The notes under the pieces are model-generated. The model did no database searches. It worked only from the letters and a program-made list of their open reading frames with translations, and was not told the DNA's origin. From an uncultured Opitutia bacterium (lineage in GTDB: Bacteria > Verrucomicrobiota > Verrucomicrobiia > Opitutales > Opitutaceae): 61,331 nucleotides of DNA. Shown here one piece after another: positions 1 through 61,331 of this stretch; position 1 is the first letter of the stretch, and the number at the start of each line of letters is the position of its first letter. The translations under genes and the position numbers were made by a program. Location: positions 1 to 61,331 of the forward strand of contig CAIRTK010000024.1 in NCBI GenBank assembly GCA_903881475.1. The letters run 5' to 3'.

Positions 1-2
1 CG

Positions 3-329
3 CTTGCGCTGATCACCATGGTCCGGGAGTTTCTCATCACGGGCATGCGGATGGTGGCGGCGTCGAAAGGCGTGATCGTGTCGGCGGACCGGGGCGGCAA
101 GTCGAAGACCATGACGCAGCTGATCGCGCTCGGCTTCCTGCTGGGCGCGCCGATGGCGGCGAGGGACTGGGCGTACCTGATGCCGACGACCGACCTGAGC
201 CACTTCGTGGAATACGTGCACAAGACCGGGCTGGTGATCTTCCTGGTCGGGACCTTTCTCGCCGTCTGGTCGGGCTGGCGCTATGTCATGCAGTACAAGG
301 GCGTGGTCTTCAGCGACGCCGAGCCATGA
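3..329 (+). CDS. pgsA: CDP-diacylglycerol--glycerol-3-phosphate 3-phosphatidyltransferase, 3' part
   Basis: The window begins inside this gene, so only about 108 C-terminal residues are visible and the CDP-alcohol phosphotransferase motif lies upstream of the edge. The segment REFLITGMR followed by a basic stretch and two hydrophobic helices (about residues 40-55 and 70-92 of the visible part) is the usual end of PgsA. The enzyme makes phosphatidylglycerophosphate at the inner membrane. Its stop overlaps the start of pgpA by 4 bp (ATGA), and pgpA performs the next step, which supports the call. The first methionine at position 18 is internal, not the true start. Confidence 0.85.
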   Translation, partial: LALITMVREFLITGMRMVAASKGVIVSADRGGKSKTMTQLIALGFLLGAPMAARDWAYLMPTTDLSHFVEYVHKTGLVIFLVGTFLAVWSGWRYVMQYKGVVFSDAEP

Positions 330-841
330 AACTGGAGCAGCCGATCTGGCCGCGGTTTTTGCCGACCCGCACCGTGCTCATGCTGGCCCGGCTCGGGCCG
401 GTGGGCGAGCGGTTGCCGGCCCCGGGCACCTGGGGTTCGGTGGCAGGGTTGCTTTACTACACGGTGTTTTTTCTAGACCGGCTGGGCCTGACCGGCACGC
501 TGGTGCTGAGCGCCATCGGCAGCTACCTCGCGGTGGCGATTTGCGGCGAGGCGGAGTTTCGTCTCGGCCGCAAGGATCCGGGCGAGGTGATCCTCGACGA
601 ATTTGTCGCGATGCCGCTGTGTTTCCTGGGCTGGCCCTCCCTCCTCGGGCCTTTGCCACCGTGGGCGGTGCTGCTGGCGGGGTTCGGCCTGTTCCGGTTT
701 TTCGATATCCTCAAGCCGCTCGGCATCAACAAACTTCAGGACCTGCCGGCGGGCTGGGGGATCGTGGTGGACGACCTGGCGGCCGCACTGGCGGCGTGCG
801 CGACGCTGCACCTGGGCGTCTGGCTCTGGCGGATGCACTGA
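326..841 (+). CDS. pgpA: Phosphatidylglycerophosphatase A
   Basis: 171 residues, the normal length for PgpA. It dephosphorylates phosphatidylglycerophosphate to phosphatidylglycerol in the inner membrane. Visible family motifs are PGTWGS at residues 33-38, DPGEVILDE at 84-92 (acidic, metal-binding), FRFFDILKP at 123-131 and GWGIVVDDLAAA at 143-154, set among hydrophobic helices. It is translationally coupled to pgsA by an ATGA overlap, so two consecutive steps of phosphatidylglycerol synthesis are co-expressed. Confidence 0.93.
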   Translation: MKLEQPIWPRFLPTRTVLMLARLGPVGERLPAPGTWGSVAGLLYYTVFFLDRLGLTGTLVLSAIGSYLAVAICGEAEFRLGRKDPGEVILDEFVAMPLCFLGWPSLLGPLPPWAVLLAGFGLFRFFDILKPLGINKLQDLPAGWGIVVDDLAAALAACATLHLGVWLWRMH

Positions 842-860
842 GCTTCAGGCGATGGGCCAG

Positions 861-928
861 TAGCAGCCAACGTGAGGAGGCTGGTTGGGCGCCGTGTTTT
901 CGGAACAGCCTCCTGACGTCGGCTGCTA
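861..928. repeat. Palindromic repeat, family A, complete copy
   Basis: Two 23-bp arms (861-883 and 906-928) are inverted copies of each other with two mismatches, around a 22-bp centre. They begin with TAGCAGCC and end with GGAGGCTG. The same arm recurs at 51990-52058 and, degraded, near 29035, 30905 and 56088. It lies between the convergent pgpA and the outer-membrane-like gene. It could form a cruciform or RNA hairpin, but no T-run follows, so a classical terminator is not supported. Confidence 0.8.
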
Positions 929-934
929 CGGTCG

Positions 935-1849
935 TCAGTGCGCCGTGCGGTTGGGCTGGACCGCGAACTCGATGCGCAGGCTGCCATTCACGCCCAGGTC
1001 GGTTCCGTCCGGGCCATGCACCGCCCGGCCGCCAATGATCATGAGCAAATGGGTGTGGGTCTTGCGGTCGGGCCGGCGGGTCAGCGGGATCAGGAGGTCG
1101 GGGCGCAGGGCGAACACATTGTGGTTCTCATTGCTCAGCAAGGCCGTCGTGCTCCATATGCCGGTCAGGGCGACTTGGAAGCGCTTCCAATCGCGCGTGA
1201 GGCCGATGGACAGGCTGAGGGCATCCGAGTGGAGCTGGTTGCGGGCGAAGTTTGAAGGCAGCGGCGTGTGCGAAATCAGGTCCGCGCCCAGGCTGGCATA
1301 GCCGATCAGGTTGCAATCGGGCACCAGTTTCTCGGAGACCGCGAAATAGGGCAGCACGTGGCGGTAACCGTCGGTGAGATCGATGGGCGGCCGGCTCAGC
1401 GGAGTTTGGAAGTCCACGCCGGTGCTCCACCCCAGGGGATGAAGCGGGCTGATAATCTCCTCGTATTTGCCTCCGACCCGAAGCTGGGAAAGACCGTAGC
1501 CGGCGGAGTCCTTGAGCCCGGTGGTGAAATAGCTCTCGAGCTCGGTGCTGAGCTCGATGTGTTCGTTGATCTTGGCGCGGGCTCCGACCGGCAGCCTCAG
1601 GTAATCGCGGTGGATGAAATCGCCGAGATGGGGCCGGGCATAATAGCGGATGGGGATGGTGTCAGAGAGGGCCGGCGCGCCAAAATCATTCATGTCCGGC
1701 AGCCGGTCCAGCAGGTCGCTGATGTCCCAGAAAGGGGTGGAGACGGCGGCGGTGTCAGATTGGGCGCGAACAGTGGGAAGGAGTGCCAGGCCGAATGCAG
1801 CCAGCCCTGCGCACAAGCGAGGAAGGCGGGTCAGAATACGGTGAGCCAT
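935..1849 (-). CDS. Secreted protein, probable outer-membrane beta-barrel, function unknown
   Basis: 304 residues. The N-terminus has Arg-rich, hydrophobic and AxA-like parts (cleavage likely after VRA at about residue 29), which is a Sec signal peptide. The mature part has no long hydrophobic helix. Many short alternating hydrophobic/polar segments with aromatic residues suggest an outer-membrane barrel, loosely like the phenol-degradation MetA type of porin-like proteins. It is the last gene of the leftward run after the NusG-like gene (9-bp gap). I do not recognise a specific family, and the barrel assignment is inference from composition. Confidence 0.55.
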   Translation of the reverse strand: MAHRILTRLPRLCAGLAAFGLALLPTVRAQSDTAAVSTPFWDISDLLDRLPDMNDFGAPALSDTIPIRYYARPHLGDFIHRDYLRLPVGARAKINEHIELSTELESYFTTGLKDSAGYGLSQLRVGGKYEEIISPLHPLGWSTGVDFQTPLSRPPIDLTDGYRHVLPYFAVSEKLVPDCNLIGYASLGADLISHTPLPSNFARNQLHSDALSLSIGLTRDWKRFQVALTGIWSTTALLSNENHNVFALRPDLLIPLTRRPDRKTHTHLLMIIGGRAVHGPDGTDLGVNGSLRIEFAVQPNRTAH

Positions 1850-1858
1850 GAGGGGGAT

Positions 1859-2380
1859 TCAGGGAAGGATTTGGAGGTTTTCGGCCGGCACGCGAACGTG
1901 CAGGCCTTGTTGCAGCACGTCGACAGACAAGACCACGCCCAGAGAGTTCGAGGAATCGTCGACAAAGCCCTCGAGACCGTGCAGGGGTCCGCCCGTGACC
2001 CGGACGCGGCGCCCGCGGGTTAGCAGGGGCAGCACGGTCAGCTCATAGCCCGAGGCGACGATGGCCTTCACGTCGTCGAGCTGGCGGAGAAACCGGGCCT
2101 CGTCATCGACCGGAATCAACCGGGCGAGCAGGTCCTGCTGGTACAGGCGGGACTGCCGCGCGGGGGGAGCCTGGACGAAGACATAGCCGGGAAAGAGCGG
2201 CTTGGTGAATTTCTTTGTCTGCTGCGCATAACGCCGGATGCTGGTCACGAGCGGCAGGTAATGCGGCAGGTGCTCCGCGGCGAGGAGGGCGGCGAATTTT
2301 TTCTCGCACCGCGGCTTCGTATGGCAGACCCACCAGCGGGGCCCGGCCAGTGCGGTTGCCGGAGTCTCGCCCATGGGCAT
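1859..2380 (-). CDS. NusG/RfaH-like transcription antitermination factor
   Basis: 173 residues. The N-terminal NGN domain (about 15-105) has the typical RWWVCHTKPRCEKKFA opening and the PLFPGYVFV core. A KOW domain follows (about 122-150, GRRVRVTGGPLHGLEG). This is the architecture of specialised NusG paralogues such as RfaH, UpxY, LoaP and TaA, which bind elongating RNA polymerase and suppress termination in particular long operons. Its start shares one base with the aroQ stop, so it is coupled to a polyketide synthase/aroQ operon rather than sitting in the secE-nusG-rplK locus of housekeeping NusG. Whether it acts on this operon is inference. Confidence 0.82.
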   Translation of the reverse strand: MPMGETPATALAGPRWWVCHTKPRCEKKFAALLAAEHLPHYLPLVTSIRRYAQQTKKFTKPLFPGYVFVQAPPARQSRLYQQDLLARLIPVDDEARFLRQLDDVKAIVASGYELTVLPLLTRGRRVRVTGGPLHGLEGFVDDSSNSLGVVLSVDVLQQGLHVRVPAENLQILP

Positions 2381-2811
2381 CAGGTTTGGAGGAGGCGGTG
2401 GAGGGCCTTCACGTAGCCCGGAAAGCCCTCGCCGCTGATCATGGCGACACAGGCGCCGGCGGTCATGGAGGTGCGGCGGAATGGCTCCCGTTTTTTGATG
2501 TCGGAGATATGGACCTCGACGGCAGGGAGGCCGGAGGCGGCGAGGGCGTCGCGCAGGGCGATGCTGGTATGCGAGTAGGCGCCGAAATTGACGATGAAGC
2601 CCTCCACGCCGCGGTCGGTCAGGGCGTGGATGCGATCCACGAGCGCGCCCTCGTGGGCGGACTGGAAGAAGGTCAGGGTCACGCCGAGCGGCTTCGCCGC
2701 CGTGCGGAGCAGCTGCTCAAGCTCCTTGAGCGTGGCCGTGCCGTAAATTTCGGGCTGACGCATGCCGAGGCGGTCAAGGTTCGGGCCGTGCAGGATGGCG
2801 ATCTTCTTCAT
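2380..2811 (-). CDS. aroQ: 3-dehydroquinate dehydratase, type II
   Basis: 143 residues, standard for the type II dodecameric enzyme of the shikimate pathway. Motifs are GPNLDRLGMRQPEIYG near the N-terminus (catalytic Tyr in EIYG), SAHEGALVDRIH, NFGAYSHTSIALRDAL and the HISDIKKREPFRRTS segment. It interconverts 3-dehydroquinate and 3-dehydroshikimate. It overlaps the upstream Nif3-like gene by 4 bp and the downstream NusG-like gene by 1 bp, so it is read as part of the polyketide-type operon. Confidence 0.95.
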   Translation of the reverse strand: MKKIAILHGPNLDRLGMRQPEIYGTATLKELEQLLRTAAKPLGVTLTFFQSAHEGALVDRIHALTDRGVEGFIVNFGAYSHTSIALRDALAASGLPAVEVHISDIKKREPFRRTSMTAGACVAMISGEGFPGYVKALHRLLQT

Positions 2812-3560
2812 AGCGGGTTTTCCGTGGCGATGAATTCCCAGGGCAGGTGGAATTTCCTGGCGAGCTCGGCGGCGAGTGCCTTCACGGCGTGCACCTCCGT
2901 CGCGTAGTGGCCGCAGAGGTAAAGGTTGAGCTTTTCCTCCTGGGCGCGGTTGAAGAACTCCTCGCGCAGTTCGCCCGTGACCAGGGTGTCAACGCCGGCC
3001 GGCAGCAGGGCAGGAACGGCGCTGTTGCCGCTGCCGCTGCAAAACGCGATCTCGCGCGGGACCGGGGAACCGCACTCGATGGCGATCACGCGCGGGTAGA
3101 GGGATTCGAGCTTTTTCCTCAGGGCGGCCCGCGGGAGGCGGCTGGGTGCGATCCAGCCGACGTCGCCGCCCTCGACGGGCAGGAAGCCGCGCTTGGGCCT
3201 GAGCCCGAGCTGGCGGGCGAGGAGGGCGTTGTTGCCGATCTGCGGGTGTCCATCGAGCGGCAGATGGTTGGAATAGAGCGCGCAATCGCCCTGGATCAGC
3301 GTGGCGATGCGTTCATAGGCCGGCCCGGTCAGCGGACGGGGCATGTCCCAGTACATGCCGTGGTGCACGATCAGGAAATCCACGCCGGCCGCGACGGCGC
3401 GCTGAAATGGTACGACCCCGGCGTCGACGGCGGCGCCGATCCTGGTGACGCGGCCCTGGTTGGCGACCTGCAGGCCGTTGAAGGCGGCGGGCGCATCCTT
3501 GAACGCGGCGCGGCGGGTGCGCCGGTCACAATAGGCGACGAGGTCAGTGAGCTTGGTCAT
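2808..3560 (-). CDS. Nif3-like dinuclear metal centre protein (YbgI/Nif3 family)
   Basis: About 250 residues from ATG at 3560. The frame stays open to 3602, but those 14 codons read poorly and lie further inside the upstream gene. Nif3-family metal ligands are visible: FLIVHHGMYW, SNHLPLDGHPQIGNN and the C-terminal GHYATEVHAVKALAAEL. Members form toroidal hexamers with a two-metal site. Some have been linked to GTP cyclohydrolase-like or tRNA-related roles, but the function is not settled. The start overlaps the end of the type III PKS gene by 17 bp and the stop overlaps aroQ by 4 bp, indicating tight coupling. Confidence 0.85.
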   Translation of the reverse strand: MTKLTDLVAYCDRRTRRAAFKDAPAAFNGLQVANQGRVTRIGAAVDAGVVPFQRAVAAGVDFLIVHHGMYWDMPRPLTGPAYERIATLIQGDCALYSNHLPLDGHPQIGNNALLARQLGLRPKRGFLPVEGGDVGWIAPSRLPRAALRKKLESLYPRVIAIECGSPVPREIAFCSGSGNSAVPALLPAGVDTLVTGELREEFFNRAQEEKLNLYLCGHYATEVHAVKALAAELARKFHLPWEFIATENPL

Positions 3561-4593
3561 GGCTGGGGCCGATCCGGCAGCTATGTGCGCTAAAGCCCGC
3601 ACCGAAACTCACGAGCCAAAAATCACCATCCGGGCCGGGCCGGGCGGTCCGGAGGGTCTCCTCCAGGGCGAACAGCACGGACGGGCTGCTCATGTTGCCA
3701 TTGCGGGAAAGCGTGAGGGTGCTGGCGTCGAGGCGGTGTGGCGAGAGCACGGGCGCGAGGGCATGGATGACATCGCGTCCACCGGGGTGGACGACGACCT
3801 GGGCGACAGGGCGCGGTCCACGCCCAGCCCAGAGTTGCCCGACCGCGCCGGCGGCGAGTTCGGGCACGGAGCGGTGGAGCAGGTTGCGAAGTTTGCCGGC
3901 GCGCTGCTCGAAGCGCAGTTTATCCCGCTCGGCGGGCAGGTGGAGCGTGGCAAAATCGGAGGCCCGCAGCCCGGTCGGGCCGGGAGTGCTGCGCCAGAGG
4001 GTGGCCGCCGCGCCATCGCTGAACAGGCAGGCGCTGATCAGGACACCCGGATCGTCGTCGAGATAAAATGCGGCCGAGCAGATTTCCACCGCCACGCAGG
4101 CGACGATGGCGCCGGGCTGGGCGGCGAGCACGTGGCTGGCGGCGCGGAGGGTGGGGATCGCGGCACCGCAGCCGAGGCCGACGAGATCCTGGAGAAAGGC
4201 GTTGGGTCGCAGCCCGAGCTGCTCGGCGACGTAGCTGGTGACGCCGGGGCAGAGATAACCTGAGCAGGTGCAGACGAGCAGGGCGTCGAGATCGGCGGCG
4301 CGCAGGCCGGCCTGCTCCAATGCGGCGGTCAGGGCCTGACCCGCGAGCCGGGGCGCCTCGGCGCGGAAGATGGCATTGAGCTCATCCGCCGTGCGGTCGA
4401 AGACATGCTCGACATCCGGGGCGGCAAAATGGCGCGTGGCGATGCCGTGGTCGCCGCGCAGGATGCTTTGCAGGATGAGCATCGAGCGCTTCTTGAGCCG
4501 CTGGCGCACGTCGGAACGCTGCACGATCTCCCAGCATTCGGCCTGCGTGAAGGTGGCGGGAGGGACGGCGGTGGCGAGGGCGTGGAGATGCAT
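3544..4593 (-). CDS. Type III polyketide synthase (chalcone/stilbene synthase family)
   Basis: 349 residues. A thiolase-fold condensing enzyme with the catalytic triad visible: Cys142 in DLVGLGCGAAIP, His269 in VVVHPGGRD and Asn300 in SRNGNMSSPSVLF, plus the C-terminal GFGPG-like loop SFGAGFS. Bacterial members extend acyl-CoA starters with malonyl-CoA to pyrones or resorcinols. The product here cannot be read from sequence. A SAM methyltransferase lies 43 bp upstream, as in many bacterial type III PKS clusters, and suggests a methylated product. An FAD-dependent oxidoreductase often found in such clusters is not seen here. Confidence 0.9.
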   Translation of the reverse strand: MHLHALATAVPPATFTQAECWEIVQRSDVRQRLKKRSMLILQSILRGDHGIATRHFAAPDVEHVFDRTADELNAIFRAEAPRLAGQALTAALEQAGLRAADLDALLVCTCSGYLCPGVTSYVAEQLGLRPNAFLQDLVGLGCGAAIPTLRAASHVLAAQPGAIVACVAVEICSAAFYLDDDPGVLISACLFSDGAAATLWRSTPGPTGLRASDFATLHLPAERDKLRFEQRAGKLRNLLHRSVPELAAGAVGQLWAGRGPRPVAQVVVHPGGRDVIHALAPVLSPHRLDASTLTLSRNGNMSSPSVLFALEETLRTARPGPDGDFWLVSFGAGFSAHSCRIGPSHDQAH

Positions 4594-4636
4594 TCAGTTA
4601 AGGGCGGCAGGGGCGGGGCAAAGTGGACGGGGCGCG

Positions 4637-5278
4637 TCAACGGCGCAGGGCAACCATCCGGTAGGCGCCGAGGGCGGTGGTGGTGCAGAGCCAGTCCCAC
4701 GCGGCGGCGGAAAGTCCGAGGGCCCGGGGCAGTTCATCGCCGCGAAAGCCGGCGGCAATGCTGACGTGGGCGTCATGCAGGCTGACCTGGTTGGCGCCGA
4801 ACAACGGGCCCAGCGAGCGGAAGAGCACCTGGGAAATGCGCCGCCGCACCGGTTCGCAGGCCACGATGACCCGCGAGTGGCGGCGCAGGACCGAACCGAG
4901 GACCGCGAGCTCATCGTCGGAAAATTGATGGAAGATCAGGTTGCCCAGAACCGCGGCGTAGCCGGCATAACCGGAAAAGAGGCGCAGATCGGCGCGATGC
5001 CACGCCCGGCCGGCCGGCCACGCCTCCGGCCGCGGCCAGAGATCAAGGCCGTCGACCCGGACATTCGCCCGTGCAAGCCGCAGGCCGAGCTCCCCCGTGC
5101 CGGCGCCCAGCTCGAGTGCGAGTTCGCCCGGGCGGAGCAGGCCCGGCAACCGCCGCGCGAGCCAGCGATGATTGCCCATGATCTGGTTCGTCAGCCGCAA
5201 ATCGCGCCGGTTGTGGATCGCGGCGGGATCGTCGGGCGCGAGCGAGTCGAGCAGCTCGGGCTGAAGCGTGCGTTGCAT
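4637..5278 (-). CDS. Class I SAM-dependent methyltransferase
   Basis: About 213 residues from ATG at 5278. The frame is open to an ATG at 5326, but that would leave only about 12 bp to the divergent dCMP deaminase gene. Motif I of Rossmann methyltransferases is clear (LELGAGTGELGLRLA), followed by an acidic strand end (VDGLDLWP). The C-terminal part is consistent with a small-molecule methyltransferase. It is first in the leftward run and directly upstream of the type III polyketide synthase, so its substrate is probably the polyketide product (inference). Confidence 0.75.
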   Translation of the reverse strand: MQRTLQPELLDSLAPDDPAAIHNRRDLRLTNQIMGNHRWLARRLPGLLRPGELALELGAGTGELGLRLARANVRVDGLDLWPRPEAWPAGRAWHRADLRLFSGYAGYAAVLGNLIFHQFSDDELAVLGSVLRRHSRVIVACEPVRRRISQVLFRSLGPLFGANQVSLHDAHVSIAAGFRGDELPRALGLSAAAWDWLCTTTALGAYRMVALRR

Positions 5279-5338
5279 GGAGGAGAGAGGAAGGTTGCCC
5301 GGGTGCGGGTGAGTGTCCAGAGTCATGGGTGTTTATAT

Positions 5339-5815
5339 ATGAGCAACGATTCTGTCAGCCCTGTTGACCTGATTGCCGCCGCGGCCGAAAAGTTCCCTGC
5401 GCGGCCCACGTGGGACGAGTATTTCATGGCGACGGCGGTGCTAATGTCGTCGCGCTCGAACTGCGAGCGGCTCCATGTCGGCTGCGTGATCGTGACCGGC
5501 GGCGAGCGCAAGAACCGCCTGGTGGCGGCCGGCTACAACGGCTACCTGCCGGGCACGCCGCATGTTTCCCATGTCCGGGAGGGCCACGAGCAGGCGACGG
5601 TGCATGCCGAGCAGAACGCGGTGGCGGATGCGGCGCGGCGCGGCAGCCCGGTCGAGGGCTGCGTGGCCTACGTGACCCATTACCCGTGCATCAACTGTGC
5701 GAAGATCCTGGCGGCGTCGGGCATCGCGGAGGTTCGCTACCGGCTGGATTATGCGAACGATCCGCTGGTCGCGCCCTTGCTGGCCGAGGCGGGGGTCAAG
5801 ATCCTGCAGCTTTGA
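5339..5815 (+). CDS. dCMP deaminase / ComE-type deoxycytidylate deaminase
   Basis: 158 residues from ATG at 5339. The frame is open much further upstream, but that part is antisense to the methyltransferase. The zinc cytidine-deaminase motifs are His89-Ala-Glu91 (HAEQNAV) and PCINC with Cys117 and Cys120. The spacing and the NGYLPGTPH segment fit dCMP deaminase, which converts dCMP to dUMP for dTTP synthesis. It is transcribed divergently from the methyltransferase operon across about 60 bp. Confidence 0.9.
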   Translation: MSNDSVSPVDLIAAAAEKFPARPTWDEYFMATAVLMSSRSNCERLHVGCVIVTGGERKNRLVAAGYNGYLPGTPHVSHVREGHEQATVHAEQNAVADAARRGSPVEGCVAYVTHYPCINCAKILAASGIAEVRYRLDYANDPLVAPLLAEAGVKILQL

Positions 5816-5829
5816 GCCAGGCAACAGGA

Positions 5830-5982
5830 GTGAACCACGAATGGACACGAATCGACACGAATGCTGCGCGGATAATGGAGATCAGACGAAATTCCGAACC
5901 CGTGATGGGCGCTGGGAGGCCGGGTCCGTGATACGTTCAGGATCCCCATTCGTGTGAATTCGTGCCCATTCGTGGTTTCCAC
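5830..5982. repeat. Palindromic repeat, family B (CACGAAT units)
   Basis: Arms at 5830-5863 and 5947-5982 are imperfect inverted copies about 34 bp long. Each contains three CACGAAT units at roughly 10-bp spacing, so the motif recurs once per helical turn. The centre of about 83 bp shows no gene. It lies between the dCMP deaminase and the AlgH-like gene and fills the gap. The 10-bp phasing resembles families C and E in this window. This may be a dispersed non-autonomous element or a protein-binding array; no function is shown. Confidence 0.75.
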
Positions 5983-5997
5983 CTGAATCATCCCTGC

Positions 5998-6552
5998 ATG
6001 CGCGAACGTCGCAAAGTTTCCAAGGCCTCCATCGCCGGCTCCCTGCTGCTGGCGCATCCCACGCTGAAGGATCCCAATTTCCGCCGGACGGTGGTGCTGA
6101 TGTCGTCACACGGCGCGGACGGCGCGATGGGGGTGGTGCTCAATCGTCCGCTGGGCCAGCGGCTCGGCGAGCTGAACGGGGAATTTGCCCTGGGCCCGCT
6201 GGCGGGCGTGCCGCTGTACTGCGGCGGGCCGGTGGAGACGAAGCAGCTGCTGCTGGCGGCCTGGCGGACGCGGGACGACGGATTTCAGCTGCATTTCGGC
6301 ATCGAGGTGGAAAAGGCCGTGCAGCTGCTGGGCGAGGAAGGCACGCATATCCGGGCGTTTCTGGGCTATTCGGGCTGGTCGAAAGGGCAGCTGGAGAACG
6401 AGCTCAGGCAGAATACCTGGGTGGTGGCGGACGTGCCGCTCGACTTGCTGGATCATCCCCAGAATGACGGGCTGTGGCGGGGCGTGCTCGGGGGCATGGG
6501 CGACGAGTGGCGCCTGCTGGCCGACGAGCCGGACGACACGAGCCTCAACTGA
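5998..6552 (+). CDS. YqgE/AlgH family protein
   Basis: 184 residues from ATG at 5998. An in-frame ATG at 5962 would begin inside the family B repeat and is less likely. Family signatures are GSLLLAHPTLKDPNFRRTVV near the start, GAMGVVLNRPLG, YCGGPVE and the C-terminal FLGYSGWSKGQLENEL. The family is conserved in many bacteria. Links to alginate regulation (AlgH) exist, but the biochemical role is unknown. A likely promoter for L36 lies directly after its stop. Confidence 0.9.
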   Translation: MRERRKVSKASIAGSLLLAHPTLKDPNFRRTVVLMSSHGADGAMGVVLNRPLGQRLGELNGEFALGPLAGVPLYCGGPVETKQLLLAAWRTRDDGFQLHFGIEVEKAVQLLGEEGTHIRAFLGYSGWSKGQLENELRQNTWVVADVPLDLLDHPQNDGLWRGVLGGMGDEWRLLADEPDDTSLN

Positions 6553-6576
6553 TACACTACCCGCCGGACATTTCGG

Positions 6577-6605
6577 TTGACAGGGCTTTGGGCGCTCTGT
6601 GTTTT
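6577..6605 (+). promoter_or_regulatory. Putative sigma-70 promoter for the L36-L31 pair
   Basis: A perfect TTGACA at 6577-6582 is followed after 17 bp by TGTTTT at 6600-6605, a weak match to TATAAT. The L36 start codon is 11 bp further on, so the leader would be very short. The spacing is ideal for the housekeeping factor, but the -10 is poor. No Zur-type dyad was obvious by eye. Confidence 0.4.
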
Positions 6606-6615
6606 GGTTTCTTTT

Positions 6616-6741
6616 ATGAAAGTCGTTTCCTCCATTAAATCTGCCAAGAAGCGTCACCCGGCCTGCCAAGTGGTGCGCCGCAAGGGCAAGATCTACGTCA
6701 TCAACAAAGTCGAGCCGCGCTACAAGGCGCGTCAGGGCTGA
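6616..6741 (+). CDS. rpmJ: 50S ribosomal protein L36, zinc-free (type B) form
   Basis: 41 residues reading [20 protein letters not shown] and ending in PRYKARQG. The KGKIYVINK core and terminal RQG identify L36. Only one Cys (residue 17) remains, so the four-residue zinc site of classical L36 is absent, as in the YkgO-like paralogue. The gene is too short for most ORF cut-offs. L31 follows 19 bp downstream, also in a form lacking the zinc-binding cysteines. Confidence 0.92.
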
Positions 6742-6760
6742 TTAACCTCCTATTCCCGCC

Positions 6761-7012
6761 GTGAAAGCCGAAGGCCATCCCACTCTCAACAACGTCTGCT
6801 ACCTCGATATCGGTACCGGCAGGCGTTTCCTCACCAAGTCCACGATGAAGTCCGCCCGCAAGGAAGAGATTGACGGCGTGGAGTACTTCATCGTCGCCCG
6901 CGACGTCACGATGGACTCGCATCCCGCCTACACCGGCGAGAAGCGCCTCGTCGACACCGCCGGCCGCGTCGAGAAGTTCACCTCGAAGTTCAAGCGCGTG
7001 ACCAAGAAGTAA
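6761..7012 (+). CDS. rpmE2: 50S ribosomal protein L31, type B
   Basis: 83 residues from a GTG start. The HPTLNNVCYLDIGTGRRFLT opening and the C-terminal HPAYTGEKRLVDTAGRVEKF match L31. The CxxC pair of zinc-binding L31 is absent, so this is the zinc-independent type. Together with L36 it forms a two-gene ribosomal unit ended by a strong intrinsic terminator. In other bacteria such paralogues are often Zur-repressed. Here they may simply be the only copies, which the window cannot show. Confidence 0.92.
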   Translation: MKAEGHPTLNNVCYLDIGTGRRFLTKSTMKSARKEEIDGVEYFIVARDVTMDSHPAYTGEKRLVDTAGRVEKFTSKFKRVTKK

Positions 7013-7037
7013 CCCGCGGTTGCTTCGTTTGTTTTCC

Positions 7038-7064
7038 AAGCCCTCCCTCTCGGAGGGCTTTTTT
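7038..7064 (+). terminator. Rho-independent terminator after rpmE2
   Basis: A 9-bp stem, AAGCCCTCC (7038-7046) pairing with GGAGGGCTT (7052-7060), with a 5-nt loop and a run of T residues at 7059-7064. It lies 25 bp after the L31 stop and closes the L36-L31 transcript. Confidence 0.9.
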
Positions 7065-7086
7065 GTTGGCTGCGCTGTCAATCGTT

Positions 7087-7170
7087 TGTCATCGCGAGGC
7101 GTGTCCCGCGCGGTTGCGATCCAGCTGGCTTGCGTCGTCGTCCCGCCAGGCGGGACTCCTCGCAATGACA
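7087..7170. repeat. Palindromic repeat, family F (TGTCATTGCGAGG type)
   Basis: The left arm TGTCATCGCGAGGCGTGTCC starting at 7087 pairs with the right arm ending in CCTCGCAATGACA at 7170. The TGTCATTGCGAGG...CCTCGCAATGACA form is a widespread bacterial intergenic palindrome found in several phyla. It fills the gap between the L31 terminator and the phosphatase gene. No reading frame is credible here. Confidence 0.75.
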
Positions 7171-7225
7171 GGTCAGGGCGAGATTTTTGGTTGGCGGACG
7201 ATTCGTGGCGCTGCCTGTGTGAGGC

Positions 7226-7870
7226 GTGCCCGCGACCAAGTTGATCTGCTTTGACTGTGACAGCACGCTGAGCGCCATCGAAGGCATCGACGAGCTGGCG
7301 CGGTTGCGCGGACCGGAGGTGCTGGCGCGCATCGAGGCGATGACGAACGAGGCGATGGACGGACGGGTGTCCATCGAGAGCGTCTTCGGCCGGCGGCTGG
7401 AAATCATCCAGCCGTGGCGCGAGGATGCCGCGGCCGTGGGGCGGAAATACGTGGAGACGGTGGAGCCGTCGGCGAAGGCCACGGTTGCCTGGTTGGTCGC
7501 GCAGGGCTGGACCGTCCTCATCCTGAGCGGCGGGTTCCTGCCGTTGATCCGGCCGCTGGCGGACTACCTGGGGGTGGCGCGCGTCGAGGCAGTGGAGCTG
7601 CACTTCGCGGCGGATGGCAGCTATCGGGGCTATGATGCGGCCTATCCGACGACGCGTTCCGGCGGCAAGCCGGAGATTATCGTCCGGTTGCAGCGCGAGT
7701 TGCAGCCGGCCGTCACGATCATGGTCGGGGACGGCATGAGCGACCTTGAAACCAAGCCGGTGGTGGACCGGTTCATCGGGTTTGGCCGTTACGTGGTGCG
7801 GCCGCGGGTCAAGGCCGAGGCTGCGACCTTCATCACCTCGCTGGATGAAATCACGCGTATCCTAAGATGA
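7226..7870 (+). CDS. HAD-superfamily phosphatase, SerB-like (probable phosphoserine phosphatase)
   Basis: 214 residues from GTG at 7226. HAD motif I is FDCDST with Asp10 (nucleophile) and Asp12; motif II is the Ser in LILSGGF; motif III/IV are the Lys in GGKPEII and MVGDGMSDLETK. The helical cap after DSTLSAIEGIDELA is of the SerB type. It probably hydrolyses phosphoserine in serine synthesis, although related HAD-IB enzymes use other phosphomonoesters. Its stop overlaps the next start (ATGA), coupling it to an ion transporter with no evident pathway link. Confidence 0.8.
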   Translation: MPATKLICFDCDSTLSAIEGIDELARLRGPEVLARIEAMTNEAMDGRVSIESVFGRRLEIIQPWREDAAAVGRKYVETVEPSAKATVAWLVAQGWTVLILSGGFLPLIRPLADYLGVARVEAVELHFAADGSYRGYDAAYPTTRSGGKPEIIVRLQRELQPAVTIMVGDGMSDLETKPVVDRFIGFGRYVVRPRVKAEAATFITSLDEITRILR

Positions 7871-9198
7871 ATTTATCCCTGCTTGCCTCGATCCCGGTGG
7901 AGATCCCGGCTGCGCTGTTGGTGCCATTTGGCCTGCTGCTGCTCCTGATCGCCGTGATGCCGCTCGCGCCGGGACGGATGAAGCATTGGTGGGAGCATAA
8001 TTATCCGTTTGTGTCACTGGGCCTGGCGGGGCTGGTCGGCGGGTACTATCTGCTGAAAGTGCCGGCGGGCGGGCTGACACTCGGGCATACCCTGCACGAA
8101 TATGGGTCGTTCATTGCCCTGATCGGGGCGTTGTTTGTCGTCGCGGGCGGGATCCACCTGCGGGTGAAGGGTGAGGCGACACCCTGGGAGAACGTGCTGT
8201 TTCTCGCGATGGGGGCGGTTTTGGCGAACGTGATCGGGACCACGGGTGCGTCGGTCGTGCTGATCCGGCCGTGGATCCGGATGAACAAGCTCCGGATCAA
8301 CGCGTACCACATCGTCTTTTTCATCTTTGCGGTTGCCAATGTCGGCGGGGCGCTGACGCCGATCGGGGATCCGCCGCTGTTTCTGGGCTACCTGCGCGGC
8401 GTGCCGTTCTTCTGGCTGATCCAGCACCTGTGGGCGGAATGGCTGGCGGCACTCGTCCTGATCCTGGCGGTGTTCCATGTCTTGGACCGGCGCGGCTTCC
8501 GGCGCATGCCGGGAAAAATCCAGGGCGAGGTGGCACAGCATCACGACACTTTCAGGCTGGAGGGCTGGCCCAACCTCGGATTGCTCGGCGTGATCGTGGC
8601 CGGCGTGTTCCTGCCGGAGGCGTACCTGATCCGCGAGATCGTGATGGTGACGGCTGCGGTGGTGTCGCTGAAGACCACGCCGAAGTCGATCCATGCGCAG
8701 AACCAGTTTAACTTCGGTCCGATCAAGGAGGTCGCGTTCCTGTTCATCGGCATCTTCACCACGATGATGCCGGCGCTGAACTACCTCGAGGCGCACGGGA
8801 GCCAGCTCGGGTTTACCCGGCCAAAGCAGTATTACTATGCGACCGGGGGATTGTCGGCGGTGCTGGATAATGCGCCGACCTACGTGAATTTCCTCACCCT
8901 GGCGGAGACGACCTTTGTCGAGGAGACGCCAACGGAGCAGGCCGGGGGCGAGGGCGACTATGACCGGCGGGCGGTCGCGCGGCTGCTGCAGAAACAGGCG
9001 CCGATCGTCGTGGCGATCAGTCTGGGCGCGGTGTTCTTCGGGGCGATGACCTATATCGGCAACGGACCCAACTTCATGGTGAAGTCGATCGCCGAGAGCG
9101 CGGGCGTGCGCTGTCCGGGATTTTTCGGCTACATCATCAAGTACAGCCTGCCGATCCTGCTGCCGATTCTGCTGCTGGTCGGGTGGGTTTTCCTCTGA
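7867..9198 (+). CDS. Ion-transporter superfamily membrane protein (NhaD/CitMHS-like)
   Basis: 443 residues with about 11-12 hydrophobic helices. The paired hairpin-like segments NVIGTTGASVVLIRP and GGALTPIGDPPLFLGY, and later DNAPTYVNF and GNGPNFMVK, are the repeated motifs of the ion-transporter superfamily, which covers Na+/H+ antiporters and citrate or arsenite carriers. This subgroup is commonly annotated as a putative citrate transporter or sodium:proton antiporter; the substrate is not established. It is translationally coupled to the SerB-like gene. Confidence 0.8.
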   Translation: MNLSLLASIPVEIPAALLVPFGLLLLLIAVMPLAPGRMKHWWEHNYPFVSLGLAGLVGGYYLLKVPAGGLTLGHTLHEYGSFIALIGALFVVAGGIHLRVKGEATPWENVLFLAMGAVLANVIGTTGASVVLIRPWIRMNKLRINAYHIVFFIFAVANVGGALTPIGDPPLFLGYLRGVPFFWLIQHLWAEWLAALVLILAVFHVLDRRGFRRMPGKIQGEVAQHHDTFRLEGWPNLGLLGVIVAGVFLPEAYLIREIVMVTAAVVSLKTTPKSIHAQNQFNFGPIKEVAFLFIGIFTTMMPALNYLEAHGSQLGFTRPKQYYYATGGLSAVLDNAPTYVNFLTLAETTFVEETPTEQAGGEGDYDRRAVARLLQKQAPIVVAISLGAVFFGAMTYIGNGPNFMVKSIAESAGVRCPGFFGYIIKYSLPILLPILLLVGWVFL

Positions 9199-9218
9199 TC
9201 AAAGGTCGCACCGGAGCT

Positions 9219-9316
9219 CCGTAAATTTTACAGGAGGTCACCGAGGACACGGAGAGGAGCCGATGAATACCGGTCGGTCATTCTTCACGCGCTTTGCGAT
9301 CTTCTGTAAAATTCGG
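9219..9316. repeat. Palindromic repeat, family C (TTTTACAG ends)
   Basis: Arms 9219-9252 and 9283-9316 are imperfect inverted copies bounded by CCG(T)AA.TTTTACAG. Inside each arm are 9-bp spaced units of the CACCGAGGA/CACGGAG kind, similar in rhythm to families B and E. It lies between the convergent transporter and gdhA genes, where it might help terminate both transcripts. No T-run is present. Confidence 0.7.
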
Positions 9317-9325
9317 ACCGCCGGT

Positions 9326-10600
9326 TTACGGAAACAACCCGCGGGCGGCCTTGGCCTCGGCGACGCGGCCGATGCCGAGGGTGAGGGCAGCGAGGCGGCG
9401 GCTGAACTTGAATTTCCGCTTCTGGGCGTCGACGGAGTCCTTGGCCTTGTCGAGCATGCCGTAGAGTTTCGTGAGGACCTCGTCCCGGGTCCAATAGAAG
9501 CTCGAGAGATTCTGGAGCCACTCGAAGTACGAGACGATGACGCCGCCGGAGTTGCAGAGCACGTCGGGGATGAGCTCGATGTCGCCGCGCTTCTCGATGA
9601 TCTTGTCCGCGGCGTTGGTGGTCGGGCCGTTGGCGGCCTCGGCAAGGAGGCGGCACTTGAGTTTGGGGGCGTTCTGTTCGGTGATGACTCGCTCGAGGGC
9701 GGCGGGGACGAGGACGGTGCACTTGAGCTCGAGCAGGGCCTCGTTGGTGATGGGCTCGGCGCCGTCGAAGTCCTTCAGGACTTTGGCGTACTGGACGTAG
9801 GCGAGGGCCTTCTTGATGTTGATGCCCTTGGCGTTGTAGACGCCGCCCGTGTAGTCGGAGATGGCGATGATCTTCGCCCCGAAATTCTCGAGGGCGAGGG
9901 CGGTCTCGCTGCCGACGTTGCCAAAGCCCTGGATGGCGACGGTGGCCTTGGTAATCGGGACCTTCATGTCCTCGAGGTATTTCTTGATGAGGTAGGCGAC
10001 GCCGGCGCCGGTGGCCTCGCGGCGGCCCTGCGAGCCGCCGAGGGCGATGGGTTTGCCGGTGACCACCGCGGGGGAGAGATGGCCGACGTGGGTGGAATAG
10101 GTGTCCATCATCCAGCCCATGATCTTCTCATTCGTGCCGACGTCCGGGGCGGGCACGTCCATGTGCGGCCCGAGGAAGTTCACCATTTCCTGCATGTACC
10201 GGCGCGAGAGGTGCTCGAGCTCGGATTCGGAGAGCTGCTTGGGATCGACGATGACGCCGCCCTTGGCGCCGCCGTAGGGCAGGCCGACCAGCGAGCACTT
10301 CCAGCTCATCCACATGGCGAGGGCCGCGACCTCGCCGATGGTGACGTCCTGGTGGAAGCGAATGCCGCCCTTGGACGGGCCGGTGGAGACGTTGTGCTGG
10401 ACGCGGTAGCCCTCGAAGACGGTGACGCTGCCGTCGATGCGACGGACCGGCAGGGTGACGGCGAGGCAGCGGCGGGGATACTTGGTGCGGTCGCGGATGG
10501 CCTCGGGGAGGTTGATGGCGTCGGCGGCCTGGTCGAACTGGCGGCAGGCCATCTTGAAGACGTCAGAATCGTAAAGGCTGGAGATAATGGCTTTGGACAT
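9326..10600 (-). CDS. gdhA: Glutamate dehydrogenase (Glu/Leu/Phe/Val dehydrogenase family)
   Basis: 424 residues, the length of the hexameric enzyme. The catalytic segment GLPYGGAKGGVIVDP has the active-site Lys113. The opening VFEGYRVQHNVSTGPSKGG binds substrate, and GFGNVGS in the C-terminal half is the NAD(P)-binding Rossmann motif. It links 2-oxoglutarate and ammonia to glutamate. Cofactor preference cannot be read reliably. It is monocistronic and faces away from the downstream coiled-coil gene across about 150 bp. Confidence 0.93.
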   Translation of the reverse strand: MSKAIISSLYDSDVFKMACRQFDQAADAINLPEAIRDRTKYPRRCLAVTLPVRRIDGSVTVFEGYRVQHNVSTGPSKGGIRFHQDVTIGEVAALAMWMSWKCSLVGLPYGGAKGGVIVDPKQLSESELEHLSRRYMQEMVNFLGPHMDVPAPDVGTNEKIMGWMMDTYSTHVGHLSPAVVTGKPIALGGSQGRREATGAGVAYLIKKYLEDMKVPITKATVAIQGFGNVGSETALALENFGAKIIAISDYTGGVYNAKGINIKKALAYVQYAKVLKDFDGAEPITNEALLELKCTVLVPAALERVITEQNAPKLKCRLLAEAANGPTTNAADKIIEKRGDIELIPDVLCNSGGVIVSYFEWLQNLSSFYWTRDEVLTKLYGMLDKAKDSVDAQKRKFKFSRRLAALTLGIGRVAEAKAARGLFP

Positions 10601-10748
10601 GGAACAAACGGGGTTGAGGGCGGTTGAGGTGGGGTACCGATCCGATTGGACTCAACTTGGGCGGAAGCCCGGGGTTTAGCAATTGGCTTCCGGGCGAGCC
10701 GCGCCTTCAATGACCCTCACTAATCGCGCTGAAAACGGCGCATGATAC

Positions 10749-12173
10749 ATGGGTGTTGTGATCAAAATTTTCCGCTGGATCTTCGAAAAGACCGCCACGG
10801 CCGGCCTCATTCTCGGGCTGGCCCTGGCGGCGGGCGGGCTGTGGTTTTTCCTGAAGGACAACGTGGATTTCGACGAGTGGCGCCATGATGTCCTCCGCAC
10901 GCTCACGGGTGAACGGGCCAGGGTGCAGTCCGCGCTGGACGATGTGCAGCACCGGCTGAACCAGGCCAACGCCGGCATCGCGGCGGAGCAGGAGCACATC
11001 CGGCAAACGGACAAGGTGATCGCACAGTTGAAGGAGCTGGACAGCACGTGGGACCGGATGACGGGTGACGCACAGCAGAAGGCCAACCAGGACCGGCGCG
11101 CGAAGCTGGAGCAGGCGAACAGTGAGGCGGCGGCGCGGATCGGAGCGCTGCAGCTGGTGTACAAGCGCACAACGTGGGAGCGGGACGGCCTCGAGATCGC
11201 CCTGGGCAAGATCGACGTGCAGCTGCGCACCATCGAGGCAAAGCGCTCGAAGGTGCTGCATTACCTGGAGGTGGCGTGGAATTACCGCGTGGGCCGCCTG
11301 ACGGTGAAACAGTGGGCGTTGATCGTGCTCGGGCTCTATTTCTTCGGGCCGACCGCGGGGAAGCTGGCCATGTACTTCATCGTGGCACCGCTGATCACGC
11401 GCGGCCGTCCCGTGCGGCTGGCGGAGACGCTGCCCGAGATGCCCGGCGTCGGGCCCAGCCATGTGTCGGCCGATGTGACGTTGCAGCCGGGGGAACGGCT
11501 GTGGGTGAGGGAGAAATACCTGCAGGCTTCGGACGAGGGCCTGATCCGGAAAACCCGGTTCCTGCTCGACTGGCGGATGCCGTTTACCTGCCTGGCAAGC
11601 GGCCTGGTCGAGCTGGTGGAGATGCGGAACCGGCGCTTGGAGGGCGGCTATGGCTGCACGCTCTCGAACCAGTCCGATCCGCACAGCGAGCTGGCGGTGG
11701 TCCTGCTGCGGCCGGGGGTGAGCATGGTGTTGCGGCCGAGTTTTCTGGCCGGGATCGCGCGCGCGGACAGCCAGCCGCTGGTGATCCGCCGGCGCTGGCA
11801 GCTCTTCCGCTGGCAGGCCTGGGTGACGCTGCAGTTCCGCTTCTTTGAGTTTGTCGGGCCCTGCCGCCTGATTGTCGCCGGCAGCCGCGGCGTGCGGGCG
11901 GAGTGGCTCGTGAACCGCGCGGGCAATCCGCACCCGGCGCGCCGGGCCAACCAGGATGCGACCATCGGGTTCACGCCGAATCTCGACTACCAGCCGGCGC
12001 GCGCGGAGACGTTCTGGAGTTACTACCGCGGGATGAACCCGCTGTTCGACGACCTCTTCGCGGGCCAGGGGCTGTTTCTCTGCCAGCAGGTCTCGGCGGA
12101 CGGCGACGCCAAAAAAGCCCGCAGGTTTTGGTCGAATGTCTGGAGCGGGATGCTGAAGGTGTTTGGGTTGTGA
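10749..12173 (+). CDS. Two-helix membrane protein with long coiled coil and AIM24-like C-terminal domain
   Basis: 474 residues of unknown function. A hydrophobic helix (about 15-35) is followed by a charged, Ala/Gln-rich region with heptad character (about 50-170), a second hydrophobic stretch (about 187-215) and a cytosolic or periplasmic beta-rich domain (about 235-460). The last part, with GGYGCTLSN, LAVVLLRPGVSMVL and GPCRLIVAGSRG, is reminiscent of the AIM24/TRAP-like beta-sandwich, a weak match made by eye. It stands alone between gdhA and the GxxExxY gene. The segment between the two helices would form one 150-residue coiled-coil domain on one side of the membrane. Confidence 0.6.
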   Translation: MGVVIKIFRWIFEKTATAGLILGLALAAGGLWFFLKDNVDFDEWRHDVLRTLTGERARVQSALDDVQHRLNQANAGIAAEQEHIRQTDKVIAQLKELDSTWDRMTGDAQQKANQDRRAKLEQANSEAAARIGALQLVYKRTTWERDGLEIALGKIDVQLRTIEAKRSKVLHYLEVAWNYRVGRLTVKQWALIVLGLYFFGPTAGKLAMYFIVAPLITRGRPVRLAETLPEMPGVGPSHVSADVTLQPGERLWVREKYLQASDEGLIRKTRFLLDWRMPFTCLASGLVELVEMRNRRLEGGYGCTLSNQSDPHSELAVVLLRPGVSMVLRPSFLAGIARADSQPLVIRRRWQLFRWQAWVTLQFRFFEFVGPCRLIVAGSRGVRAEWLVNRAGNPHPARRANQDATIGFTPNLDYQPARAETFWSYYRGMNPLFDDLFAGQGLFLCQQVSADGDAKKARRFWSNVWSGMLKVFGL

Positions 12174-12202
12174 AGGAGGAAACCCGGAAACCACGATGAG
12201 GT

Positions 12203-12583
12203 ATGGAGCAGGAGGAACTGACCGGGAAGATCATCGGCGCCGCCATCCGTGTGCACCGTGAACTTGGGCCGGGCTACTTGGAATCGGTCTATGAAGAGGC
12301 GCTATGCATCGAACTCGCGGCGACGGGTTTGAAAATCACCCGGCAGCAGCCGGTGGAGATTTGTTACCGCGGTCAACGGATCGCTGTGCATCGGCTGGAT
12401 TTGCTGGTGGAAGACACCGTCGTCACTGAACTGAAGGCTGTGCTTGAACTGCAGGACATTTTCTACGCGACGTTACGCTCATATCTGAGGGCGACGGGAA
12501 AATCTGTCGGCCTGCTGCTGAATTTCGCCTCCGTTATTGTCCAAGTAAAACGCATCGGACCGGAGTTGCCTTCGCGGGCATAG
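12203..12583 (+). CDS. GxxExxY family protein (PD-(D/E)XK nuclease-like)
   Basis: 126 residues. The name-giving motif GYLESVY is at residues 24-30, and the nuclease-like core RLDLLVED...TELKAV supplies Asp66, Glu76 and Lys78 in the order of PD-(D/E)XK enzymes. The family is abundant in Verrucomicrobiota, Planctomycetota and Bacteroidota, often as scattered single genes, and its role is unknown. It lies 19 bp before uvrB and in the same direction, so a link to repair is possible but unproven. Confidence 0.85.
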   Translation: MEQEELTGKIIGAAIRVHRELGPGYLESVYEEALCIELAATGLKITRQQPVEICYRGQRIAVHRLDLLVEDTVVTELKAVLELQDIFYATLRSYLRATGKSVGLLLNFASVIVQVKRIGPELPSRA

Positions 12584-12602
12584 CAGATTGCTTCCGGGGT
12601 TC

Positions 12603-14642
<2,040 letters not shown>

Positions 14643-14657
14643 TCGCCGGCATGGTTT

Positions 14658-14721
14658 TAATCTGGAACTCATGAACTCGGGAACAAGGCCCTTGATTTCC
14701 TGAGTACCCTGGTTCCGGATT
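14658..14721. repeat. Palindromic repeat, family I (AATCTGGAACTCATGAACTC)
   Basis: The arm starting TAATCTGGAACTC at 14658-14684 is inverted, with several mismatches, at 14694-14721 (ending GGTTCCGGATTA). The centre is only about 9 bp, so a tight hairpin is possible. It lies between the convergent uvrB and hpt genes. There is no T-run, so a terminator role is uncertain. Confidence 0.6.
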
Positions 14722-14724
14722 ATT

Positions 14725-15288
14725 TCAGGGCGCCTTCTGCCGCTCGGATTTGAGGACACCGATGCTGGTCAAATTGCGGTAGCGCTCGGCGTAGTCGAGG
14801 CCGTAGCCGACGACGAATTTGTCGGGAATGACAAAGCCCGCGAAATCCGCCTCGAAGGGGACCTGCCGGCGGCCCTTCTTGTCGAGGAGCACGCAGACGC
14901 GGAGGCTGGCGGGCTGCAGCCCGCGAATCATGCCGGCCACTAACGCGAGGGTTTTGCCGGTGTCGAGGATGTCATCAACGATCAGCACGTGGCGGCCGGT
15001 CACGTCGAGGGTCAGGCTGTGGACGAGCTTCGGCTTGCCCTGCGACTCGGTGGCGCTGCCGTAGCTGGAGATGCGGATGCAGTCGAGGCGCACGGGGTTG
15101 TCGATCTGGCGCAGGAGATCCGCCGTGAAGAGGATCGCTCCATTCATGAGGGCGATCACGGTCAGCTCCTCATTGCCATAGACGCGCTTGAGCTCGGCGC
15201 CGAGTTCCCGCACGCGCTGACGGATGGCCTCCTCGCTGACGAGGACGGTTTCAATGTCGGGGTGCAGGGCAGGGGTGGGTGCGGCCAT
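14725..15288 (-). CDS. hpt: Hypoxanthine phosphoribosyltransferase
   Basis: 187 residues from ATG at 15288. The frame stays open to 15387, but those codons lie in repeat-like DNA. The PRPP-binding loop VLIVDDILDTGKTL is at 101-114, preceded by the IRISSYGSAT segment and followed by PDKFVVGYGLDY, which is typical of Hpt. It salvages hypoxanthine and guanine to IMP and GMP. It is a single gene, convergent with uvrB. Confidence 0.93.
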   Translation of the reverse strand: MAAPTPALHPDIETVLVSEEAIRQRVRELGAELKRVYGNEELTVIALMNGAILFTADLLRQIDNPVRLDCIRISSYGSATESQGKPKLVHSLTLDVTGRHVLIVDDILDTGKTLALVAGMIRGLQPASLRVCVLLDKKGRRQVPFEADFAGFVIPDKFVVGYGLDYAERYRNLTSIGVLKSERQKAP

Positions 15289-15349
15289 GATGCGAAGGTC
15301 CGAGCGAGACAAAGCGCAGTGGGCGTGGCAAGCCCGCCGAGGGCGGGAC

Positions 15350-15460
15350 GCACGAAGGTAGAAATCCGAAATTCGAAGCGGAGCCACCCATCAAACGATC
15401 ACTTCGAGACAGGGCCTGGGGCCGCTCTCTATTCGAACTTCGAATTTTCTCGCTTCGTGC
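15350..15460. repeat. Palindromic repeat, family D (GCACGAAG...TTCGAA), copy 1
   Basis: The left arm 15350-15378 (GCACGAAGGTAGAAATCC then GAAATTCGAAG) is inverted at 15432-15460 (TTCGAACTTCGAA then CGCTTCGTGC). The right arm continues into a short GC hairpin and a CTTTGAC box. A second copy with the same right-arm order is at 48187-48372. It fills the divergent gap between hpt and the ABC ATPase, so it must lie in or beside their promoters. Confidence 0.7.
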
Positions 15461-15541
15461 CTCCGCGGCGTTCGCCGCGGCCGTATTCCTTTGACTTGGC
15501 CGGAGGCGAAACCTTGTTTCGGCGGCGATTAACCCGCGCGC

Positions 15542-16612
15542 ATGATCTCCATCCGCATTCAGAACCTGACCAAGCGCTTTGGGACGGTGACGGCGCTGCA
15601 CCACCTGGATTTGACGATCAATCCGGGTGAATTGTTTTTTCTCCTCGGACCCAGCGGCTGCGGTAAAACCACGCTGCTGCGGAGTCTGGCGGGGTTCTAT
15701 ATCCCGGAGGAGGGGCGGATCTTTTTCGGCGACGAGGAAGTGACCCGGCTCGAGCCGCACAAGCGGAACACGGGCATGATGTTTCAGAGCTATGCGCTCT
15801 GGCCGCACCTGACGGTGGCAGAGAACGTGGCGTTCGGGCTGGAGGAGCGGAAGGTCGCGAAGCCGGAGCTCAGGCGGCGCGTCGGCGAGGCGCTTGAGTC
15901 CGTACGCATGGCACCATTCGCGGAGCGCCGGCCGAACCAGCTTTCCGGCGGGCAGCAGCAGCGCGTGGCGCTGGCCCGGGCGCTGGTGATCCGGCCGCGT
16001 TGCCTGCTGCTTGACGAGCCGCTGTCCAATCTCGATGCCAAGCTGCGGCTGGAAATGCGCACGGAAATCCGCCGCATCTGTAAGGAGTTCAAGCTGACGA
16101 CGGTGTATGTGACCCACGACCAGAAGGAGGCGCTGTCCATCTCCGACCGGATGGCGATGATGGACGGCGGAAAAATCCTGCAGGTCGGCACACCCGGGGA
16201 AATCTACCGCCGCCCCGCCTGCAAGGCCGTCGCGAATTTCATCGGGGAGACGGATTTCATCCCGGGCACGGTCACCGGTCTGGCCGGCGGCCGGGTGACG
16301 GTGGAGACGGCGATCGGCCGCTTCGAGGGCGTGGCGGGCGACCCGGCCGCGGCGCCGGCGGTGAAAGACCCGGTCACGCTTTCCATCCGGCCGGAGTGCT
16401 GGATGCTGAGCCGGGTGCGGCCGGCGGGGAACACGGTGGCAGGGCGAATCGGCGAGTCGGTTTATCAAGGGGAAGTGGCCCAGTATGATTTCATCACCGG
16501 CGGCCACACGCTGAAGATGCTCGAACTGAATCCGCGGTTTCTCGATCCGGCGGCGTGCGGGGAGCTGTTTGCCAGCGTGGCGCCGGAGGACGTGGTGGTG
16601 CTCCGGAGCTGA
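15542..16612 (+). CDS. ABC transporter ATP-binding protein (PotA/FbpC type)
   Basis: 356 residues. Walker A GPSGCGKTT is at 36-44, the signature LSGGQQQR at 134-141, Walker B LLLDEP at 155-160, and a switch His in YVTHDQ. The extra C-terminal region (about 240-356) is a TOBE domain, as in importers for iron, spermidine or 2-aminoethylphosphonate. A substrate-binding protein gene follows 9 bp downstream, but no permease is adjacent. The best candidate is the fused permease at 29097-30791. Confidence 0.9.
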   Translation: MISIRIQNLTKRFGTVTALHHLDLTINPGELFFLLGPSGCGKTTLLRSLAGFYIPEEGRIFFGDEEVTRLEPHKRNTGMMFQSYALWPHLTVAENVAFGLEERKVAKPELRRRVGEALESVRMAPFAERRPNQLSGGQQQRVALARALVIRPRCLLLDEPLSNLDAKLRLEMRTEIRRICKEFKLTTVYVTHDQKEALSISDRMAMMDGGKILQVGTPGEIYRRPACKAVANFIGETDFIPGTVTGLAGGRVTVETAIGRFEGVAGDPAAAPAVKDPVTLSIRPECWMLSRVRPAGNTVAGRIGESVYQGEVAQYDFITGGHTLKMLELNPRFLDPAACGELFASVAPEDVVVLRS

Positions 16613-16621
16613 GGGCCACGC

Positions 16622-18262
16622 ATGATCAAGCGGACGATCCTGATCGTGGCGCTGGTGGCCGTTGTGGCCCTGCCGTTCCTGCTGCGGTCCAGGCAGGCGG
16701 CCCCGGAGCGGGCGGATGTGACCGTTGTCATCATCACGCCGCACAACGAGGCGATCCGCTCCGAGTTCGGCCGCGGCTTCCGCCAATGGTACCATGCGCG
16801 CACGGGCAGGACGGTGCTACTGGACTGGCGCGTGATCGGCGGCACGAGTGACATCACGCGGTTCCTGGAGGCGGAGTACATCGCGGCGTTCCGCAACTAC
16901 TGGACCGGGAAACTGGGCAAGCCTTGGAACGCGGAGATCCAGGCGGGGTTTACCAATCCGAAACTGGCGGCGGATGCGCCGCCGCTGGTGCGCGAGGCCC
17001 GGCGGGCGTTCCTCGACTCCGGGGTGAGCTGCGGCATCGACCTGTTTTTTGGTGGCGGCAGCTATGATTTCATCCGGCAGGCGGACGCGGGCCGACTGGT
17101 GCCGTCGCAGCTGCTGCGAACCCATCCCGAGTGGTTTGCGGACGCGGTGATCCCGCAGACGTATTCGGGCGAAGTTTACTGGGACCGGCAGGGACTCTGG
17201 TTTGGCAATGTCCTCAGCACCTATGGTATCCTGTACAACCGGGATGCGATCGCCCGGCTGGGCATCGCTTCGCCGCCGGAGCGGTGGGATGACCTGAAGG
17301 ATCCGCGACTGGTGGCCGAACTGGGCCTCGCCGACCCGACGAAGAGCAGCTCGATCGCGAAGGCGTTTGAAAACCTGATCCAGCAAAAGATCCAGAAGCG
17401 GCTGGCGGTGCTGCGGCAGGCCGCCGGGAACCGCGCCGCCAGGGACCTGGAAGCGCAGGCGGTGCGCGAGGGCTGGGTGACCGGGCTGCAGCTGATCCAG
17501 CTGATCGGGGCGAATGCGCGGTATTTCACGGATAGCTCGCAAAAGCCGCCGATCGACGTTTCGCAGGGCGACTGTGCCGCGGGGATCGCGATCGATTTCT
17601 ATGGGCGGGCGCAGGCGGAGGTGACCGACGAGCGCAGTGACGGCAAGCCGCGGCTGGTGTTTGTGACTCCGCGGGGCGGCTCAGTCGCCTCGGTGGATCC
17701 CATTGCGCTGCTGCGCGGAGCGCCGAACCGCGAGGCAGCGGAAGCCTTCATCGAATATACGCTATCGATGGACGGACAGAAGCTGTGGAATTTCAAACCG
17801 GGAACACCGGGAGGCACGGAGCGGTTTGCCCTCCGGCGCATGCCGCTGCGGAAGGATTTTTATGCGCACGACGAGTGGAAGCCCTATCGCAGCGATCCCG
17901 ACGCCTCGCCCTTCGACGACGAGGATCACCTGGTGTATCGGCCGGAGTGGACCGGCGGGCTGTTTCGGGAAATGGCGTTTGTGATCCGGATCATGTGCCT
18001 CGACACGCACGACGAACTGGCGGCGGCCTGGCGCGAACTCATCAGGGCAGGAGTGCCGCCGGCGGCGCTGGCCGCCCTCGGTGACATGTCGGCGATCAGT
18101 TACGACCGGATGGAGGCCATCCGCCGAACGCTCAATTCCAAGGACAAGGTGGACGAGATCCGGCTGGCCAAGACGCTGGCGGCGGGGTTTCGGGAACAGT
18201 ACCGCCGGGCCGGCGAGCTCGCGCGGGAGAACGAAAGGGCCGGGGTGGCGCGGCCGAAATAG
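16622..18262 (+). CDS. Extracellular solute-binding protein of an ABC importer
   Basis: 546 residues, longer than the usual 340-400 for the iron/spermidine class. A hydrophobic N-terminal segment (about 4-21) without a lipobox Cys suggests a signal anchor or uncleaved signal. The body has the bilobed type II binding-protein pattern (VTVVIITPHNEAIRSEF opening; YGILYNRDAIARLGI; WDDLKDPRL). About 130 extra C-terminal residues carry no motif that I recognise. It is coupled to the ATPase gene. The ligand is unknown; the ATPase subfamily suggests metal, polyamine or phosphonate. Confidence 0.8.
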   Translation: MIKRTILIVALVAVVALPFLLRSRQAAPERADVTVVIITPHNEAIRSEFGRGFRQWYHARTGRTVLLDWRVIGGTSDITRFLEAEYIAAFRNYWTGKLGKPWNAEIQAGFTNPKLAADAPPLVREARRAFLDSGVSCGIDLFFGGGSYDFIRQADAGRLVPSQLLRTHPEWFADAVIPQTYSGEVYWDRQGLWFGNVLSTYGILYNRDAIARLGIASPPERWDDLKDPRLVAELGLADPTKSSSIAKAFENLIQQKIQKRLAVLRQAAGNRAARDLEAQAVREGWVTGLQLIQLIGANARYFTDSSQKPPIDVSQGDCAAGIAIDFYGRAQAEVTDERSDGKPRLVFVTPRGGSVASVDPIALLRGAPNREAAEAFIEYTLSMDGQKLWNFKPGTPGGTERFALRRMPLRKDFYAHDEWKPYRSDPDASPFDDEDHLVYRPEWTGGLFREMAFVIRIMCLDTHDELAAAWRELIRAGVPPAALAALGDMSAISYDRMEAIRRTLNSKDKVDEIRLAKTLAAGFREQYRRAGELARENERAGVARPK

Positions 18263-18301
18263 TCCCGACTGCCTTCGCCGGCGGCTTATTATCCCCGCGA
18301 A

Positions 18302-18958
18302 TCAGGCCAGGGCGGAAATCTCGGCGGCGAACTGGCCGCGATCGGCGGCGCGATAGAACGAGGTACCGGCGACAAACGTATCCGCACCCTCGGCCCGGCA
18401 TTCGGCGGCGGTGGCCAAATCGATGCCGCCGTCCACTTCCAGGCGGAAGTTCAGGCTGAGTTCGCGCCGGCGGTCGGAGATCCGGCGCAATTTCGGCATC
18501 ACGTCGCGCCGGAATGCCTGGCCGCCGAACCCGGGCTGGACCGTCATCACGAGGACCAAGTCAACGTGCGCCAGCACCGGCTCGATGACTTCGGCCGGCG
18601 TGCCGGGATTGAGGACGATGCCGCACCCGCAGCCCAGCGCCCGGATCCGGGCGAGCGTGCCGAGATGGTCATAGGCCGGCTCGATGTGGATGCTGATATG
18701 ATTGGAGCCGGCTTGGGCGAAGGCCTCGATGTAGCGTTGCGGCTCGTCGAGCATCAGGTGGGTGTCGAAGAAGAGTTTCGACCCCGGGCGGATCGCCGCG
18801 ACGGTCTGCGGGCCGAATGATAGGTTCGGGACGAAGTGTCCGTCCATGATATCGAGGTGGATCCAGTGCAGGCCGAGTTCCTCCACCTGGCGGACGCTCG
18901 CGCCGAGGCGGGCATGGTCGCCCGCCAGCAGTGAGGGGGACAGGATCGGGGCGTGCAT
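18302..18958 (-). CDS. rpe: Ribulose-phosphate 3-epimerase
   Basis: 218 residues from ATG at 18958; the open frame beyond it overlaps the lptE-like gene. It is a TIM barrel with the family motifs ILSPSLLAGDH, HLDIMDGHFVPNLSFGP (metal and catalytic Asp), VMTVQPGFGGQ and VDGGI. It interconverts ribulose-5-phosphate and xylulose-5-phosphate. It is downstream of the lptE-like lipoprotein gene with a 5-bp gap, so it is probably co-transcribed although functionally unrelated. Confidence 0.95.
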   Translation of the reverse strand: MHAPILSPSLLAGDHARLGASVRQVEELGLHWIHLDIMDGHFVPNLSFGPQTVAAIRPGSKLFFDTHLMLDEPQRYIEAFAQAGSNHISIHIEPAYDHLGTLARIRALGCGCGIVLNPGTPAEVIEPVLAHVDLVLVMTVQPGFGGQAFRRDVMPKLRRISDRRRELSLNFRLEVDGGIDLATAAECRAEGADTFVAGTSFYRAADRGQFAAEISALA

Positions 18959-18963
18959 AGCGT

Positions 18964-19476
18964 TCACCAGACGTCGAGCACCGTGTGCGTGATTTTCTGA
19001 GCCAACGCCTCGGCGAGCAGGGGCAGGGTCTGGTACTCGGACTGGAGCTGGCCGCTGTCGGTGTAGGCATCGCGGCTGACACTGACCTTGCGGGCGCTGA
19101 ACAGCTCCTTGCCCGTATGGTTGTCGCGGAGAGTGCATTCGGTGCCGAGGGTCAGGGCGAATTTCCGCGCCAAGCCCGTGTCATCTTCGCGCGCGGCGCT
19201 GACATCGCGATGGTAGTCGCGGATGACCACGCGGAGCGTGGCGTCGGCCGCCTCCGCGGAATTCACCAGCGCCACGCGTCCATCGGTGATGAACGCCTGG
19301 CGGAGCTGCGTGCTGACAATGGCCTGGGCCTGGGGCAGCAGGGTCTTGTTGGCGACGGGCTCGACGTAGAGCGTGGCGAAGCCCGGCTTGGCGTCCGTGC
19401 CGAGCTGGTAGTGGGCGCAGCCGGTGAGGCAGAGCACGGCGGACAAAAGACAGAGAGCCGGAAGCCGTAGGGTCAT
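18964..19476 (-). CDS. lptE: LptE-like LPS-assembly lipoprotein
   Basis: 170 residues. The N-terminus is a lipoprotein signal with the lipobox LTGC, so Cys20 is the lipidated residue. The start of the mature protein (AHYQLGTDAKPGFATLYVEP) and the central YHRDVS...LTLGTECTLRD pattern fit the LptE/RlpB family. That protein plugs the LptD barrel and helps insert lipopolysaccharide into the outer membrane. It sits between a BamD-like gene and rpe. Sequence conservation in this family is low, so the assignment is moderate. Confidence 0.75.
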   Translation of the reverse strand: MTLRLPALCLLSAVLCLTGCAHYQLGTDAKPGFATLYVEPVANKTLLPQAQAIVSTQLRQAFITDGRVALVNSAEAADATLRVVIRDYHRDVSAAREDDTGLARKFALTLGTECTLRDNHTGKELFSARKVSVSRDAYTDSGQLQSEYQTLPLLAEALAQKITHTVLDVW

Positions 19477-19539
19477 GCGAGGAAAGGGAGCAATCGGCCC
19501 TTCGTCCGAAATGACAAACCAAAACCCGGCGGACCGCGC

Positions 19540-20580
19540 TCAGAACAGCCAGAAGCGTTTTTTGCGCGGCGGGGCCTCGACGGGTTTGTTCGAGGCCTTG
19601 GCCTCGACCGTGGCGAGCATCACCTTGGCGCGCTTGGCGACTTCCGAGTCGGGATAGGCGGTGATGGCCTCGTTGTAGAAAACCTTCGCCGCGACATAAT
19701 TGTCCCGCTTGTAGAAATAGAAATCGCCGATCTTGAATTTGCTCTCCGCGAGCAGTTTTTTCATCGTGTCGACCCCCTTCGCCGCCTCGCCGATCTTGAT
19801 GTCGTTGGGGTAGAGAATCATGAAATCCTCGTAATAGGTGATGGCTTCTAGGGTGGAGGCCTGGTCGTAGGAAGGGCCTTGGACCAGCGAGGCGTTGGCC
19901 TTCGCGATCTGCAGGTACGCCTCGGGCGTGAGCAGGCTCTGGGGATAGGAGTTGATCATGCGGTCGAGCGCATTGATGGCGTCCTCGGTGTCCTTGAGCA
20001 TCAGGTGGCCGCGGGCGATGGTCATCAGCGCAAGCGGGGCGTAATCCCCGTAAGGCGCGTCAATCAGGACCACCTCGAGAAACTCGATGCCGCGGCTCCG
20101 GGCGGTGAAACCAGGAATGACGCCCCACAGGCGGGGGCGCCCGCCATCCACCAGGATGGAGGCGATGCGGTAGAGCTGGCCGATGATTTCGTTGAAGCGC
20201 TTGGTGTTTGGATAACGGCCGACGACCTGCTGGAACGCATCAAAGGCGTCGATGTACTGCTTCCGGGCGAGGCGCAGTTTCCCGACCCGGTACAGGGCCT
20301 CGGGCGCGTACACCGAGTTGGGATATTTCTTGGCGACCTTCTGGTAGCTGCTGATCGCGGAATGGATGCTGCCATTTTCCTCGGCGGTCCGGGCCTTGTT
20401 CATCAGCTCCACGGCATTCCGGCTCTCGGTTCCGGTGATCCCGGCGAGGGCTCCGCCCTCGATGCGCCAGCCCGTCTGGGGGTTCCACACCAGCTCAGCC
20501 GCCAATCGGCCCGGCAGGCAGCAAAGGACGGTCGCGAGAAGGGGCCCAACGGGCAGGCGACGGAGCAGGGAAGGAAACAT
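19540..20580 (-). CDS. BamD-like tetratricopeptide protein of outer-membrane assembly
   Basis: 346 residues. A signal peptide (about 1-28) is followed by several TPR units, for example AISSYQKVAKKYPNSVYAPE, AFDAFQQVVGRYPNTKRF and AITYYEDFMILYPNDIKIGE, each ending in the YPNS/YPN pattern of BamD. The C-terminus is basic (KKRFWLF). No clean lipobox is visible, although two Cys residues occur at 19-20, so membrane anchoring is unclear. It is longer than E. coli BamD (about 245 residues). Location beside lptE supports an envelope role. Confidence 0.75.
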   Translation of the reverse strand: MFPSLLRRLPVGPLLATVLCCLPGRLAAELVWNPQTGWRIEGGALAGITGTESRNAVELMNKARTAEENGSIHSAISSYQKVAKKYPNSVYAPEALYRVGKLRLARKQYIDAFDAFQQVVGRYPNTKRFNEIIGQLYRIASILVDGGRPRLWGVIPGFTARSRGIEFLEVVLIDAPYGDYAPLALMTIARGHLMLKDTEDAINALDRMINSYPQSLLTPEAYLQIAKANASLVQGPSYDQASTLEAITYYEDFMILYPNDIKIGEAAKGVDTMKKLLAESKFKIGDFYFYKRDNYVAAKVFYNEAITAYPDSEVAKRAKVMLATVEAKASNKPVEAPPRKKRFWLF

Positions 20581-20591
20581 GATAAGGGAAA

Positions 20592-21584
20592 TTACCAGCG
20601 AATCAGCGCAGACCCGTAGGTCAAGCCCGCCCCAAATGCGACCAAGAGGGTGAGGTCCCCGGACTTGATGCGGCCGGCGCGGCGAGCCTCGTCGAGGGCG
20701 ATGGGGATGGAGGCGGAGGACGTGTTCCCGTAGCGGCTCACATTGACATAAAAGCGGTCCATCGGGAGCTCAAGGTACTGGGAGATGGCCTCGATGATGC
20801 GGAGGTTGGCCTGGTGGGGAATCACGAGCCCAATCTGATCAGCACGCAAATGATGTTGTTCCAATATATCCCGCGCGGCCTCCTCCATGGCGCGGACGGC
20901 GATCTTGAACACTTCCTTGCCTTTCATCTTCAGAAAATGCTCGCCGGCGGCGAGCGACTCGATCGTGGCCGGGGCCGAACTGCCGCCGCGGGGAATGCAG
21001 AGCAGGTCGGCGCTGTCACCGTAGGCGCCGAGCCGGGTGCCGATCAGGCCGATGCCGGGCTGGTCGCTGAGGCCGACCACGGCGGCGCCGGCGCCGTCGC
21101 CGAACAGGACGCAGGTGGTCCGGTCCTTCCAGTCAACGATGGAGGAGAGTTTTTCCACGCCGATCACGAGCGCCCGGCGGTAGCGACCGGAGCCGAGCAT
21201 GGCGCAGGCAGTGTCGAGGGCGTAGACGAAGCCGGAGCAGGCGGCATTCAGGTCAAAGCAGGCGGCGTGGGTCGGCACGCCCAGCTTGTGCTGGATAGTG
21301 CACGAGACGGCGGGCACGGTCTGGTCGGGCGTAACCGTGGCGACGATGAGGAGGTCAATGTCGGCGGCAGTCAGCTTGGCGTCGGCCAGGGCGGACTTGG
21401 CGGCGGCAACGGCCATGTCGGACGTGGCCTCGCCGGGCGCGGCGATGTGGCGCTCGCGAATGCCGCTGCGGGAGAAAATCCACTCGTCGGAGGTGTCGAC
21501 CATCGTGGCGAGGTCGGCATTGGTGAGGATCCGGGCCGGGGCGTAGGAACCGGTGCCGAGGATGACGGTGGAGGCGGTGGCCAT
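20592..21584 (-). CDS. fabH: 3-oxoacyl-ACP synthase III
   Basis: 330 residues from ATG at 21584. The catalytic triad is Cys116 ([11 protein letters not shown]), His257 ([10 protein letters not shown]) and Asn287 ([10 protein letters not shown]). It starts fatty-acid synthesis by condensing acetyl-CoA with malonyl-ACP. It belongs to the rpmF-plsX-fabH cluster common in bacteria: plsX ends 32 bp upstream. The BamD-like gene follows 11 bp downstream, so lipid and envelope-assembly genes may share a transcript. Confidence 0.95.
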
Positions 21585-21616
21585 GAAAGGGATGGGGTGG
21601 AGGTGGGGAGCGCGGC

Positions 21617-22675
21617 TCAGACGCCGGCGGGATCGCGCAGGCATTCGTTGGCGCGGGCAATGTCGGCCTCGATGCGATGGTTCATGTCCGACTTGATGAT
21701 CTGGCTGGCGGCATGGATGGCGCTCTTGATGGCATGGCGGTTGGAGGAGCCATGGGCCTTGAGGATGTTGCCCTTCAGGCCGAGCAGGGGGGCGCCGCCG
21801 TAGCGCTCGGGGTTGATACGCTCCTTGAGGGCGCTGAAGGCGGACTTGGCCAGAAGGGCGCCGGTGGCGCGCATGGGATTGGCCTGCAGTTCCTCGCGCA
21901 GCATGCTGGAGAAGAAGCGCACTAGCGACTCCCAGCTCTTCAGCATGATGTTGCCGACAAAGCCGTCGCAGACGACGACGTCCACATGGTCGGCAAACAC
22001 CTGGAACCCCTCGATCGGGCCGGCGTAATTGACGATGTCGCCGGTCCGGCGGAGCAGGTCGTTGGTCTCGGTGATGAGCGCGTTGCCCTTGCCGTCCTCG
22101 GTGCCGATGGTCATGAGGCCGACGCGCGGTGAGGCGATGCCCAGCACGGCCCGGCAGTAATGGCTGCCAAGGATGGCGTTGTGCACGAGGTGCTCCGGCT
22201 TGGCCTCGGGATTGGCGCCGGCGTCAATGAGGACGAAATGACCGTTTTCCCGCGGGACGACGGCGGCGAGCGCGGGGCGGGCGACGCCCTCCATGGTCCG
22301 CAAGCGGAGGGTGCCGCACGCCATGAGCGCGCCGGTATTGCCGCAGCTGACCACGACGCTGGCATGGCCTTCCTTGACTAGCTCGATGGCGCGGACCATC
22401 GAGGAATCCTTCTTCCGCTTGAGCGCCATCAGCGGCTTGTCGTCCATGGTCACGACCTCCGAGGCATGATGGATGATCACATGATGGCGGCGGCTGATGC
22501 CGGCCTCATGAAGGAGGGGACGGAGCACGGCCTCATCCCCAACCAAGGTCACGGGATTGAGAGCCGGATACTGGCGCAAGGCGAGCTTGACGGCCTCGAC
22601 GACCTCGGCGGGGCCCATGTCGCCCCCCATGGCATCGATTGCAATGCGCCCGGTATCGCCGGAAGAAGTGCCCAT
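21617..22675 (-). CDS. plsX: Phosphate acyltransferase
   Basis: 352 residues. The opening [13 protein letters not shown] is the PlsX hallmark, with later motifs [29 protein letters not shown] and [15 protein letters not shown]. PlsX makes acyl-phosphate from acyl-ACP for PlsY in phosphatidic acid synthesis. It lies between rpmF (33-bp gap) and fabH. Confidence 0.97.
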
Positions 22676-22708
22676 CGCGAGGATGGCGGGGGAGGGAAAC
22701 GGCGAGGA

Positions 22709-22888
22709 TTAAACCTCGACGTTAAGGATCTGACGGCCCCGATACATGCCGTTCTTGGGGTTCACCCGGTGGGGGCGAAAGGCGCTGCCATCCGTGGGAT
22801 CCTTGGCGAATTCAGGAGCCTTAAAGGCGTTGGCGGCGCGGCGGTTGGCGCTGCGGCGTTTGGATTGTTTGCGTTTCGGATTGGCCAT
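22709..22888 (-). CDS. rpmF: 50S ribosomal protein L32
   Basis: 59 residues beginning MANPKRKQSKRRSANRRAAN, the typical L32 opening. There are no Cys residues, so it is a zinc-free form. The C-terminus GMYRGRQILNVEV matches L32 of this phylum as I know it. It leads the rpmF-plsX-fabH operon, a conserved arrangement that couples ribosome and lipid synthesis. The longer open frame upstream is antisense to uppP and not used. Confidence 0.93.
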   Translation of the reverse strand: MANPKRKQSKRRSANRRAANAFKAPEFAKDPTDGSAFRPHRVNPKNGMYRGRQILNVEV

Positions 22889-23095
22889 GGGAGGAAGGAG
22901 TGGAGGAGTGGGAGGGACGGATGGAAAACGCCCCGGCGTCGTGTGTAAGGTGGCCGAGTAAAGGGCGGCGACAAAGCGGGTCAAGCGCGATAACCGGGAC
23001 AAAATCGGCCCGGAAATCCGGTGGGAGCGCAGCGCGCGCTGGACGGCGGCGGAAAGGCCGTCAAATCTCGACCCGCCGTCCATCCGGCACCCCCT

Positions 23096-23953
23096 ATGTC
23101 GCCTACCTTTCTTCAGATCATCGTGCTGGGGCTTATCCAGGGGGCGGCCGAGCTGCTGCCGGTCTCGAGCTCGGCCCACGTCATCGTGGCGGAGAAGATG
23201 ATGGGCCTGGATCCTTCCCATCCCGAGATGACGTTCCTGCTGGTGATGCTGCATACGGGCACGATGTTCGCGGTCATCGCGTATTTCTGGCGGGCGTGGC
23301 GGGAGAATTTTTTTGGCAGCGTGCCGCGACTGAGGGAGGCCATCAGGCAGGTGGCCGTGGCCACAGTCTGCACCCTGGCGGTCGGGGGCATCCTGAAGCT
23401 GCTGATCGAGAAAATCATCCTCGGCGGGGGCAAGGCGGAGTTCGAGCAGCTGTTTTCCTCGCTGCCGCTGATCGCCGGGGCGCTGGCGGCGGCGGGCGCC
23501 CTCATCCTCATCGCGGCGGCCCGGGCTCCCCGCGATACTGGCCGCAATGACCTTACCCTGCGCGATTCCGCCTGGATCGGCGCCGTCCAGGCGAGCATCG
23601 TCATCCGCGGCTTCACCCGCTCGGGCACGACCATTTCGACGGCGCTGCTCAGGGGAGTGGGAAGGCGGCGGGCCGAGGAGTTCAGTTTTGCGCTCGGCGT
23701 GGTCATCACGCCGCCGGCCATCGCCCTCGAGGCGTGGCGTCTCTTCAAATCCCACGGGGGGACCGCCGGTCCGGCCCACCTCGGACAGATGCTGCTGCCG
23801 GGCCTGGTGGGCATGGTCGCGAGTTTTCTCGCGGGACTGCTGGCCCTCCGCTGGCTCTCGCGCTGGCTGGAGGCCGGTCGCTGGCAGTATTTCGGCTATT
23901 ATTGCCTCGGGGCGGCCGCGGTCGTCGCCGTGCTGGCGCGGCGCGGATTCTGA
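23096..23953 (+). CDS. uppP: Undecaprenyl-diphosphatase (BacA/UppP family), divergent
   Basis: 285 residues from ATG at 23096, with about eight hydrophobic helices. The first catalytic region is intact: QGAAELLPVSSSAH with Gln15, Glu19 and His28. The second is altered: RGFTRSGTT at 171-179 where the family usually has PGVSRSGAT, so the Pro is replaced by Arg and the first Ser by Thr, while the catalytic Arg-Ser pair is kept. It recycles the lipid carrier of peptidoglycan synthesis, which fits glmM two genes downstream. Confidence 0.85.
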   Translation: MSPTFLQIIVLGLIQGAAELLPVSSSAHVIVAEKMMGLDPSHPEMTFLLVMLHTGTMFAVIAYFWRAWRENFFGSVPRLREAIRQVAVATVCTLAVGGILKLLIEKIILGGGKAEFEQLFSSLPLIAGALAAAGALILIAAARAPRDTGRNDLTLRDSAWIGAVQASIVIRGFTRSGTTISTALLRGVGRRRAEEFSFALGVVITPPAIALEAWRLFKSHGGTAGPAHLGQMLLPGLVGMVASFLAGLLALRWLSRWLEAGRWQYFGYYCLGAAAVVAVLARRGF

Positions 23954-24029
23954 TCCGCCGGCGCGGCCGGCGCCCGTCCGCATTTGTAATTGCAGGCCGA
24001 CGCGCGGTCGGCTCTTTCAGGCTTCGCGC

Positions 24030-25076
24030 ATGACCGAACTCGCCGCGCTTACGCCCCATCTCACCGCCGGAAGGAACCTCACCTCCGCCGAGGTAGCAAC
24101 CGTGGCCGCCGAGCTCGCCTCGAGCGGGATTGCGGAGGAGGCCAAGGCGGCGTTTCTGACGGCCCTGTCCGGTAAGGGCGAGACCGCGGAGGAGCTGGCC
24201 GCGTTTGCCGCGGCCTACCGCGGAATGGCGCTGAATCCCGGGGTGGAGGCCTGGGCGGGCCGTGCGATCGATGTGGTGGGCACGGGTGGCGACCACGCGG
24301 GGGGCTTCAACATTTCCAGCCTGGTCACGCTCGTGCTCGCAAGCGCGGGGGTGGTCGTGATGAAGCACGGCAACCGCGGGATCACCTCGAAGTGCGGCAG
24401 CGCCGACCTGCTGGCGGCCCTGGGGGTCCAGCTGGAGGCGCCGCCGGAAAAAATCCGCCGCGCGCTCGATGAACTCGGTTTCGCGTTCTTTTTCGCCCCG
24501 GCGTGGCATCCGGCCTTCAAGGCCATCGCGCCCACCCGCAAGGCGCTCGCCGCCCGCGGTCAGCGCACGATCTTCAACATCCTCGGCCCGCTCATCAATC
24601 CCGGCCGGCCCGCCCACGCCCTGATCGGGACGGCCACGCCTGCCTTGGTGGAAAAGATCGCCACGGCGCTCAACGCACTGGGGCTGGAGGCGGGGCTGGT
24701 GGCCCATGGAGTCATCGCGGAGGGCCGCGGGATCGACGAGCTGACGACCGCCACGGTCAATCGCGTGCGCGGCGCCGGCCGGCTGCGGGACTTTTCCGCC
24801 GAATGGAAGGCGGGGGACTTCGGGCTTGGCGAGGCACCGTTCACCGAGTTGCTGGGCGGCAATCTCGAGGAGAACCTGGCGCTCACAGACGCAGTGCTGG
24901 CGGGGCGCGGCCCGGCGGGCCTCGTTGACACGATCGTGCTCAACGCCGCGACGGGACTCTGGATCACCGGCCGGGTTGCCTCCGTGCGCGACGGCCTGAC
25001 GCCCGCGCGGGAACTGCTGCTGGGTGGCGCCGTGGCGAGGAAAATCGCGGCGACACGGGAGTTCTACCGCCCATGA
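24030..25076 (+). CDS. trpD: Anthranilate phosphoribosyltransferase
   Basis: 348 residues from ATG at 24030. Motifs are VVGTGGDHAGGFNISS (PRPP binding), MKHGNRGITSKCGSADLLAALG and FAPAWHPAFKAIAPTRKALA. It transfers the phosphoribosyl group to anthranilate in tryptophan synthesis. No other trp gene is near: it is sandwiched between uppP and glmM and overlaps glmM by 4 bp, so it is detached from a trp operon. Confidence 0.93.
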   Translation: MTELAALTPHLTAGRNLTSAEVATVAAELASSGIAEEAKAAFLTALSGKGETAEELAAFAAAYRGMALNPGVEAWAGRAIDVVGTGGDHAGGFNISSLVTLVLASAGVVVMKHGNRGITSKCGSADLLAALGVQLEAPPEKIRRALDELGFAFFFAPAWHPAFKAIAPTRKALAARGQRTIFNILGPLINPGRPAHALIGTATPALVEKIATALNALGLEAGLVAHGVIAEGRGIDELTTATVNRVRGAGRLRDFSAEWKAGDFGLGEAPFTELLGGNLEENLALTDAVLAGRGPAGLVDTIVLNAATGLWITGRVASVRDGLTPARELLLGGAVARKIAATREFYRP

Positions 25077-26401
25077 CCCGCCGCTATTTTGGCACCGATG
25101 GCGTGCGCGGGCCCTATGGGGGGCCGTTGATCAACGAGGCGTTTGCGGAGCGGCTGGGGTTCGCGGCTGCGGCGTGGCTGGCGAAAAAGGGCCGGGTGCT
25201 GATCGGCCGGGATACCCGTGCTTCAGGCGTCTCCCTTGAAGCCGCCGTGGCGCGCGGCCTGCGGGCCGGCGGGGCGGAGCCGATTTCACTCGGCGTCGCG
25301 CCCACGCCGGCCGTGGCCCGGGCAGTGCGGACCGAGGGCGCCGTGCTGGGGGTCGTGATCACGGCCTCGCATAATCCGGCGGCGGACAACGGCATCAAGT
25401 TTTTCGGCGCAGGCGGGGTGAAGCTGACCGACGCCGAGGAGTTTCGGATCGAAGAACTGTTGCCGCCGGCGGTGAGACCGGCGCCGGGCCCCGCTGGCCT
25501 GCCGGTCATGGATGCGTGTGCGGGGTATGTCACGGCCGCAGCCAGACTCCTGCCGGCGCAGGCGCTCCGCGGCTGGCGGATCGTGCTCGACACCGCCAAC
25601 GGCGCGACGTCCGCGACCAGCCCGGCGGTTTTCCGGGAACTGGGGGCCGAGGTGATCGGACTGGGTGACCAGCCCGATGGACGGAATATCAATGCCGGAG
25701 TGGGCAGCGAGCATCCGGGCCAGCTGGCCGCCCGGGTGCGGGCGAGCGGGGCCCGGCTCGGGGTGGCGCACGATGGCGATGGCGACCGCTGCGTGGTGTG
25801 CGACGAGCGCGGCGTCGTGCTGGATGGGGACGAAGTTCTCACGCTGCTGGCAACGCATGCGCTCGCGCACCATGCGCTGGCAAACCGCACGCTCGTGGCG
25901 ACCGTCCAAAGCAATCTCGGCGTCGATGCCGCTGTGGTCGCCGCGGGTGGCCGGGTGGTCCGGACTTCGGTTGGCGACCGGTATGTCATCGAAGGCATGG
26001 CGAAGGAGCGGGCCACGCTGGGCGGCGAGTCGAGCGGCCATATCATCTACTCTGCAATCTCCCCGACCGGCGATGGACTGGTGGCGGCCCTGAAGGTGAT
26101 CGAGGTCATGCGGGAGACGGGGAAGCCTTTATCGGATTTAAGGCGGGTCCTGGTGAAGTTCCCCCAACTGACATCTGCCCTGACCGTGGCGGAGAAAAAA
26201 CCGCTCGAGTCACTGCCGGCCCTGGGCGCGGTGATTCGCGTGCTGGAGAAGGAACTCGGGACCCAGGGCCGCGTATTGGTGCGCTATTCCGGGACGGAGC
26301 TGAAGCTGCGGCTATTGATCGAGGGTCCGAATGATGGCGTGGTGCGCGACGGCCTCGCGCGGTTGGAAGCGGCGGCCCGGATGGAACTGCCGGTGAACTA
26401 A
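25073..26401 (+). CDS. glmM: Phosphoglucosamine mutase
   Basis: 442 residues. The opening RRYFGTDGVRG, the phosphoserine loop VVITASHNPAADNG (Ser99) and the Mg-binding AHDGDGDRC identify the family. The C-terminal RVLVRYSGTELKLRLLIEG is the phosphate-binding loop. It converts glucosamine-6-phosphate to glucosamine-1-phosphate for UDP-GlcNAc. It is translationally coupled to trpD by an ATGA overlap. Confidence 0.95.
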   Translation: MTRRYFGTDGVRGPYGGPLINEAFAERLGFAAAAWLAKKGRVLIGRDTRASGVSLEAAVARGLRAGGAEPISLGVAPTPAVARAVRTEGAVLGVVITASHNPAADNGIKFFGAGGVKLTDAEEFRIEELLPPAVRPAPGPAGLPVMDACAGYVTAAARLLPAQALRGWRIVLDTANGATSATSPAVFRELGAEVIGLGDQPDGRNINAGVGSEHPGQLAARVRASGARLGVAHDGDGDRCVVCDERGVVLDGDEVLTLLATHALAHHALANRTLVATVQSNLGVDAAVVAAGGRVVRTSVGDRYVIEGMAKERATLGGESSGHIIYSAISPTGDGLVAALKVIEVMRETGKPLSDLRRVLVKFPQLTSALTVAEKKPLESLPALGAVIRVLEKELGTQGRVLVRYSGTELKLRLLIEGPNDGVVRDGLARLEAAARMELPVN

Positions 26402-26472
26402 TTTTCGCAGGGAAGTGGCGGAAGTGGACTCCGGCGTTGACCCGGGTGAAGGGGCGAACCTGCTCGTGGATT

Positions 26473-27096
26473 GTGGCCGAAATAACTGTCGCCTCGTTGG
26501 ACGCCCGGCAGCGGAAGCTGATGGAGAATGCGCGGATCGCGCTGGAACGCGGGCAGCTCGACTATGCGCTTGATGCGACGGGCGAGATCCTGCTGGCCGC
26601 TCCGGCCTGTGTGGCGGTGCGCCGGCTGCAACGTGAGGCGCAGTTGAAACGGTTCAAGACGCGGGGCGGGCTGATGGCCCGGGCCGCGGTTTGGATGGCC
26701 GCGGCGTCCCTGCGAGCATGCGCTGACCCGAAGCGCGCCGGGCGGACCCTGGCGGCTGCGGAAAAATTACTCAGGCGGGATCCGACGAGCGTGGCGCTGC
26801 TCACGCTCCTGGCCGAATCGGCGCTGCACCTGGGCAGGCCGGAGACGGAGGCGTTTGCCCGCGAGGCGATAAGGGAGTTGCGACCCGCGGCCCGGGATAA
26901 CCTGATTGCGCTTGGTGAAGCCTGGCTCGCTGCGGGCCAGCCGACCAAGGCGCTTCACCTCGCGGAAGAAGTGCTGCGGGCGCATCCGGTGGATGGGCCC
27001 GCGCTGGAACTCCTGCGTCAGGCCTCGATCGCCCAAACCGTGACGGCGGGGAACTGGGATTCGGCGGGGACGTTTCGGGAGAAGCTGAGGAGTTGA
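26473..27096 (+). CDS. Tetratricopeptide-like protein, function unknown
   Basis: About 207 residues from GTG at 26473; a TTG at 26437 in the same frame is an alternative start. It is all-alpha, with TPR-like helices (MENARIALERGQLDYALDATGEILLAAP; TKALHLAEEVLRAHPVDGPALELL). No signal peptide or membrane helix. It follows glmM by about 70 bp in the same direction. Such short TPR proteins are usually adaptors; nothing in the sequence points to a partner. Confidence 0.65.
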   Translation: MAEITVASLDARQRKLMENARIALERGQLDYALDATGEILLAAPACVAVRRLQREAQLKRFKTRGGLMARAAVWMAAASLRACADPKRAGRTLAAAEKLLRRDPTSVALLTLLAESALHLGRPETEAFAREAIRELRPAARDNLIALGEAWLAAGQPTKALHLAEEVLRAHPVDGPALELLRQASIAQTVTAGNWDSAGTFREKLRS

Positions 27097-27137
27097 ACGG
27101 CAATGACGGCTGCCACAGGCGACCTAATTGCTTCCGC

Positions 27138-27398
27138 TCAGGGAAATTTCCACCAAAGGGCGCCGGCCGCGAGGGCGGGAAGTCCGAAGATCACCAGAAA
27201 GACGGGCAGTTCATCCCTGAATCCATAGCCGGCGTGTTCCACGCCGAAGTACATATTCCAGGCCGCCACGGCGAACCATAGCGGCAGGAAAAATCTAACG
27301 CCGAGCGCCTTTGCGCCGGTTCCGCTGAGCCAGCGACCGGCCTGAAGGCAAAGTCCGAGCAGGAGGAATCCACCGAGGATGATAAGCAGGGTGCGCAT
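27138..27398 (-). CDS. Small membrane protein, function unknown
   Basis: 86 residues with three hydrophobic stretches (about 3-20, 33-55 and 63-83). The middle has WFAVAAWNMYFGVEHAGYGFRDELP, an aromatic-rich conserved-looking core. It is last in a leftward set after the GNAT gene, 68 bp away. I recognise it only as a conserved hypothetical integral membrane protein. Confidence 0.6.
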   Translation of the reverse strand: MRTLLIILGGFLLLGLCLQAGRWLSGTGAKALGVRFFLPLWFAVAAWNMYFGVEHAGYGFRDELPVFLVIFGLPALAAGALWWKFP

Positions 27399-27466
27399 GA
27401 CGGACGTGGGCGGGCAAAACGGCCGGGACTAACCGCGGGAGTGAAGGCAGTTCAGCCCAACGGGGC

Positions 27467-27988
27467 TCATGGCGCGATTTTTTTGTAGAAAAGCACCGTG
27501 GGGTGCAACCGGCCGTCAGGAGTGCAGGCGTAATCGGGAATCGCACCGGCCTCAGTCCAGCCCAGCTTGCGGTACAGCACTTCTGCGGGCTGGTCCGGTT
27601 CGGTATCGAGGTAAAGGAGGCTCCGCCCGACGGCCCGCGCCTCTGCCTCAACGGCTGACATCAGGACGCGACCGAGTCCGCGGCGGCGGGCCGCGGTGTG
27701 GACGAGGAGCTTTTGCACCTCGGCGCGATGCAGCCCGTTGGGCTTCAGGCAGAGCCCCAGCTGGATGCTGCCAACCACCTGGTCTCCCTCGCGGATCACG
27801 AGCAGCAGGCGCGAACCCCGGGCGACCTCACCGATCACATCGTGCCAGAAGTGCAGGGCGACGTCGGCGGGAAGCGGCCGGAGAAATCCGATCGAGGCGC
27901 CGCCGGCCACGACATCCTGGAGCAGGGTGACAAGCTGGGGGAGCAAGGCGCTGGCTTGGTCGGCGGTGAGTCGGGCGGGCACGGACAT
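27467..27988 (-). CDS. GNAT family N-acetyltransferase
   Basis: 173 residues. The acetyl-CoA-binding motif A is VQKLLVHTAARRRGLGRVLM, with the R-R-x-G-L-G pyrophosphate loop, followed by motif B (LLYLDTEPDQPAEVLYRKLGW). The N-terminal half is typical of small-molecule acetyltransferases. The substrate is unknown. It lies 13 bp after the EamA transporter gene and is probably co-transcribed with it. Confidence 0.85.
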   Translation of the reverse strand: MSVPARLTADQASALLPQLVTLLQDVVAGGASIGFLRPLPADVALHFWHDVIGEVARGSRLLLVIREGDQVVGSIQLGLCLKPNGLHRAEVQKLLVHTAARRRGLGRVLMSAVEAEARAVGRSLLYLDTEPDQPAEVLYRKLGWTEAGAIPDYACTPDGRLHPTVLFYKKIAP

Positions 27989-28001
27989 AGGGAAAGCGGC
28001 A

Positions 28002-28865
28002 TCACCGATCCTGGCCGGCCGGGGAGGAGTGTTTCTCGGCGATCCACACCCCGAGGATCATAAGGACGCCGCCGATGAGCAGGCGGGGCAGGTTGGCGTG
28101 TTCACCGAAGAAGAGCAGGGAGCAGGCGATGCCGAGCGGGACCTTGGCGTTGTTGAAGACGGCGAGCGTACCGGCATTGACCCGGGTCGCGCCGACATTC
28201 CACCAGAAGAAACAGAGGCCGGAGGAAATCATGCCGAGATAGGCGAGGATGCCCCATTGCGGAAGGGTGAGGTGCACGGCCGGCCAGTCGGTGAAAAAAA
28301 GCGAACCGATGGCGCAGGCAACGGTGGCGCCCGCAAAGGGCAGGGCGAAGAGGGAGGCGCTGGTGATATTCTCCGGCAGTTTGTCGCGCTCGCGCCGCCA
28401 GGCGACCTGGCCCGCGGCGAAACAAATGTTGGCCAGCTGGATCAGCCAGAAACCCCTGAGGAGGTCGCCCTGCAGCGGGCTGTTGAAACAGACGGTCGCG
28501 GAACCCAGCAGGGCCAGGGCTGCGGCCAGCAGGTAGCGCAGGTGCAGCCGGCGTTCGGCCAGGGCGTCAAGCAGGGCGAGATAGAGCGGAGTGGTCAGGG
28601 TGAAAAGCACGACGGCGTAGGCCGGCAGGTAAACGTAGGAGCGCTGGTAGAGCAGGTACATCAAGCCGAATTGCACGGCGCCGATGAACGCCAGCCGCCA
28701 GCCGGTCCGCACGGAAATAGCGGCGGATCGCAAGAAAGGGACGAACACCACCAGGGCCAGCACGAGCCGCAGCGTGGCGATGGCGGTGCTGTCAATGCCG
28801 GCCAGCCGCTTCGTGAGCCCGAAGGAGAAAGCCCAGATGAGGGAGACGAGGAGCAGGAGGTACAT
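28002..28865 (-). CDS. EamA/DMT-family transporter
   Basis: 287 residues with ten predicted helices in two five-helix EamA repeats. Typical features are LLVSLIWAFSFGLTKRLAG at the start and FNNAKVPLGIACSLLFFGEH near the end. Members export or import metabolites such as amino acids; the substrate is not predictable. It is followed by a GNAT gene 13 bp downstream, a pairing that could link export and acetylation of the same compound (inference). Confidence 0.85.
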   Translation of the reverse strand: MYLLLLVSLIWAFSFGLTKRLAGIDSTAIATLRLVLALVVFVPFLRSAAISVRTGWRLAFIGAVQFGLMYLLYQRSYVYLPAYAVVLFTLTTPLYLALLDALAERRLHLRYLLAAALALLGSATVCFNSPLQGDLLRGFWLIQLANICFAAGQVAWRRERDKLPENITSASLFALPFAGATVACAIGSLFFTDWPAVHLTLPQWGILAYLGMISSGLCFFWWNVGATRVNAGTLAVFNNAKVPLGIACSLLFFGEHANLPRLLIGGVLMILGVWIAEKHSSPAGQDR

Positions 28866-28911
28866 GGGGCTTTTACATGAGGAAAAATTTAGGCACCGGA
28901 AAGTTCACCTC

Positions 28912-29023
28912 TAAGATCACAAAGCGCACGAAGGTTTCCGATCCCCCGTCATGATACCGGATTTCGAGGCCTGCGGAGCTTCAGTGGTCCGAGCTTCGTG
29001 CGCTTCGTGACCTTTGTGGTTAA
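28912..29023. repeat. Palindromic repeat, family E (CACGAAG units), copy 1
   Basis: GATCACAAAGCGCACGAAGG at 28915-28934 is inverted at about 28990-29023 (GCTTCGTGCGCTTCGTGACC then TTTGTGGT). CACGAA-type units recur at about 9-10-bp spacing. A lone family A half-arm (CAGCCTCCTCACGTCGGCTG) follows at about 29036-29055. Together they occupy the gap between the permease and the transporter genes; no gene is seen. Confidence 0.65.
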
Positions 29024-29035
29024 AACCAAACCCAG

Positions 29036-29060
29036 CCTCCTCACGTCGGCTGCCACGGTC
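29036..29060. repeat. Palindromic repeat, family A, single half-arm
   Basis: CAGCCTCCTCACGTCGGCTG followed by CCACGG is nearly identical to the right arms at 906-928 and 52034-52058, but no left arm is found upstream. It abuts the family E repeat, so it may be a broken copy. Confidence 0.65.
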
Positions 29061-29096
29061 CAGTGCGAGTCTTCAGCCCAGGTGGTCGTCATGGGG

Positions 29097-30791
29097 TCAC
29101 ACCCGGAAAAGGGCCCCCAGTTTTTTGCCCAGCAGCACGCTCAGGCCGGCGAGGGTGATGCCAAGGAACGCCATGGCCCAGACGCCGAGCGCGCTGGCGA
29201 TGAACTTGCCGTCCCCGAGCAGCTGGAATAGTTCCATGATGGCCTTGGTGATCGGGTAAAAGGCCTGTTTCTGGGCGAGGATCAGCGAATCGCTGACCTC
29301 GAGCATGGCGAAGGCAAAGGCCAGCAGGCCGCCGGCAATGAGATTGGCCATGATGAGCGGGAGCGTGACCTTGATCATGGCCTTGAGTGGCGGGCAGCCG
29401 AGATTCTGGGCGGCCTCCTCCAGGGTTTCGCTGGTCTGCTCGAATCCGGCGGCCGCCGCGCGGACGACATAGGGCAGCCGCCGCACCGAGTAGGCGATGA
29501 TGAGCAGGATGGTCGGATCGCGCACGGGATTGAGAAACGCGAAAAGCCGGCCCTCCTGCGACATGGCGAGATAGCCGAAGGCGAGCACGAGGCCGGGCAC
29601 GGCCAGCGGCAGCATCGCGAGAAAATCGAGGACCTGCCGGCCCGCGATCCGTGAGCGCACCACGACGTAGGCGATGGCGATGCCGAGGAGGACGTCGATG
29701 ACCGTGGAAATGCTGGCAAATTTGAGACTGTTGGCGATCGCGGGCACGGTCAGGTCATGCCCGAGCGCGAGGCGGAAATTGTCCAGCGTGAGCGCATGGG
29801 GCAGGACGGTGGCGTACCATTCGCGGGAGAAGGCGACGAGGATGACGCCGACATGGGGCAGGACCGCGAAACCCACCACGCCGGCAAAGAGGGCGGTGCA
29901 GAGCAAGGCCGGGCCGCGCGGCAGGACTCGCGGTCCGCCTGAACTGGTGGCTTTCGCCATCATGGCATAGCCGGCGCGGCCAAACAGGCCCTTGCCCAGC
30001 GCATAAATTCCGATGGAGGAGACGAGCATGAGGGCTACGAGCGCATAGGGGAATGGATTGCCGCCAATGTCCCGCAGCCCGTAGTAAATTTGGACGCTGG
30101 TCACGCGGGCATAGTCAAAAATGAGCGGCGTGCCGAGTTCGGTGAACGACCAGATGAAGACGATCGTGCCCCCGGCGAAAATCCCCGGCCGGATGAGCGG
30201 CAGCGTGATCTTTCGGAAACGCCGGAACCCGGTGCAGCCAAGATTCTGGGCGGCCTCCTCCATCGCCGGGTCGATGTTCGCGAGGGCGGCGACGGCGTTG
30301 AGGTAGATGATGGGGTAGAGTGCCAGCGCCTCGACGACCGCAATGCCCCAGAACTGGTTCGCGGCGAACCAGTCAAAGGTCCAGCCGTGAGGCCGCAGCC
30401 CGAGCGCGATGACCAGGGCATTGAGGGCGCCGTATTGCCCGAAAATCTGGCGGATGCCGATCGCGCCGACAAACGGCGGCAGGATCATCGGGATGAGGAC
30501 CAGCGAGCCCAGCAGGCTCTTGCCGGGAAAAACAAACCGGTCGCTGATGAAGGCCAGCGGCAGGGCGATGAGGAGCGCGAGCGTGGTCGTGGCGCAGGCG
30601 ATAAGGAAGGAATTGATCAGCCCATCGCGGTAGGTCGGGTCGGCCAGCAGGGCGGTCAGGTAGGAAAGCGTCAGATGGCCGTCGGCGTTGAGGAAGCCGC
30701 CCTTCAGGATCTGGCTGATGGGCCAGAGGAAAAACACCCCGAAAAAGGCGGCGGTGAACCCAAAGACGATGCGCGCAAACGTTTTCGACAT
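29097..30791 (-). CDS. ABC transporter permease, fused double-domain (FbpB/PhnU type)
   Basis: 564 residues with about 12 helices. Two complete BinDI permease halves are present, each with an EAA loop: EEAAQNLGCTGFRRFRKITL in the first half and EEAAQNLGCPPLKAMIKVTL in the second. Such fused permeases serve iron(III) or 2-aminoethylphosphonate-type importers, the same subfamily as the ATPase at 15542-16612 and the binding protein at 16622-18262. No ATPase or binding-protein gene is adjacent here, so it probably completes that system although 11 kb away and on the other strand. Confidence 0.88.
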   Translation of the reverse strand: MSKTFARIVFGFTAAFFGVFFLWPISQILKGGFLNADGHLTLSYLTALLADPTYRDGLINSFLIACATTTLALLIALPLAFISDRFVFPGKSLLGSLVLIPMILPPFVGAIGIRQIFGQYGALNALVIALGLRPHGWTFDWFAANQFWGIAVVEALALYPIIYLNAVAALANIDPAMEEAAQNLGCTGFRRFRKITLPLIRPGIFAGGTIVFIWSFTELGTPLIFDYARVTSVQIYYGLRDIGGNPFPYALVALMLVSSIGIYALGKGLFGRAGYAMMAKATSSGGPRVLPRGPALLCTALFAGVVGFAVLPHVGVILVAFSREWYATVLPHALTLDNFRLALGHDLTVPAIANSLKFASISTVIDVLLGIAIAYVVVRSRIAGRQVLDFLAMLPLAVPGLVLAFGYLAMSQEGRLFAFLNPVRDPTILLIIAYSVRRLPYVVRAAAAGFEQTSETLEEAAQNLGCPPLKAMIKVTLPLIMANLIAGGLLAFAFAMLEVSDSLILAQKQAFYPITKAIMELFQLLGDGKFIASALGVWAMAFLGITLAGLSVLLGKKLGALFRV

Positions 30792-30850
30792 CGGCGCGCA
30801 GTGTGATTCCGGCGCGCAGCGCGCGGCAAGGCGGAAGTCGGATGGACCAA

Positions 30851-31032
30851 TTGCGGATGGCGGATACCGGAAACCGGAAAGGCTGAGCGGCCCGAAGGAG
30901 CCTTTGTAGCAGCCGCCTTTAGGGGGCCCGATGAGTGTTCACCCCACGCCAGCCTTCTCGCCTCGGCTGCCACATCCGTTATCGCACTTCCTTCTTCAGA
31001 GCTATCCGATTTCCGGTATCCGAAATCCGCAA
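30851..31032. repeat. Nested palindromes: family J enclosing a diverged family A
   Basis: The outer arms 30851-30875 (TTGCGGATGGCGGATACCGG then AAACC) and 31008-31032 are inverted copies with three mismatches. Inside are TGTAGCAGCCGC (30905) and GCCTCGGCTGCCACA (about 30960-30974), which resemble family A arms. One element therefore seems to have entered another. The whole occupies the gap between the divergent permease gene and the convergent-side mntR; no gene is seen. Confidence 0.65.
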
Positions 31033-31042
31033 TCGCGCCGGG

Positions 31043-31495
31043 CTACCGCGCAGCCCGGCGCAGGTGGCGCTCGAAGGCGGCGAGTGTCTGGGGGCTGACG
31101 TGGTGCTCGATCCCCTCCGCGTCCAGCTCGGCGGTTTTTTCCGGAATGCCGAGAGCGCGCAGGAACGCGACGACCGCGGCATGCCGCTGGTGGCATTCGG
31201 CCGCCAATTTCCGACCGGCCGCGGTGAGCAGGATCGCCTGGTACGGGCGGGCGACTACATAGCCGTCCCGCGCCAGGCGGGCCAGGGTGCGGTTGACGGT
31301 CACATGGGTGACACCGAGCCGGCGGGCAAGATCGACGACGCGCGCCTCGCCCTGCGCCGCGGAGAGGTCGGCGATGGCCTCGACGTAGTCCTCAGCGATC
31401 TCGGACGCATGCATCCGCCGGGTTTGCCGCAGGCTTTCCGCCTGCAAGGCCGAAGGTCGCACCGGCTTCTTGGGACTACGGGAGGTCTTTTTCAC
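31043..31495 (-). CDS. mntR: Manganese-responsive regulator, MntR (DtxR family)
   Basis: About 150 residues from GTG at 31495. The frame is open to an ATG at 31543, but that codon lies only 1 bp from the operator palindrome and leaves no room for a leader. A basic N-terminal tail is followed by a winged helix (DLARRLGVTHVTVNRTLARL) and the dimer/metal region ending AEGIEHHVSPQTLAAFERHL, as in E. coli MntR. With Mn(II) such proteins repress mntH. It is divergent from mntH with a strong palindrome between them, so it probably controls mntH and itself. Confidence 0.85.
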   Translation of the reverse strand: MKKTSRSPKKPVRPSALQAESLRQTRRMHASEIAEDYVEAIADLSAAQGEARVVDLARRLGVTHVTVNRTLARLARDGYVVARPYQAILLTAAGRKLAAECHQRHAAVVAFLRALGIPEKTAELDAEGIEHHVSPQTLAAFERHLRRAAR

Positions 31496-31523
31496 GCGCA
31501 GGCAGATCGAAACAAGGATTCCG

Positions 31524-31529
31524 TTGACA
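31524..31529 (+). promoter_or_regulatory. -35 element of the mntH promoter
   Basis: A perfect TTGACA. The expected -10 position (31546-31553) falls on the left arm of the palindrome at 31545-31562, so a protein bound there would block RNA polymerase. On the other strand CATAAT, next to the palindrome, could be the -10 of mntR. Confidence 0.45.
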
Positions 31530-31544
31530 AGTCGAGCCACCATT

Positions 31545-31562
31545 ATGTAGCTAATGCTACAT
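31545..31562. promoter_or_regulatory. Probable MntR operator
   Basis: ATGTAGC TAAT GCTACAT: 7-bp perfect inverted arms with a 4-bp centre, in the divergent mntR-mntH region and overlapping the -10 area of mntH. The size and symmetry suit a DtxR/MntR dimer site. It resembles the E. coli MntR box (ACATAGC...GCTATGT) in the A/TAGC-GCTA core. No experiment supports it here. Confidence 0.7.
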
Positions 31563-31592
31563 CATGGACGAAACCAAACGGAGCAGTAGGCA

Positions 31593-32960
31593 ATGAACGA
31601 CGTCCCGCCCGCCAATCCCCCGCCGGAGGCCGGCTGGCGCAAGGCCAGTGCCGGCCAGAGCCTGCCGGAGTCACATGGCAGCGTCGCTATCCCGACGGGC
31701 GCCGGGTTCTGGCGGAAGCTGCTCGCCTTCTCCGGCCCGGGCTACCTGGTGGCCGTCGGCTACATGGACCCGGGTAACTGGGCGACGGACCTCGCTGGCG
31801 GCTCGAGCTTTGGCTACACCTTGCTGAGCGTCATCATGCTCTCGAACCTGATGGCGATCCTGCTGCAGATGCTCTGTCTCAAACTGGGCATCGTGACCGG
31901 CCGCGACCTGGCCCAGGCCTGCCGCGACCACTATTCGAAACCGGTGGCAGTCGTCCTCTGGCTGATGTGTGAGGTCGCCATCTGCGCCTGCGACCTTGCC
32001 GAGGTGATCGGCACGGCCATCGCGCTGAACCTGCTGTTCCACATTCCGCTGGTTTGGGGCGTCTGCCTGACGGCGCTGGATGTGCTGGTGGTGCTCTGGC
32101 TCGCGCACCATGGCTTCCGCTGGCTCGAGGCGCTGGTGGTCTCGCTGGTGCTGCTCATCGGGGTGTGCTTCGGGCTGGAGATCCTGTTTGCGCGGCCGGG
32201 GATGCGGGAAGTGCTCGGCGGTTTCCTGCCGTCCAGGGAAATCCTGACGAATCCCGAGATGCTCTACATCGCGATCGGCATCATCGGGGCGACGGTCATG
32301 CCGCACAACCTCTACCTGCACTCGTCGATCGTGCAGACGCGGAAGTATGCGCAGAACGCCCCTGGCAAGCGCGAGGCGATCAAGTTTGCCATGATCGACT
32401 CGACGGTGGCGCTCACCTTTGCGCTGTTCATCAACGCCGCGATCCTGGTGGTGGCGGCGGCGACGTTTCACCGGCAGGGGCGGCACGACGTCGCAGAGAT
32501 CCAGCAGGCCTACCAGCTGCTCTCGCCCATGCTGGGCGTGGGCCTGGCGAGCATCCTGTTCGCCGTGGCGCTGCTGGCCTCGGGACAGAACTCGACCCTC
32601 ACCGGGACGCTGGCGGGCCAGATCGTGATGGAGGGATTCCTGAACATCCGGCTGCGCCCCTGGCTGCGCCGCCTGATCACCCGCGCACTGGCGGTGATTC
32701 CGGCGGCGATCGTCGCCAGCCTCTACGGCGAAAGCGGCACGGCGAAGCTGCTCGTGTTCAGCCAGGTGCTGCTGAGCCTGCAGCTGCCGTTTGCTGTCAT
32801 CCCGCTTGTGCTCTTCACGAGTGAAAAGGCGAAGATGGGCGAGTTTGCCAATTCGGCGTGGGTGAAACTGCTCGCTTGGGTCACCACCGCGATCATCGTC
32901 ATCCTCAACGTCAAACTCCTGCTCGATTTCGCCGGGTTGACCGGCAGTCCGGGCTCCTAG
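31593..32960 (+). CDS. mntH: Mn(II)/divalent metal transporter, Nramp family
   Basis: 455 residues with about 11-12 helices. The metal-binding motifs of Nramp are present: [11 protein letters not shown] (DPGNW 59-63) in helix 1 and [11 protein letters not shown] (MPHN 236-239) in helix 6. It is a proton-coupled importer of Mn(II) and related ions. It faces mntR across a palindromic operator, so it is expected to be derepressed when manganese is low. A universal stress gene follows 3 bp downstream. Confidence 0.95.
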
Positions 32961-32963
32961 GCC

Positions 32964-33410
32964 ATGTACCACAAAATCCTCGTTGCTTTGGAGAACGGCC
33001 GGGCCGACGACACGCTGGTGCCGCACATCGCGGAGCTGGCCCGGCGGCTGGGCTCGGAGCTGCTGCTGGTGCATGTGGCCGACGGCTGGGCGGCGCGGAA
33101 TTTCGACCAGCTCAAGCTGGCCGCCTCGGCCGAGATGAAGGCGGACCAGGCCTACCTCGACAGCGTGGCGGCGCGGCTGCGCAGCGCCGGGCTGAAGGTG
33201 ACCAGCGAGCTGGTGCTGGGCAATCCGCCGACGGGAATCCTGAAGACGGCCGAGGCCCGCGCCTGCGATCTTATCGCCCTGACCTCGCACGGCCACAAGC
33301 TGATCGGTGATTTCTTCCTCGGCAGCACGATCGACAAGGTGCGGCACAACACGACGATTCCCATCCTGGTGGTGCGGGCGGGCAGCGAGACGGCGACGCC
33401 GTTCGCCTGA
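32964..33410 (+). CDS. Universal stress protein, UspA family
   Basis: 148 residues. The nucleotide-binding pattern of ATP-binding Usp proteins is visible in SHGHKLIGDFFLGSTIDKV followed by IPILVVRAG. It lies 3 bp after mntH, so the two are co-transcribed and it is probably under manganese control. This mntH-usp pairing occurs in several phyla. What the protein does in metal homeostasis is unknown. Confidence 0.9.
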   Translation: MYHKILVALENGRADDTLVPHIAELARRLGSELLLVHVADGWAARNFDQLKLAASAEMKADQAYLDSVAARLRSAGLKVTSELVLGNPPTGILKTAEARACDLIALTSHGHKLIGDFFLGSTIDKVRHNTTIPILVVRAGSETATPFA

Positions 33411-33532
33411 TTCGCTCCGCGAATGGGAACCGGGAAATTGGAGTTGGGAGATGAGAGATCGAATCCGGATAGCCGGGCGGACTTCGAGGTTGGACGTTCG
33501 AAGTTCAGTGTTCCATGTTCGCACGATCGCCG

Positions 33533-34414
33533 ATGTTCATCGACAGCCACGTCCATCTTTATCCGCCGGCGGTGAACCGGAATCCGGCCGGCTGGGCAAA
33601 ACGGCAGGGCGAAGCGCAGTGGGCGCTACTCAGCACCCGCCGCCGTCCGGATGGCCGGGCGGTGCAGGGGTTTCCCGGCGTGGCGGAGCTGCTTCGCACG
33701 ATGGACGCGGCGGGGGTCGCGCGGGCCGTGCTGCTCGGCTGGTACTGGGAGCGGCCGGAAACCTGCGCGCGGCAAAACCGGTTTTACGCGGCGTGCGTGC
33801 GGGCGCATCCCGACCGGCTGGCGGCGTTTGCAACGGTTCATCCCGCCGCGGGACGCACGGCGGCCCTGGAGGAAGTCCGCCGGGCCCGGGGGGAAGGGCT
33901 GTGCGGGCTGGGCGAACTCTCGCCGCATTCCCAGGGCTATAAGGTCAGCGATGCCACTTTCGGGGCGGTGCTGAGGCTTGCGGCCAGGCTCAAGCTGCCG
34001 GTCAACCTGCATGTGACGGATCCGGACAGCCGGGAGTATCCGGGCCGGGTCGCTACGCCGCTGAAGGACTTTATCTGGCTGGCAAGGAAGTATCCGGGAA
34101 CGACCTTCATTCTCGCGCACTGGGGCGGCTTGCTGCCGCTGCGGCGCCTCTCCATGCTGAAGCTCACGAATGTGTACTACGACACGGCCGCATCACCGCT
34201 GCTTTACGACGAAGGGATCTGGCGGAGATTTCTGGCGCAGGTGCCGCTGGAGCGCGTGCTGTTCGGCTCGGATTATCCGCTGAACGTCTATCCGCGCCTC
34301 GATGCTGAGCCGGCCATGGCGCGGCTGGTGGCCGAGCTGCACCGGAGCGGACTCACGGCAGCGCAGCTGCGCGCCGTCGCCGGTGGCAACGCGAAGCGGC
34401 TGTTCGCATTATGA
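33533..34414 (+). CDS. Amidohydrolase-family metal-dependent hydrolase
   Basis: 293 residues from ATG at 33533 (another in-frame ATG at 33515). The HVHL metal motif is at the very N-terminus (FIDSHVHLYPP), then LPVNLHVTD, FILAHWGG and the late GSDYPLNVYPR with the catalytic Asp. This is the amidohydrolase-2 class, which includes decarboxylases and lactonases. The substrate is unknown. It is separated from usp by about 120 bp of repeat-like sequence rich in TTCGA and is probably its own unit. Confidence 0.8.
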   Translation: MFIDSHVHLYPPAVNRNPAGWAKRQGEAQWALLSTRRRPDGRAVQGFPGVAELLRTMDAAGVARAVLLGWYWERPETCARQNRFYAACVRAHPDRLAAFATVHPAAGRTAALEEVRRARGEGLCGLGELSPHSQGYKVSDATFGAVLRLAARLKLPVNLHVTDPDSREYPGRVATPLKDFIWLARKYPGTTFILAHWGGLLPLRRLSMLKLTNVYYDTAASPLLYDEGIWRRFLAQVPLERVLFGSDYPLNVYPRLDAEPAMARLVAELHRSGLTAAQLRAVAGGNAKRLFAL

Positions 34415-34420
34415 TTTAAC

Positions 34421-34496
34421 TACCAAGGTCACGAAGAGCACGAAGGCCAAGCCGGAGGAATCTGTTTGGCCTTCGTGCTCTTGGTATCATCGTGGT
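34421..34496. repeat. Palindromic repeat, family E, copy 2
   Basis: The left arm TACCAAGGTCACGAAGAGCA plus CGAAGGCCAA (34421-34450) pairs with TTGGCCTTCGTGCTCTTGGT starting at 34466. A 15-bp centre makes a strong hairpin of at least 18 bp. It sits between the convergent amidohydrolase and phosphomannose-isomerase-like genes and may stop transcription, but lacks a T-run. Confidence 0.75.
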
Positions 34497-34515
34497 GAAA
34501 ATGCCCTGTCGCCGG

Positions 34516-35721
34516 TCAAGGCGCGGGCGGAACCCCGGGATGATTCGGCCCGAAGTGCAGCAGGATCACCAGCGGTTCGCACGGGCTCTCGTTCACGATG
34601 CGGAGGCCGGCGCGGGCCGCTGGCTCGCTCACGAAAAATTCATCCGCACTGGGCTGGCCGTAGCGCAGCATCATGGCCGACTCGACGGGAAAGGCGCCGA
34701 AGCGACCATGCCCTTGGATCGCGATGCAGCCGAAGGCGACGGGTTCGACCAGTGTGATGCCGCCGCCGGGTGGAAGGGAAAATTCCTTGGCGCTGAAGTA
34801 CGGGTTGCCGTAGGTGATCCAGGTCACGCTGGCGGGCGCCGGCGCGGCGGAATCGGGCAGGGGCGGGCGGAAATAATGGCGTTTATAGTGCGGATCGGTG
34901 TTCTTCTCCCAATCCATCAGGGTGAGAAGCGTATCGAGATCGTTGCGCCCGGGCGGGCAGTTCTCGTCGAGAAAGGAGCGGGGATAGATTTCGCCGGCGA
35001 CGATGTTTTCGTGGACGGAATTGACGTCGCTGTTCCACTGCGGCTCGTAAGTGAGGACCGAGCCGGGCGCGTGAACCACACCCGGCGGAGTGTACCAGCC
35101 GGTGCCGAGTTCGATGCGATAGGCGCGGGACAGCTCGGTGATGCGGGTGTCGCCGGACTCGAAGCGCGCGAGGCGTTCGCGCACCTCGGCCAGGGTGCAA
35201 TCGGGATCGTAGCCGAAGTAGGTGTGGGGAAACGTGCCGAGGTGGTTGTTCAGCTGGCGCGGGAAGAAATACGCCTCGGGCTTGCCGAGACGCCCGATGG
35301 CGGCGGCCGCGTCGAAGCCGAGATGAAGATGGTGGAACAGCGGGGTCTGATAGTCGAAGAACTTGGAATAGACCGGCCAGCCGCCGTGCCGGCGCATGAG
35401 CTCCTCGCCCACGAGCGCTGCGCCCAGCTCGGCCTGGGCCTCGGCGAGGGTGAACTTCTCCTCGGTCCGGTTGGACAGGGGGAGCACCTGGCTCAGTCCT
35501 TCATCCGCCGCGGCAAGCGGGCCGTTCATGCACCGGATGACCGAGCTGAACCAGCGCTCCTTGATCGAGCCGCGGGCGGTGCCGAGGGCGTAATAGTCGT
35601 CCGGGTGCAGCCGCAGGCGCCGGCCGGCCTGGCCGAAACGGCGCGGCACGAAGATGGGCATCAGGCGCAGGACGCCCTGGCCTTGATCGAAGGTGGACTG
35701 GATGCGGGCGCGCAGGCTCAT
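34516..35721 (-). CDS. Phosphomannose isomerase-like cupin protein
   Basis: About 401 residues from ATG at 35721 (another ATG at 35739). Two patterns recall type I phosphomannose isomerases: a His-rich metal segment (FDYQTPLFHHLHLGF) and TGWYTPPGVVHAPGSVLTYE followed by WNSDV, where a PAGTxHA-type loop is expected. Other regions do not match known PMIs, so a sugar-phosphate isomerase or related cupin is likely but the reaction is unproven. A palindrome lies about 110 bp upstream. Confidence 0.55.
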   Translation of the reverse strand: MSLRARIQSTFDQGQGVLRLMPIFVPRRFGQAGRRLRLHPDDYYALGTARGSIKERWFSSVIRCMNGPLAAADEGLSQVLPLSNRTEEKFTLAEAQAELGAALVGEELMRRHGGWPVYSKFFDYQTPLFHHLHLGFDAAAAIGRLGKPEAYFFPRQLNNHLGTFPHTYFGYDPDCTLAEVRERLARFESGDTRITELSRAYRIELGTGWYTPPGVVHAPGSVLTYEPQWNSDVNSVHENIVAGEIYPRSFLDENCPPGRNDLDTLLTLMDWEKNTDPHYKRHYFRPPLPDSAAPAPASVTWITYGNPYFSAKEFSLPPGGGITLVEPVAFGCIAIQGHGRFGAFPVESAMMLRYGQPSADEFFVSEPAARAGLRIVNESPCEPLVILLHFGPNHPGVPPAP

Positions 35722-35827
35722 GGGGTAGGGTTGCGGCAAGCTGGTGATTTCCGAACCGGGCGCAATCTTTCCAATCTCCGGACGGCGCTTGGCGCAGATT
35801 CCTTTTCAGCCAAAACCCAGAGGCGGT

Positions 35828-35848
35828 TTGTCACCCAATAGGTGACAA
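35828..35848. promoter_or_regulatory. Operator-like palindrome TTGTCACC-n5-GGTGACAA
   Basis: 8-bp perfect inverted arms around CAATA, in the gap between the phosphomannose-isomerase-like gene (start 35721) and the end of the amidase gene. This is about 107 bp upstream of the former. The size fits a dimeric regulator site. There is no T-run, so a terminator is less likely. The binding protein is not evident from the window. Confidence 0.4.
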
Positions 35849-35920
35849 TCGCTTTTGGGCACTCGCGCGCATGGGGAGACTCGAGTGTGCGACAAGGACG
35901 GTTGCGGCTGCCGGCGAGTG

Positions 35921-37180
35921 CTACAACGATAGCTGCTCCAGGCAGGTTGACAGAGCCCATGAGACCACGGGGCTGCATGGATGGGGGATGATGACCTGAA
36001 GTCCTGTGCTCAGTCCGGACGGCAGCGCCACGGGCAGCGTCAGGACCGGCAGGCCGGCGATGCTGGCGGGAGCGGTGAGGGCGAGGATCCGGGTCCGGTT
36101 CGCCGCGGTGCAGTCGGCCTTGGTCAGGGCGGCGAAGGGCGACGCGGGCAGCACTAGGAAATCGTACGCGCGGAAAAACTGCCCGAACGCATTCCGGATC
36201 GCCGTGGTGGCAAGCTGGGCGGCGGTGCGTTGGCCGGTGGTCAAAGCGTGCACACGGTTCAGGCGCTGCCAGACGGCGGGGTCGTAGCGGTCGCGGAAGC
36301 GTTCAGCCCAGGACTGGTGAACCGCCCAGGCTTCATCGGCGACCGTGGAGTTGTAAGCATCGAGGCTGCCGGAAAAGGCCGCGAGCAGGGCGTCCCGGGT
36401 TGCGACATCGGCGGGCGGAGCCAACGCGGAGGCCGCCTCGCGGCAGGCCAAGGCAATGTCGGGGTCGAGCCCGGGCAACTCCAGGTAACAGCCGGCGGGA
36501 GTATCCTGGCCTGAGGACAGACCGACGAGTGCACCGATGGCGGTCTTCATGTCCGCGGCGCCTGCCGTGAACCAGCCGGCGGTGTCATAGCTCGGGGCGA
36601 GGGGAAACGCATCGGCGATCAGCGCGTCGCGGGGCATGAGCCGAAATCCAAACAGCCCGCAAAAAGCCGCCGGCAGGCGGACGGAACCGCCGGTGTCGCT
36701 GCCAATGGCGAGCGGGGCGATGCCCGCGGCGACGATGGCCGCCGAGCCGCTGCTGGAGCCGCCGGTGGTCCGGCCGGGAAAGCGCGGGTGCTCGCAGTCG
36801 CCATAGTGCGGGTTTTCCCCCGTGATCCCGTAGGCGAACTCATGCAGATGGGTCTGGCCGGCGAGAACCCCGCCGGCGTCGCGCAGCGCGCGGACCATCG
36901 CGCTGTCATGGTCCGGGGTCGGCCGGACCTCCGGCAGGAAGGTGGAGCCCGCGAACATGGGTTGGCCGGACACAGGAAAAAGATCCTTCAGGAAATAAGG
37001 CACGCCGCCCAACGGCGAATTCCGTGGGGCCCGCGCAAAGCTTTCAGCGAGCTCGGTCTCATCCGGCAGCGCAGCGATGACCGCGCGCTGCTGACCGGAA
37101 GCCAGCCGTGTGCTGACGCGGTGGTGCACCTCGTGGGCGGCCTCCGCCGGGGTGAGCTGCTGCCACGCGGGAAAAGTCAT
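35921..37180 (-). CDS. Amidase (amidase-signature family)
   Basis: 419 residues from ATG at 37180; the longer open frame is antisense to the next gene. The Ser-cisSer-Lys triad is visible as Lys65 (PYFLKDLFP), Ser142 and Ser166 in the GGSSSGSAAIVAAG ... GSDTGGSVRLPAAFCG signature. It hydrolyses carboxamides; the substrate class cannot be read. It is divergent from the THI5-like lipoprotein gene (143-bp gap), which raises the possibility of a joint role in using an amide taken up by that system (inference). Confidence 0.9.
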   Translation of the reverse strand: MTFPAWQQLTPAEAAHEVHHRVSTRLASGQQRAVIAALPDETELAESFARAPRNSPLGGVPYFLKDLFPVSGQPMFAGSTFLPEVRPTPDHDSAMVRALRDAGGVLAGQTHLHEFAYGITGENPHYGDCEHPRFPGRTTGGSSSGSAAIVAAGIAPLAIGSDTGGSVRLPAAFCGLFGFRLMPRDALIADAFPLAPSYDTAGWFTAGAADMKTAIGALVGLSSGQDTPAGCYLELPGLDPDIALACREAASALAPPADVATRDALLAAFSGSLDAYNSTVADEAWAVHQSWAERFRDRYDPAVWQRLNRVHALTTGQRTAAQLATTAIRNAFGQFFRAYDFLVLPASPFAALTKADCTAANRTRILALTAPASIAGLPVLTLPVALPSGLSTGLQVIIPHPCSPVVSWALSTCLEQLSL

Positions 37181-37323
37181 GGGGCTAGAATTAGGGAGGG
37201 CCGGGCCGGGGGCAACTCCCGGTGGCAGCCGGATCACGGGCGGCTTCGCCCTACCCAAATCGAATGAGCGATGGACTCTCACTTGGGGCTCGCGCTGCAT
37301 TGCCGGCGGTTTCCAATGTCGGC

Positions 37324-38322
37324 ATGCGTCCCGGTTTACTGACATTCTCAGGCTTAGGCCTCCTGCTCACCCTGGCGGCGGGATGTGCCCGGCAGGAAGC
37401 CGCGGTCACGCCGGCGGCGGGACTGCGCAAGGTGGTGCTGCAGACGGACTGGTTTCCGCAGGCGGAACACGGTGGATTTTACCAGGCGCTGGCGAAGGGC
37501 TATTATCGGGAAGCCGGGCTCGACGTGGAGATCCGGCCGGGCGGACCGGGCATGTCCATCAAGCTGGATGTGGTGAAGGGAGTCGCGGATTTCGGCCTCT
37601 ATCGCAGCGACGATATCATCGTGGCGGCGAGCCGCGGCCTGCCGCTGATGATCGTGGCGGCGGTGCTGCAGCACGATCCGGAGGGCCTGCTCGTGCATGA
37701 CGCCAGCCCGGTCCGGACGCTCGCCGACCTCAACGGCCGGAGTGTGATCGCGCCGCCCAGCATGACGTGGATTCCCTACGTGCAGAAGAAATACGGGATC
37801 AAGTTTGACCTGCGTCCGCTCAATTACGGCCTTACGGTCTTCCTCGGGGACCAGACCGCGATCCAGCAATGCCTGATGACGAGCGAGCCGTTCTTTGCCC
37901 GGCAGCACGGGGCGAAGGTCCGGGTCGTGCGCATCGCGGACTCGGGCTACGATCCCTATCATACGATCATGTGCCGCCGGGCGCTGGCGCGGACGAGCCC
38001 GGAGTTGGTACGGGCGTTCCTCGCGGCCTCGATCCGCGGATGGCATGACTACCTGGAAGGCGATCCGACGCCGGCATTCGAACTCATCCTGAAGCGCAAC
38101 AACCAGATGACCCTGGACCAGCTCCGGTTTTCGCGGGGGGAATTGATCGCGAACGCGCTGGTGACGGGTGACCCGGCTCAAGGCGAGGGGATCGGCCATC
38201 TCTCCCTCGAGCGTATCCAGCGGCAGCTTGAAACGCTGCGCGAGTTCAGGATTCTCGAGAAGCCGGTGACCACGGCGAGCGTGGCGAGCCGGGCATTTCT
38301 GCCGCCGGCCGGGGTGCGCTGA
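37324..38322 (+). CDS. NMT1/THI5-like substrate-binding lipoprotein
   Basis: 332 residues from ATG at 37324; an upstream in-frame start at 37222 would lose the signal. The lipobox is LAAGC, so the mature protein is a lipid-anchored periplasmic binding protein. LQTDWFPQAEHGGFYQALAKG followed by a Tyr-rich stretch is the THI5/ThiY pattern of pyrimidine or related binding proteins. The body has the NitT/TauT two-lobe fold. No NitT/TauT permease or ATPase is nearby. It is first in a six-gene rightward run. Confidence 0.85.
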   Translation: MRPGLLTFSGLGLLLTLAAGCARQEAAVTPAAGLRKVVLQTDWFPQAEHGGFYQALAKGYYREAGLDVEIRPGGPGMSIKLDVVKGVADFGLYRSDDIIVAASRGLPLMIVAAVLQHDPEGLLVHDASPVRTLADLNGRSVIAPPSMTWIPYVQKKYGIKFDLRPLNYGLTVFLGDQTAIQQCLMTSEPFFARQHGAKVRVVRIADSGYDPYHTIMCRRALARTSPELVRAFLAASIRGWHDYLEGDPTPAFELILKRNNQMTLDQLRFSRGELIANALVTGDPAQGEGIGHLSLERIQRQLETLREFRILEKPVTTASVASRAFLPPAGVR

Positions 38323-38363
38323 TAACCTTTGTCACCGTGGAAATTTCTCCCCAAATCCATCCC

Positions 38364-38825
38364 ATGAATCCTGAAGCCAAACTCGCCGAACTCGGTCTCA
38401 CGCTCCCGAACCCACCCGCCGCCGCGGGCAGCTATGTGCCCACCGTGCGTACGGGGAACCTCCTCTACTGCGCCGGGACCATCTGCATGGTGGCCGGCCA
38501 GATGACGCACACCGGGCAGGTGGGCAAGGAGCAGACGATCCAGACCGCCAACAAGTCGGCGGAAATCTGCGCCCTGAACACGCTGGCCAACATCAAGGCG
38601 GCGGTCGGCTCGCTGGACCAGGTGGCCCGGATCGTGTTCGTCAGCGGCTTCGTGAACGCCGTGGACGGCTTTGCCGACAGCCCGGCGGTGATCAACGGCG
38701 CGAGCGACCTTTTCCTGAAAGTCTTCGGCGAGGCCGGCAAGCACGCCCGGGCCGCCGTGGCGGTTAACGGCCTGCCCAAGGGCTCGACGACCGAGGTTCA
38801 GGTCGTGGTCGAGCTGAAGGGCTAG
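38364..38825 (+). CDS. RidA-family protein (YjgF/YER057c/UK114)
   Basis: 153 residues from ATG at 38364 (a GTG at 38337 is possible). Signature features are VRTGNLLYCAGTICMVAG, VARIVFVSGFVNA and HARAAVAVNGLPKGSTTEVQ, where the Arg aligns with the carboxylate-binding Arg of RidA. RidA removes reactive enamine intermediates; this longer subgroup is less studied. It follows the THI5-like gene by 41 bp and precedes the ribose-type binding protein by 32 bp. Confidence 0.85.
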   Translation: MNPEAKLAELGLTLPNPPAAAGSYVPTVRTGNLLYCAGTICMVAGQMTHTGQVGKEQTIQTANKSAEICALNTLANIKAAVGSLDQVARIVFVSGFVNAVDGFADSPAVINGASDLFLKVFGEAGKHARAAVAVNGLPKGSTTEVQVVVELKG

Positions 38826-38857
38826 CCTGCGCTTCCACCCCAATCCCATACCCCACG

Positions 38858-39835
38858 ATGAAACGGTTCGCCGCCTTTCTTGGCGCATCGGCGTTCGCCG
38901 CCGCCGCCTTTGCCCAGCCCTCCTATGACATTGCGGTCGTGCCCAAGGGTACGACGCATGAGTATTGGAAGTCCATCCATGCCGGCGCCCTGGCCGCGGC
39001 GGACGAACTCAAGGCCGAGGGCGTGACGGTGAACATCATCTGGAAGGGCCCGCTCCGGGAGGACGACCGGGAGCAGCAGGTTCAGGTCGTGGAGAATTTC
39101 ACGAGCCGCCGGGTGAGCGGCCTGATCCTCGCGCCGCTGGATGCGCGCGCCCTCGTCGCGCCGACGGAGGCGGCGGTGCACGCGGGCATCCCGGTGGTGA
39201 TCATCGATTCCGGGCTGAATTCCCCGGCGCCGGTGAGCACGGTCTCGACGGACAACTATCAGGGCGGCGTACTGGGGGCGCGCCGGCTGGGCGAACTGCT
39301 GGGTGGGCAGGGCAAAGTCATCCTGCTCCGGGTCCTGGGTGGCTCGACGAGCACGGAACAGCGCGAGGCGGGTTTTCTCGACACGATGACAAGGGAATTT
39401 CCGGGAATCCGGATCCTCTCAAGCGACCAGCACGCCGGCGCCACCCGCGACACGGCCTACCGTACCTCGCAGAATCTGTTGAACCGTTTCGGCCGCGAGG
39501 TCACGGGCATCTTTGCGCCGAACGAATCGTCCGCCACGGGCATGCTGCTTGCACTGAAGGATGCAGGTCTGGCTGGTGGCAAGGTCAAGCTGGTCGGCTT
39601 TGACAGTGGCACCCAGACGGTGGCGGCGCTCAAGTCGGGCGACCTGCAGGGCCTCGTGGTCCAGAATCCGTTCCGCATGGGCTATCTCGGGGTGAAGACC
39701 GTGGTGGCGAGCCTGCGCGGGGCGAAGGTGGAAAAGGTGATCGATACCGGCTGCGGGCTGGTGACGCAGGCGAACATGGCCCAGCCGGAGATGGCGGACC
39801 TGCTGCACCCTCCGTTGGAAAAATACCTGAAGTAA
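38858..39835 (+). CDS. Sugar ABC transporter substrate-binding protein (RbsB type)
   Basis: 325 residues with a signal peptide ending near FAQ at residue 20. The mature part opens YDIAVVPKGTTHEYWKSIHA, as in periplasmic binding proteins of the ribose/galactose cluster, with GLILAPLDARALV and GVKTVVASL later. The ligand is unknown. It is coupled to the ATPase (11-bp gap) and permease genes. Confidence 0.9.
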   Translation: MKRFAAFLGASAFAAAAFAQPSYDIAVVPKGTTHEYWKSIHAGALAAADELKAEGVTVNIIWKGPLREDDREQQVQVVENFTSRRVSGLILAPLDARALVAPTEAAVHAGIPVVIIDSGLNSPAPVSTVSTDNYQGGVLGARRLGELLGGQGKVILLRVLGGSTSTEQREAGFLDTMTREFPGIRILSSDQHAGATRDTAYRTSQNLLNRFGREVTGIFAPNESSATGMLLALKDAGLAGGKVKLVGFDSGTQTVAALKSGDLQGLVVQNPFRMGYLGVKTVVASLRGAKVEKVIDTGCGLVTQANMAQPEMADLLHPPLEKYLK

Positions 39836-39846
39836 CCCTCCGGACC

Positions 39847-41337
39847 ATGGCTACCCGGCTTCGCCTTTCCGGCATTCGCAAGGCCTTTGGCGCCACGCAG
39901 GCGCTGCGGGACGTATCTGTGGAGATTGCCGGCGGGGAAGTGCATGCACTCGTCGGCGAGAATGGTGCCGGCAAGAGCACGCTGATGAATGTCCTGAGCG
40001 GCGGGTGTGCCGCCGATGGCGGGGTGATGGAACTGGACGGGACACCCTACGCGCCGCGTGACACCCTTGAGGCCCGCCGTCGTGGGGTCGCCATGATCCA
40101 CCAGGAGCTGAGCCTCGCGCCGCACCTCAGTGTCTGGGAGAACATCATGCTCGGCGCGGAGCCGCAGCGCGGCGGCTGGCTGAACCGGCGGGAAGCCAAG
40201 GCGCAGGCGCGCGCGGCGCTGGCCCGCCTCGGCTATGACCACCTTGCGCTCGACCGGCGGGCCGGGGGCTTCTCGATTGCTGAGCAGCAGATCATCGAAA
40301 TTGCGCGGGCGCTGCGCACGGAGCCGCGGGTCCTCATCATGGATGAGCCGACGAGCAGCCTGGCGCAGGCGGACACGGAGCGCCTCTTTGCCGTGATCCG
40401 CCAGCTGTGTGACCACGGCGTGAGCGTGATCTACATCAGCCATTTCCTGGAGGAGATCACCCGCCTTGCCGGCCGCTACACCGTGCTCAAGGATGGCCAG
40501 AGCGTGGGCAGCGGCGAGGTGGCGGGCACGACGCAGGCGCAGCTGATCCGGCTGATGGTGGGGCGCGAGGTGACCGAGCTGTACCCGGTGCGCGCGGCCC
40601 AGTCCGGGCAGACGGTCCTTGAGGTGCGTGGACTGAAGGCCGGGTCGCGGCTGCGACAAGCTGACTTAACGGTGGCGGCGGGTGAGATTGTCGGCGTGGC
40701 CGGACTCATCGGCGCCGGCCGTACCGAACTGGTGCGCGCGCTGTTCGGGCTGGACAAGAGCACCGGCGGGACGGTGGTGCTCGAAGGCCGTGACGCGACC
40801 GGCCGGACGCCCGGCGAGGGCTGGCGCGCAGGCCTCGGATTCCTGAGCGAGAACCGCAAGGAGGAAGGCCTCATGCTGGCGCTGTCCGTGGCCGAGAACA
40901 CGGTGCTGCCGAAGCTCGGAAAATTCGGCCGGCTGGGCTGGCTGAATCGCCGCGGCATGGAGTCGGCGGCCGGCGGATGGATTGAGCGGCTCGGGGTCAA
41001 GGCCCGCGGCCCGGCGCAGCGCGTGGCGGAACTGTCCGGCGGCAACCAGCAGAAGGTGGCCCTGGCGCGCCTGCTGGAATACCCGGCGCGGATCTTCCTG
41101 CTGGACGAGCCGACCCGCGGTATCGATGTCGGCAGCAAGGCGCAGATCTACGAGCTGATCGCCGGGCTGGCGCGCGAGGGCCGGGCGGTCGTGCTGGTGA
41201 GCTCCTACCTGCCGGAGGTGTTCGGCATGTGCGACCGCATCGCGGTGATGCGCCGCGGCGAACTCGTGGACTGCTTGCCCCGGGGCGCCTGGACGGAGCA
41301 TTCGCTCATGGCCGCGGCGGTGGGTACCGCGGCCTGA
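39847..41337 (+). CDS. Sugar ABC transporter ATP-binding protein (RbsA type)
   Basis: 496 residues with two ABC domains in tandem. The first has Walker A GENGAGKST and a modified signature (FSIAEQQ). The second has a degenerate Walker A (GLIGAGRTE) but an intact LSGGNQQKVALARLL and LLDEPTRGIDVGSK. That is the usual asymmetric design of RbsA, where one site hydrolyses ATP slowly. Located between RbsB-like and RbsC-like genes. Confidence 0.93.
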   Translation: MATRLRLSGIRKAFGATQALRDVSVEIAGGEVHALVGENGAGKSTLMNVLSGGCAADGGVMELDGTPYAPRDTLEARRRGVAMIHQELSLAPHLSVWENIMLGAEPQRGGWLNRREAKAQARAALARLGYDHLALDRRAGGFSIAEQQIIEIARALRTEPRVLIMDEPTSSLAQADTERLFAVIRQLCDHGVSVIYISHFLEEITRLAGRYTVLKDGQSVGSGEVAGTTQAQLIRLMVGREVTELYPVRAAQSGQTVLEVRGLKAGSRLRQADLTVAAGEIVGVAGLIGAGRTELVRALFGLDKSTGGTVVLEGRDATGRTPGEGWRAGLGFLSENRKEEGLMLALSVAENTVLPKLGKFGRLGWLNRRGMESAAGGWIERLGVKARGPAQRVAELSGGNQQKVALARLLEYPARIFLLDEPTRGIDVGSKAQIYELIAGLAREGRAVVLVSSYLPEVFGMCDRIAVMRRGELVDCLPRGAWTEHSLMAAAVGTAA

Positions 41338-41344
41338 TTTTCCC

Positions 41345-42298
41345 ATGAACACCCGATCCCTACTCGCCAAGCTCGGCCCCTTCCTCGGGCTGGTGCTGGT
41401 GATTGCGCTCTTCTCGATCCCGACGGAAGTGCGCGGATATTTCCTCACATACGCCAACTTCAAGATCATCCTCACACAGACCGTGATCGTGGCCATCGGC
41501 GCCCTGGGCATGACGCTGATCATCGTGAGCGGCGGCATCGACCTCAGCGTGGGCTCGGGCATCGCCTTTACGAGTGTCGTCGGGGCATTGTTGATCCAAC
41601 GGGGCTGGCCGACGGCGACGGTGGTGGCGGCGGTAATCGCGGCGGGCGCGGGCATCGGGTTGCTGAATGGCGCCGCGATTGCCGGGCTGCGGATGATGCC
41701 TTTCATCATCACGCTGGGCATGCTCGGGGTGGTGCGCGGGGCCGCCAAGTGGCTGGGCGGAAATGAAACGGTCAATTACGACGCATCGGTGATCAACAAC
41801 TGGATGACCACGCCGGACCCGGCCGGGTGGTCGCTGCCGGCGGGGGCTTGGGTGGCGTTGGCGGCGGCGGTCGGGACGGCGGTGATGCTGCGGCAAACGG
41901 TGTTCGGGCGGCATATCTTCGCCCTCGGGTCGAACGAGGCCACGGCGCGCCTGTGCGGCGTGGCGACGGTCCGGACGAAGATCCTGATCTACACGGTTGC
42001 GGGGGCGTTTTTCGGGCTGGCGGGGCTGATGCAGCTCTCCCGCCTGCGGCAGGGTGATCCGACGGTGGCGGTCGGGCTGGAACTCGACATCATCGCGGCG
42101 GTGATCATTGGCGGCGCCAGCCTGAGCGGCGGGATGGGCACGGTGCTCGGTTCCATGATCGGGGCGCTGATCATGGCGGTGCTGCGCAACGGCTCGCAGC
42201 AGATGGGCTGGCCGACTTATTTCCAGGAAATCATCATCGGCGTGGTGATCATTGCGGCGGTCTTCCTGGACCGGCTGCGGCAGGCCCGGAGCGCATGA
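41345..42298 (+). CDS. Sugar ABC transporter permease (RbsC type)
   Basis: 317 residues with about eight to ten helices. Family motifs are VSGGIDLSVGSGIAFTSVVG and the cytosolic loop GSNEATARLCGVATVRTKIL, with GGASLSGGMGTVLGSMIGAL near the end. It completes the RbsB/A/C-like importer. Its stop overlaps the acyltransferase start by 4 bp. No ribokinase, mutarotase or regulator lies in the cluster, so the sugar is unknown. Confidence 0.93.
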   Translation: MNTRSLLAKLGPFLGLVLVIALFSIPTEVRGYFLTYANFKIILTQTVIVAIGALGMTLIIVSGGIDLSVGSGIAFTSVVGALLIQRGWPTATVVAAVIAAGAGIGLLNGAAIAGLRMMPFIITLGMLGVVRGAAKWLGGNETVNYDASVINNWMTTPDPAGWSLPAGAWVALAAAVGTAVMLRQTVFGRHIFALGSNEATARLCGVATVRTKILIYTVAGAFFGLAGLMQLSRLRQGDPTVAVGLELDIIAAVIIGGASLSGGMGTVLGSMIGALIMAVLRNGSQQMGWPTYFQEIIIGVVIIAAVFLDRLRQARSA

Positions 42299-43497
42299 CG
42301 GCGGTCGCGGGCCCGGAACAAACCCCGGCGGAAGGCGCCGGGCGCCGGTACCCGGGATTGGATCTGCTGCGGGCGACGGCGATCCTGTGGGTCATGCTCT
42401 TCCACGCCATGACGGAAGGCCTGGGCCGGCCGCTGCGGCCGGTGGGTGATCTCGGCTGGATGGGCGTGGATTTGTTCTTCGTCCTGAGCGGCTACCTGAT
42501 CGGATCCCAGCTGCTGAAATCTTATGCGCGCGGCGAGGCGCCATCGGCCGGGTCGTTTTACCTGCGGCGGGCGTTGCGCATCCTGCCGGCCTACTGGGTG
42601 GTGCTGGCCTGCTATTTTCTGTTTCCAGCGGCGCGGGAGGCGCGCGGGATTCAGCCGGCCTGGCAGTTCCTCACCTTCACCGAAAACCTGCTGATTGACT
42701 ATGGGCGCAACCGGGCTTTCTCCCACGCCTGGTCGCTGTGCGTGGAGGAACACTTTTACCTGTTTGTCCCGGTGCTGGTCTGGCTGCTGATGCGGCGATC
42801 CTCGTGGAAGGCCACGGCCGCCGTGGGCGCGGTCATTTTCATGGGTGGAATCGCTCTGCGGGCCTGGATCTGGCGCCACGGGCTGGCCGGCGGCGAGGTC
42901 CTGGCCACGCAACCATGGCGGTTTGTCGAACTGATTTACTACCCGACTTACGTGCGGCTGGACGGCCTGACGGCGGGAATGGTCGTGGCGACGGTCCAGT
43001 GGTTCAGGCCGGAGTGGTGGCGGCGTGCGATGGACCGGCCCTACCGGCTGCTCGGCGCCGGCGCGGCGGGCATGGCGGCTGCGATCGGACTGACCGGGAG
43101 CCGGACGGGATTCGGGGGATGTGTTTTCGCGTTTCCGCTGCTGGCGGTGAGCATGGCGCTGATCGTTGCGGCGGCTGTCAGCCCGAAAAGCCTGCTGGAC
43201 CGAATCCGTGTGCCGGGCGCCGGGGCGATCGCAACGATCACGTTCAGCCTGTATCTGAGCCACAAGATGACATGGCAGGTCGTCCGGACGCGCCTGCCGG
43301 ATCTCGTCGCGGACGGGGGCTGGTGGGCGTTTGCGGTGTATGCGACGGCGGCGTTGGGAGTGGGGACCGCACTGTATTTCCTAGTCGAGTGTCCGTTTCT
43401 GCGGATGCGCGAACGGCTGTGGGATCGGCGAGCGCCGGCCACGGCTTTCGGGTTAAGCTTGGGAAAGGGCGAAGCGGGTAGGGCGCGTTATCCCTAA
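42295..43497 (+). CDS. Acyltransferase family 3 membrane protein (OafA/YrhL type)
   Basis: 400 residues with about ten helices. It opens GLDLLRATAILWVMLFHAM, with the conserved His of the acyltransferase-3 active site, and has the GDLGWMGVDLFFVLSGYLIG segment. Such enzymes O-acylate cell-surface sugars using cytosolic acyl donors. It is coupled to the permease gene by ATGA, an unusual neighbour for a sugar importer. Its last residues (GRARYP) and stop codon lie inside the left arm of the family G palindrome. Confidence 0.88.
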   Translation: MTAVAGPEQTPAEGAGRRYPGLDLLRATAILWVMLFHAMTEGLGRPLRPVGDLGWMGVDLFFVLSGYLIGSQLLKSYARGEAPSAGSFYLRRALRILPAYWVVLACYFLFPAAREARGIQPAWQFLTFTENLLIDYGRNRAFSHAWSLCVEEHFYLFVPVLVWLLMRRSSWKATAAVGAVIFMGGIALRAWIWRHGLAGGEVLATQPWRFVELIYYPTYVRLDGLTAGMVVATVQWFRPEWWRRAMDRPYRLLGAGAAGMAAAIGLTGSRTGFGGCVFAFPLLAVSMALIVAAAVSPKSLLDRIRVPGAGAIATITFSLYLSHKMTWQVVRTRLPDLVADGGWWAFAVYATAALGVGTALYFLVECPFLRMRERLWDRRAPATAFGLSLGKGEAGRARYP

Positions 43498-43577
43498 CGC
43501 GCCGCATTCGGCCGAAGACGGCGCGAAAGACAATTGATTCCTTCAGCTGCGGGTTAGGGATAACCCGCCCTACCTTA
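43474..43577. repeat. Palindromic repeat, family G (TAGGGCG...TTATCCCTAAC)
   Basis: The left arm 43474-43503 is inverted at 43549-43577 (GCGGGTTAGGGATAACCCGC...). It contains the acyltransferase stop on the left and the argA stop on the right, so it is embedded in the 3' ends of two convergent genes. It can form a strong hairpin and may separate the two transcripts. Confidence 0.7.
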
Positions 43578-44921
43578 GGCCAGCTGCTTGACGAGGACCT
43601 TGGCGTTGCGGCCGCTGTCGTCGTAGAGCTTGAGGCGCGCCTCGGGGAGGACCTCCTTGGTGGTCTCCTCGAATCCCAGGACATTGGAGAAGAAGCCGAA
43701 ACTCTGGGTGGAGAGGGCGATGACGCGTGTGGCGCCGCGCTCCTTGGCCATCAGGCAGGCGTAATCGACCATCTTCTTGCCGATGCCGCGGTTGTGGTAG
43801 AACGGCAGCACATAGAGCGAACCCACCTCGGCGAGCTCGGGCATGTCGGGGTAGAAGTAGAGGGTGACGCAGGCGATGATGTTTTCGTCGATCTCGAAGA
43901 CGAAGAACTGGTCGATGTTTTTCTCGATGGCCTGCTGGGTGCGGTGGATGAGCTCCTCGCGGCGGACGGCGTTGCGCGTGAGGTTGTAGATCAGGCGCAC
44001 ATCGCTGCGCTTGGCCTGGCGGATCTGCTGGTAGTCGTTGCCATAGACGAGCGAGCCGACGCCCTCGCTCGAGAAAATTTCGTTGATGAGCCCGTCGAAG
44101 ATGCGGCCGTCGACGATATGCACGCGCGGCGTCCCGGACTCGATGGCCTTGACGGCGTGCGCGGCCTTGCTGCGCGCGGGCTCGGCGATGAGCTCGGGCT
44201 TGTCCTTGAGGATGGTGCGGAGCGCGTCGACCGAGATTTCGCGGCGGACCTTGCCGTCGATCTCCAGTCCGCCGGACGGCGTGAGGTAGATGATCTTGGT
44301 GGCGTGCAGCGCCTCGGCGAGCTCGGCGGCGAGGAGGTCGGAATTGACGCGGAGGGACTTGCCATCGGGACCGAAGGCGACGGGCGAGACGATGGGCACG
44401 ACTTGCTTGTCGATGAGCTCGCTGATGAACTCCTTGTCGATGCGTTCCACGCGGCCGGTAAACTGCTGATCCACGCCCTTGATGATGCCGACGGGGAGCG
44501 CGCGGATGGAATTCGTGAGCACGCACTTCAGGCTGTTCTGGGTGAGGCCCTCAAGGAGCGCGTGGGAAACGCGCGAGGAGGCGCGGATCGCGAGGTCGAG
44601 CGTGGCGGCGTCGGTGAGGCCGGTGCCGTAGGCGTCGGTGATCGGGACGTTGCGGAGGGCGGCGAGATCGATGAGCTGCTGGCCGATGCCGTGCACGAGC
44701 AGGACCTTGATGCCGAGGCTGCGGAGGACGGCGATGTCGACGAGCAGGTTGCCCAGGTTCTCGTCGGCGACGATCGCGCCATCCATGGCGATGATGAAAA
44801 TCTGGCCCTGAAAGCGCGGGACGTACTTCAGGATGCCGCGGAGGTCCGTGGGCTTGATCGTCGTGGCGATGGCGCTGGACGCGGGAGGCGGAATGGATTG
44901 GCCGTTGCCGGTACTCATCAA
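43575..44921 (-). CDS. argA: N-acetylglutamate synthase (amino-acid N-acetyltransferase)
   Basis: 448 residues. An N-terminal amino-acid-kinase-like domain (about 20-290) with VLLVHGIGQQLIDLAALRNV and a C-terminal GNAT domain (about 300-440) with VGSLYVLPFYHNRGIGKKMV, the Q/R-x-x-G-x-G/A acetyl-CoA loop. This is the classical ArgA architecture that begins arginine synthesis by acetylating glutamate. No other arg gene is in the window. Confidence 0.93.
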   Translation of the reverse strand: MMSTGNGQSIPPPASSAIATTIKPTDLRGILKYVPRFQGQIFIIAMDGAIVADENLGNLLVDIAVLRSLGIKVLLVHGIGQQLIDLAALRNVPITDAYGTGLTDAATLDLAIRASSRVSHALLEGLTQNSLKCVLTNSIRALPVGIIKGVDQQFTGRVERIDKEFISELIDKQVVPIVSPVAFGPDGKSLRVNSDLLAAELAEALHATKIIYLTPSGGLEIDGKVRREISVDALRTILKDKPELIAEPARSKAAHAVKAIESGTPRVHIVDGRIFDGLINEIFSSEGVGSLVYGNDYQQIRQAKRSDVRLIYNLTRNAVRREELIHRTQQAIEKNIDQFFVFEIDENIIACVTLYFYPDMPELAEVGSLYVLPFYHNRGIGKKMVDYACLMAKERGATRVIALSTQSFGFFSNVLGFEETTKEVLPEARLKLYDDSGRNAKVLVKQLA

Positions 44922-44963
44922 TGGTGGTGGGAGGCGCTGTTCTCGACGATGCGGCGCGGCGCG

Positions 44964-45578
44964 TCAATGCACTTGCAGCGTCCAGGCCTTCGAGGCGCGG
45001 GCGCCGACCAGGGTGACGTGATACTGGCCGGGTTTCAGTGCGCCCGCCGGCACGGTGAGGCGGATGAGGTTTTCCCGGGTGCGCGAAAGCAGGCCGCCGG
45101 CGAGACGGTCGAAGTCGGGCGCCACGATGATCTCGCCGCCGCGCACGTAGAGCTCGGCGCCCGCGAGCTGCTGCTTGTTGTCGGGCAGCGTGCAGCGGAA
45201 GCCGATGGCATAAGTGAACATCGAGTTGACGGACGGAGCGGCGGACACGCTGACGATCTCAGCGGGTAGCTTCGGCTGGTCGATGAGGGTGTCGCGCAAT
45301 GCGGCCGGGAGGCCGGCGGACGCGCTGGAGACGGCCGCGGCGGGGCCGGCGGGGGCCGGATCGGCCGGCAGCTCGGCCTCGACAGAGATGCGCTGATAGC
45401 CGGCGTCGAGGAGCCGCACGGTGTTCGCATGATCCTTGATGTCGGCGTACGGACGGAACGCCGGCCCTGCCTTGCGGAAGTGCAGGGTCAGGTAGGTGTA
45501 GAGGACGAGGCTGACGACGATCGCCAGGACGATCCACTTCATGGACCAAGGCTGGCGGGAGCGGGAGGCGGCGGACAT
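44964..45578 (-). CDS. Membrane-anchored protein of unknown function
   Basis: 204 residues from ATG at 45578; the longer open frame beyond is antisense to proS. One membrane helix (WIVLAIVVSLVLYTYLTL, about 15-32) is followed by an Ala/Pro-rich linker (about 70-95) and a beta-rich C-terminal domain (about 105-204). The domain ends in GQYHVTLVGARASKAWTLQV. It would be periplasmic and anchored to the inner membrane. It lies 42 bp upstream of argA in the same direction. I do not recognise the family. Confidence 0.6.
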   Translation of the reverse strand: MSAASRSRQPWSMKWIVLAIVVSLVLYTYLTLHFRKAGPAFRPYADIKDHANTVRLLDAGYQRISVEAELPADPAPAGPAAAVSSASAGLPAALRDTLIDQPKLPAEIVSVSAAPSVNSMFTYAIGFRCTLPDNKQQLAGAELYVRGGEIIVAPDFDRLAGGLLSRTRENLIRLTVPAGALKPGQYHVTLVGARASKAWTLQVH

Positions 45579-45662
45579 GCGGGGCGGGATTAACTCCGGC
45601 CCGGGACGCGGTCGCAAATAAATTTGCGCCGGTGCGTGCGCGGTGTTTCGTTGCCCAGCTCC

Positions 45663-47429
45663 ATGAAATTCTGGTCGCAGTACTTTATCCCCACGCTGAA
45701 AGAAAGCCCGGCGGACGCCGAAATCGCCTCGCACAAGCTGCTGATCCGCGCGGGACTCGTCCGGAAACTGGGCGGCGGGCTCTACACCTACCTGCCCCTG
45801 GGGCTGCGGGTCATGCAAAAGCTGACGCAGATCTGCCGGGAGGAGATGGAGCGGGCGGGCGGCATCGAGCTGCAGATGCCCCACCTGCATCCGGCCGAAA
45901 ACTGGCAGCAGGGTCCGCGCTGGGCGGCGGCGCGGGAGATCATGTTCCGCGCGGACAGCGCCGGCGACGGCAAGCGGCCGCCGCGCGAGCCGGAGTTTGT
46001 GCTCGGGCCGACGCATGAGGAAGTCATCACGCCGCTGGTGAAGGCCGAGATCACGAGCTACCGCGACCTGCCGAAGAATTTTTTCCAGATCGCGACCAAG
46101 TTCCGCAACGAGATCCGCCCGCGCTTCGGCCTGATGCGGGCGCGCGAGTTCGTGATGATGGATGCGTACTCCTTCGACACGACCGACGACGGCGCGATCC
46201 GGAGCTACCACGCGATGAAGGGCGCCTACGAGGCGTTCTTCCGGCGGATCGGGGCGACGGCGATCGCGGTGGAGGCCGACACCGGCGTGATGGGCGGGAG
46301 TTTTTCGCACGAGTTCATGGTCCCGGCGGAAATCGGCGACGACGACGTGATCTACAACGAGGAGAGCGGCTACGCGGCCAACCGGGAGAAGGCGACCAGC
46401 GCCCTGGTGCCGGCCGACCTGAAGGACGCGGCCCCGGCGGGAGCCTTGGAGGAATTCGCCACGCCCGGCGTGGTGACGATCGCGGCCCTGGCCGCGGCGC
46501 CGTACACGGTCGCGGCGGACCAGCAGTTCAAGACCCTGGTGTACATGGGCGACGGGAAACCCTTCCTGGTGATCCTGCGGGGTTGCGACGAACTGGAGGA
46601 GGCGAAGCTGGGCTCGCTCGGCTTCACGGTTTTCCGGCCGGCGACACCGGAGGAGATCGAGCCGGTCATGGGCGCGAAGCCCGGCAGCCTGGGTGCGGTG
46701 AAAGGCTCGATCACAAATCCCGAAGCCCTGGCCGGGATCTTTGCCGACCATGCGATCCGGCTGGTGGGCAACGGGGTGACCGGCGCGAACAAGGACGGAT
46801 TCCACCTGCGCAACGTCAATGTCGGGCGCGATCTCGCGCTCACCCGGTTCGGCGATTTCCGGCGGGTGCGCCCCGGCGAGCCGGACCCGAAGTCGGGCCA
46901 GCCGTTGAAAGTACGCCGCGGCATTGAAGTCGGGCACATCTTCAAACTCGGGACGAAGTATTCCGAGAAATTCGGCGCGACCTACACCGACGATCAGAAG
47001 CAGAACCACCTCATGGTAATGGGCTGCTACGGCATCGGCATCAGCCGCACGCTGCAGGCGCTGATCGAGCAGGGACACGATGCCGACGGCATCGTGTGGC
47101 CATGGGCGATCGCACCGTTCCAGGTGCTGATCTGCGTGCTCGATCCGCAGCTGCCGGAGGCGATGGATCTCGCGCGCTCGCTGGCGGCGGCCGCGGAACA
47201 GGCCGGGGCGGAGGTGCTGATCGACGACCGCGCGGAGCGGCCGGGCGTCAAGTTCAAGGATGCCGACCTGATCGGCGTGCCGCTGCGGCTGACGATCGGC
47301 GGCAAGGGCCTCAAGGAAGGCATCATCGAGATGAAGTGGCGCACCCAGAAGGACGTGGCCAAGGTGCCGCTGTCCGAGGCGGCGGCGAAGGTCACGGCGG
47401 CGGTGCAGGAAGCGCAGGCGAAGGCATGA
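45663..47429 (+). CDS. proS: Prolyl-tRNA synthetase, bacterial type with editing domain
   Basis: 588 residues from ATG at 45663. Class II motif 1 (SHKLLIRAGLVRKLGGGLYTYLPLG), motif 2 (FRNEIRPRFGLMRAREFVM) and motif 3 near GIGISRTLQALIEQ are clear. Between motifs 2 and 3 is an insert of about 170 residues, the INS cis-editing domain of bacterial ProRS that removes mischarged alanine. The anticodon-binding domain ends the protein. The stop overlaps the clpS start. Confidence 0.97.
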   Translation: MKFWSQYFIPTLKESPADAEIASHKLLIRAGLVRKLGGGLYTYLPLGLRVMQKLTQICREEMERAGGIELQMPHLHPAENWQQGPRWAAAREIMFRADSAGDGKRPPREPEFVLGPTHEEVITPLVKAEITSYRDLPKNFFQIATKFRNEIRPRFGLMRAREFVMMDAYSFDTTDDGAIRSYHAMKGAYEAFFRRIGATAIAVEADTGVMGGSFSHEFMVPAEIGDDDVIYNEESGYAANREKATSALVPADLKDAAPAGALEEFATPGVVTIAALAAAPYTVAADQQFKTLVYMGDGKPFLVILRGCDELEEAKLGSLGFTVFRPATPEEIEPVMGAKPGSLGAVKGSITNPEALAGIFADHAIRLVGNGVTGANKDGFHLRNVNVGRDLALTRFGDFRRVRPGEPDPKSGQPLKVRRGIEVGHIFKLGTKYSEKFGATYTDDQKQNHLMVMGCYGIGISRTLQALIEQGHDADGIVWPWAIAPFQVLICVLDPQLPEAMDLARSLAAAAEQAGAEVLIDDRAERPGVKFKDADLIGVPLRLTIGGKGLKEGIIEMKWRTQKDVAKVPLSEAAAKVTAAVQEAQAKA

Positions 47430-47731
47430 CGAAAGCCCAGGCCAAGACCCAGGGAACCCCCGCGCCGCAGGCCGAGACCGAACTCGCCCTGCAGGGGGCT
47501 TGGCGCGTGGTCGTGCTGAATGACCCGGTGAATCTCATGTCCTACGTGGTCCTCGTGTTCAAAAAGGTCTTCGGCTTCGACGAGCAAACGGCGCGGCGGC
47601 ACATGCTGGAAGTGCATGAGCAGGGCCGGTCGGTGGTCTGGAGCGGCTTGCGCGAGAAGGCCGAGGCGTACGCGTTTACGTTGCAGCAATGGCATCTCAC
47701 CGCCGTGCTCGAGTCCGATGAAGCGCATTGA
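47426..47731 (+). CDS. clpS: ATP-dependent Clp protease adaptor ClpS
   Basis: 101 residues. The core VVVLNDPVNLMSYVVLVFKK and RHMLEVHEQGRSVVWSGLREKAE match ClpS, which delivers N-end-rule substrates to ClpAP/ClpCP. The N-terminal 20 residues are a flexible tail. It overlaps the proS stop by 4 bp and the next gene by 14 bp. No clpA or clpC is in the window. Confidence 0.9.
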   Translation: MTKAQAKTQGTPAPQAETELALQGAWRVVVLNDPVNLMSYVVLVFKKVFGFDEQTARRHMLEVHEQGRSVVWSGLREKAEAYAFTLQQWHLTAVLESDEAH

Positions 47732-48179
47732 AGTCAAACTGGCGCTGCCCGTCGTCGCACCGCTGCTGGACGTGATCAAGGGCATGGCCGACAGTCTGCG
47801 GCGCAACCTCGCGGCCCCGCTCGGGCTGACAGACCTCGACGCCGAGTTCGGCTCGGCGTGGACGGACGAACTGATGGCGGCGCAAAACGAGGACGTGCAG
47901 ACGCTGCTGGCGCTGTTCAACGACGAATTTTTTGCCGACGGGGTGATCGCCTTTGATGAAGGCAATGCCGAGCAGATCGTCCGCGCGACCGCGGCGGTGC
48001 GGCTGCGGCTGCGCGAATACTACCTGAAGCCGCTGGGCGACGAAACGCTCGAGAGCGGCAACGTGGAGCTGGAGCAGCTGGACGAGCCCCTGCGGAAGGC
48101 GTTCATGTGCTATCTGTTTCTGGCCACGATCCAGGAGCTGATCATCCAGCATCTGGATTCGAGCATCCTGGAGTCGTGA
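47718..48179 (+). CDS. DUF2017-like protein downstream of clpS
   Basis: 153 residues of a mostly helical, acidic protein (LDVIKGMADSLRRNL; LFNDEFFADGVIAF; RLRLREYYLKPL). The clpS-DUF2017 adjacency is known from Actinomycetota and other phyla and is the main reason for the label, since the sequence is weakly conserved. It overlaps clpS by 14 bp and may function with it. Its role is unknown. Confidence 0.6.
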   Translation: MKRIEVKLALPVVAPLLDVIKGMADSLRRNLAAPLGLTDLDAEFGSAWTDELMAAQNEDVQTLLALFNDEFFADGVIAFDEGNAEQIVRATAAVRLRLREYYLKPLGDETLESGNVELEQLDEPLRKAFMCYLFLATIQELIIQHLDSSILES

Positions 48180-48186
48180 TTGCGGA

Positions 48187-48372
48187 GAAGCTCGAAGGGT
48201 GAAGTTCGAAATTCGAGGGAATTTTGATCAACCGGCGCGAGAATCAGGGAAATCTGGAGAAACTGATTGGGGGCGCGGATTGCGGGCCTCTTGATTTTAG
48301 AAATTGAATGCCCTGATTTCCTCGAATTTCGGATTTTGCTATTCGTGCCTCCGATGGCCTTCCATCGGTTCG
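48187..48372. repeat. Palindromic repeat, family D, copy 2
   Basis: The left arm (GAAGCTCGAAGGGTGAAG then TTCGAAATTCGAGG, 48187-48218) is inverted near 48320-48357 (CCTCGAATTTCGGATTTTGC then ATTCGTGCCTCCG). As in copy 1 at 15350, the right arm is followed by a small GC hairpin and a TTTGAC box. Here that box is the -35 of the 6S RNA promoter. No gene is visible in the stretch between clpS-DUF2017 and the RNA. Confidence 0.65.
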
Positions 48373-48382
48373 CGATTGGCAT

Positions 48383-48410
48383 TTGACGGGAGCGGTGAGT
48401 GACCTACCTT
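48383..48410 (+). promoter_or_regulatory. Probable promoter of the 6S RNA
   Basis: TTGACG at 48383-48388, then 16 bp and TACCTT at 48405-48410. The expected start at about 48417 lies 5 bp before the base of the predicted closing stem. The -35 follows directly after the family D repeat, so the repeat may have brought it. Confidence 0.4.
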
Positions 48411-48421
48411 CATCCCCGACA

Positions 48422-48594
48422 CCCTGCAGTGTTCGAGGTGCTTTCAATAACTGCTCTTTGCCTTGAAATTATTACGGGAGCTGAACCCGCCGCGGAAGAT
48501 GCTAGGCCGTAAACCGGAAAGCAGACGCTGTGGAGGAGGCGCCCACCTTAACTTAAAAAGGTCCTGAGCCTTTGGGCATACGGCACACGCGGGG
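48422..48594 (+). ncRNA. ssrS: Probable 6S RNA
   Basis: A gene-free stretch of about 173 nt that folds end to end. CCCTGC-A-GTGT (48422-48432) pairs with ACACGCGGGG (48585-48594), and GTGCT pairs with GGCAT further in, leaving a large central region. The 5' part has the GTGTTCG motif of many 6S RNAs. The 3' part has GGCGCCCACCTTAACTTA and a small AACTT...hairpin ending in AAGGTCCTGAGCC, similar to the CACCTTGAACC region of known 6S RNAs. 6S RNA mimics an open promoter and sequesters sigma-70 RNA polymerase. SRP and RNase P RNA motifs are absent. Confidence 0.65.
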
Positions 48595-48611
48595 CGTCAC
48601 TCTCTTTTACC

Positions 48612-48956
48612 ATGGATCCGGTCTACTACAAAATTCTCCACGTCTTCTCGCTGCTGGTGCTAACTGCCTGGACCTTCGCGGCCTTCGCCAACCCGGCGCC
48701 GGAGACCCGCCGGCAGACGCTCATCGTCACGGGCATCGCCAGCCTGCTCATGCTGATCAGCGGGTTCGGGATGGTGGCGAAGCTGTACGGCGGCCATCTC
48801 GCCGGCTGGATGATCGTGAAGATCGTATGCTGGCTGTTGTTTTCCGTGCTCGCCGGCATGGCTTATCGCCGGCCGCATCTGCGGGGAAAATTTGCCCTGA
48901 TCGGCTTTTCCGCGCTGCTGATCGCGTTGGTGATGGTTTACATGCGGCCGGTCTAA
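48612..48956 (+). CDS. Small four-helix membrane protein, function unknown
   Basis: 114 residues with four hydrophobic stretches (about 7-25, 38-58, 66-82 and 93-110). It starts with YYKILHVFSLLVLTAWTFAAF and has a short loop rich in Arg between helices 3 and 4. The pattern of two helical hairpins with a His near the start recalls small CopD/SirB-like proteins, but I see no firm match. It lies 17 bp after the 6S RNA and 12 bp before the polymerase gene. Confidence 0.55.
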   Translation: MDPVYYKILHVFSLLVLTAWTFAAFANPAPETRRQTLIVTGIASLLMLISGFGMVAKLYGGHLAGWMIVKIVCWLLFSVLAGMAYRRPHLRGKFALIGFSALLIALVMVYMRPV

Positions 48957-48968
48957 CGCGGCGGGTGC

Positions 48969-51152
48969 ATGGTTGACACGATCTGCGGACTGTGGATCGC
49001 CGAGGATGGCCAGGCGCACCTAACGGTGGCGACGCCCGATGGCGGTCGCGCGGAGCGGACCGAGGCTTTCCGGCCCTTCGCCTGGCTCAACGACACGCCC
49101 CCGGAGACGAACCTGCACGGGCTGAAAATCGAGCGTCTGACCGGCGAGGGACCGTATGACCGCCTGGTGCACGCGGATGACCTCGGAACCTTCGATGCCT
49201 TCATCAAGCAGGCCAAGGAAAAGGTCGGCGTGGACGTCATTCGGCCGCTGGAGAGCCAGTTCCTGCTGCAGCACCGGCAGCGGCTTTATGGGGATCTCAG
49301 CTTTGGCCACGTCCGCCGGTGCCAGATCGACATCGAGACGGCGTCGGAAGACGGCAGCTTCAGCGATGCGAGTAAACCGGGCGACCGCGTGCTGGCGATC
49401 GGCCTGAGGCTGGCGGGAAAGAACCGGCTGCTGCTGCTGGAGGCGATGACCGATGCGGCGGAGAAGCAGCTGCTGGAATCCTTCAATGCGGCGCTGCAGG
49501 AAATGGACCCGGACGTGATCGAGGGGCACAATCTTTTCAAGTTCGACCTCGACTATCTGCGCCAGCGCAGCCGGCGCTTCAAGGTGCCGCTCGCTTGGGG
49601 GCGCTACGGGCAGAAGGCGACGTTCCGCAACAGCCGGCTCAAAGTGGCCGAGCGGTGGATCGACTTTCCGCGTTGCGACCTGCCGGGGCGCGCGATCGTG
49701 GACACCTATCTGCTGGTCCAGCTCTACGACATCACGACCCGCGAGCTGACGGCCTACGGCCTGAAGGATGTCGCGGTCTATTTCGGGATCACCGACGAGG
49801 ACAGCGCGGACCGCACCTACATCGAGGGCAGCAAGATCCACGAGACCTTCGTGAACGACCGGGCGCGGTTCTGCGCCTACCTGGAGGATGACCTGCGGGA
49901 AACGCAGGGGCTCGCGGACCAGCTGCTGCCGACCTATTTCGAACAGGCCCGGACTTTTCCGACGCTGCTGCAGGAGGCGACCCTGCGCGGGGCGACCTCG
50001 AAGATCGACCTGCTTTTCCTGGAGGAGTACTATCATGCCCGGCAGGCGTGCCCGCTGCCGCCGGAAGTTCAGCCGTTCGACGGCGGCTACACGCGAAGTT
50101 TCCAGGAAGGGATCTTTCGCCAGGTGCTGCACTATGACGTCGCGTCGCTTTATCCCAGTTTGCTGCTGAGCATCGCGCGCAATCCGAAGAGCGACACGCT
50201 GGGCGTGTTCATTCCGCTGCTGCGCCGCCTGCGCGACTACCGGTTGAAATACAAGGTGCTCGCCAAGACGGCGCCCACCGAAGACGAGCGGGCCGAGGCG
50301 CAGGCCCGGCAGGCGAGCTTCAAGATCCTGATCAATTCGTTCTACGGATATCTGGGTTTTTCCGGGGCGCGGTTTGGCGATGGCGAGCTCGCCGCCGAGG
50401 TCACGCGCCGCGGGCGGGAGCTGCTGCAGGCCCTGATCGCCGAGTTCGCGAAGCACGATTGCACGATTCTCGAGGCGGACACGGATGGCATCTACCTGGC
50501 GTCCCCCAAATACTATGACAAACCGGACGACCTGCTCGCCCTGGTCGCGCCGATCCTGCCCGAGGGTATCGAACTGGAATACGACGGCCGGTATGAGGCG
50601 ATGTTCTGCTACAAGATGAAGAACTATGCGCTCTACGACGGTAAAAAGATCACGCTGCGCGGCAGCGCGCTGCGATCGCGCGGCATGGAGCCTTACCTGA
50701 AGAAACTGAGCAACCAGCTCATCACGTTCCTGCTGGGCGTATCGCCCGATTCGCCACTGGCGCTGATCGAGGACTACCGGCAGCGGCTGGCGGCGCGGGC
50801 GATGCCGGTCGAGGAGCTGGCGAAGAGCGAGACGCTGAACCAGAACCCCGAGGCCTACGAACGGTTCATGGCGGAGGGCGGCAAGCCGCGCCGGGCCTCG
50901 GCCGAGGCGGCGCTGCAGCTGACGCCGCGTCCGCGCATGGGCGAGCGGGTCAGTTACTACATCACGGCCAAGGCGAAGGGCAAAACCAGCGACTGGCAGC
51001 GGGCCCGGGCGCTGGCGCTGCATGATGCGGTCGCGACGCCCTACGACCCAGGCTATTATACAGACAAACTCGACGACTGGCTGGAACGCTACGGCAGCTT
51101 TCTCGGCGTGAATCCGGCGGCGAGCGACCAAGGCGAGCTGTTTGGAGGGTGA
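48969..51152 (+). CDS. Family B DNA polymerase with proofreading exonuclease
   Basis: 727 residues. The exonuclease motifs are intact: Exo I Asp121-Ile-Glu123, Exo II Asn188...Asp193 (EGHNLFKFDLDYL), Exo III Tyr304...Asp308. So are the polymerase motifs: A DVASLYPS at 390-397, B KILINSFYG at 452-460 and C DTD at 504-506. It is shorter than E. coli Pol II (about 783). It probably acts in repair or damage tolerance like Pol II rather than as the main replicase; archaeal-type B polymerases look similar. No other repair gene is directly linked, although a small membrane gene lies upstream. Confidence 0.92.
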   Translation: MVDTICGLWIAEDGQAHLTVATPDGGRAERTEAFRPFAWLNDTPPETNLHGLKIERLTGEGPYDRLVHADDLGTFDAFIKQAKEKVGVDVIRPLESQFLLQHRQRLYGDLSFGHVRRCQIDIETASEDGSFSDASKPGDRVLAIGLRLAGKNRLLLLEAMTDAAEKQLLESFNAALQEMDPDVIEGHNLFKFDLDYLRQRSRRFKVPLAWGRYGQKATFRNSRLKVAERWIDFPRCDLPGRAIVDTYLLVQLYDITTRELTAYGLKDVAVYFGITDEDSADRTYIEGSKIHETFVNDRARFCAYLEDDLRETQGLADQLLPTYFEQARTFPTLLQEATLRGATSKIDLLFLEEYYHARQACPLPPEVQPFDGGYTRSFQEGIFRQVLHYDVASLYPSLLLSIARNPKSDTLGVFIPLLRRLRDYRLKYKVLAKTAPTEDERAEAQARQASFKILINSFYGYLGFSGARFGDGELAAEVTRRGRELLQALIAEFAKHDCTILEADTDGIYLASPKYYDKPDDLLALVAPILPEGIELEYDGRYEAMFCYKMKNYALYDGKKITLRGSALRSRGMEPYLKKLSNQLITFLLGVSPDSPLALIEDYRQRLAARAMPVEELAKSETLNQNPEAYERFMAEGGKPRRASAEAALQLTPRPRMGERVSYYITAKAKGKTSDWQRARALALHDAVATPYDPGYYTDKLDDWLERYGSFLGVNPAASDQGELFGG

Positions 51153-51195
51153 GAGGGGCGTGGCGTGGGCGTTGGACTGGGCTGGGCCTGCCTAT

Positions 51196-51298
51196 CCCAA
51201 TCTGTCATTCAGTGCGTAGCGAAGAACCCAAAAGGATAGCGTTGGAAGGTTTGATGTCGTCCAACTGGATTCTACGCTACGCTCAGAAAGACATTGGG
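51196..51298. repeat. Palindromic repeat, family H (TGTCATTC...GCGTAGCG)
   Basis: CCCAATCTGTCATTCAGTGC (from 51196) with GTAGCGAAGAACCC is inverted at 51265-51298 (CTGGATTCTACGCTACGCTC then AGAAAGACATTGGG). This resembles the TCATTCTGAGCG...GAATCC palindrome seen in many bacteria. It fills the gap between the polymerase and the DUF5069-like gene, which are convergent. Confidence 0.75.
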
Positions 51299-51362
51299 CT
51301 GGATTGACGCATGACCGTGTGCCGCGACTTGAATTCGGCCACGGTAAGCGGCCGCCCACCTC

Positions 51363-51890
51363 TTACTTTCCGGCGCTGCGCTTGACCACCCAGTCGATGA
51401 TGGCGGCGTCGTTGTTCTCATGGCGCCAGACCAAGCTCAGGAACTCGGCGGCCAGGATGTCGTTGGTCCGAAGGAAGCGCCGATCGCCACCGCAGCTGTA
51501 CATGAGGGAGGCGGGCATCTCGCCGCGCAGCTTGGCCTTGGCCTTCGGAATGATGCGTGGGAGCCACTCGATGCCCTGGACCGCGGCGGTCTTGGCGGGC
51601 AGCTTGGATTCGTCGAGGACGGTGGTCGAAGCGCGCCCGCCCTGCACGTTCAGGAAATAGTCGCGACGCACGAGCTCGATGGCCAGGGCGTTGTCATAGC
51701 CGGGTTCGCCGCCGTTGAGCTGATCCTCGGCATAGTCGTACAGGTGCTGGGCGGTGATGCCGTTGGCAGCCAGGAAGGCGAGCTGCGTCGCGTCGAAATA
51801 GCTGGAGGCGTCGCGCTGGCCCTTGGCGTAGAGCGCGACGGCCTGATCGTAGATGGCGCGGAACTTGGCAGCAAAGTCGTAGTTTTTCAT
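51363..51890 (-). CDS. DUF5069-like protein
   Basis: 175 residues from ATG at 51890; upstream codons run through a palindrome. The C-terminal half has GIEWLPRIIPKAKAKLRGEM then CGGDRRFLRTNDILAAEFLSLV and IIDWVVK, the pattern of DUF5069 proteins, common in Verrucomicrobiota. The N-terminal 70 residues (YDQAVALYAKGQRDASSYF) seem additional. The function is unknown. No signal peptide. Confidence 0.55.
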   Translation of the reverse strand: MKNYDFAAKFRAIYDQAVALYAKGQRDASSYFDATQLAFLAANGITAQHLYDYAEDQLNGGEPGYDNALAIELVRRDYFLNVQGGRASTTVLDESKLPAKTAAVQGIEWLPRIIPKAKAKLRGEMPASLMYSCGGDRRFLRTNDILAAEFLSLVWRHENNDAAIIDWVVKRSAGK

Positions 51891-51989
51891 GAGGACTGGG
51901 AAACTATGCCAGAAGGCTGCGGCGTGCAACTCGCGGCGGGTCAGGCAGTCGCTCCTTCGCCTCTGCGGCAGCTCAAACTGGGCATACTG

Positions 51990-52058
51990 GTAGTAGCCGA
52001 CGTGAGGAGGCTGGCTTGGCGTTGATCGTCGAACCAGCCTCCTCACGTCGGCTGCTAC
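51990..52058. repeat. Palindromic repeat, family A, near-perfect copy
   Basis: The 25-bp arms 51990-52014 (GTAGTAGCCGACGTGAGGAG then GCTGG) and 52034-52058 are inverted with a single mismatch, around a 19-bp centre. The arm sequence is almost the same as at 861-928, 51 kb away. It lies between the rnr stop and the DUF5069-like start. Confidence 0.85.
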
Positions 52059-52078
52059 GGGCCGCGGCAGCCTCACGG

Positions 52079-54478
52079 TCAAGCCGGGGCGAAATCGATG
52101 AGGCGCTTGAAGCGGTCGACCTTGTCCACGATGACGTCGAGCCGGCCGTTGAGAGCGTAGCGCTGCTTGGTACGGCGCCCGACGAGGGCGGTGCCATCAT
52201 CGCTGAGCGTGAAATGGTCGCCGGTCAGGTTGTCGGCGGAAACAAAGCCGAAGGTCATCGACTCGAGCAGTTCGATGAAGAAGCCGTTGGCACGCACGTC
52301 GGTGATCACGGCGGCGAAGCGTGTGCGGGGCTTCTTGTCCAGTTCCCGCTCGAAGAACTCGAGCAGCTTGATCTTCACGCTTTCGCGCTCGGCCTCGGCG
52401 CTGCTGATTTCGGTCAGGCTGAGATGCTCGCCCAGACGCTCGATGCGGGGGAGATCATAACCGGCGCCGCGGGCGGAAATCGGGTGGCCGCTGTGCTTCA
52501 CGAGGTAGGACTCAAACACGCGGTGCACGACCAGGTCGGAATAGCGGCGGATCGGCGAGGTGAAGTGGGTGTAGTCCTTCTTGTTCAGGCCGAAGTGCCC
52601 GTCGGGGGTCGCCCGATAGGCGGCCTTCTTCAGGCTGCGGAGCAACTGGGTGCGCAGCGTGTAGCCCTGCGGATGGGTGCGCAGCGTGACCAGCAGCTTC
52701 ACCAGCTCGGCGCGGACCGTGAGGTCGCCGACCTCGATGCCGAAGGTGGCGAGCAGGCTGCGGTATTCCTCCAGTTTCTCGATGTCGGGTTCATCGTGGA
52801 CGCGGTAGAGCGACGGCAGGGAGTGGGTGCGGGTCAGGCGGGCGACCGCCTCGTTGGCGGCGAGCATGAATTCCTCGATGAGCTGGTGGCTCTCGTCGTG
52901 CTCGATCTTCTCGAGGCGGTCGGCGTAGCCCTGTTCGTCCACGAAGATCTTCGTCTCGGGCATGTCGAGGTCGAGACTGCCGCCGGCCATGCGGTCCTTG
53001 CGCAGCCGGCTGCCGATGGTCCACAGGGCGCGGATCCAAGTCTTCAGGTCGTTGAGCTCGGCATCGCTCATGTCCCGAAGCGCGCGGCCCGTCGAGCCCG
53101 TCTGGTGCTTGGGCGGCAGCGGCAGGGCGCGGATGCGGGCGAGATCGTCCTCGAACATGAACGCATAGGCCTGCTTGTAGGTCAGGCGCTTGCGGCTGCG
53201 GATGACGGTGTTGGCGTAGGTGGTTTCCTTGATGCGTCCGTGCTTTGTGAAGGTCAGGAAGACGGCCTTGCACAGGCGGTCCTGCGCCTCGACGAGCGAG
53301 CAGAGGCCGTTGGAAAGTTTCTCCGGGAGCATGGGGATGACCACGCCGACGAGGTAGGTGGAATTGCCGCGGCGCTGGGCCTCGCGGTCGAGGGCGGTGC
53401 CGGGAAGGACGTAATGGGAGACATCCGCGATATGGATGCCGATCCGCACTTCACCGCCGTCCAGCGGCTCGTAGGAGAGGGCGTCGTCGAAATCCTTCGC
53501 GTCGTCCGGGTCGATGGTGAAGACGGATTTCTCGCGGTAATCGAGCCGGTGGGCCAGATCCGCCGGCTGGACGCGGTCGGGAATGGCGGCGGCCTCGCGC
53601 TCGACGTTGGCGGGAAATTCCGTGGCGAGCTCGTACTTGAGGAAAATCCCGAGCAGTTCCGCACGCGGCTCGTGGGTCCGGCCGAGCCGGGCGGTGAGGG
53701 TGCCAGTAAGCGGGTCACGCCGGTTTTTCCACTCGGCCAGCTGGACGACGACCTTGTCGCCTTCCTTGGGCACGGGGCTGAGGCCGCTGCGGGCGGGATC
53801 GCCGACCATAATCTCATAGCTGAAGCGCGGGTCGTCGGGCTGGACGACAAACTCGCGCCGGCCGCGGCGCAGGTTGCCGACGATGATTTGCCGGTCGCGT
53901 TCAAGCACACGCACGATGCTGCCGATTTTTTCCCCGGAGCGGCGGCCGCGGCGGCCGGGGGTGATGCGCGCAATGACGCGGTCACCCGGCAGGGCGACGC
54001 CGGTGTCCTCGGGAAAGATCTGCACCGAAGGCTCCTTGGCAGCCCCGGGCACGTCATCCCGGATCACAAAGGCGGAACCGCCGGCGCGGAATTGAATGCG
54101 TCCGGTCAGTTCGTCTTTGCCGAGCCTGAGCGCGGCGGAGGGCGCCGGGTCAGCGGGGGCGGGGGCTGGCTTTTTCGACTCGGCGCGATGGCCCTGGGCG
54201 GGGGGCGTGGCGGCCGGCGGGGCGGCACCGCGCTTGGTGGGCGTGAAGACCGGGCGGGTGCCGGGGGTACGCTCGGATTCGCTTTTGGCGCCGCGGGCGC
54301 TGATGCGTCCGCTCTTGGCGCGGACGAACTGGCCGCTTTTCAGCAGGAGCCGGACCTCGTGGGCCAGCATGGGACGCTGTTTTTTAGCGAGGCCGAGGCG
54401 GCGGGAGAGTTCGAATTCGTTTGCGGGCGAGTAATTTGCCTCGCGCAAAAGGGCGAGGAGGCTGTCTCGAAGAGTCAT
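52079..54478 (-). CDS. rnr: Ribonuclease R
   Basis: 799 residues. A winged-helix-like N-terminus, an Ala/Pro/Lys-rich linker (about 55-120), cold-shock domains (about 130-270), the RNB catalytic core with TIDPDDAKDFDDALSYE (metal-binding Asp residues), HFTSPIRRYSDLVVHR, and a C-terminal S1 domain. It degrades structured RNA 3' to 5'. It is divergent from glgA across 76 bp. Confidence 0.95.
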   Translation of the reverse strand: MTLRDSLLALLREANYSPANEFELSRRLGLAKKQRPMLAHEVRLLLKSGQFVRAKSGRISARGAKSESERTPGTRPVFTPTKRGAAPPAATPPAQGHRAESKKPAPAPADPAPSAALRLGKDELTGRIQFRAGGSAFVIRDDVPGAAKEPSVQIFPEDTGVALPGDRVIARITPGRRGRRSGEKIGSIVRVLERDRQIIVGNLRRGRREFVVQPDDPRFSYEIMVGDPARSGLSPVPKEGDKVVVQLAEWKNRRDPLTGTLTARLGRTHEPRAELLGIFLKYELATEFPANVEREAAAIPDRVQPADLAHRLDYREKSVFTIDPDDAKDFDDALSYEPLDGGEVRIGIHIADVSHYVLPGTALDREAQRRGNSTYLVGVVIPMLPEKLSNGLCSLVEAQDRLCKAVFLTFTKHGRIKETTYANTVIRSRKRLTYKQAYAFMFEDDLARIRALPLPPKHQTGSTGRALRDMSDAELNDLKTWIRALWTIGSRLRKDRMAGGSLDLDMPETKIFVDEQGYADRLEKIEHDESHQLIEEFMLAANEAVARLTRTHSLPSLYRVHDEPDIEKLEEYRSLLATFGIEVGDLTVRAELVKLLVTLRTHPQGYTLRTQLLRSLKKAAYRATPDGHFGLNKKDYTHFTSPIRRYSDLVVHRVFESYLVKHSGHPISARGAGYDLPRIERLGEHLSLTEISSAEAERESVKIKLLEFFERELDKKPRTRFAAVITDVRANGFFIELLESMTFGFVSADNLTGDHFTLSDDGTALVGRRTKQRYALNGRLDVIVDKVDRFKRLIDFAPA

Positions 54479-54554
54479 GGGATGATAGCTGCACGGCGCG
54501 CAGGCTGTGCTTTCGTTGTTGGCCTGACGAAAGGCGCATGTCTAACGTGGCGCG

Positions 54555-55997
54555 ATGAAAATCGTCCACGTGGCGAGTGAATTGTTCCCGTACGTGAAGA
54601 CGGGCGGGCTGGCGGATGCCGTGGCCTCGCTGGCGGGCACCCTGGCCGACGCCGGCCACGAGGTCTCGGTCTTCCTGCCCGGCTACCGCGCGGTGCTGGA
54701 ACACAGGGACGCCGCGGCGGCGGAACGGAAGCTGCGCCTGAAAATCGAGATGGGGGACCAGTTTCTCTCGGGTGACGTCCGGGTGTTTTCGCCGCGTCAG
54801 AACCTCACCGTCTACCTGATCGGCCGCGAGGAATTCTTCGACCGGCGCAATCCCTACGGCAACGGCGAGCGCGACTACGAGGACAACGCGGACCGCTTCA
54901 TTTTCTTCTGCAAGGGCGTGGTCGAGACGCTGCGCCTGGCGGAGCTCCAGGCGGACGTCGTGCACAGCCATGACTGGCAGGGTGCGCTGCTGCCGCTGCT
55001 GATGCGGGACGCGGAGCGGAAGCACGGCGTGACGCTGGCGGTGAAGACGGTCTTCACGATCCACAACATCGCCTACCAGGGATTGTTTCCCCGCAGCGTC
55101 TTTGCCCGCACCAATCTCCCCGAGGACCTCGACCACATGGACGGGCTCGAATATTACGAGCAGACCAACCTGCTCAAGGGCGGGATCCTGTTTGCCGACC
55201 GGGTGACGACGGTGAGCCCGCGGTACGCGAAGGAAATCCAGACCCCGGAGTTTGGCAATGGCCTCGAGGGCGTGGTGCAGACGCGCGAGCACGACATTGT
55301 GGGCCTGCTGAACGGGGTTGACATGGCGGTGTGGAATCCCGGCACGGATGCGCTGCTGCCGGCGCGTTACTCGATGGCAAACCTGGCGGGGAAGGACGCT
55401 TGTCGCGCGGAACTGCTGAAGAGCTGCGGCTTCGCCGCCAACTTCAAGGGGCCGGTCTTTGGCGTGGTCTGCCGGTTCGTGGAGCAGAAAGGACTGGACC
55501 TGCTGCTGGCGAACCAGGATTTCTTCCTGGGGCAGGACTGCCGGCTGGTCGTGCTGGGCGCGGGCGAGAAGCGTTACGAGGACGCGGTGCGGTCGCTGGC
55601 CGCGCAGGCGCCGGCGAAAGTTTTCCTGAGCGCTAAGCTGGACGAGGGCATGAGCCATCTGATCGAGGCGGGCAGCGATTTCTTCGTGATGCCGTCGCGG
55701 TTCGAGCCCTGCGGCCTGAACCAGATGTACTCCCAGGTTTACGGGACGGTGCCCATCGTCAGCAAGGTGGGCGGGCTGATCGACACCGTGACGGATGCCG
55801 ACGAGTTCCCGGAAAGCGGCACCGGGCTGATGTGTGCGCCGACGGCGGAAAGTCTGGGTGATGCGCTGCACCGGGCGGTGAGGCTCCATGCCGACAAGGC
55901 CCGGCTGAGCGCCGTGCAGCGGCGCGGGATGGCGCGGGACTTCAGCTGGAAGACCGCAGCGGCGGCCTACGAGCGGCTTTATCAGGAATCGCTGTAG
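54555..55997 (+). CDS. glgA: Glycogen synthase (ADP-glucose type)
   Basis: 480 residues. The ADP-glucose-binding KTGGLADAVASLAGTLADAG starts at Lys15, and the C-terminal GT5 motif SRFEPCGLNQMYSQVYGTVP is intact, as is HSHDWQGALLPLL. It extends glycogen with ADP-glucose. No other glycogen gene is in the window. Confidence 0.96.
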   Translation: MKIVHVASELFPYVKTGGLADAVASLAGTLADAGHEVSVFLPGYRAVLEHRDAAAAERKLRLKIEMGDQFLSGDVRVFSPRQNLTVYLIGREEFFDRRNPYGNGERDYEDNADRFIFFCKGVVETLRLAELQADVVHSHDWQGALLPLLMRDAERKHGVTLAVKTVFTIHNIAYQGLFPRSVFARTNLPEDLDHMDGLEYYEQTNLLKGGILFADRVTTVSPRYAKEIQTPEFGNGLEGVVQTREHDIVGLLNGVDMAVWNPGTDALLPARYSMANLAGKDACRAELLKSCGFAANFKGPVFGVVCRFVEQKGLDLLLANQDFFLGQDCRLVVLGAGEKRYEDAVRSLAAQAPAKVFLSAKLDEGMSHLIEAGSDFFVMPSRFEPCGLNQMYSQVYGTVPIVSKVGGLIDTVTDADEFPESGTGLMCAPTAESLGDALHRAVRLHADKARLSAVQRRGMARDFSWKTAAAAYERLYQESL

Positions 55998-56081
55998 GCC
56001 GGGGTTTTCATTTACTCGCGAAGACGCCAAGGCGCGCCGGCCGAATGCGAAGGAATTTCCTGGGTTGATGCTTACGGTTGG

Positions 56082-56120
56082 GTGGCAGTGAGGCAGCCTT
56101 CTTACGTCGGCTGCCACAGG
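56082..56120. repeat. Palindromic repeat, family A, degenerate copy
   Basis: GTGGCAG at 56082-56088 and CTGCCAC near 56110 flank the GCAGCCTTCTTACGTCGG segment, the family A right arm with the left arm shortened. It lies in the gap between glgA and the photolyase gene. Confidence 0.5.
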
Positions 56121-56152
56121 ACTTAGGCGGCGGTGCTTGCAAAGGTGCGGAG

Positions 56153-57640
56153 GTGTCACTTTTTGGGTTCGTGCCATCGACGCCCACACTGCTCTGGTTC
56201 CGGCAGGACTTGCGCCTGCAGGACAATCCGGCGCTGCATGCGGCGCTGGCCAGGGGGGCGCCGATCATCCCGATTTTTATCCTCGATGATGCGGGGGAGG
56301 GCAACTGGCGGGCGGGCGGCGCGGCGCGCTGGTGGCTGCACCAGGCGCTGGCCTCGCTGGACGGCGCGCTGCGTGAGCACGGGTCGAGGCTGGTGCTCCT
56401 GCGGGGGAATTCCCGGGCGGTGCTGCGCGAACTCGTGGTGACCACGGACGCCGGGGCGGTTTATTGGAACCGCCGTTACGAGCCGGCCATCATCGCCCGC
56501 GACAAGGCGATCAAGACCGAGTTCGCCGCGGGCGGACTTGATGCGAAGAGCTTCAACGGCGCGCTGCTCAACGAGCCCCATGCGGTGCTGAACAAGCAGG
56601 GGCGGCCCTTTCAGGTCTTCACGCCCTACTGGCGCACCTGCCTGACCCTGCCGGTGGCGGCGCCGGTCAAGTTTGCCGACCAGGCGCTGCCGGCGCCGGC
56701 CAAATGGCCCCGCTCACTGGAGCTGGCGGAGCTGCAGCTGCAACCACGGATACCCTGGGATGCCGGCTTGGCCGCGGCCTGGCAGCCGGGCGAAACCGGC
56801 GGCGCGAAGCGGCTGAAACAGTTCGTGGGACAGGCGATGGAGGCCTACGCCGAGGACCGCAACCGGCCGGATCTCGACGGCACCTCGAGACTGTCGCCAT
56901 GGCTGCACACCGGCGAGCTGAGCCCCCGGCAGGTGTGGGCGGCGGTCAAGGCGCTGTCGAAGGATACCGGCGTGTTTCCGCCGGGCAACGGGGCGCGGGT
57001 GTTTCTCGCGGAGGTGGGCTGGCGCGAATTCGCCCATCACCTCCTGTTTCACTTTCCCCACACCCCGGAGCAGCCGCTGCGCGAGGAGTTCGCGCGGTTT
57101 CCGTGGGCGGACGATCCGGGCGGCGCACGGCTGCGGGCCTGGCAGCGGGGCCTGACGGGATACCCGATCGTGGACGCCGGCATGCGGCAGCTCTGGCAGA
57201 CCGGCTGGATGCACAACCGCGTGCGGATGATCGTGGCGTCTTTCCTGGTGAAGCACCTGCGTCTGCCCTGGACGGCCGGGGCCGCCTGGTTCTGGGACAC
57301 ACTCGTGGACGCCGACCTGGCGAGCAACACGCTCGGCTGGCAATGGACGGCCGGGTGCGGCGCGGATGCGGCGCCATACTTCCGGGTGTTTGCCCCGGTG
57401 CTGCAGGGGCGGAAGTTTGATGCGAAGGGCGACTATGTGCGCCGCTGGGTGCCCGAACTGGTGCGACTGCCGGCCGAGCACATTCATGCTCCGTGGGAGG
57501 CATTGCCGCTCACGCTGGCGGAGGCCGGGGTGACATTGGGGGAAAGTTACCCGCACCCCATGGTGGATCACGCGACGGCCCGGGGCGAGGCGCTGGCGGC
57601 ATTCAGGCAGTTGCGCACGGACCGCACCGTGGAGCCATAA
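56153..57640 (+). CDS. phrB: Deoxyribodipyrimidine photolyase / cryptochrome family
   Basis: About 495 residues from GTG at 56153 (another GTG at 56171; both have weak ribosome sites). The N-terminal alpha/beta domain begins TLLWFRQDLRLQDNPALHAA. The FAD-binding helical domain has DGTSRLSPWLHTGELSP, FLAEVGWREFAHHLL, and WQRGLTGYPIVDAGMRQL with MHNRVRMIVASFLVK, all near-invariant in photolyases. It repairs UV cyclobutane dimers using light, so the organism is likely exposed to light at times. Confidence 0.93.
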   Translation: MSLFGFVPSTPTLLWFRQDLRLQDNPALHAALARGAPIIPIFILDDAGEGNWRAGGAARWWLHQALASLDGALREHGSRLVLLRGNSRAVLRELVVTTDAGAVYWNRRYEPAIIARDKAIKTEFAAGGLDAKSFNGALLNEPHAVLNKQGRPFQVFTPYWRTCLTLPVAAPVKFADQALPAPAKWPRSLELAELQLQPRIPWDAGLAAAWQPGETGGAKRLKQFVGQAMEAYAEDRNRPDLDGTSRLSPWLHTGELSPRQVWAAVKALSKDTGVFPPGNGARVFLAEVGWREFAHHLLFHFPHTPEQPLREEFARFPWADDPGGARLRAWQRGLTGYPIVDAGMRQLWQTGWMHNRVRMIVASFLVKHLRLPWTAGAAWFWDTLVDADLASNTLGWQWTAGCGADAAPYFRVFAPVLQGRKFDAKGDYVRRWVPELVRLPAEHIHAPWEALPLTLAEAGVTLGESYPHPMVDHATARGEALAAFRQLRTDRTVEP

Positions 57641-57651
57641 TTTCGTCGAAC

Positions 57652-58548
57652 GTGAAAATCATCATTGCCGGTTCGACGGGTCTGGTGGGTTCGGCGCTGA
57701 TCCCGGTGCTGCGCATGCAGGGGCATGAGGTGATGCGGTTGGTGCGGAGCCGGCCGGAGGCGCCGGATGAAATCCCGTGGAATCCGGCGGACCGGCAACT
57801 CCCCTTGGCGCGGATCGAGGGTGCGGACGCGATCATTAACCTGGCCGGAGAGAATGTTGGCGCCGGGCGCTGGACGAAGGCGCGGCGGGTGCGGATCAGG
57901 GCGAGCCGCAGGGATTCAACGGCCACGCTGGTCTCCGCGATGAACGCGCTCGCTCGCAAGCCCGGCGTTTTTGTCAACGCATCGGCGGTGGGCTTTTATG
58001 GGGACCGCGGGGATGAGGTGCTGACGGAGGAGAGTGGGCCGGGTCCCGGGTTTTTGGCAGAGGTCTGCCAGGAATGGGAGAAGGAGGCGGAAGCTGCCAT
58101 GCAAGCGGGAGTCCGTACCGTGCGGCTGCGCTTTGGCGTCATCCTGAGTCCCGAGGGCGGGGCGCTGGCGAAGATGCTGCCGGCGTTTCGGCTGGGGCTC
58201 GGTGGGCGGCTTGGCTCCGGGAAGCAATGGATGAGTTGGGTCAGCCTACCCGATGCCCTGGGTGCGATCGGGCATGCGCTGGTTCATTCAGCCTGTGCGG
58301 GCCCGGTCAATGTCGTGGCGCCGGGCAGTGCGACCAACGCGCAATTCACCGCCTGGCTGGGTGCGGCGCTCCGGCGACCGGCGTTGCTGCCGGTGCCGGC
58401 GGTGGCCTTGCGGCTGCTCTTTGGCCGGATGGCGGACGAAGCCCTCCTCGCGAGCACCCGGGCGGTGCCGCGGGCTTTGGAACAGGCCGGCTATGTTTTC
58501 CAGCATCCTGAACTCGCGATGGCACTCGAGGATCTGCGCACGGGATAG
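57652..58548 (+). CDS. TIGR01777-type NAD(P)-binding epimerase (SDR39U1-like)
   Basis: 298 residues from GTG at 57652. The Rossmann motif IIIAGSTGLVGSAL is at the start, followed by the family-specific AIINLAGENVGAGRWT and VFVNASAVGFYGDRGDEVLTEESG. The late WMSWVSLPDALGAIGHAL is also diagnostic. The family is widespread (E. coli YfcH), with unknown substrate. It begins 11 bp after the photolyase gene and is probably co-transcribed. Confidence 0.93.
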   Translation: MKIIIAGSTGLVGSALIPVLRMQGHEVMRLVRSRPEAPDEIPWNPADRQLPLARIEGADAIINLAGENVGAGRWTKARRVRIRASRRDSTATLVSAMNALARKPGVFVNASAVGFYGDRGDEVLTEESGPGPGFLAEVCQEWEKEAEAAMQAGVRTVRLRFGVILSPEGGALAKMLPAFRLGLGGRLGSGKQWMSWVSLPDALGAIGHALVHSACAGPVNVVAPGSATNAQFTAWLGAALRRPALLPVPAVALRLLFGRMADEALLASTRAVPRALEQAGYVFQHPELAMALEDLRTG

Positions 58549-58601
58549 GGGACAAACTCTAGGCTTCCCATCGCGGGTGCTGGATGTTTTGGTGACGGTT
58601 T

Positions 58602-59021
58602 ATGCAGAAAACGTTCGTCATTTTTAAACCCGATTGCATGGAGCAACGCCACGTCGGCAACGTCCTGGCCCGCTTCGAAAAGGAAGGTTTCACGATTATC
58701 GGCTGCAAGATGGTGCGCCTGTCCGCGGAGAAGCTCCGCGAGCACTACGCCCATGTCGCGAGCAAGCCGTTTTATCCCGAGATCGAGCAATTCATGAGCT
58801 CGCGCCCGGTCATCGTGATGGCGCTGCAGGGCGACAATATCGTCCAGAAAGTGCGCGACCTGCTCGGGCCGACCGACTCGCGCAAGGCCGCGAAGGGCAC
58901 GATCCGGGGCGATTTCGGCACCGAGATGATGAAGAACGTCGTCCACGCCTCCGACAGCGATGAAAACGCGAAGGCGGAACTGGCGCGGTTCTTCCGGCCG
59001 GAGGAGCTGTACGCCCTGTAA
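58602..59021 (+). CDS. ndk: Nucleoside diphosphate kinase
   Basis: 139 residues. The catalytic His115 is in NVVHASDSDENAKAEL, with the N-terminal MQKTFVIFKPDCMEQRHVGN and the KxxxPF segment ASKPFYPEIEQFM. It equilibrates NTP pools. A strong intrinsic terminator follows within 30 bp, so the photolyase-epimerase-ndk set ends here. Confidence 0.97.
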   Translation: MQKTFVIFKPDCMEQRHVGNVLARFEKEGFTIIGCKMVRLSAEKLREHYAHVASKPFYPEIEQFMSSRPVIVMALQGDNIVQKVRDLLGPTDSRKAAKGTIRGDFGTEMMKNVVHASDSDENAKAELARFFRPEELYAL

Positions 59022-59048
59022 GGCGGCGGGACACGTCAGGTTTTTGGC

Positions 59049-59076
59049 GGCGCACCAGCGACGGTGCGCCTTTTTT
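59049..59076 (+). terminator. Rho-independent terminator after ndk
   Basis: An 8-bp GC-rich stem GGCGCACC (59049-59056) and GGTGCGCC (59063-59070) with a 6-nt loop, followed by six T residues (59071-59076). It ends the upstream transcript; the response-regulator gene starts more than 120 bp later. Confidence 0.92.
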
Positions 59077-59198
59077 GGGTCCGGATGCAGGGCGGAGCGC
59101 CAGGTGAGCGCCCTGGTCACCGCTGACCGGCCTTGCTTCGGGGTTGGGGCCACGGTAAGAAATGACGGTAAATCCGCCGTCTGAACCCAACCTGCGCC

Positions 59199-59555
59199 AT
59201 GGCCCGAATCATATTAATGGAAGATGACGACATATTCCGCGAGACGATCATGCGGGTGCTCACGGAGGCCGGCCACAGCGTGAAGGCGGCGGCCAACGGG
59301 TTTGATGGCGTGGCGCTCTACCGGGCGGAATCGGCGGACCTGATCCTGACGGACATCGTGATGCCGCATGGCGGATTGCCCACGATCCGGGTGCTACGCA
59401 GCGAGTTCCCCAAACTCGCAATCATCGCCATGTCGGGCAGCCACGTGCGCCTGGACATGGCCGGTGGCCTGGGGGTGAACCGCATGCTGGCCAAGCCCTT
59501 CACCTCCCAGCAACTGCTGGATGCGATCACCGAGGTTCTGGCGGCGCAGAGCTAG
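59199..59555 (+). CDS. Stand-alone response regulator receiver protein (CheY-like)
   Basis: 118 residues, a single receiver domain. The acidic pocket is Asp9/Asp10, the phospho-acceptor Asp52 (LILTDIVMPHGG), the switch Ser in IIAMSGS and the Lys in LAKPF. The loop after Asp52 is about two residues shorter than the canonical one (MPHGGLPT). No output domain or histidine kinase gene is nearby, so it is an orphan. Confidence 0.88.
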   Translation: MARIILMEDDDIFRETIMRVLTEAGHSVKAAANGFDGVALYRAESADLILTDIVMPHGGLPTIRVLRSEFPKLAIIAMSGSHVRLDMAGGLGVNRMLAKPFTSQQLLDAITEVLAAQS

Positions 59556-59598
59556 GATGGAACGCTGATCGCGGCCTGTTAACGCGAGCAGCGGAGGG

Positions 59599-59925
59599 TT
59601 ACGCGAGCTGTTTAGGCAATGAAGTGGTAAGACTGGGCAGGAGAGGGACACCTTCGGCGAGCCTCCTGGCCTCTGTGAGTTCCAGCGCATCTGTCCGGCT
59701 CATTTGATCCGCCTGTGCCAGCCCCGCGGCGAGTTGGGAGGCCTTGAGCGCGGCGAAATCCTTTGCCCCATCCAGATCGGCAAAAGTTTTCTTCTCGCGT
59801 CCGTCCGGGCCAATCCAAGTCGCGCAGTATGCAAAACCGCTTCTGGTGGTCAGGGCCCCATATCGGTAGACCTTGACGGTGACCGATTGCTCACGAATCA
59901 GGAGCGGGAAGGAAAGGGCTTTCAC
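59599..59925 (-). pseudogene. Short ORF resembling the arm-binding N-terminus of a tyrosine integrase
   Basis: 108 codons from GTG at 59925. The opening SVTVKVYRYGALTTRSGFAY then CATWIGPDGREKKTFADLDGAKDFAAL resembles the N-terminal arm-binding region of tyrosine recombinases common in this phylum. The core-binding and catalytic (RHRY) domains are missing: the frame stops and the next gene begins about 40 bp later. It lies near the 3' side of tRNA-Glu, a usual attachment site. A relic is the best reading; a small independent protein is the alternative. Confidence 0.4.
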
Positions 59926-60034
59926 GAGGCGAGAATGGCGATCAAAAATCGGACATTATCGGACGCCTAACTCAGTTCAAGTCCCCTTTTCTGCATCCAA
60001 GTCAACTTCGACTTCACTCGCAGCGTCGGATAGA

Positions 60035-60109
60035 TGGTGCCCCCACGGGGAATCGAACCCCGCTTTGAAGATTGAGAATCTCCTGTCCTAACCGATAGAC
60101 GATGAGGGC
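60035..60109 (-). tRNA. tRNA-Glu (CTC)
   Basis: Folds into a full cloverleaf. The acceptor GCCCTCA pairs with TGGGGGC, the anticodon stem GGAGA pairs with TCTTC and its loop TTCTCAA gives anticodon CTC, and the T-arm is GCGGGGTTCGATTCCCCG. The discriminator is A and CCA is encoded (60035-60037 on the plus strand). It reads GAG codons. The gene sits beside an integrase-like ORF and a broken comM. Confidence 0.95.
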
Positions 60110-60237
60110 GAAAATCGGAGGCGATAGGGTTCGGTTTTCGCGGCGGGCGTCAAGTGTGAGTTTTGGGCCGCTCGAAACGTAGCGCCGATGGACCGAACCC
60201 CGCCGGCCCGCGCCCGAGACTGCTGCCGGCCTCGTTC

Positions 60238-60726
60238 TCAGTAGAACAGCGTCCGATCCAGGCTGCGGTACTGGATGGCCTCCAGCAGATGCTGTGCCTC
60301 GATCCTTTCGACGCCGGCGAGGTCAGCGATGGTGCGGGCGACCTTGAGGATGCGGTCGTAGGCGCGCGCAGACAGGCTGAGCTGCTCCATCGCCTGCTGG
60401 AGCAGGTCGCCCAGCGAAGCGTCGATTGCGCAGTGACGCCGGATCTGCGCGTGAGTCATGCGGGCGTTGGCCGCGACCTTCGTGCCGGTGAAGCGGGACT
60501 GCTGGCTGGAGCGGGCGGCCTCGGTCCGGCTGCGCACGGCGGAGGAGGGTTCGCCGGCCTTCTCAGAGCGCAGCTCACCCAGGGACAGGGCGGGGGCGTC
60601 AATATGGATGTCGATGCGGTCGAGCAGCGGCCCGCTGATGCGCGAGCGGTAGCGCTGAATCTGGGTTGGCGTGCACCGGCACTCGTGCTTGGCATCGCCG
60701 AGATAGCCGCACGGGAACGGTTTTAC
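60238..60726 (-). pseudogene. comM: ComM/YifB Mg-chelatase-like protein, C-terminal fragment
   Basis: The frame gives about 162 codons and ends in TLFY. It reads [40 protein letters not shown] and the [20 protein letters not shown]-terminal domain, all typical of ComM. A whole ComM has about 500 residues. Upstream, homology stops within the NPCPCGY motif near 60720 and an in-frame stop occurs at 60727-60729. The N-terminal AAA+ part is therefore cut away by inserted DNA. ComM is a helicase that helps integrate DNA in natural transformation. Confidence 0.85.
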
Positions 60727-61094
60727 TTATTCACTGATAAAGCCGTTTCGACGATTTCAACGACATACATTTGAAATGATCGATTGGGTAGGGAACGGCA
60801 GGGTTTGCGTTAAAGAATCGATCCATTTGGTCAGAAACAGCCTTCCTGACGATTTTAAAGCGGAGTCCAGCCGCCAATGTTAGGGGTGTGAGCGACTGAC
60901 TAATTTTAAGTGGGGTGGGCTAATTTGTAGCCGACTTTATTTATCCGAAAGAACCAGCGTTTTCCGATTTGCGACCACTAGTTATCTAACAAGTCCAAGC
61001 GGAAAAATCTTCAACCGGGTTGAAGGTCATGAGACGGGGGGAGTTCATATCCCCTTGTATCGCTGCATTGGGCGAAACCAGCGAACCGAATCCA
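60727..61094. other. Non-coding leader of the inserted element, with inverted repeats
   Basis: No credible gene on either strand over 368 bp, and base composition drops well below the surroundings. Two inverted repeats are visible: AAATGATCGATT at 60774-60785 against AATCGATCCATTT at 60816-60828 (one extra base), and a perfect CTTCAACC-G-GGTTGAAG at 61009-61025. A TTTTCCG near 60960 and CGGAAAA near 61000 could also pair. These could be a replication origin, operator or terminal structure of a mobile element; nothing decides between them. Confidence 0.5.
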
Positions 61095-61331
61095 ATGAAA
61101 AATAACTCAGTCTCAGTCACCCCCTCCGCAGATGCACTTTTGAAGCACCTGCCTTACTACGCAGCTCTTAAAGATTATGACGACAGTCAGTGGCTGATTT
61201 TTGGAACGCTCACCCACGCCTACGAGACGTCACCGACAATCCAGCTCCAAAGATTCAAGACTTTGATGGATACCATCGGTTCGCTGAACCACTTATCTCG
61301 CCACCGATTTCCTTGGACACGGGACAGCAAA
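61095..61331 (+). CDS. Partial ORF, possible HUH-type replication initiator
   Basis: 79 codons from ATG at 61095, cut by the window edge. SQWLIFGTLTHAYE (33-46) has the hydrophobic-x-T-L-T form of motif I in HUH rolling-circle replication proteins, and the following basic, aromatic stretch (RFKTLMDTIG...RFPWTRDSK) would lead to the HUH motif II, which is outside the window. A match to inovirus or plasmid Rep proteins is a guess from pattern. No clear Shine-Dalgarno sequence precedes it. It lies in the less GC-rich insert behind the truncated comM. Confidence 0.35.
   Translation, partial: MKNNSVSVTPSADALLKHLPYYAALKDYDDSQWLIFGTLTHAYETSPTIQLQRFKTLMDTIGSLNHLSRHRFPWTRDSK

Follow-up and report, generated by a model that had tools for sequence, protein, structure and literature searches.

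What has interrupted comM at the right-hand end of the DNA analysed here, and by which route did the foreign sequence get there? The window, a stretch of 61,331 nucleotides from an uncultured Opitutia bacterium, is contig C24 of a draft genome (G000) of 3.2 Mb in 83 contigs. It ends shortly after the 3' part of comM, and a preliminary description of the sequence had proposed that an inserted element splits the gene, likening the case to the AbaR islands of Acinetobacter. The features that bear on the question are listed below by position in the window; amino-acid (aa) positions for the comM parts of G000 follow the numbering of G008, a congener with an intact gene.

60035..60109, minus strand: tRNA-Glu (CTC), downstream neighbour of comM
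60238..60715, minus strand: 3' part of comM (Mg chelatase-like AAA+ ATPase), from the NPCPCGY codons to the stop, by similarity and Pfam
60714..60715, minus strand: putative crossover dinucleotide CC, the first two bases of the second-P codon of NPCP, placed by visual comparison of the left and right junctions of relatives
60716..61293, no strand assigned: right end of the inserted element, low in G+C by G+C count
60716..60745, minus strand: putative attP half-site of the inserted element, resembling the half-site of the large serine recombinase (LSR) element of the congener G004 (local score 12, 0 of 1000 shuffles)
61095..61293, plus strand: N-terminal ORF piece running into the repeat, recognised by its likeness to a protein of G346
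61294..61331, no strand assigned: first 38 bp, up to the contig end, of an IS-like repeat that is present in several copies and measures 140 bp or more

comM is interrupted by inserted DNA

The match to intact comM breaks off inside the NPCPCGY codons, at 60715 on the minus strand. Up to there the window's 3' part is 88% identical in DNA to the intact gene of G008, with a blastn match that reaches 60723, and it retains, by Pfam, the Mg_chelatase C-terminal domain and the end of the ChlI domain. Beyond the junction, the 570 bp from 60724 to 61293 have a G+C content of 46.8% as against 65.4% in the whole window, and the drop that the preliminary description had pointed out is singular, as none of the 1204 stretches of 570 bp (step 50) before 60724 is as low. 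The missing 5' part, which that description had suggested looking for, lies at the very end of another contig of the same genome (aa 5-223; C80:16703-17359; 95% protein identity to G008), and of the two flanks of intact G008 comM, one matches C80 and the other C24. Thus, comM in this genome is interrupted by inserted DNA.

The two parts are all that the G000 assembly holds of the gene. A second, intact comM was not found in it with PF13541, the N-terminal protein, the full protein or the DNA for aa 212-352, and aa 224-352 were not found by protein search or with the DNA query for aa 212-352. A reading of the window's comM part as a decayed duplicate, raised as an objection in the preliminary description, was rejected because no intact comM was found in G000. 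On the evidence of the sequence, ComM would be inactive in this organism. Loss of ComM would lower the integration of incoming DNA, as the preliminary description also held.

The preliminary description took the DNA beyond the junction as one piece, but the last 38 bp of the window begin a separate repeat. The repeat starting at 61294 also lies at the ends of seven other contigs of G000 (eight in total), is preceded by different sequence at each of them and is probably an IS. It would sit inside the element, about 580 bp from the junction, which is probably why contig C24 stops there. The 570-bp flank gave one chance-level match of 28 bp and nothing else in DNA and six-frame protein searches against the compared loci. 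The ORF piece running into the repeat comprises the first 66 codons of its gene. Over 49 aa it shares 59% identity with a protein of G346, 205 aa long and matching Pfam REP_ORF2-G2P (E 1.4e-8); taken alone, the piece has no Pfam or PHROG match. Among 150 genomes of the family searched, it was matched in only G000, G346 and, weakly, G503.

On the other side of the comM part, a remnant of an integrase gene (59602-59925, minus strand) adjoins tRNA-Glu(CTC). Over 106 aa it shares 45% identity with the integrase that neighbours tRNA-Glu in G346 (L134:7338-8600), so that a second integration site may adjoin comM.

Occupied and empty sites in congeners

Comparison with close relatives, as the preliminary description had recommended, shows both states of the site within the genus. 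Twelve genomes of the genus were searched, G000 included: comM is intact in seven (G001, G003, G005, G006, G007, G008 and G011), which represent the empty site, and split or mixed in three (G000, G004 and G010), while G002 and G009, both listed as 100% complete, have no detectable comM. In G004, the 3' part starts at the same NPCPCGY codons as that of the window, and an LSR gene (PF00239, PF07508, PF13408) begins 45 bp from the core, from which it points away; the 5' part ends at the contig end, at aa 293, so that the left junction is outside the contig. In G010, contig C27 carries comM through aa 359 and continues into the N-terminus of a related LSR (57% over 58 aa), where the contig ends, and contig C17 runs through an intact comM site. 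The two contigs have exactly 140 bp in common, and these end at the branch, which is the same codon as the window junction. An overlap of this kind, ending at the branch, is what an assembly graph yields when a sample contains occupied as well as empty sites; the two states stand together in one assembly.

These observations also bear on the possibility that the junction is an assembly error at about 60720, the other objection that had been foreseen. The draft of G000 is fragmented, and the left junction of the window's element was not seen, as an error might have it. However, the contigs of G010 part at the same codon, one into comM and the other into an LSR element, and this junction is also present in further genomes, of which G276 and G207 consist of a single contig, so that we consider such an error very improbable. 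Insertion has occurred at one specific site of comM, and the site has been reused in relatives. Besides the split and the foreign flank in the window, the same junction is seen together with LSR genes in congeners and in other genomes of the phylum.

The LSR of G004 has relatives beyond the genus. Among genome contigs, nine members of its group were found, G004 itself being one; three (L057, L061, L062) have ComM pieces beside the LSR and the other five do not, so that the group is not tied to comM. Six relatives in viral contigs are distant (29-33%), and none of the six has a ComM match in the fetched stretches. LSR genes related to that of G004 were also seen in or beside comM in L062, L061, L057 and L118, and in comM of Halomonas and Billgrantia they lie at aa about 324-330. 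G164, too, is split near there, at aa about 325-331. A Pseudomonadota MAG has such an LSR gene next to a ComM match that stops at aa 223, the residue at which contig C80 of the window's genome breaks off as well.

Attachment half-sites and the class of recombinase

The attP of an LSR consists of two inverted half-sites around a 2-bp core. We consider it likely that a mobile element integrated site-specifically at the NPCPCGY codons of comM, most probably by means of an LSR. The inverted half-sites of the element's attP would have recombined with an attB in comM at the CC core, and integration would thereby have split comM within the motif codons.

Element sequence on either side of the core was compared as inverted repeats over 30 positions, the core having been set by eye from the junctions before any counting. 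In six of the nine elements with both ends visible, 16 to 22 positions match (22 in G381, 21 in both G276 and G389, 19 in G207, 17 in G199 and 16 in G039); counts are lower in G337 (14), G012 (9) and G294 (9). At 100,000 random places in the fetched loci, excluding places with N, the mean was 7.8, with 1501 places reaching at least 14, 205 at least 16 and 4 at least 19; an earlier control that included N had a long tail, 452 of 50,000 places reaching at least 16. Gapped local alignment against 1000 shuffles gave p values of 0 for G276, G207 and G389, 0.001 for G381, 0.013 for G294 and 0.039 for G199, and of 0.285, 0.461 and 0.714 for G039, G337 and G012. We regard the dyad as firm in G276, G207, G381 and G389, as fair in G199 and G039, and as absent or unclear in G337, G012 and G294.

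In the window, one half-site of the attP is visible, the right one. Its local score of 12 with the half-site of G004 was reached by none of 1000 shuffles; six of the window's 61,302 30-mers attain that score against G004, and they lie at the junction and at one other place (15764-15797). Set against 20 arms of other genomes, the half-site scores 9 or more with G004 and G010 only, arm pairs having been shuffled only from a score of 9 upwards, and the score of 9 with G010 is weak, as 330 of the 61,302 windows reach the same. Going by its relatives and by this half-site, the window's own element would have used an LSR and recombined in the way outlined. The assembly of G000, which contains the element only in part, yielded no LSR gene: PF07508 had no match and PF00239 a single one, below the cut-off and with a stop codon. 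Nor did any resolvase elsewhere in G000 score above the cut-off.

It is possible that recombinases of more than one class have used the motif. The insert of about 8 kb at the motif in G012 has a phrog_216 integrase gene about 150 bp from its left junction, with a weak Pfam Phage_integrase match below the cut-off, and a Rep-like ORF. G012 and G337 have 8-9 bp of comM sequence at both ends of the insert, both junctions keeping AACCCCTG. Together with the integrase of G012, this suggests that another recombinase class may use the NPCPCGY motif. A tyrosine-type integrase may thus have integrated the element of the window as well, as may hold for G012, and the relative of the window's Rep-like ORF piece in G346 does lie near a phrog_216 integrase gene that adjoins tRNA-Glu(CTC). 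However, the window junction carries AAACCGTT where G012 and G337 have AACCCCTG, and it resembles the LSR junction of G004. In addition, no similarity is detectable between the Rep-like ORFs of G012 and G346 (E 1.2), and that between the integrases of these two genomes is only weak (E 0.015). For the element of the window we think a tyrosine-type integrase unlikely, and an LSR remains the recombinase that we favour.

The motif across the phylum and known insertions in comM-type genes

How widely the site is used was surveyed with a query of 130 aa across the motif in genomes of the phylum, for which a completeness of at least 90% was asked. This middle region of comM is matched in 356 of 383 genomes and has no match in the other 27. 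Re-examination covered 24 of the 356, picked because their best E-value was weak or they had more than one match, together with G004 and G010, which do not appear in the survey listing; G137, G233, G284, G291, G319, G342 and G368, with two matches and a strong best E-value, were left out. At least 12 of the 356 matching genomes are split at the motif (G000, G012, G337, G039, G276, G389, G199, G211, G381, G076, G207 and G294), one of them, G076, by contig breaks only; the figure is a lower bound, because the seven two-match genomes were left out and only the matches listed were covered. In G211, the right comM part aligns poorly at its start.

An LSR gene lies at the junction in five of the 14 motif-split genomes, namely G004, G010 (N-terminus only), G207, G211 and G294; it abuts or overlaps the junction in G207 and G211 and starts about 170 bp from it in G294. 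In G039 an LSR gene stands about 6.6 kb from the junction; G012 has, roughly 2 kb from its right junction, a short serine recombinase. The fetched stretches of the other seven (G000, G076, G199, G276, G337, G381 and G389), of which those of G000 and G076 contain almost no element sequence, yielded no LSR gene to an HMM made from sequences related to the LSR of G004. In G164, comM is split elsewhere, at aa 322-331, and an LSR gene is found there. As to the other genomes re-examined, the gene is matched over nearly its whole length in G153, G363, G385, G330, G397 and G373, broken at contig ends in G352, degenerate in G322, without match at 1e-6 in G391 and matched to aa 370 only in G332. Additional 3' pieces of comM were seen in two genomes. 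G240 (L124, L125, L126; listed contamination 4%) has an intact, nearly full-length comM and three extra 3' fragments that start at or near NPCPCG, and in G012 three more pieces resembling the comM 3' end lie downstream of the split gene (L031 4964-5114, 6648-6731 and 8650-8762).

In five genomes, the halves of comM lie on one contig, about 29 (G207), 39 (G211), 72 (G381), 80 (G276) and 209 kb (G199) apart, G207 and G276 being the single-contig genomes, and ORFs beside some of those junctions look, by eye, like ordinary genes. Such distances would fit an old insertion followed by decay or rearrangement, after which the element is incomplete and what is left of comM is dead, a history compatible with an LSR origin. 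For the window, the repeat inside the element, the failure to find a recombinase gene and the absence of comM aa 224-352 from the assembly point the same way. However, the remaining comM parts of G000 are without frameshift or internal stop, the one TAA lying on the element's side, and they are still 88% (3', DNA) and 95% (5', protein) identical to G008. We regard a decayed insertion as possible, with some reservation.

AbaR/Tn6022 islands have Tn7-like machinery, tni transposition genes and a short target duplication. That the window ends in a Tn7-like transposon of this type would agree with how commonly such elements disrupt comM (PMC7253598), but the position within the gene is another one: in Acinetobacter baumannii, AbaR islands are reported between comM bases 835 and 836 (PMC8767349). 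By a rough count via two Acinetobacter contigs from a phage collection, which end in comM at aa about 284-290 in G008 numbering and may flank AbaR, base 835 is roughly 65 residues upstream of the window junction. A different insert of 14 kb with XerC/E genes is reported between bases 901 and 902 (PMC8767349). Going by position, the parallel drawn in the preliminary description is not supported, we give a Tn7-like origin hardly any credence, and LSR elements are the better comparison.

In the text covered, Durrant et al. 2022 (PMC10083194) report that 12.4% of predicted site-specific LSRs target magnesium chelatase/ATP-dependent protease genes and that LSR targets are enriched in DNA competence genes. 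The target gene is of the same kind as here, where congeners have an LSR gene at the junction, but that text gives neither the codon motif nor Verrucomicrobiota, and the LSR gene of the window's element was not found. Since comM-family genes are a reported favourite LSR target, the suggestion in the preliminary description that comM is a general insertion site agrees with the reuse of the site in relatives, but it is not new, being already in print (PMC10083194). In Wolbachia, sr1WO prophages are reported in the magnesium chelatase gene (Bordenstein and Bordenstein, PMC9203015); there, too, an LSR prophage splits the gene and leaves parts on either side, like comM here, but sr1WO is a prophage of an endosymbiont, whereas the window's element, over its 580 bp, showed no phage genes. 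Two phage genomes were seen to carry comM sequence, Acetoanaerobium phage ANDSL2_ph1 (L136, PP197248.1) with aa 192-376 beside an LSR gene and Evtepia phage (L137, PV036445.1) with aa 1-308. Literature searches that paired comM or magnesium chelatase with serine recombinases, with integration sites or with Verrucomicrobia, several of them blunt, listed only PMC5447182 (Wolbachia prophages), besides PMC10083194 and PMC9203015, as having the gene name along with integration, and it may tentatively be said that the NPCPCGY site is undescribed in this phylum.

The insertion in the window is real and largely explained, and its probable mechanism is well documented for this type of gene. A more far-reaching scenario is that recombinases unrelated to one another, from several LSR groups and perhaps including a tyrosine-type integrase, share the NPCPCGY codons as a landing strip throughout Verrucomicrobiota, and that elements turn ComM off and on in a population. 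Such switching is suggested by the mixed state of G010, and if insertion is precise and reversible, the elements would control ComM and hence the fate of incoming DNA; we find this scenario rather doubtful. The present cases, which are spread through one phylum, enlarge the set behind the reported serine-recombinase preference for the competence-related comM; the crossover is placed within the codons of a highly conserved motif, and one congener has an assembly with both occupied and empty sites. It thereby becomes easier to test, outside the usual model bacteria, whether silencing transformation benefits mobile elements.
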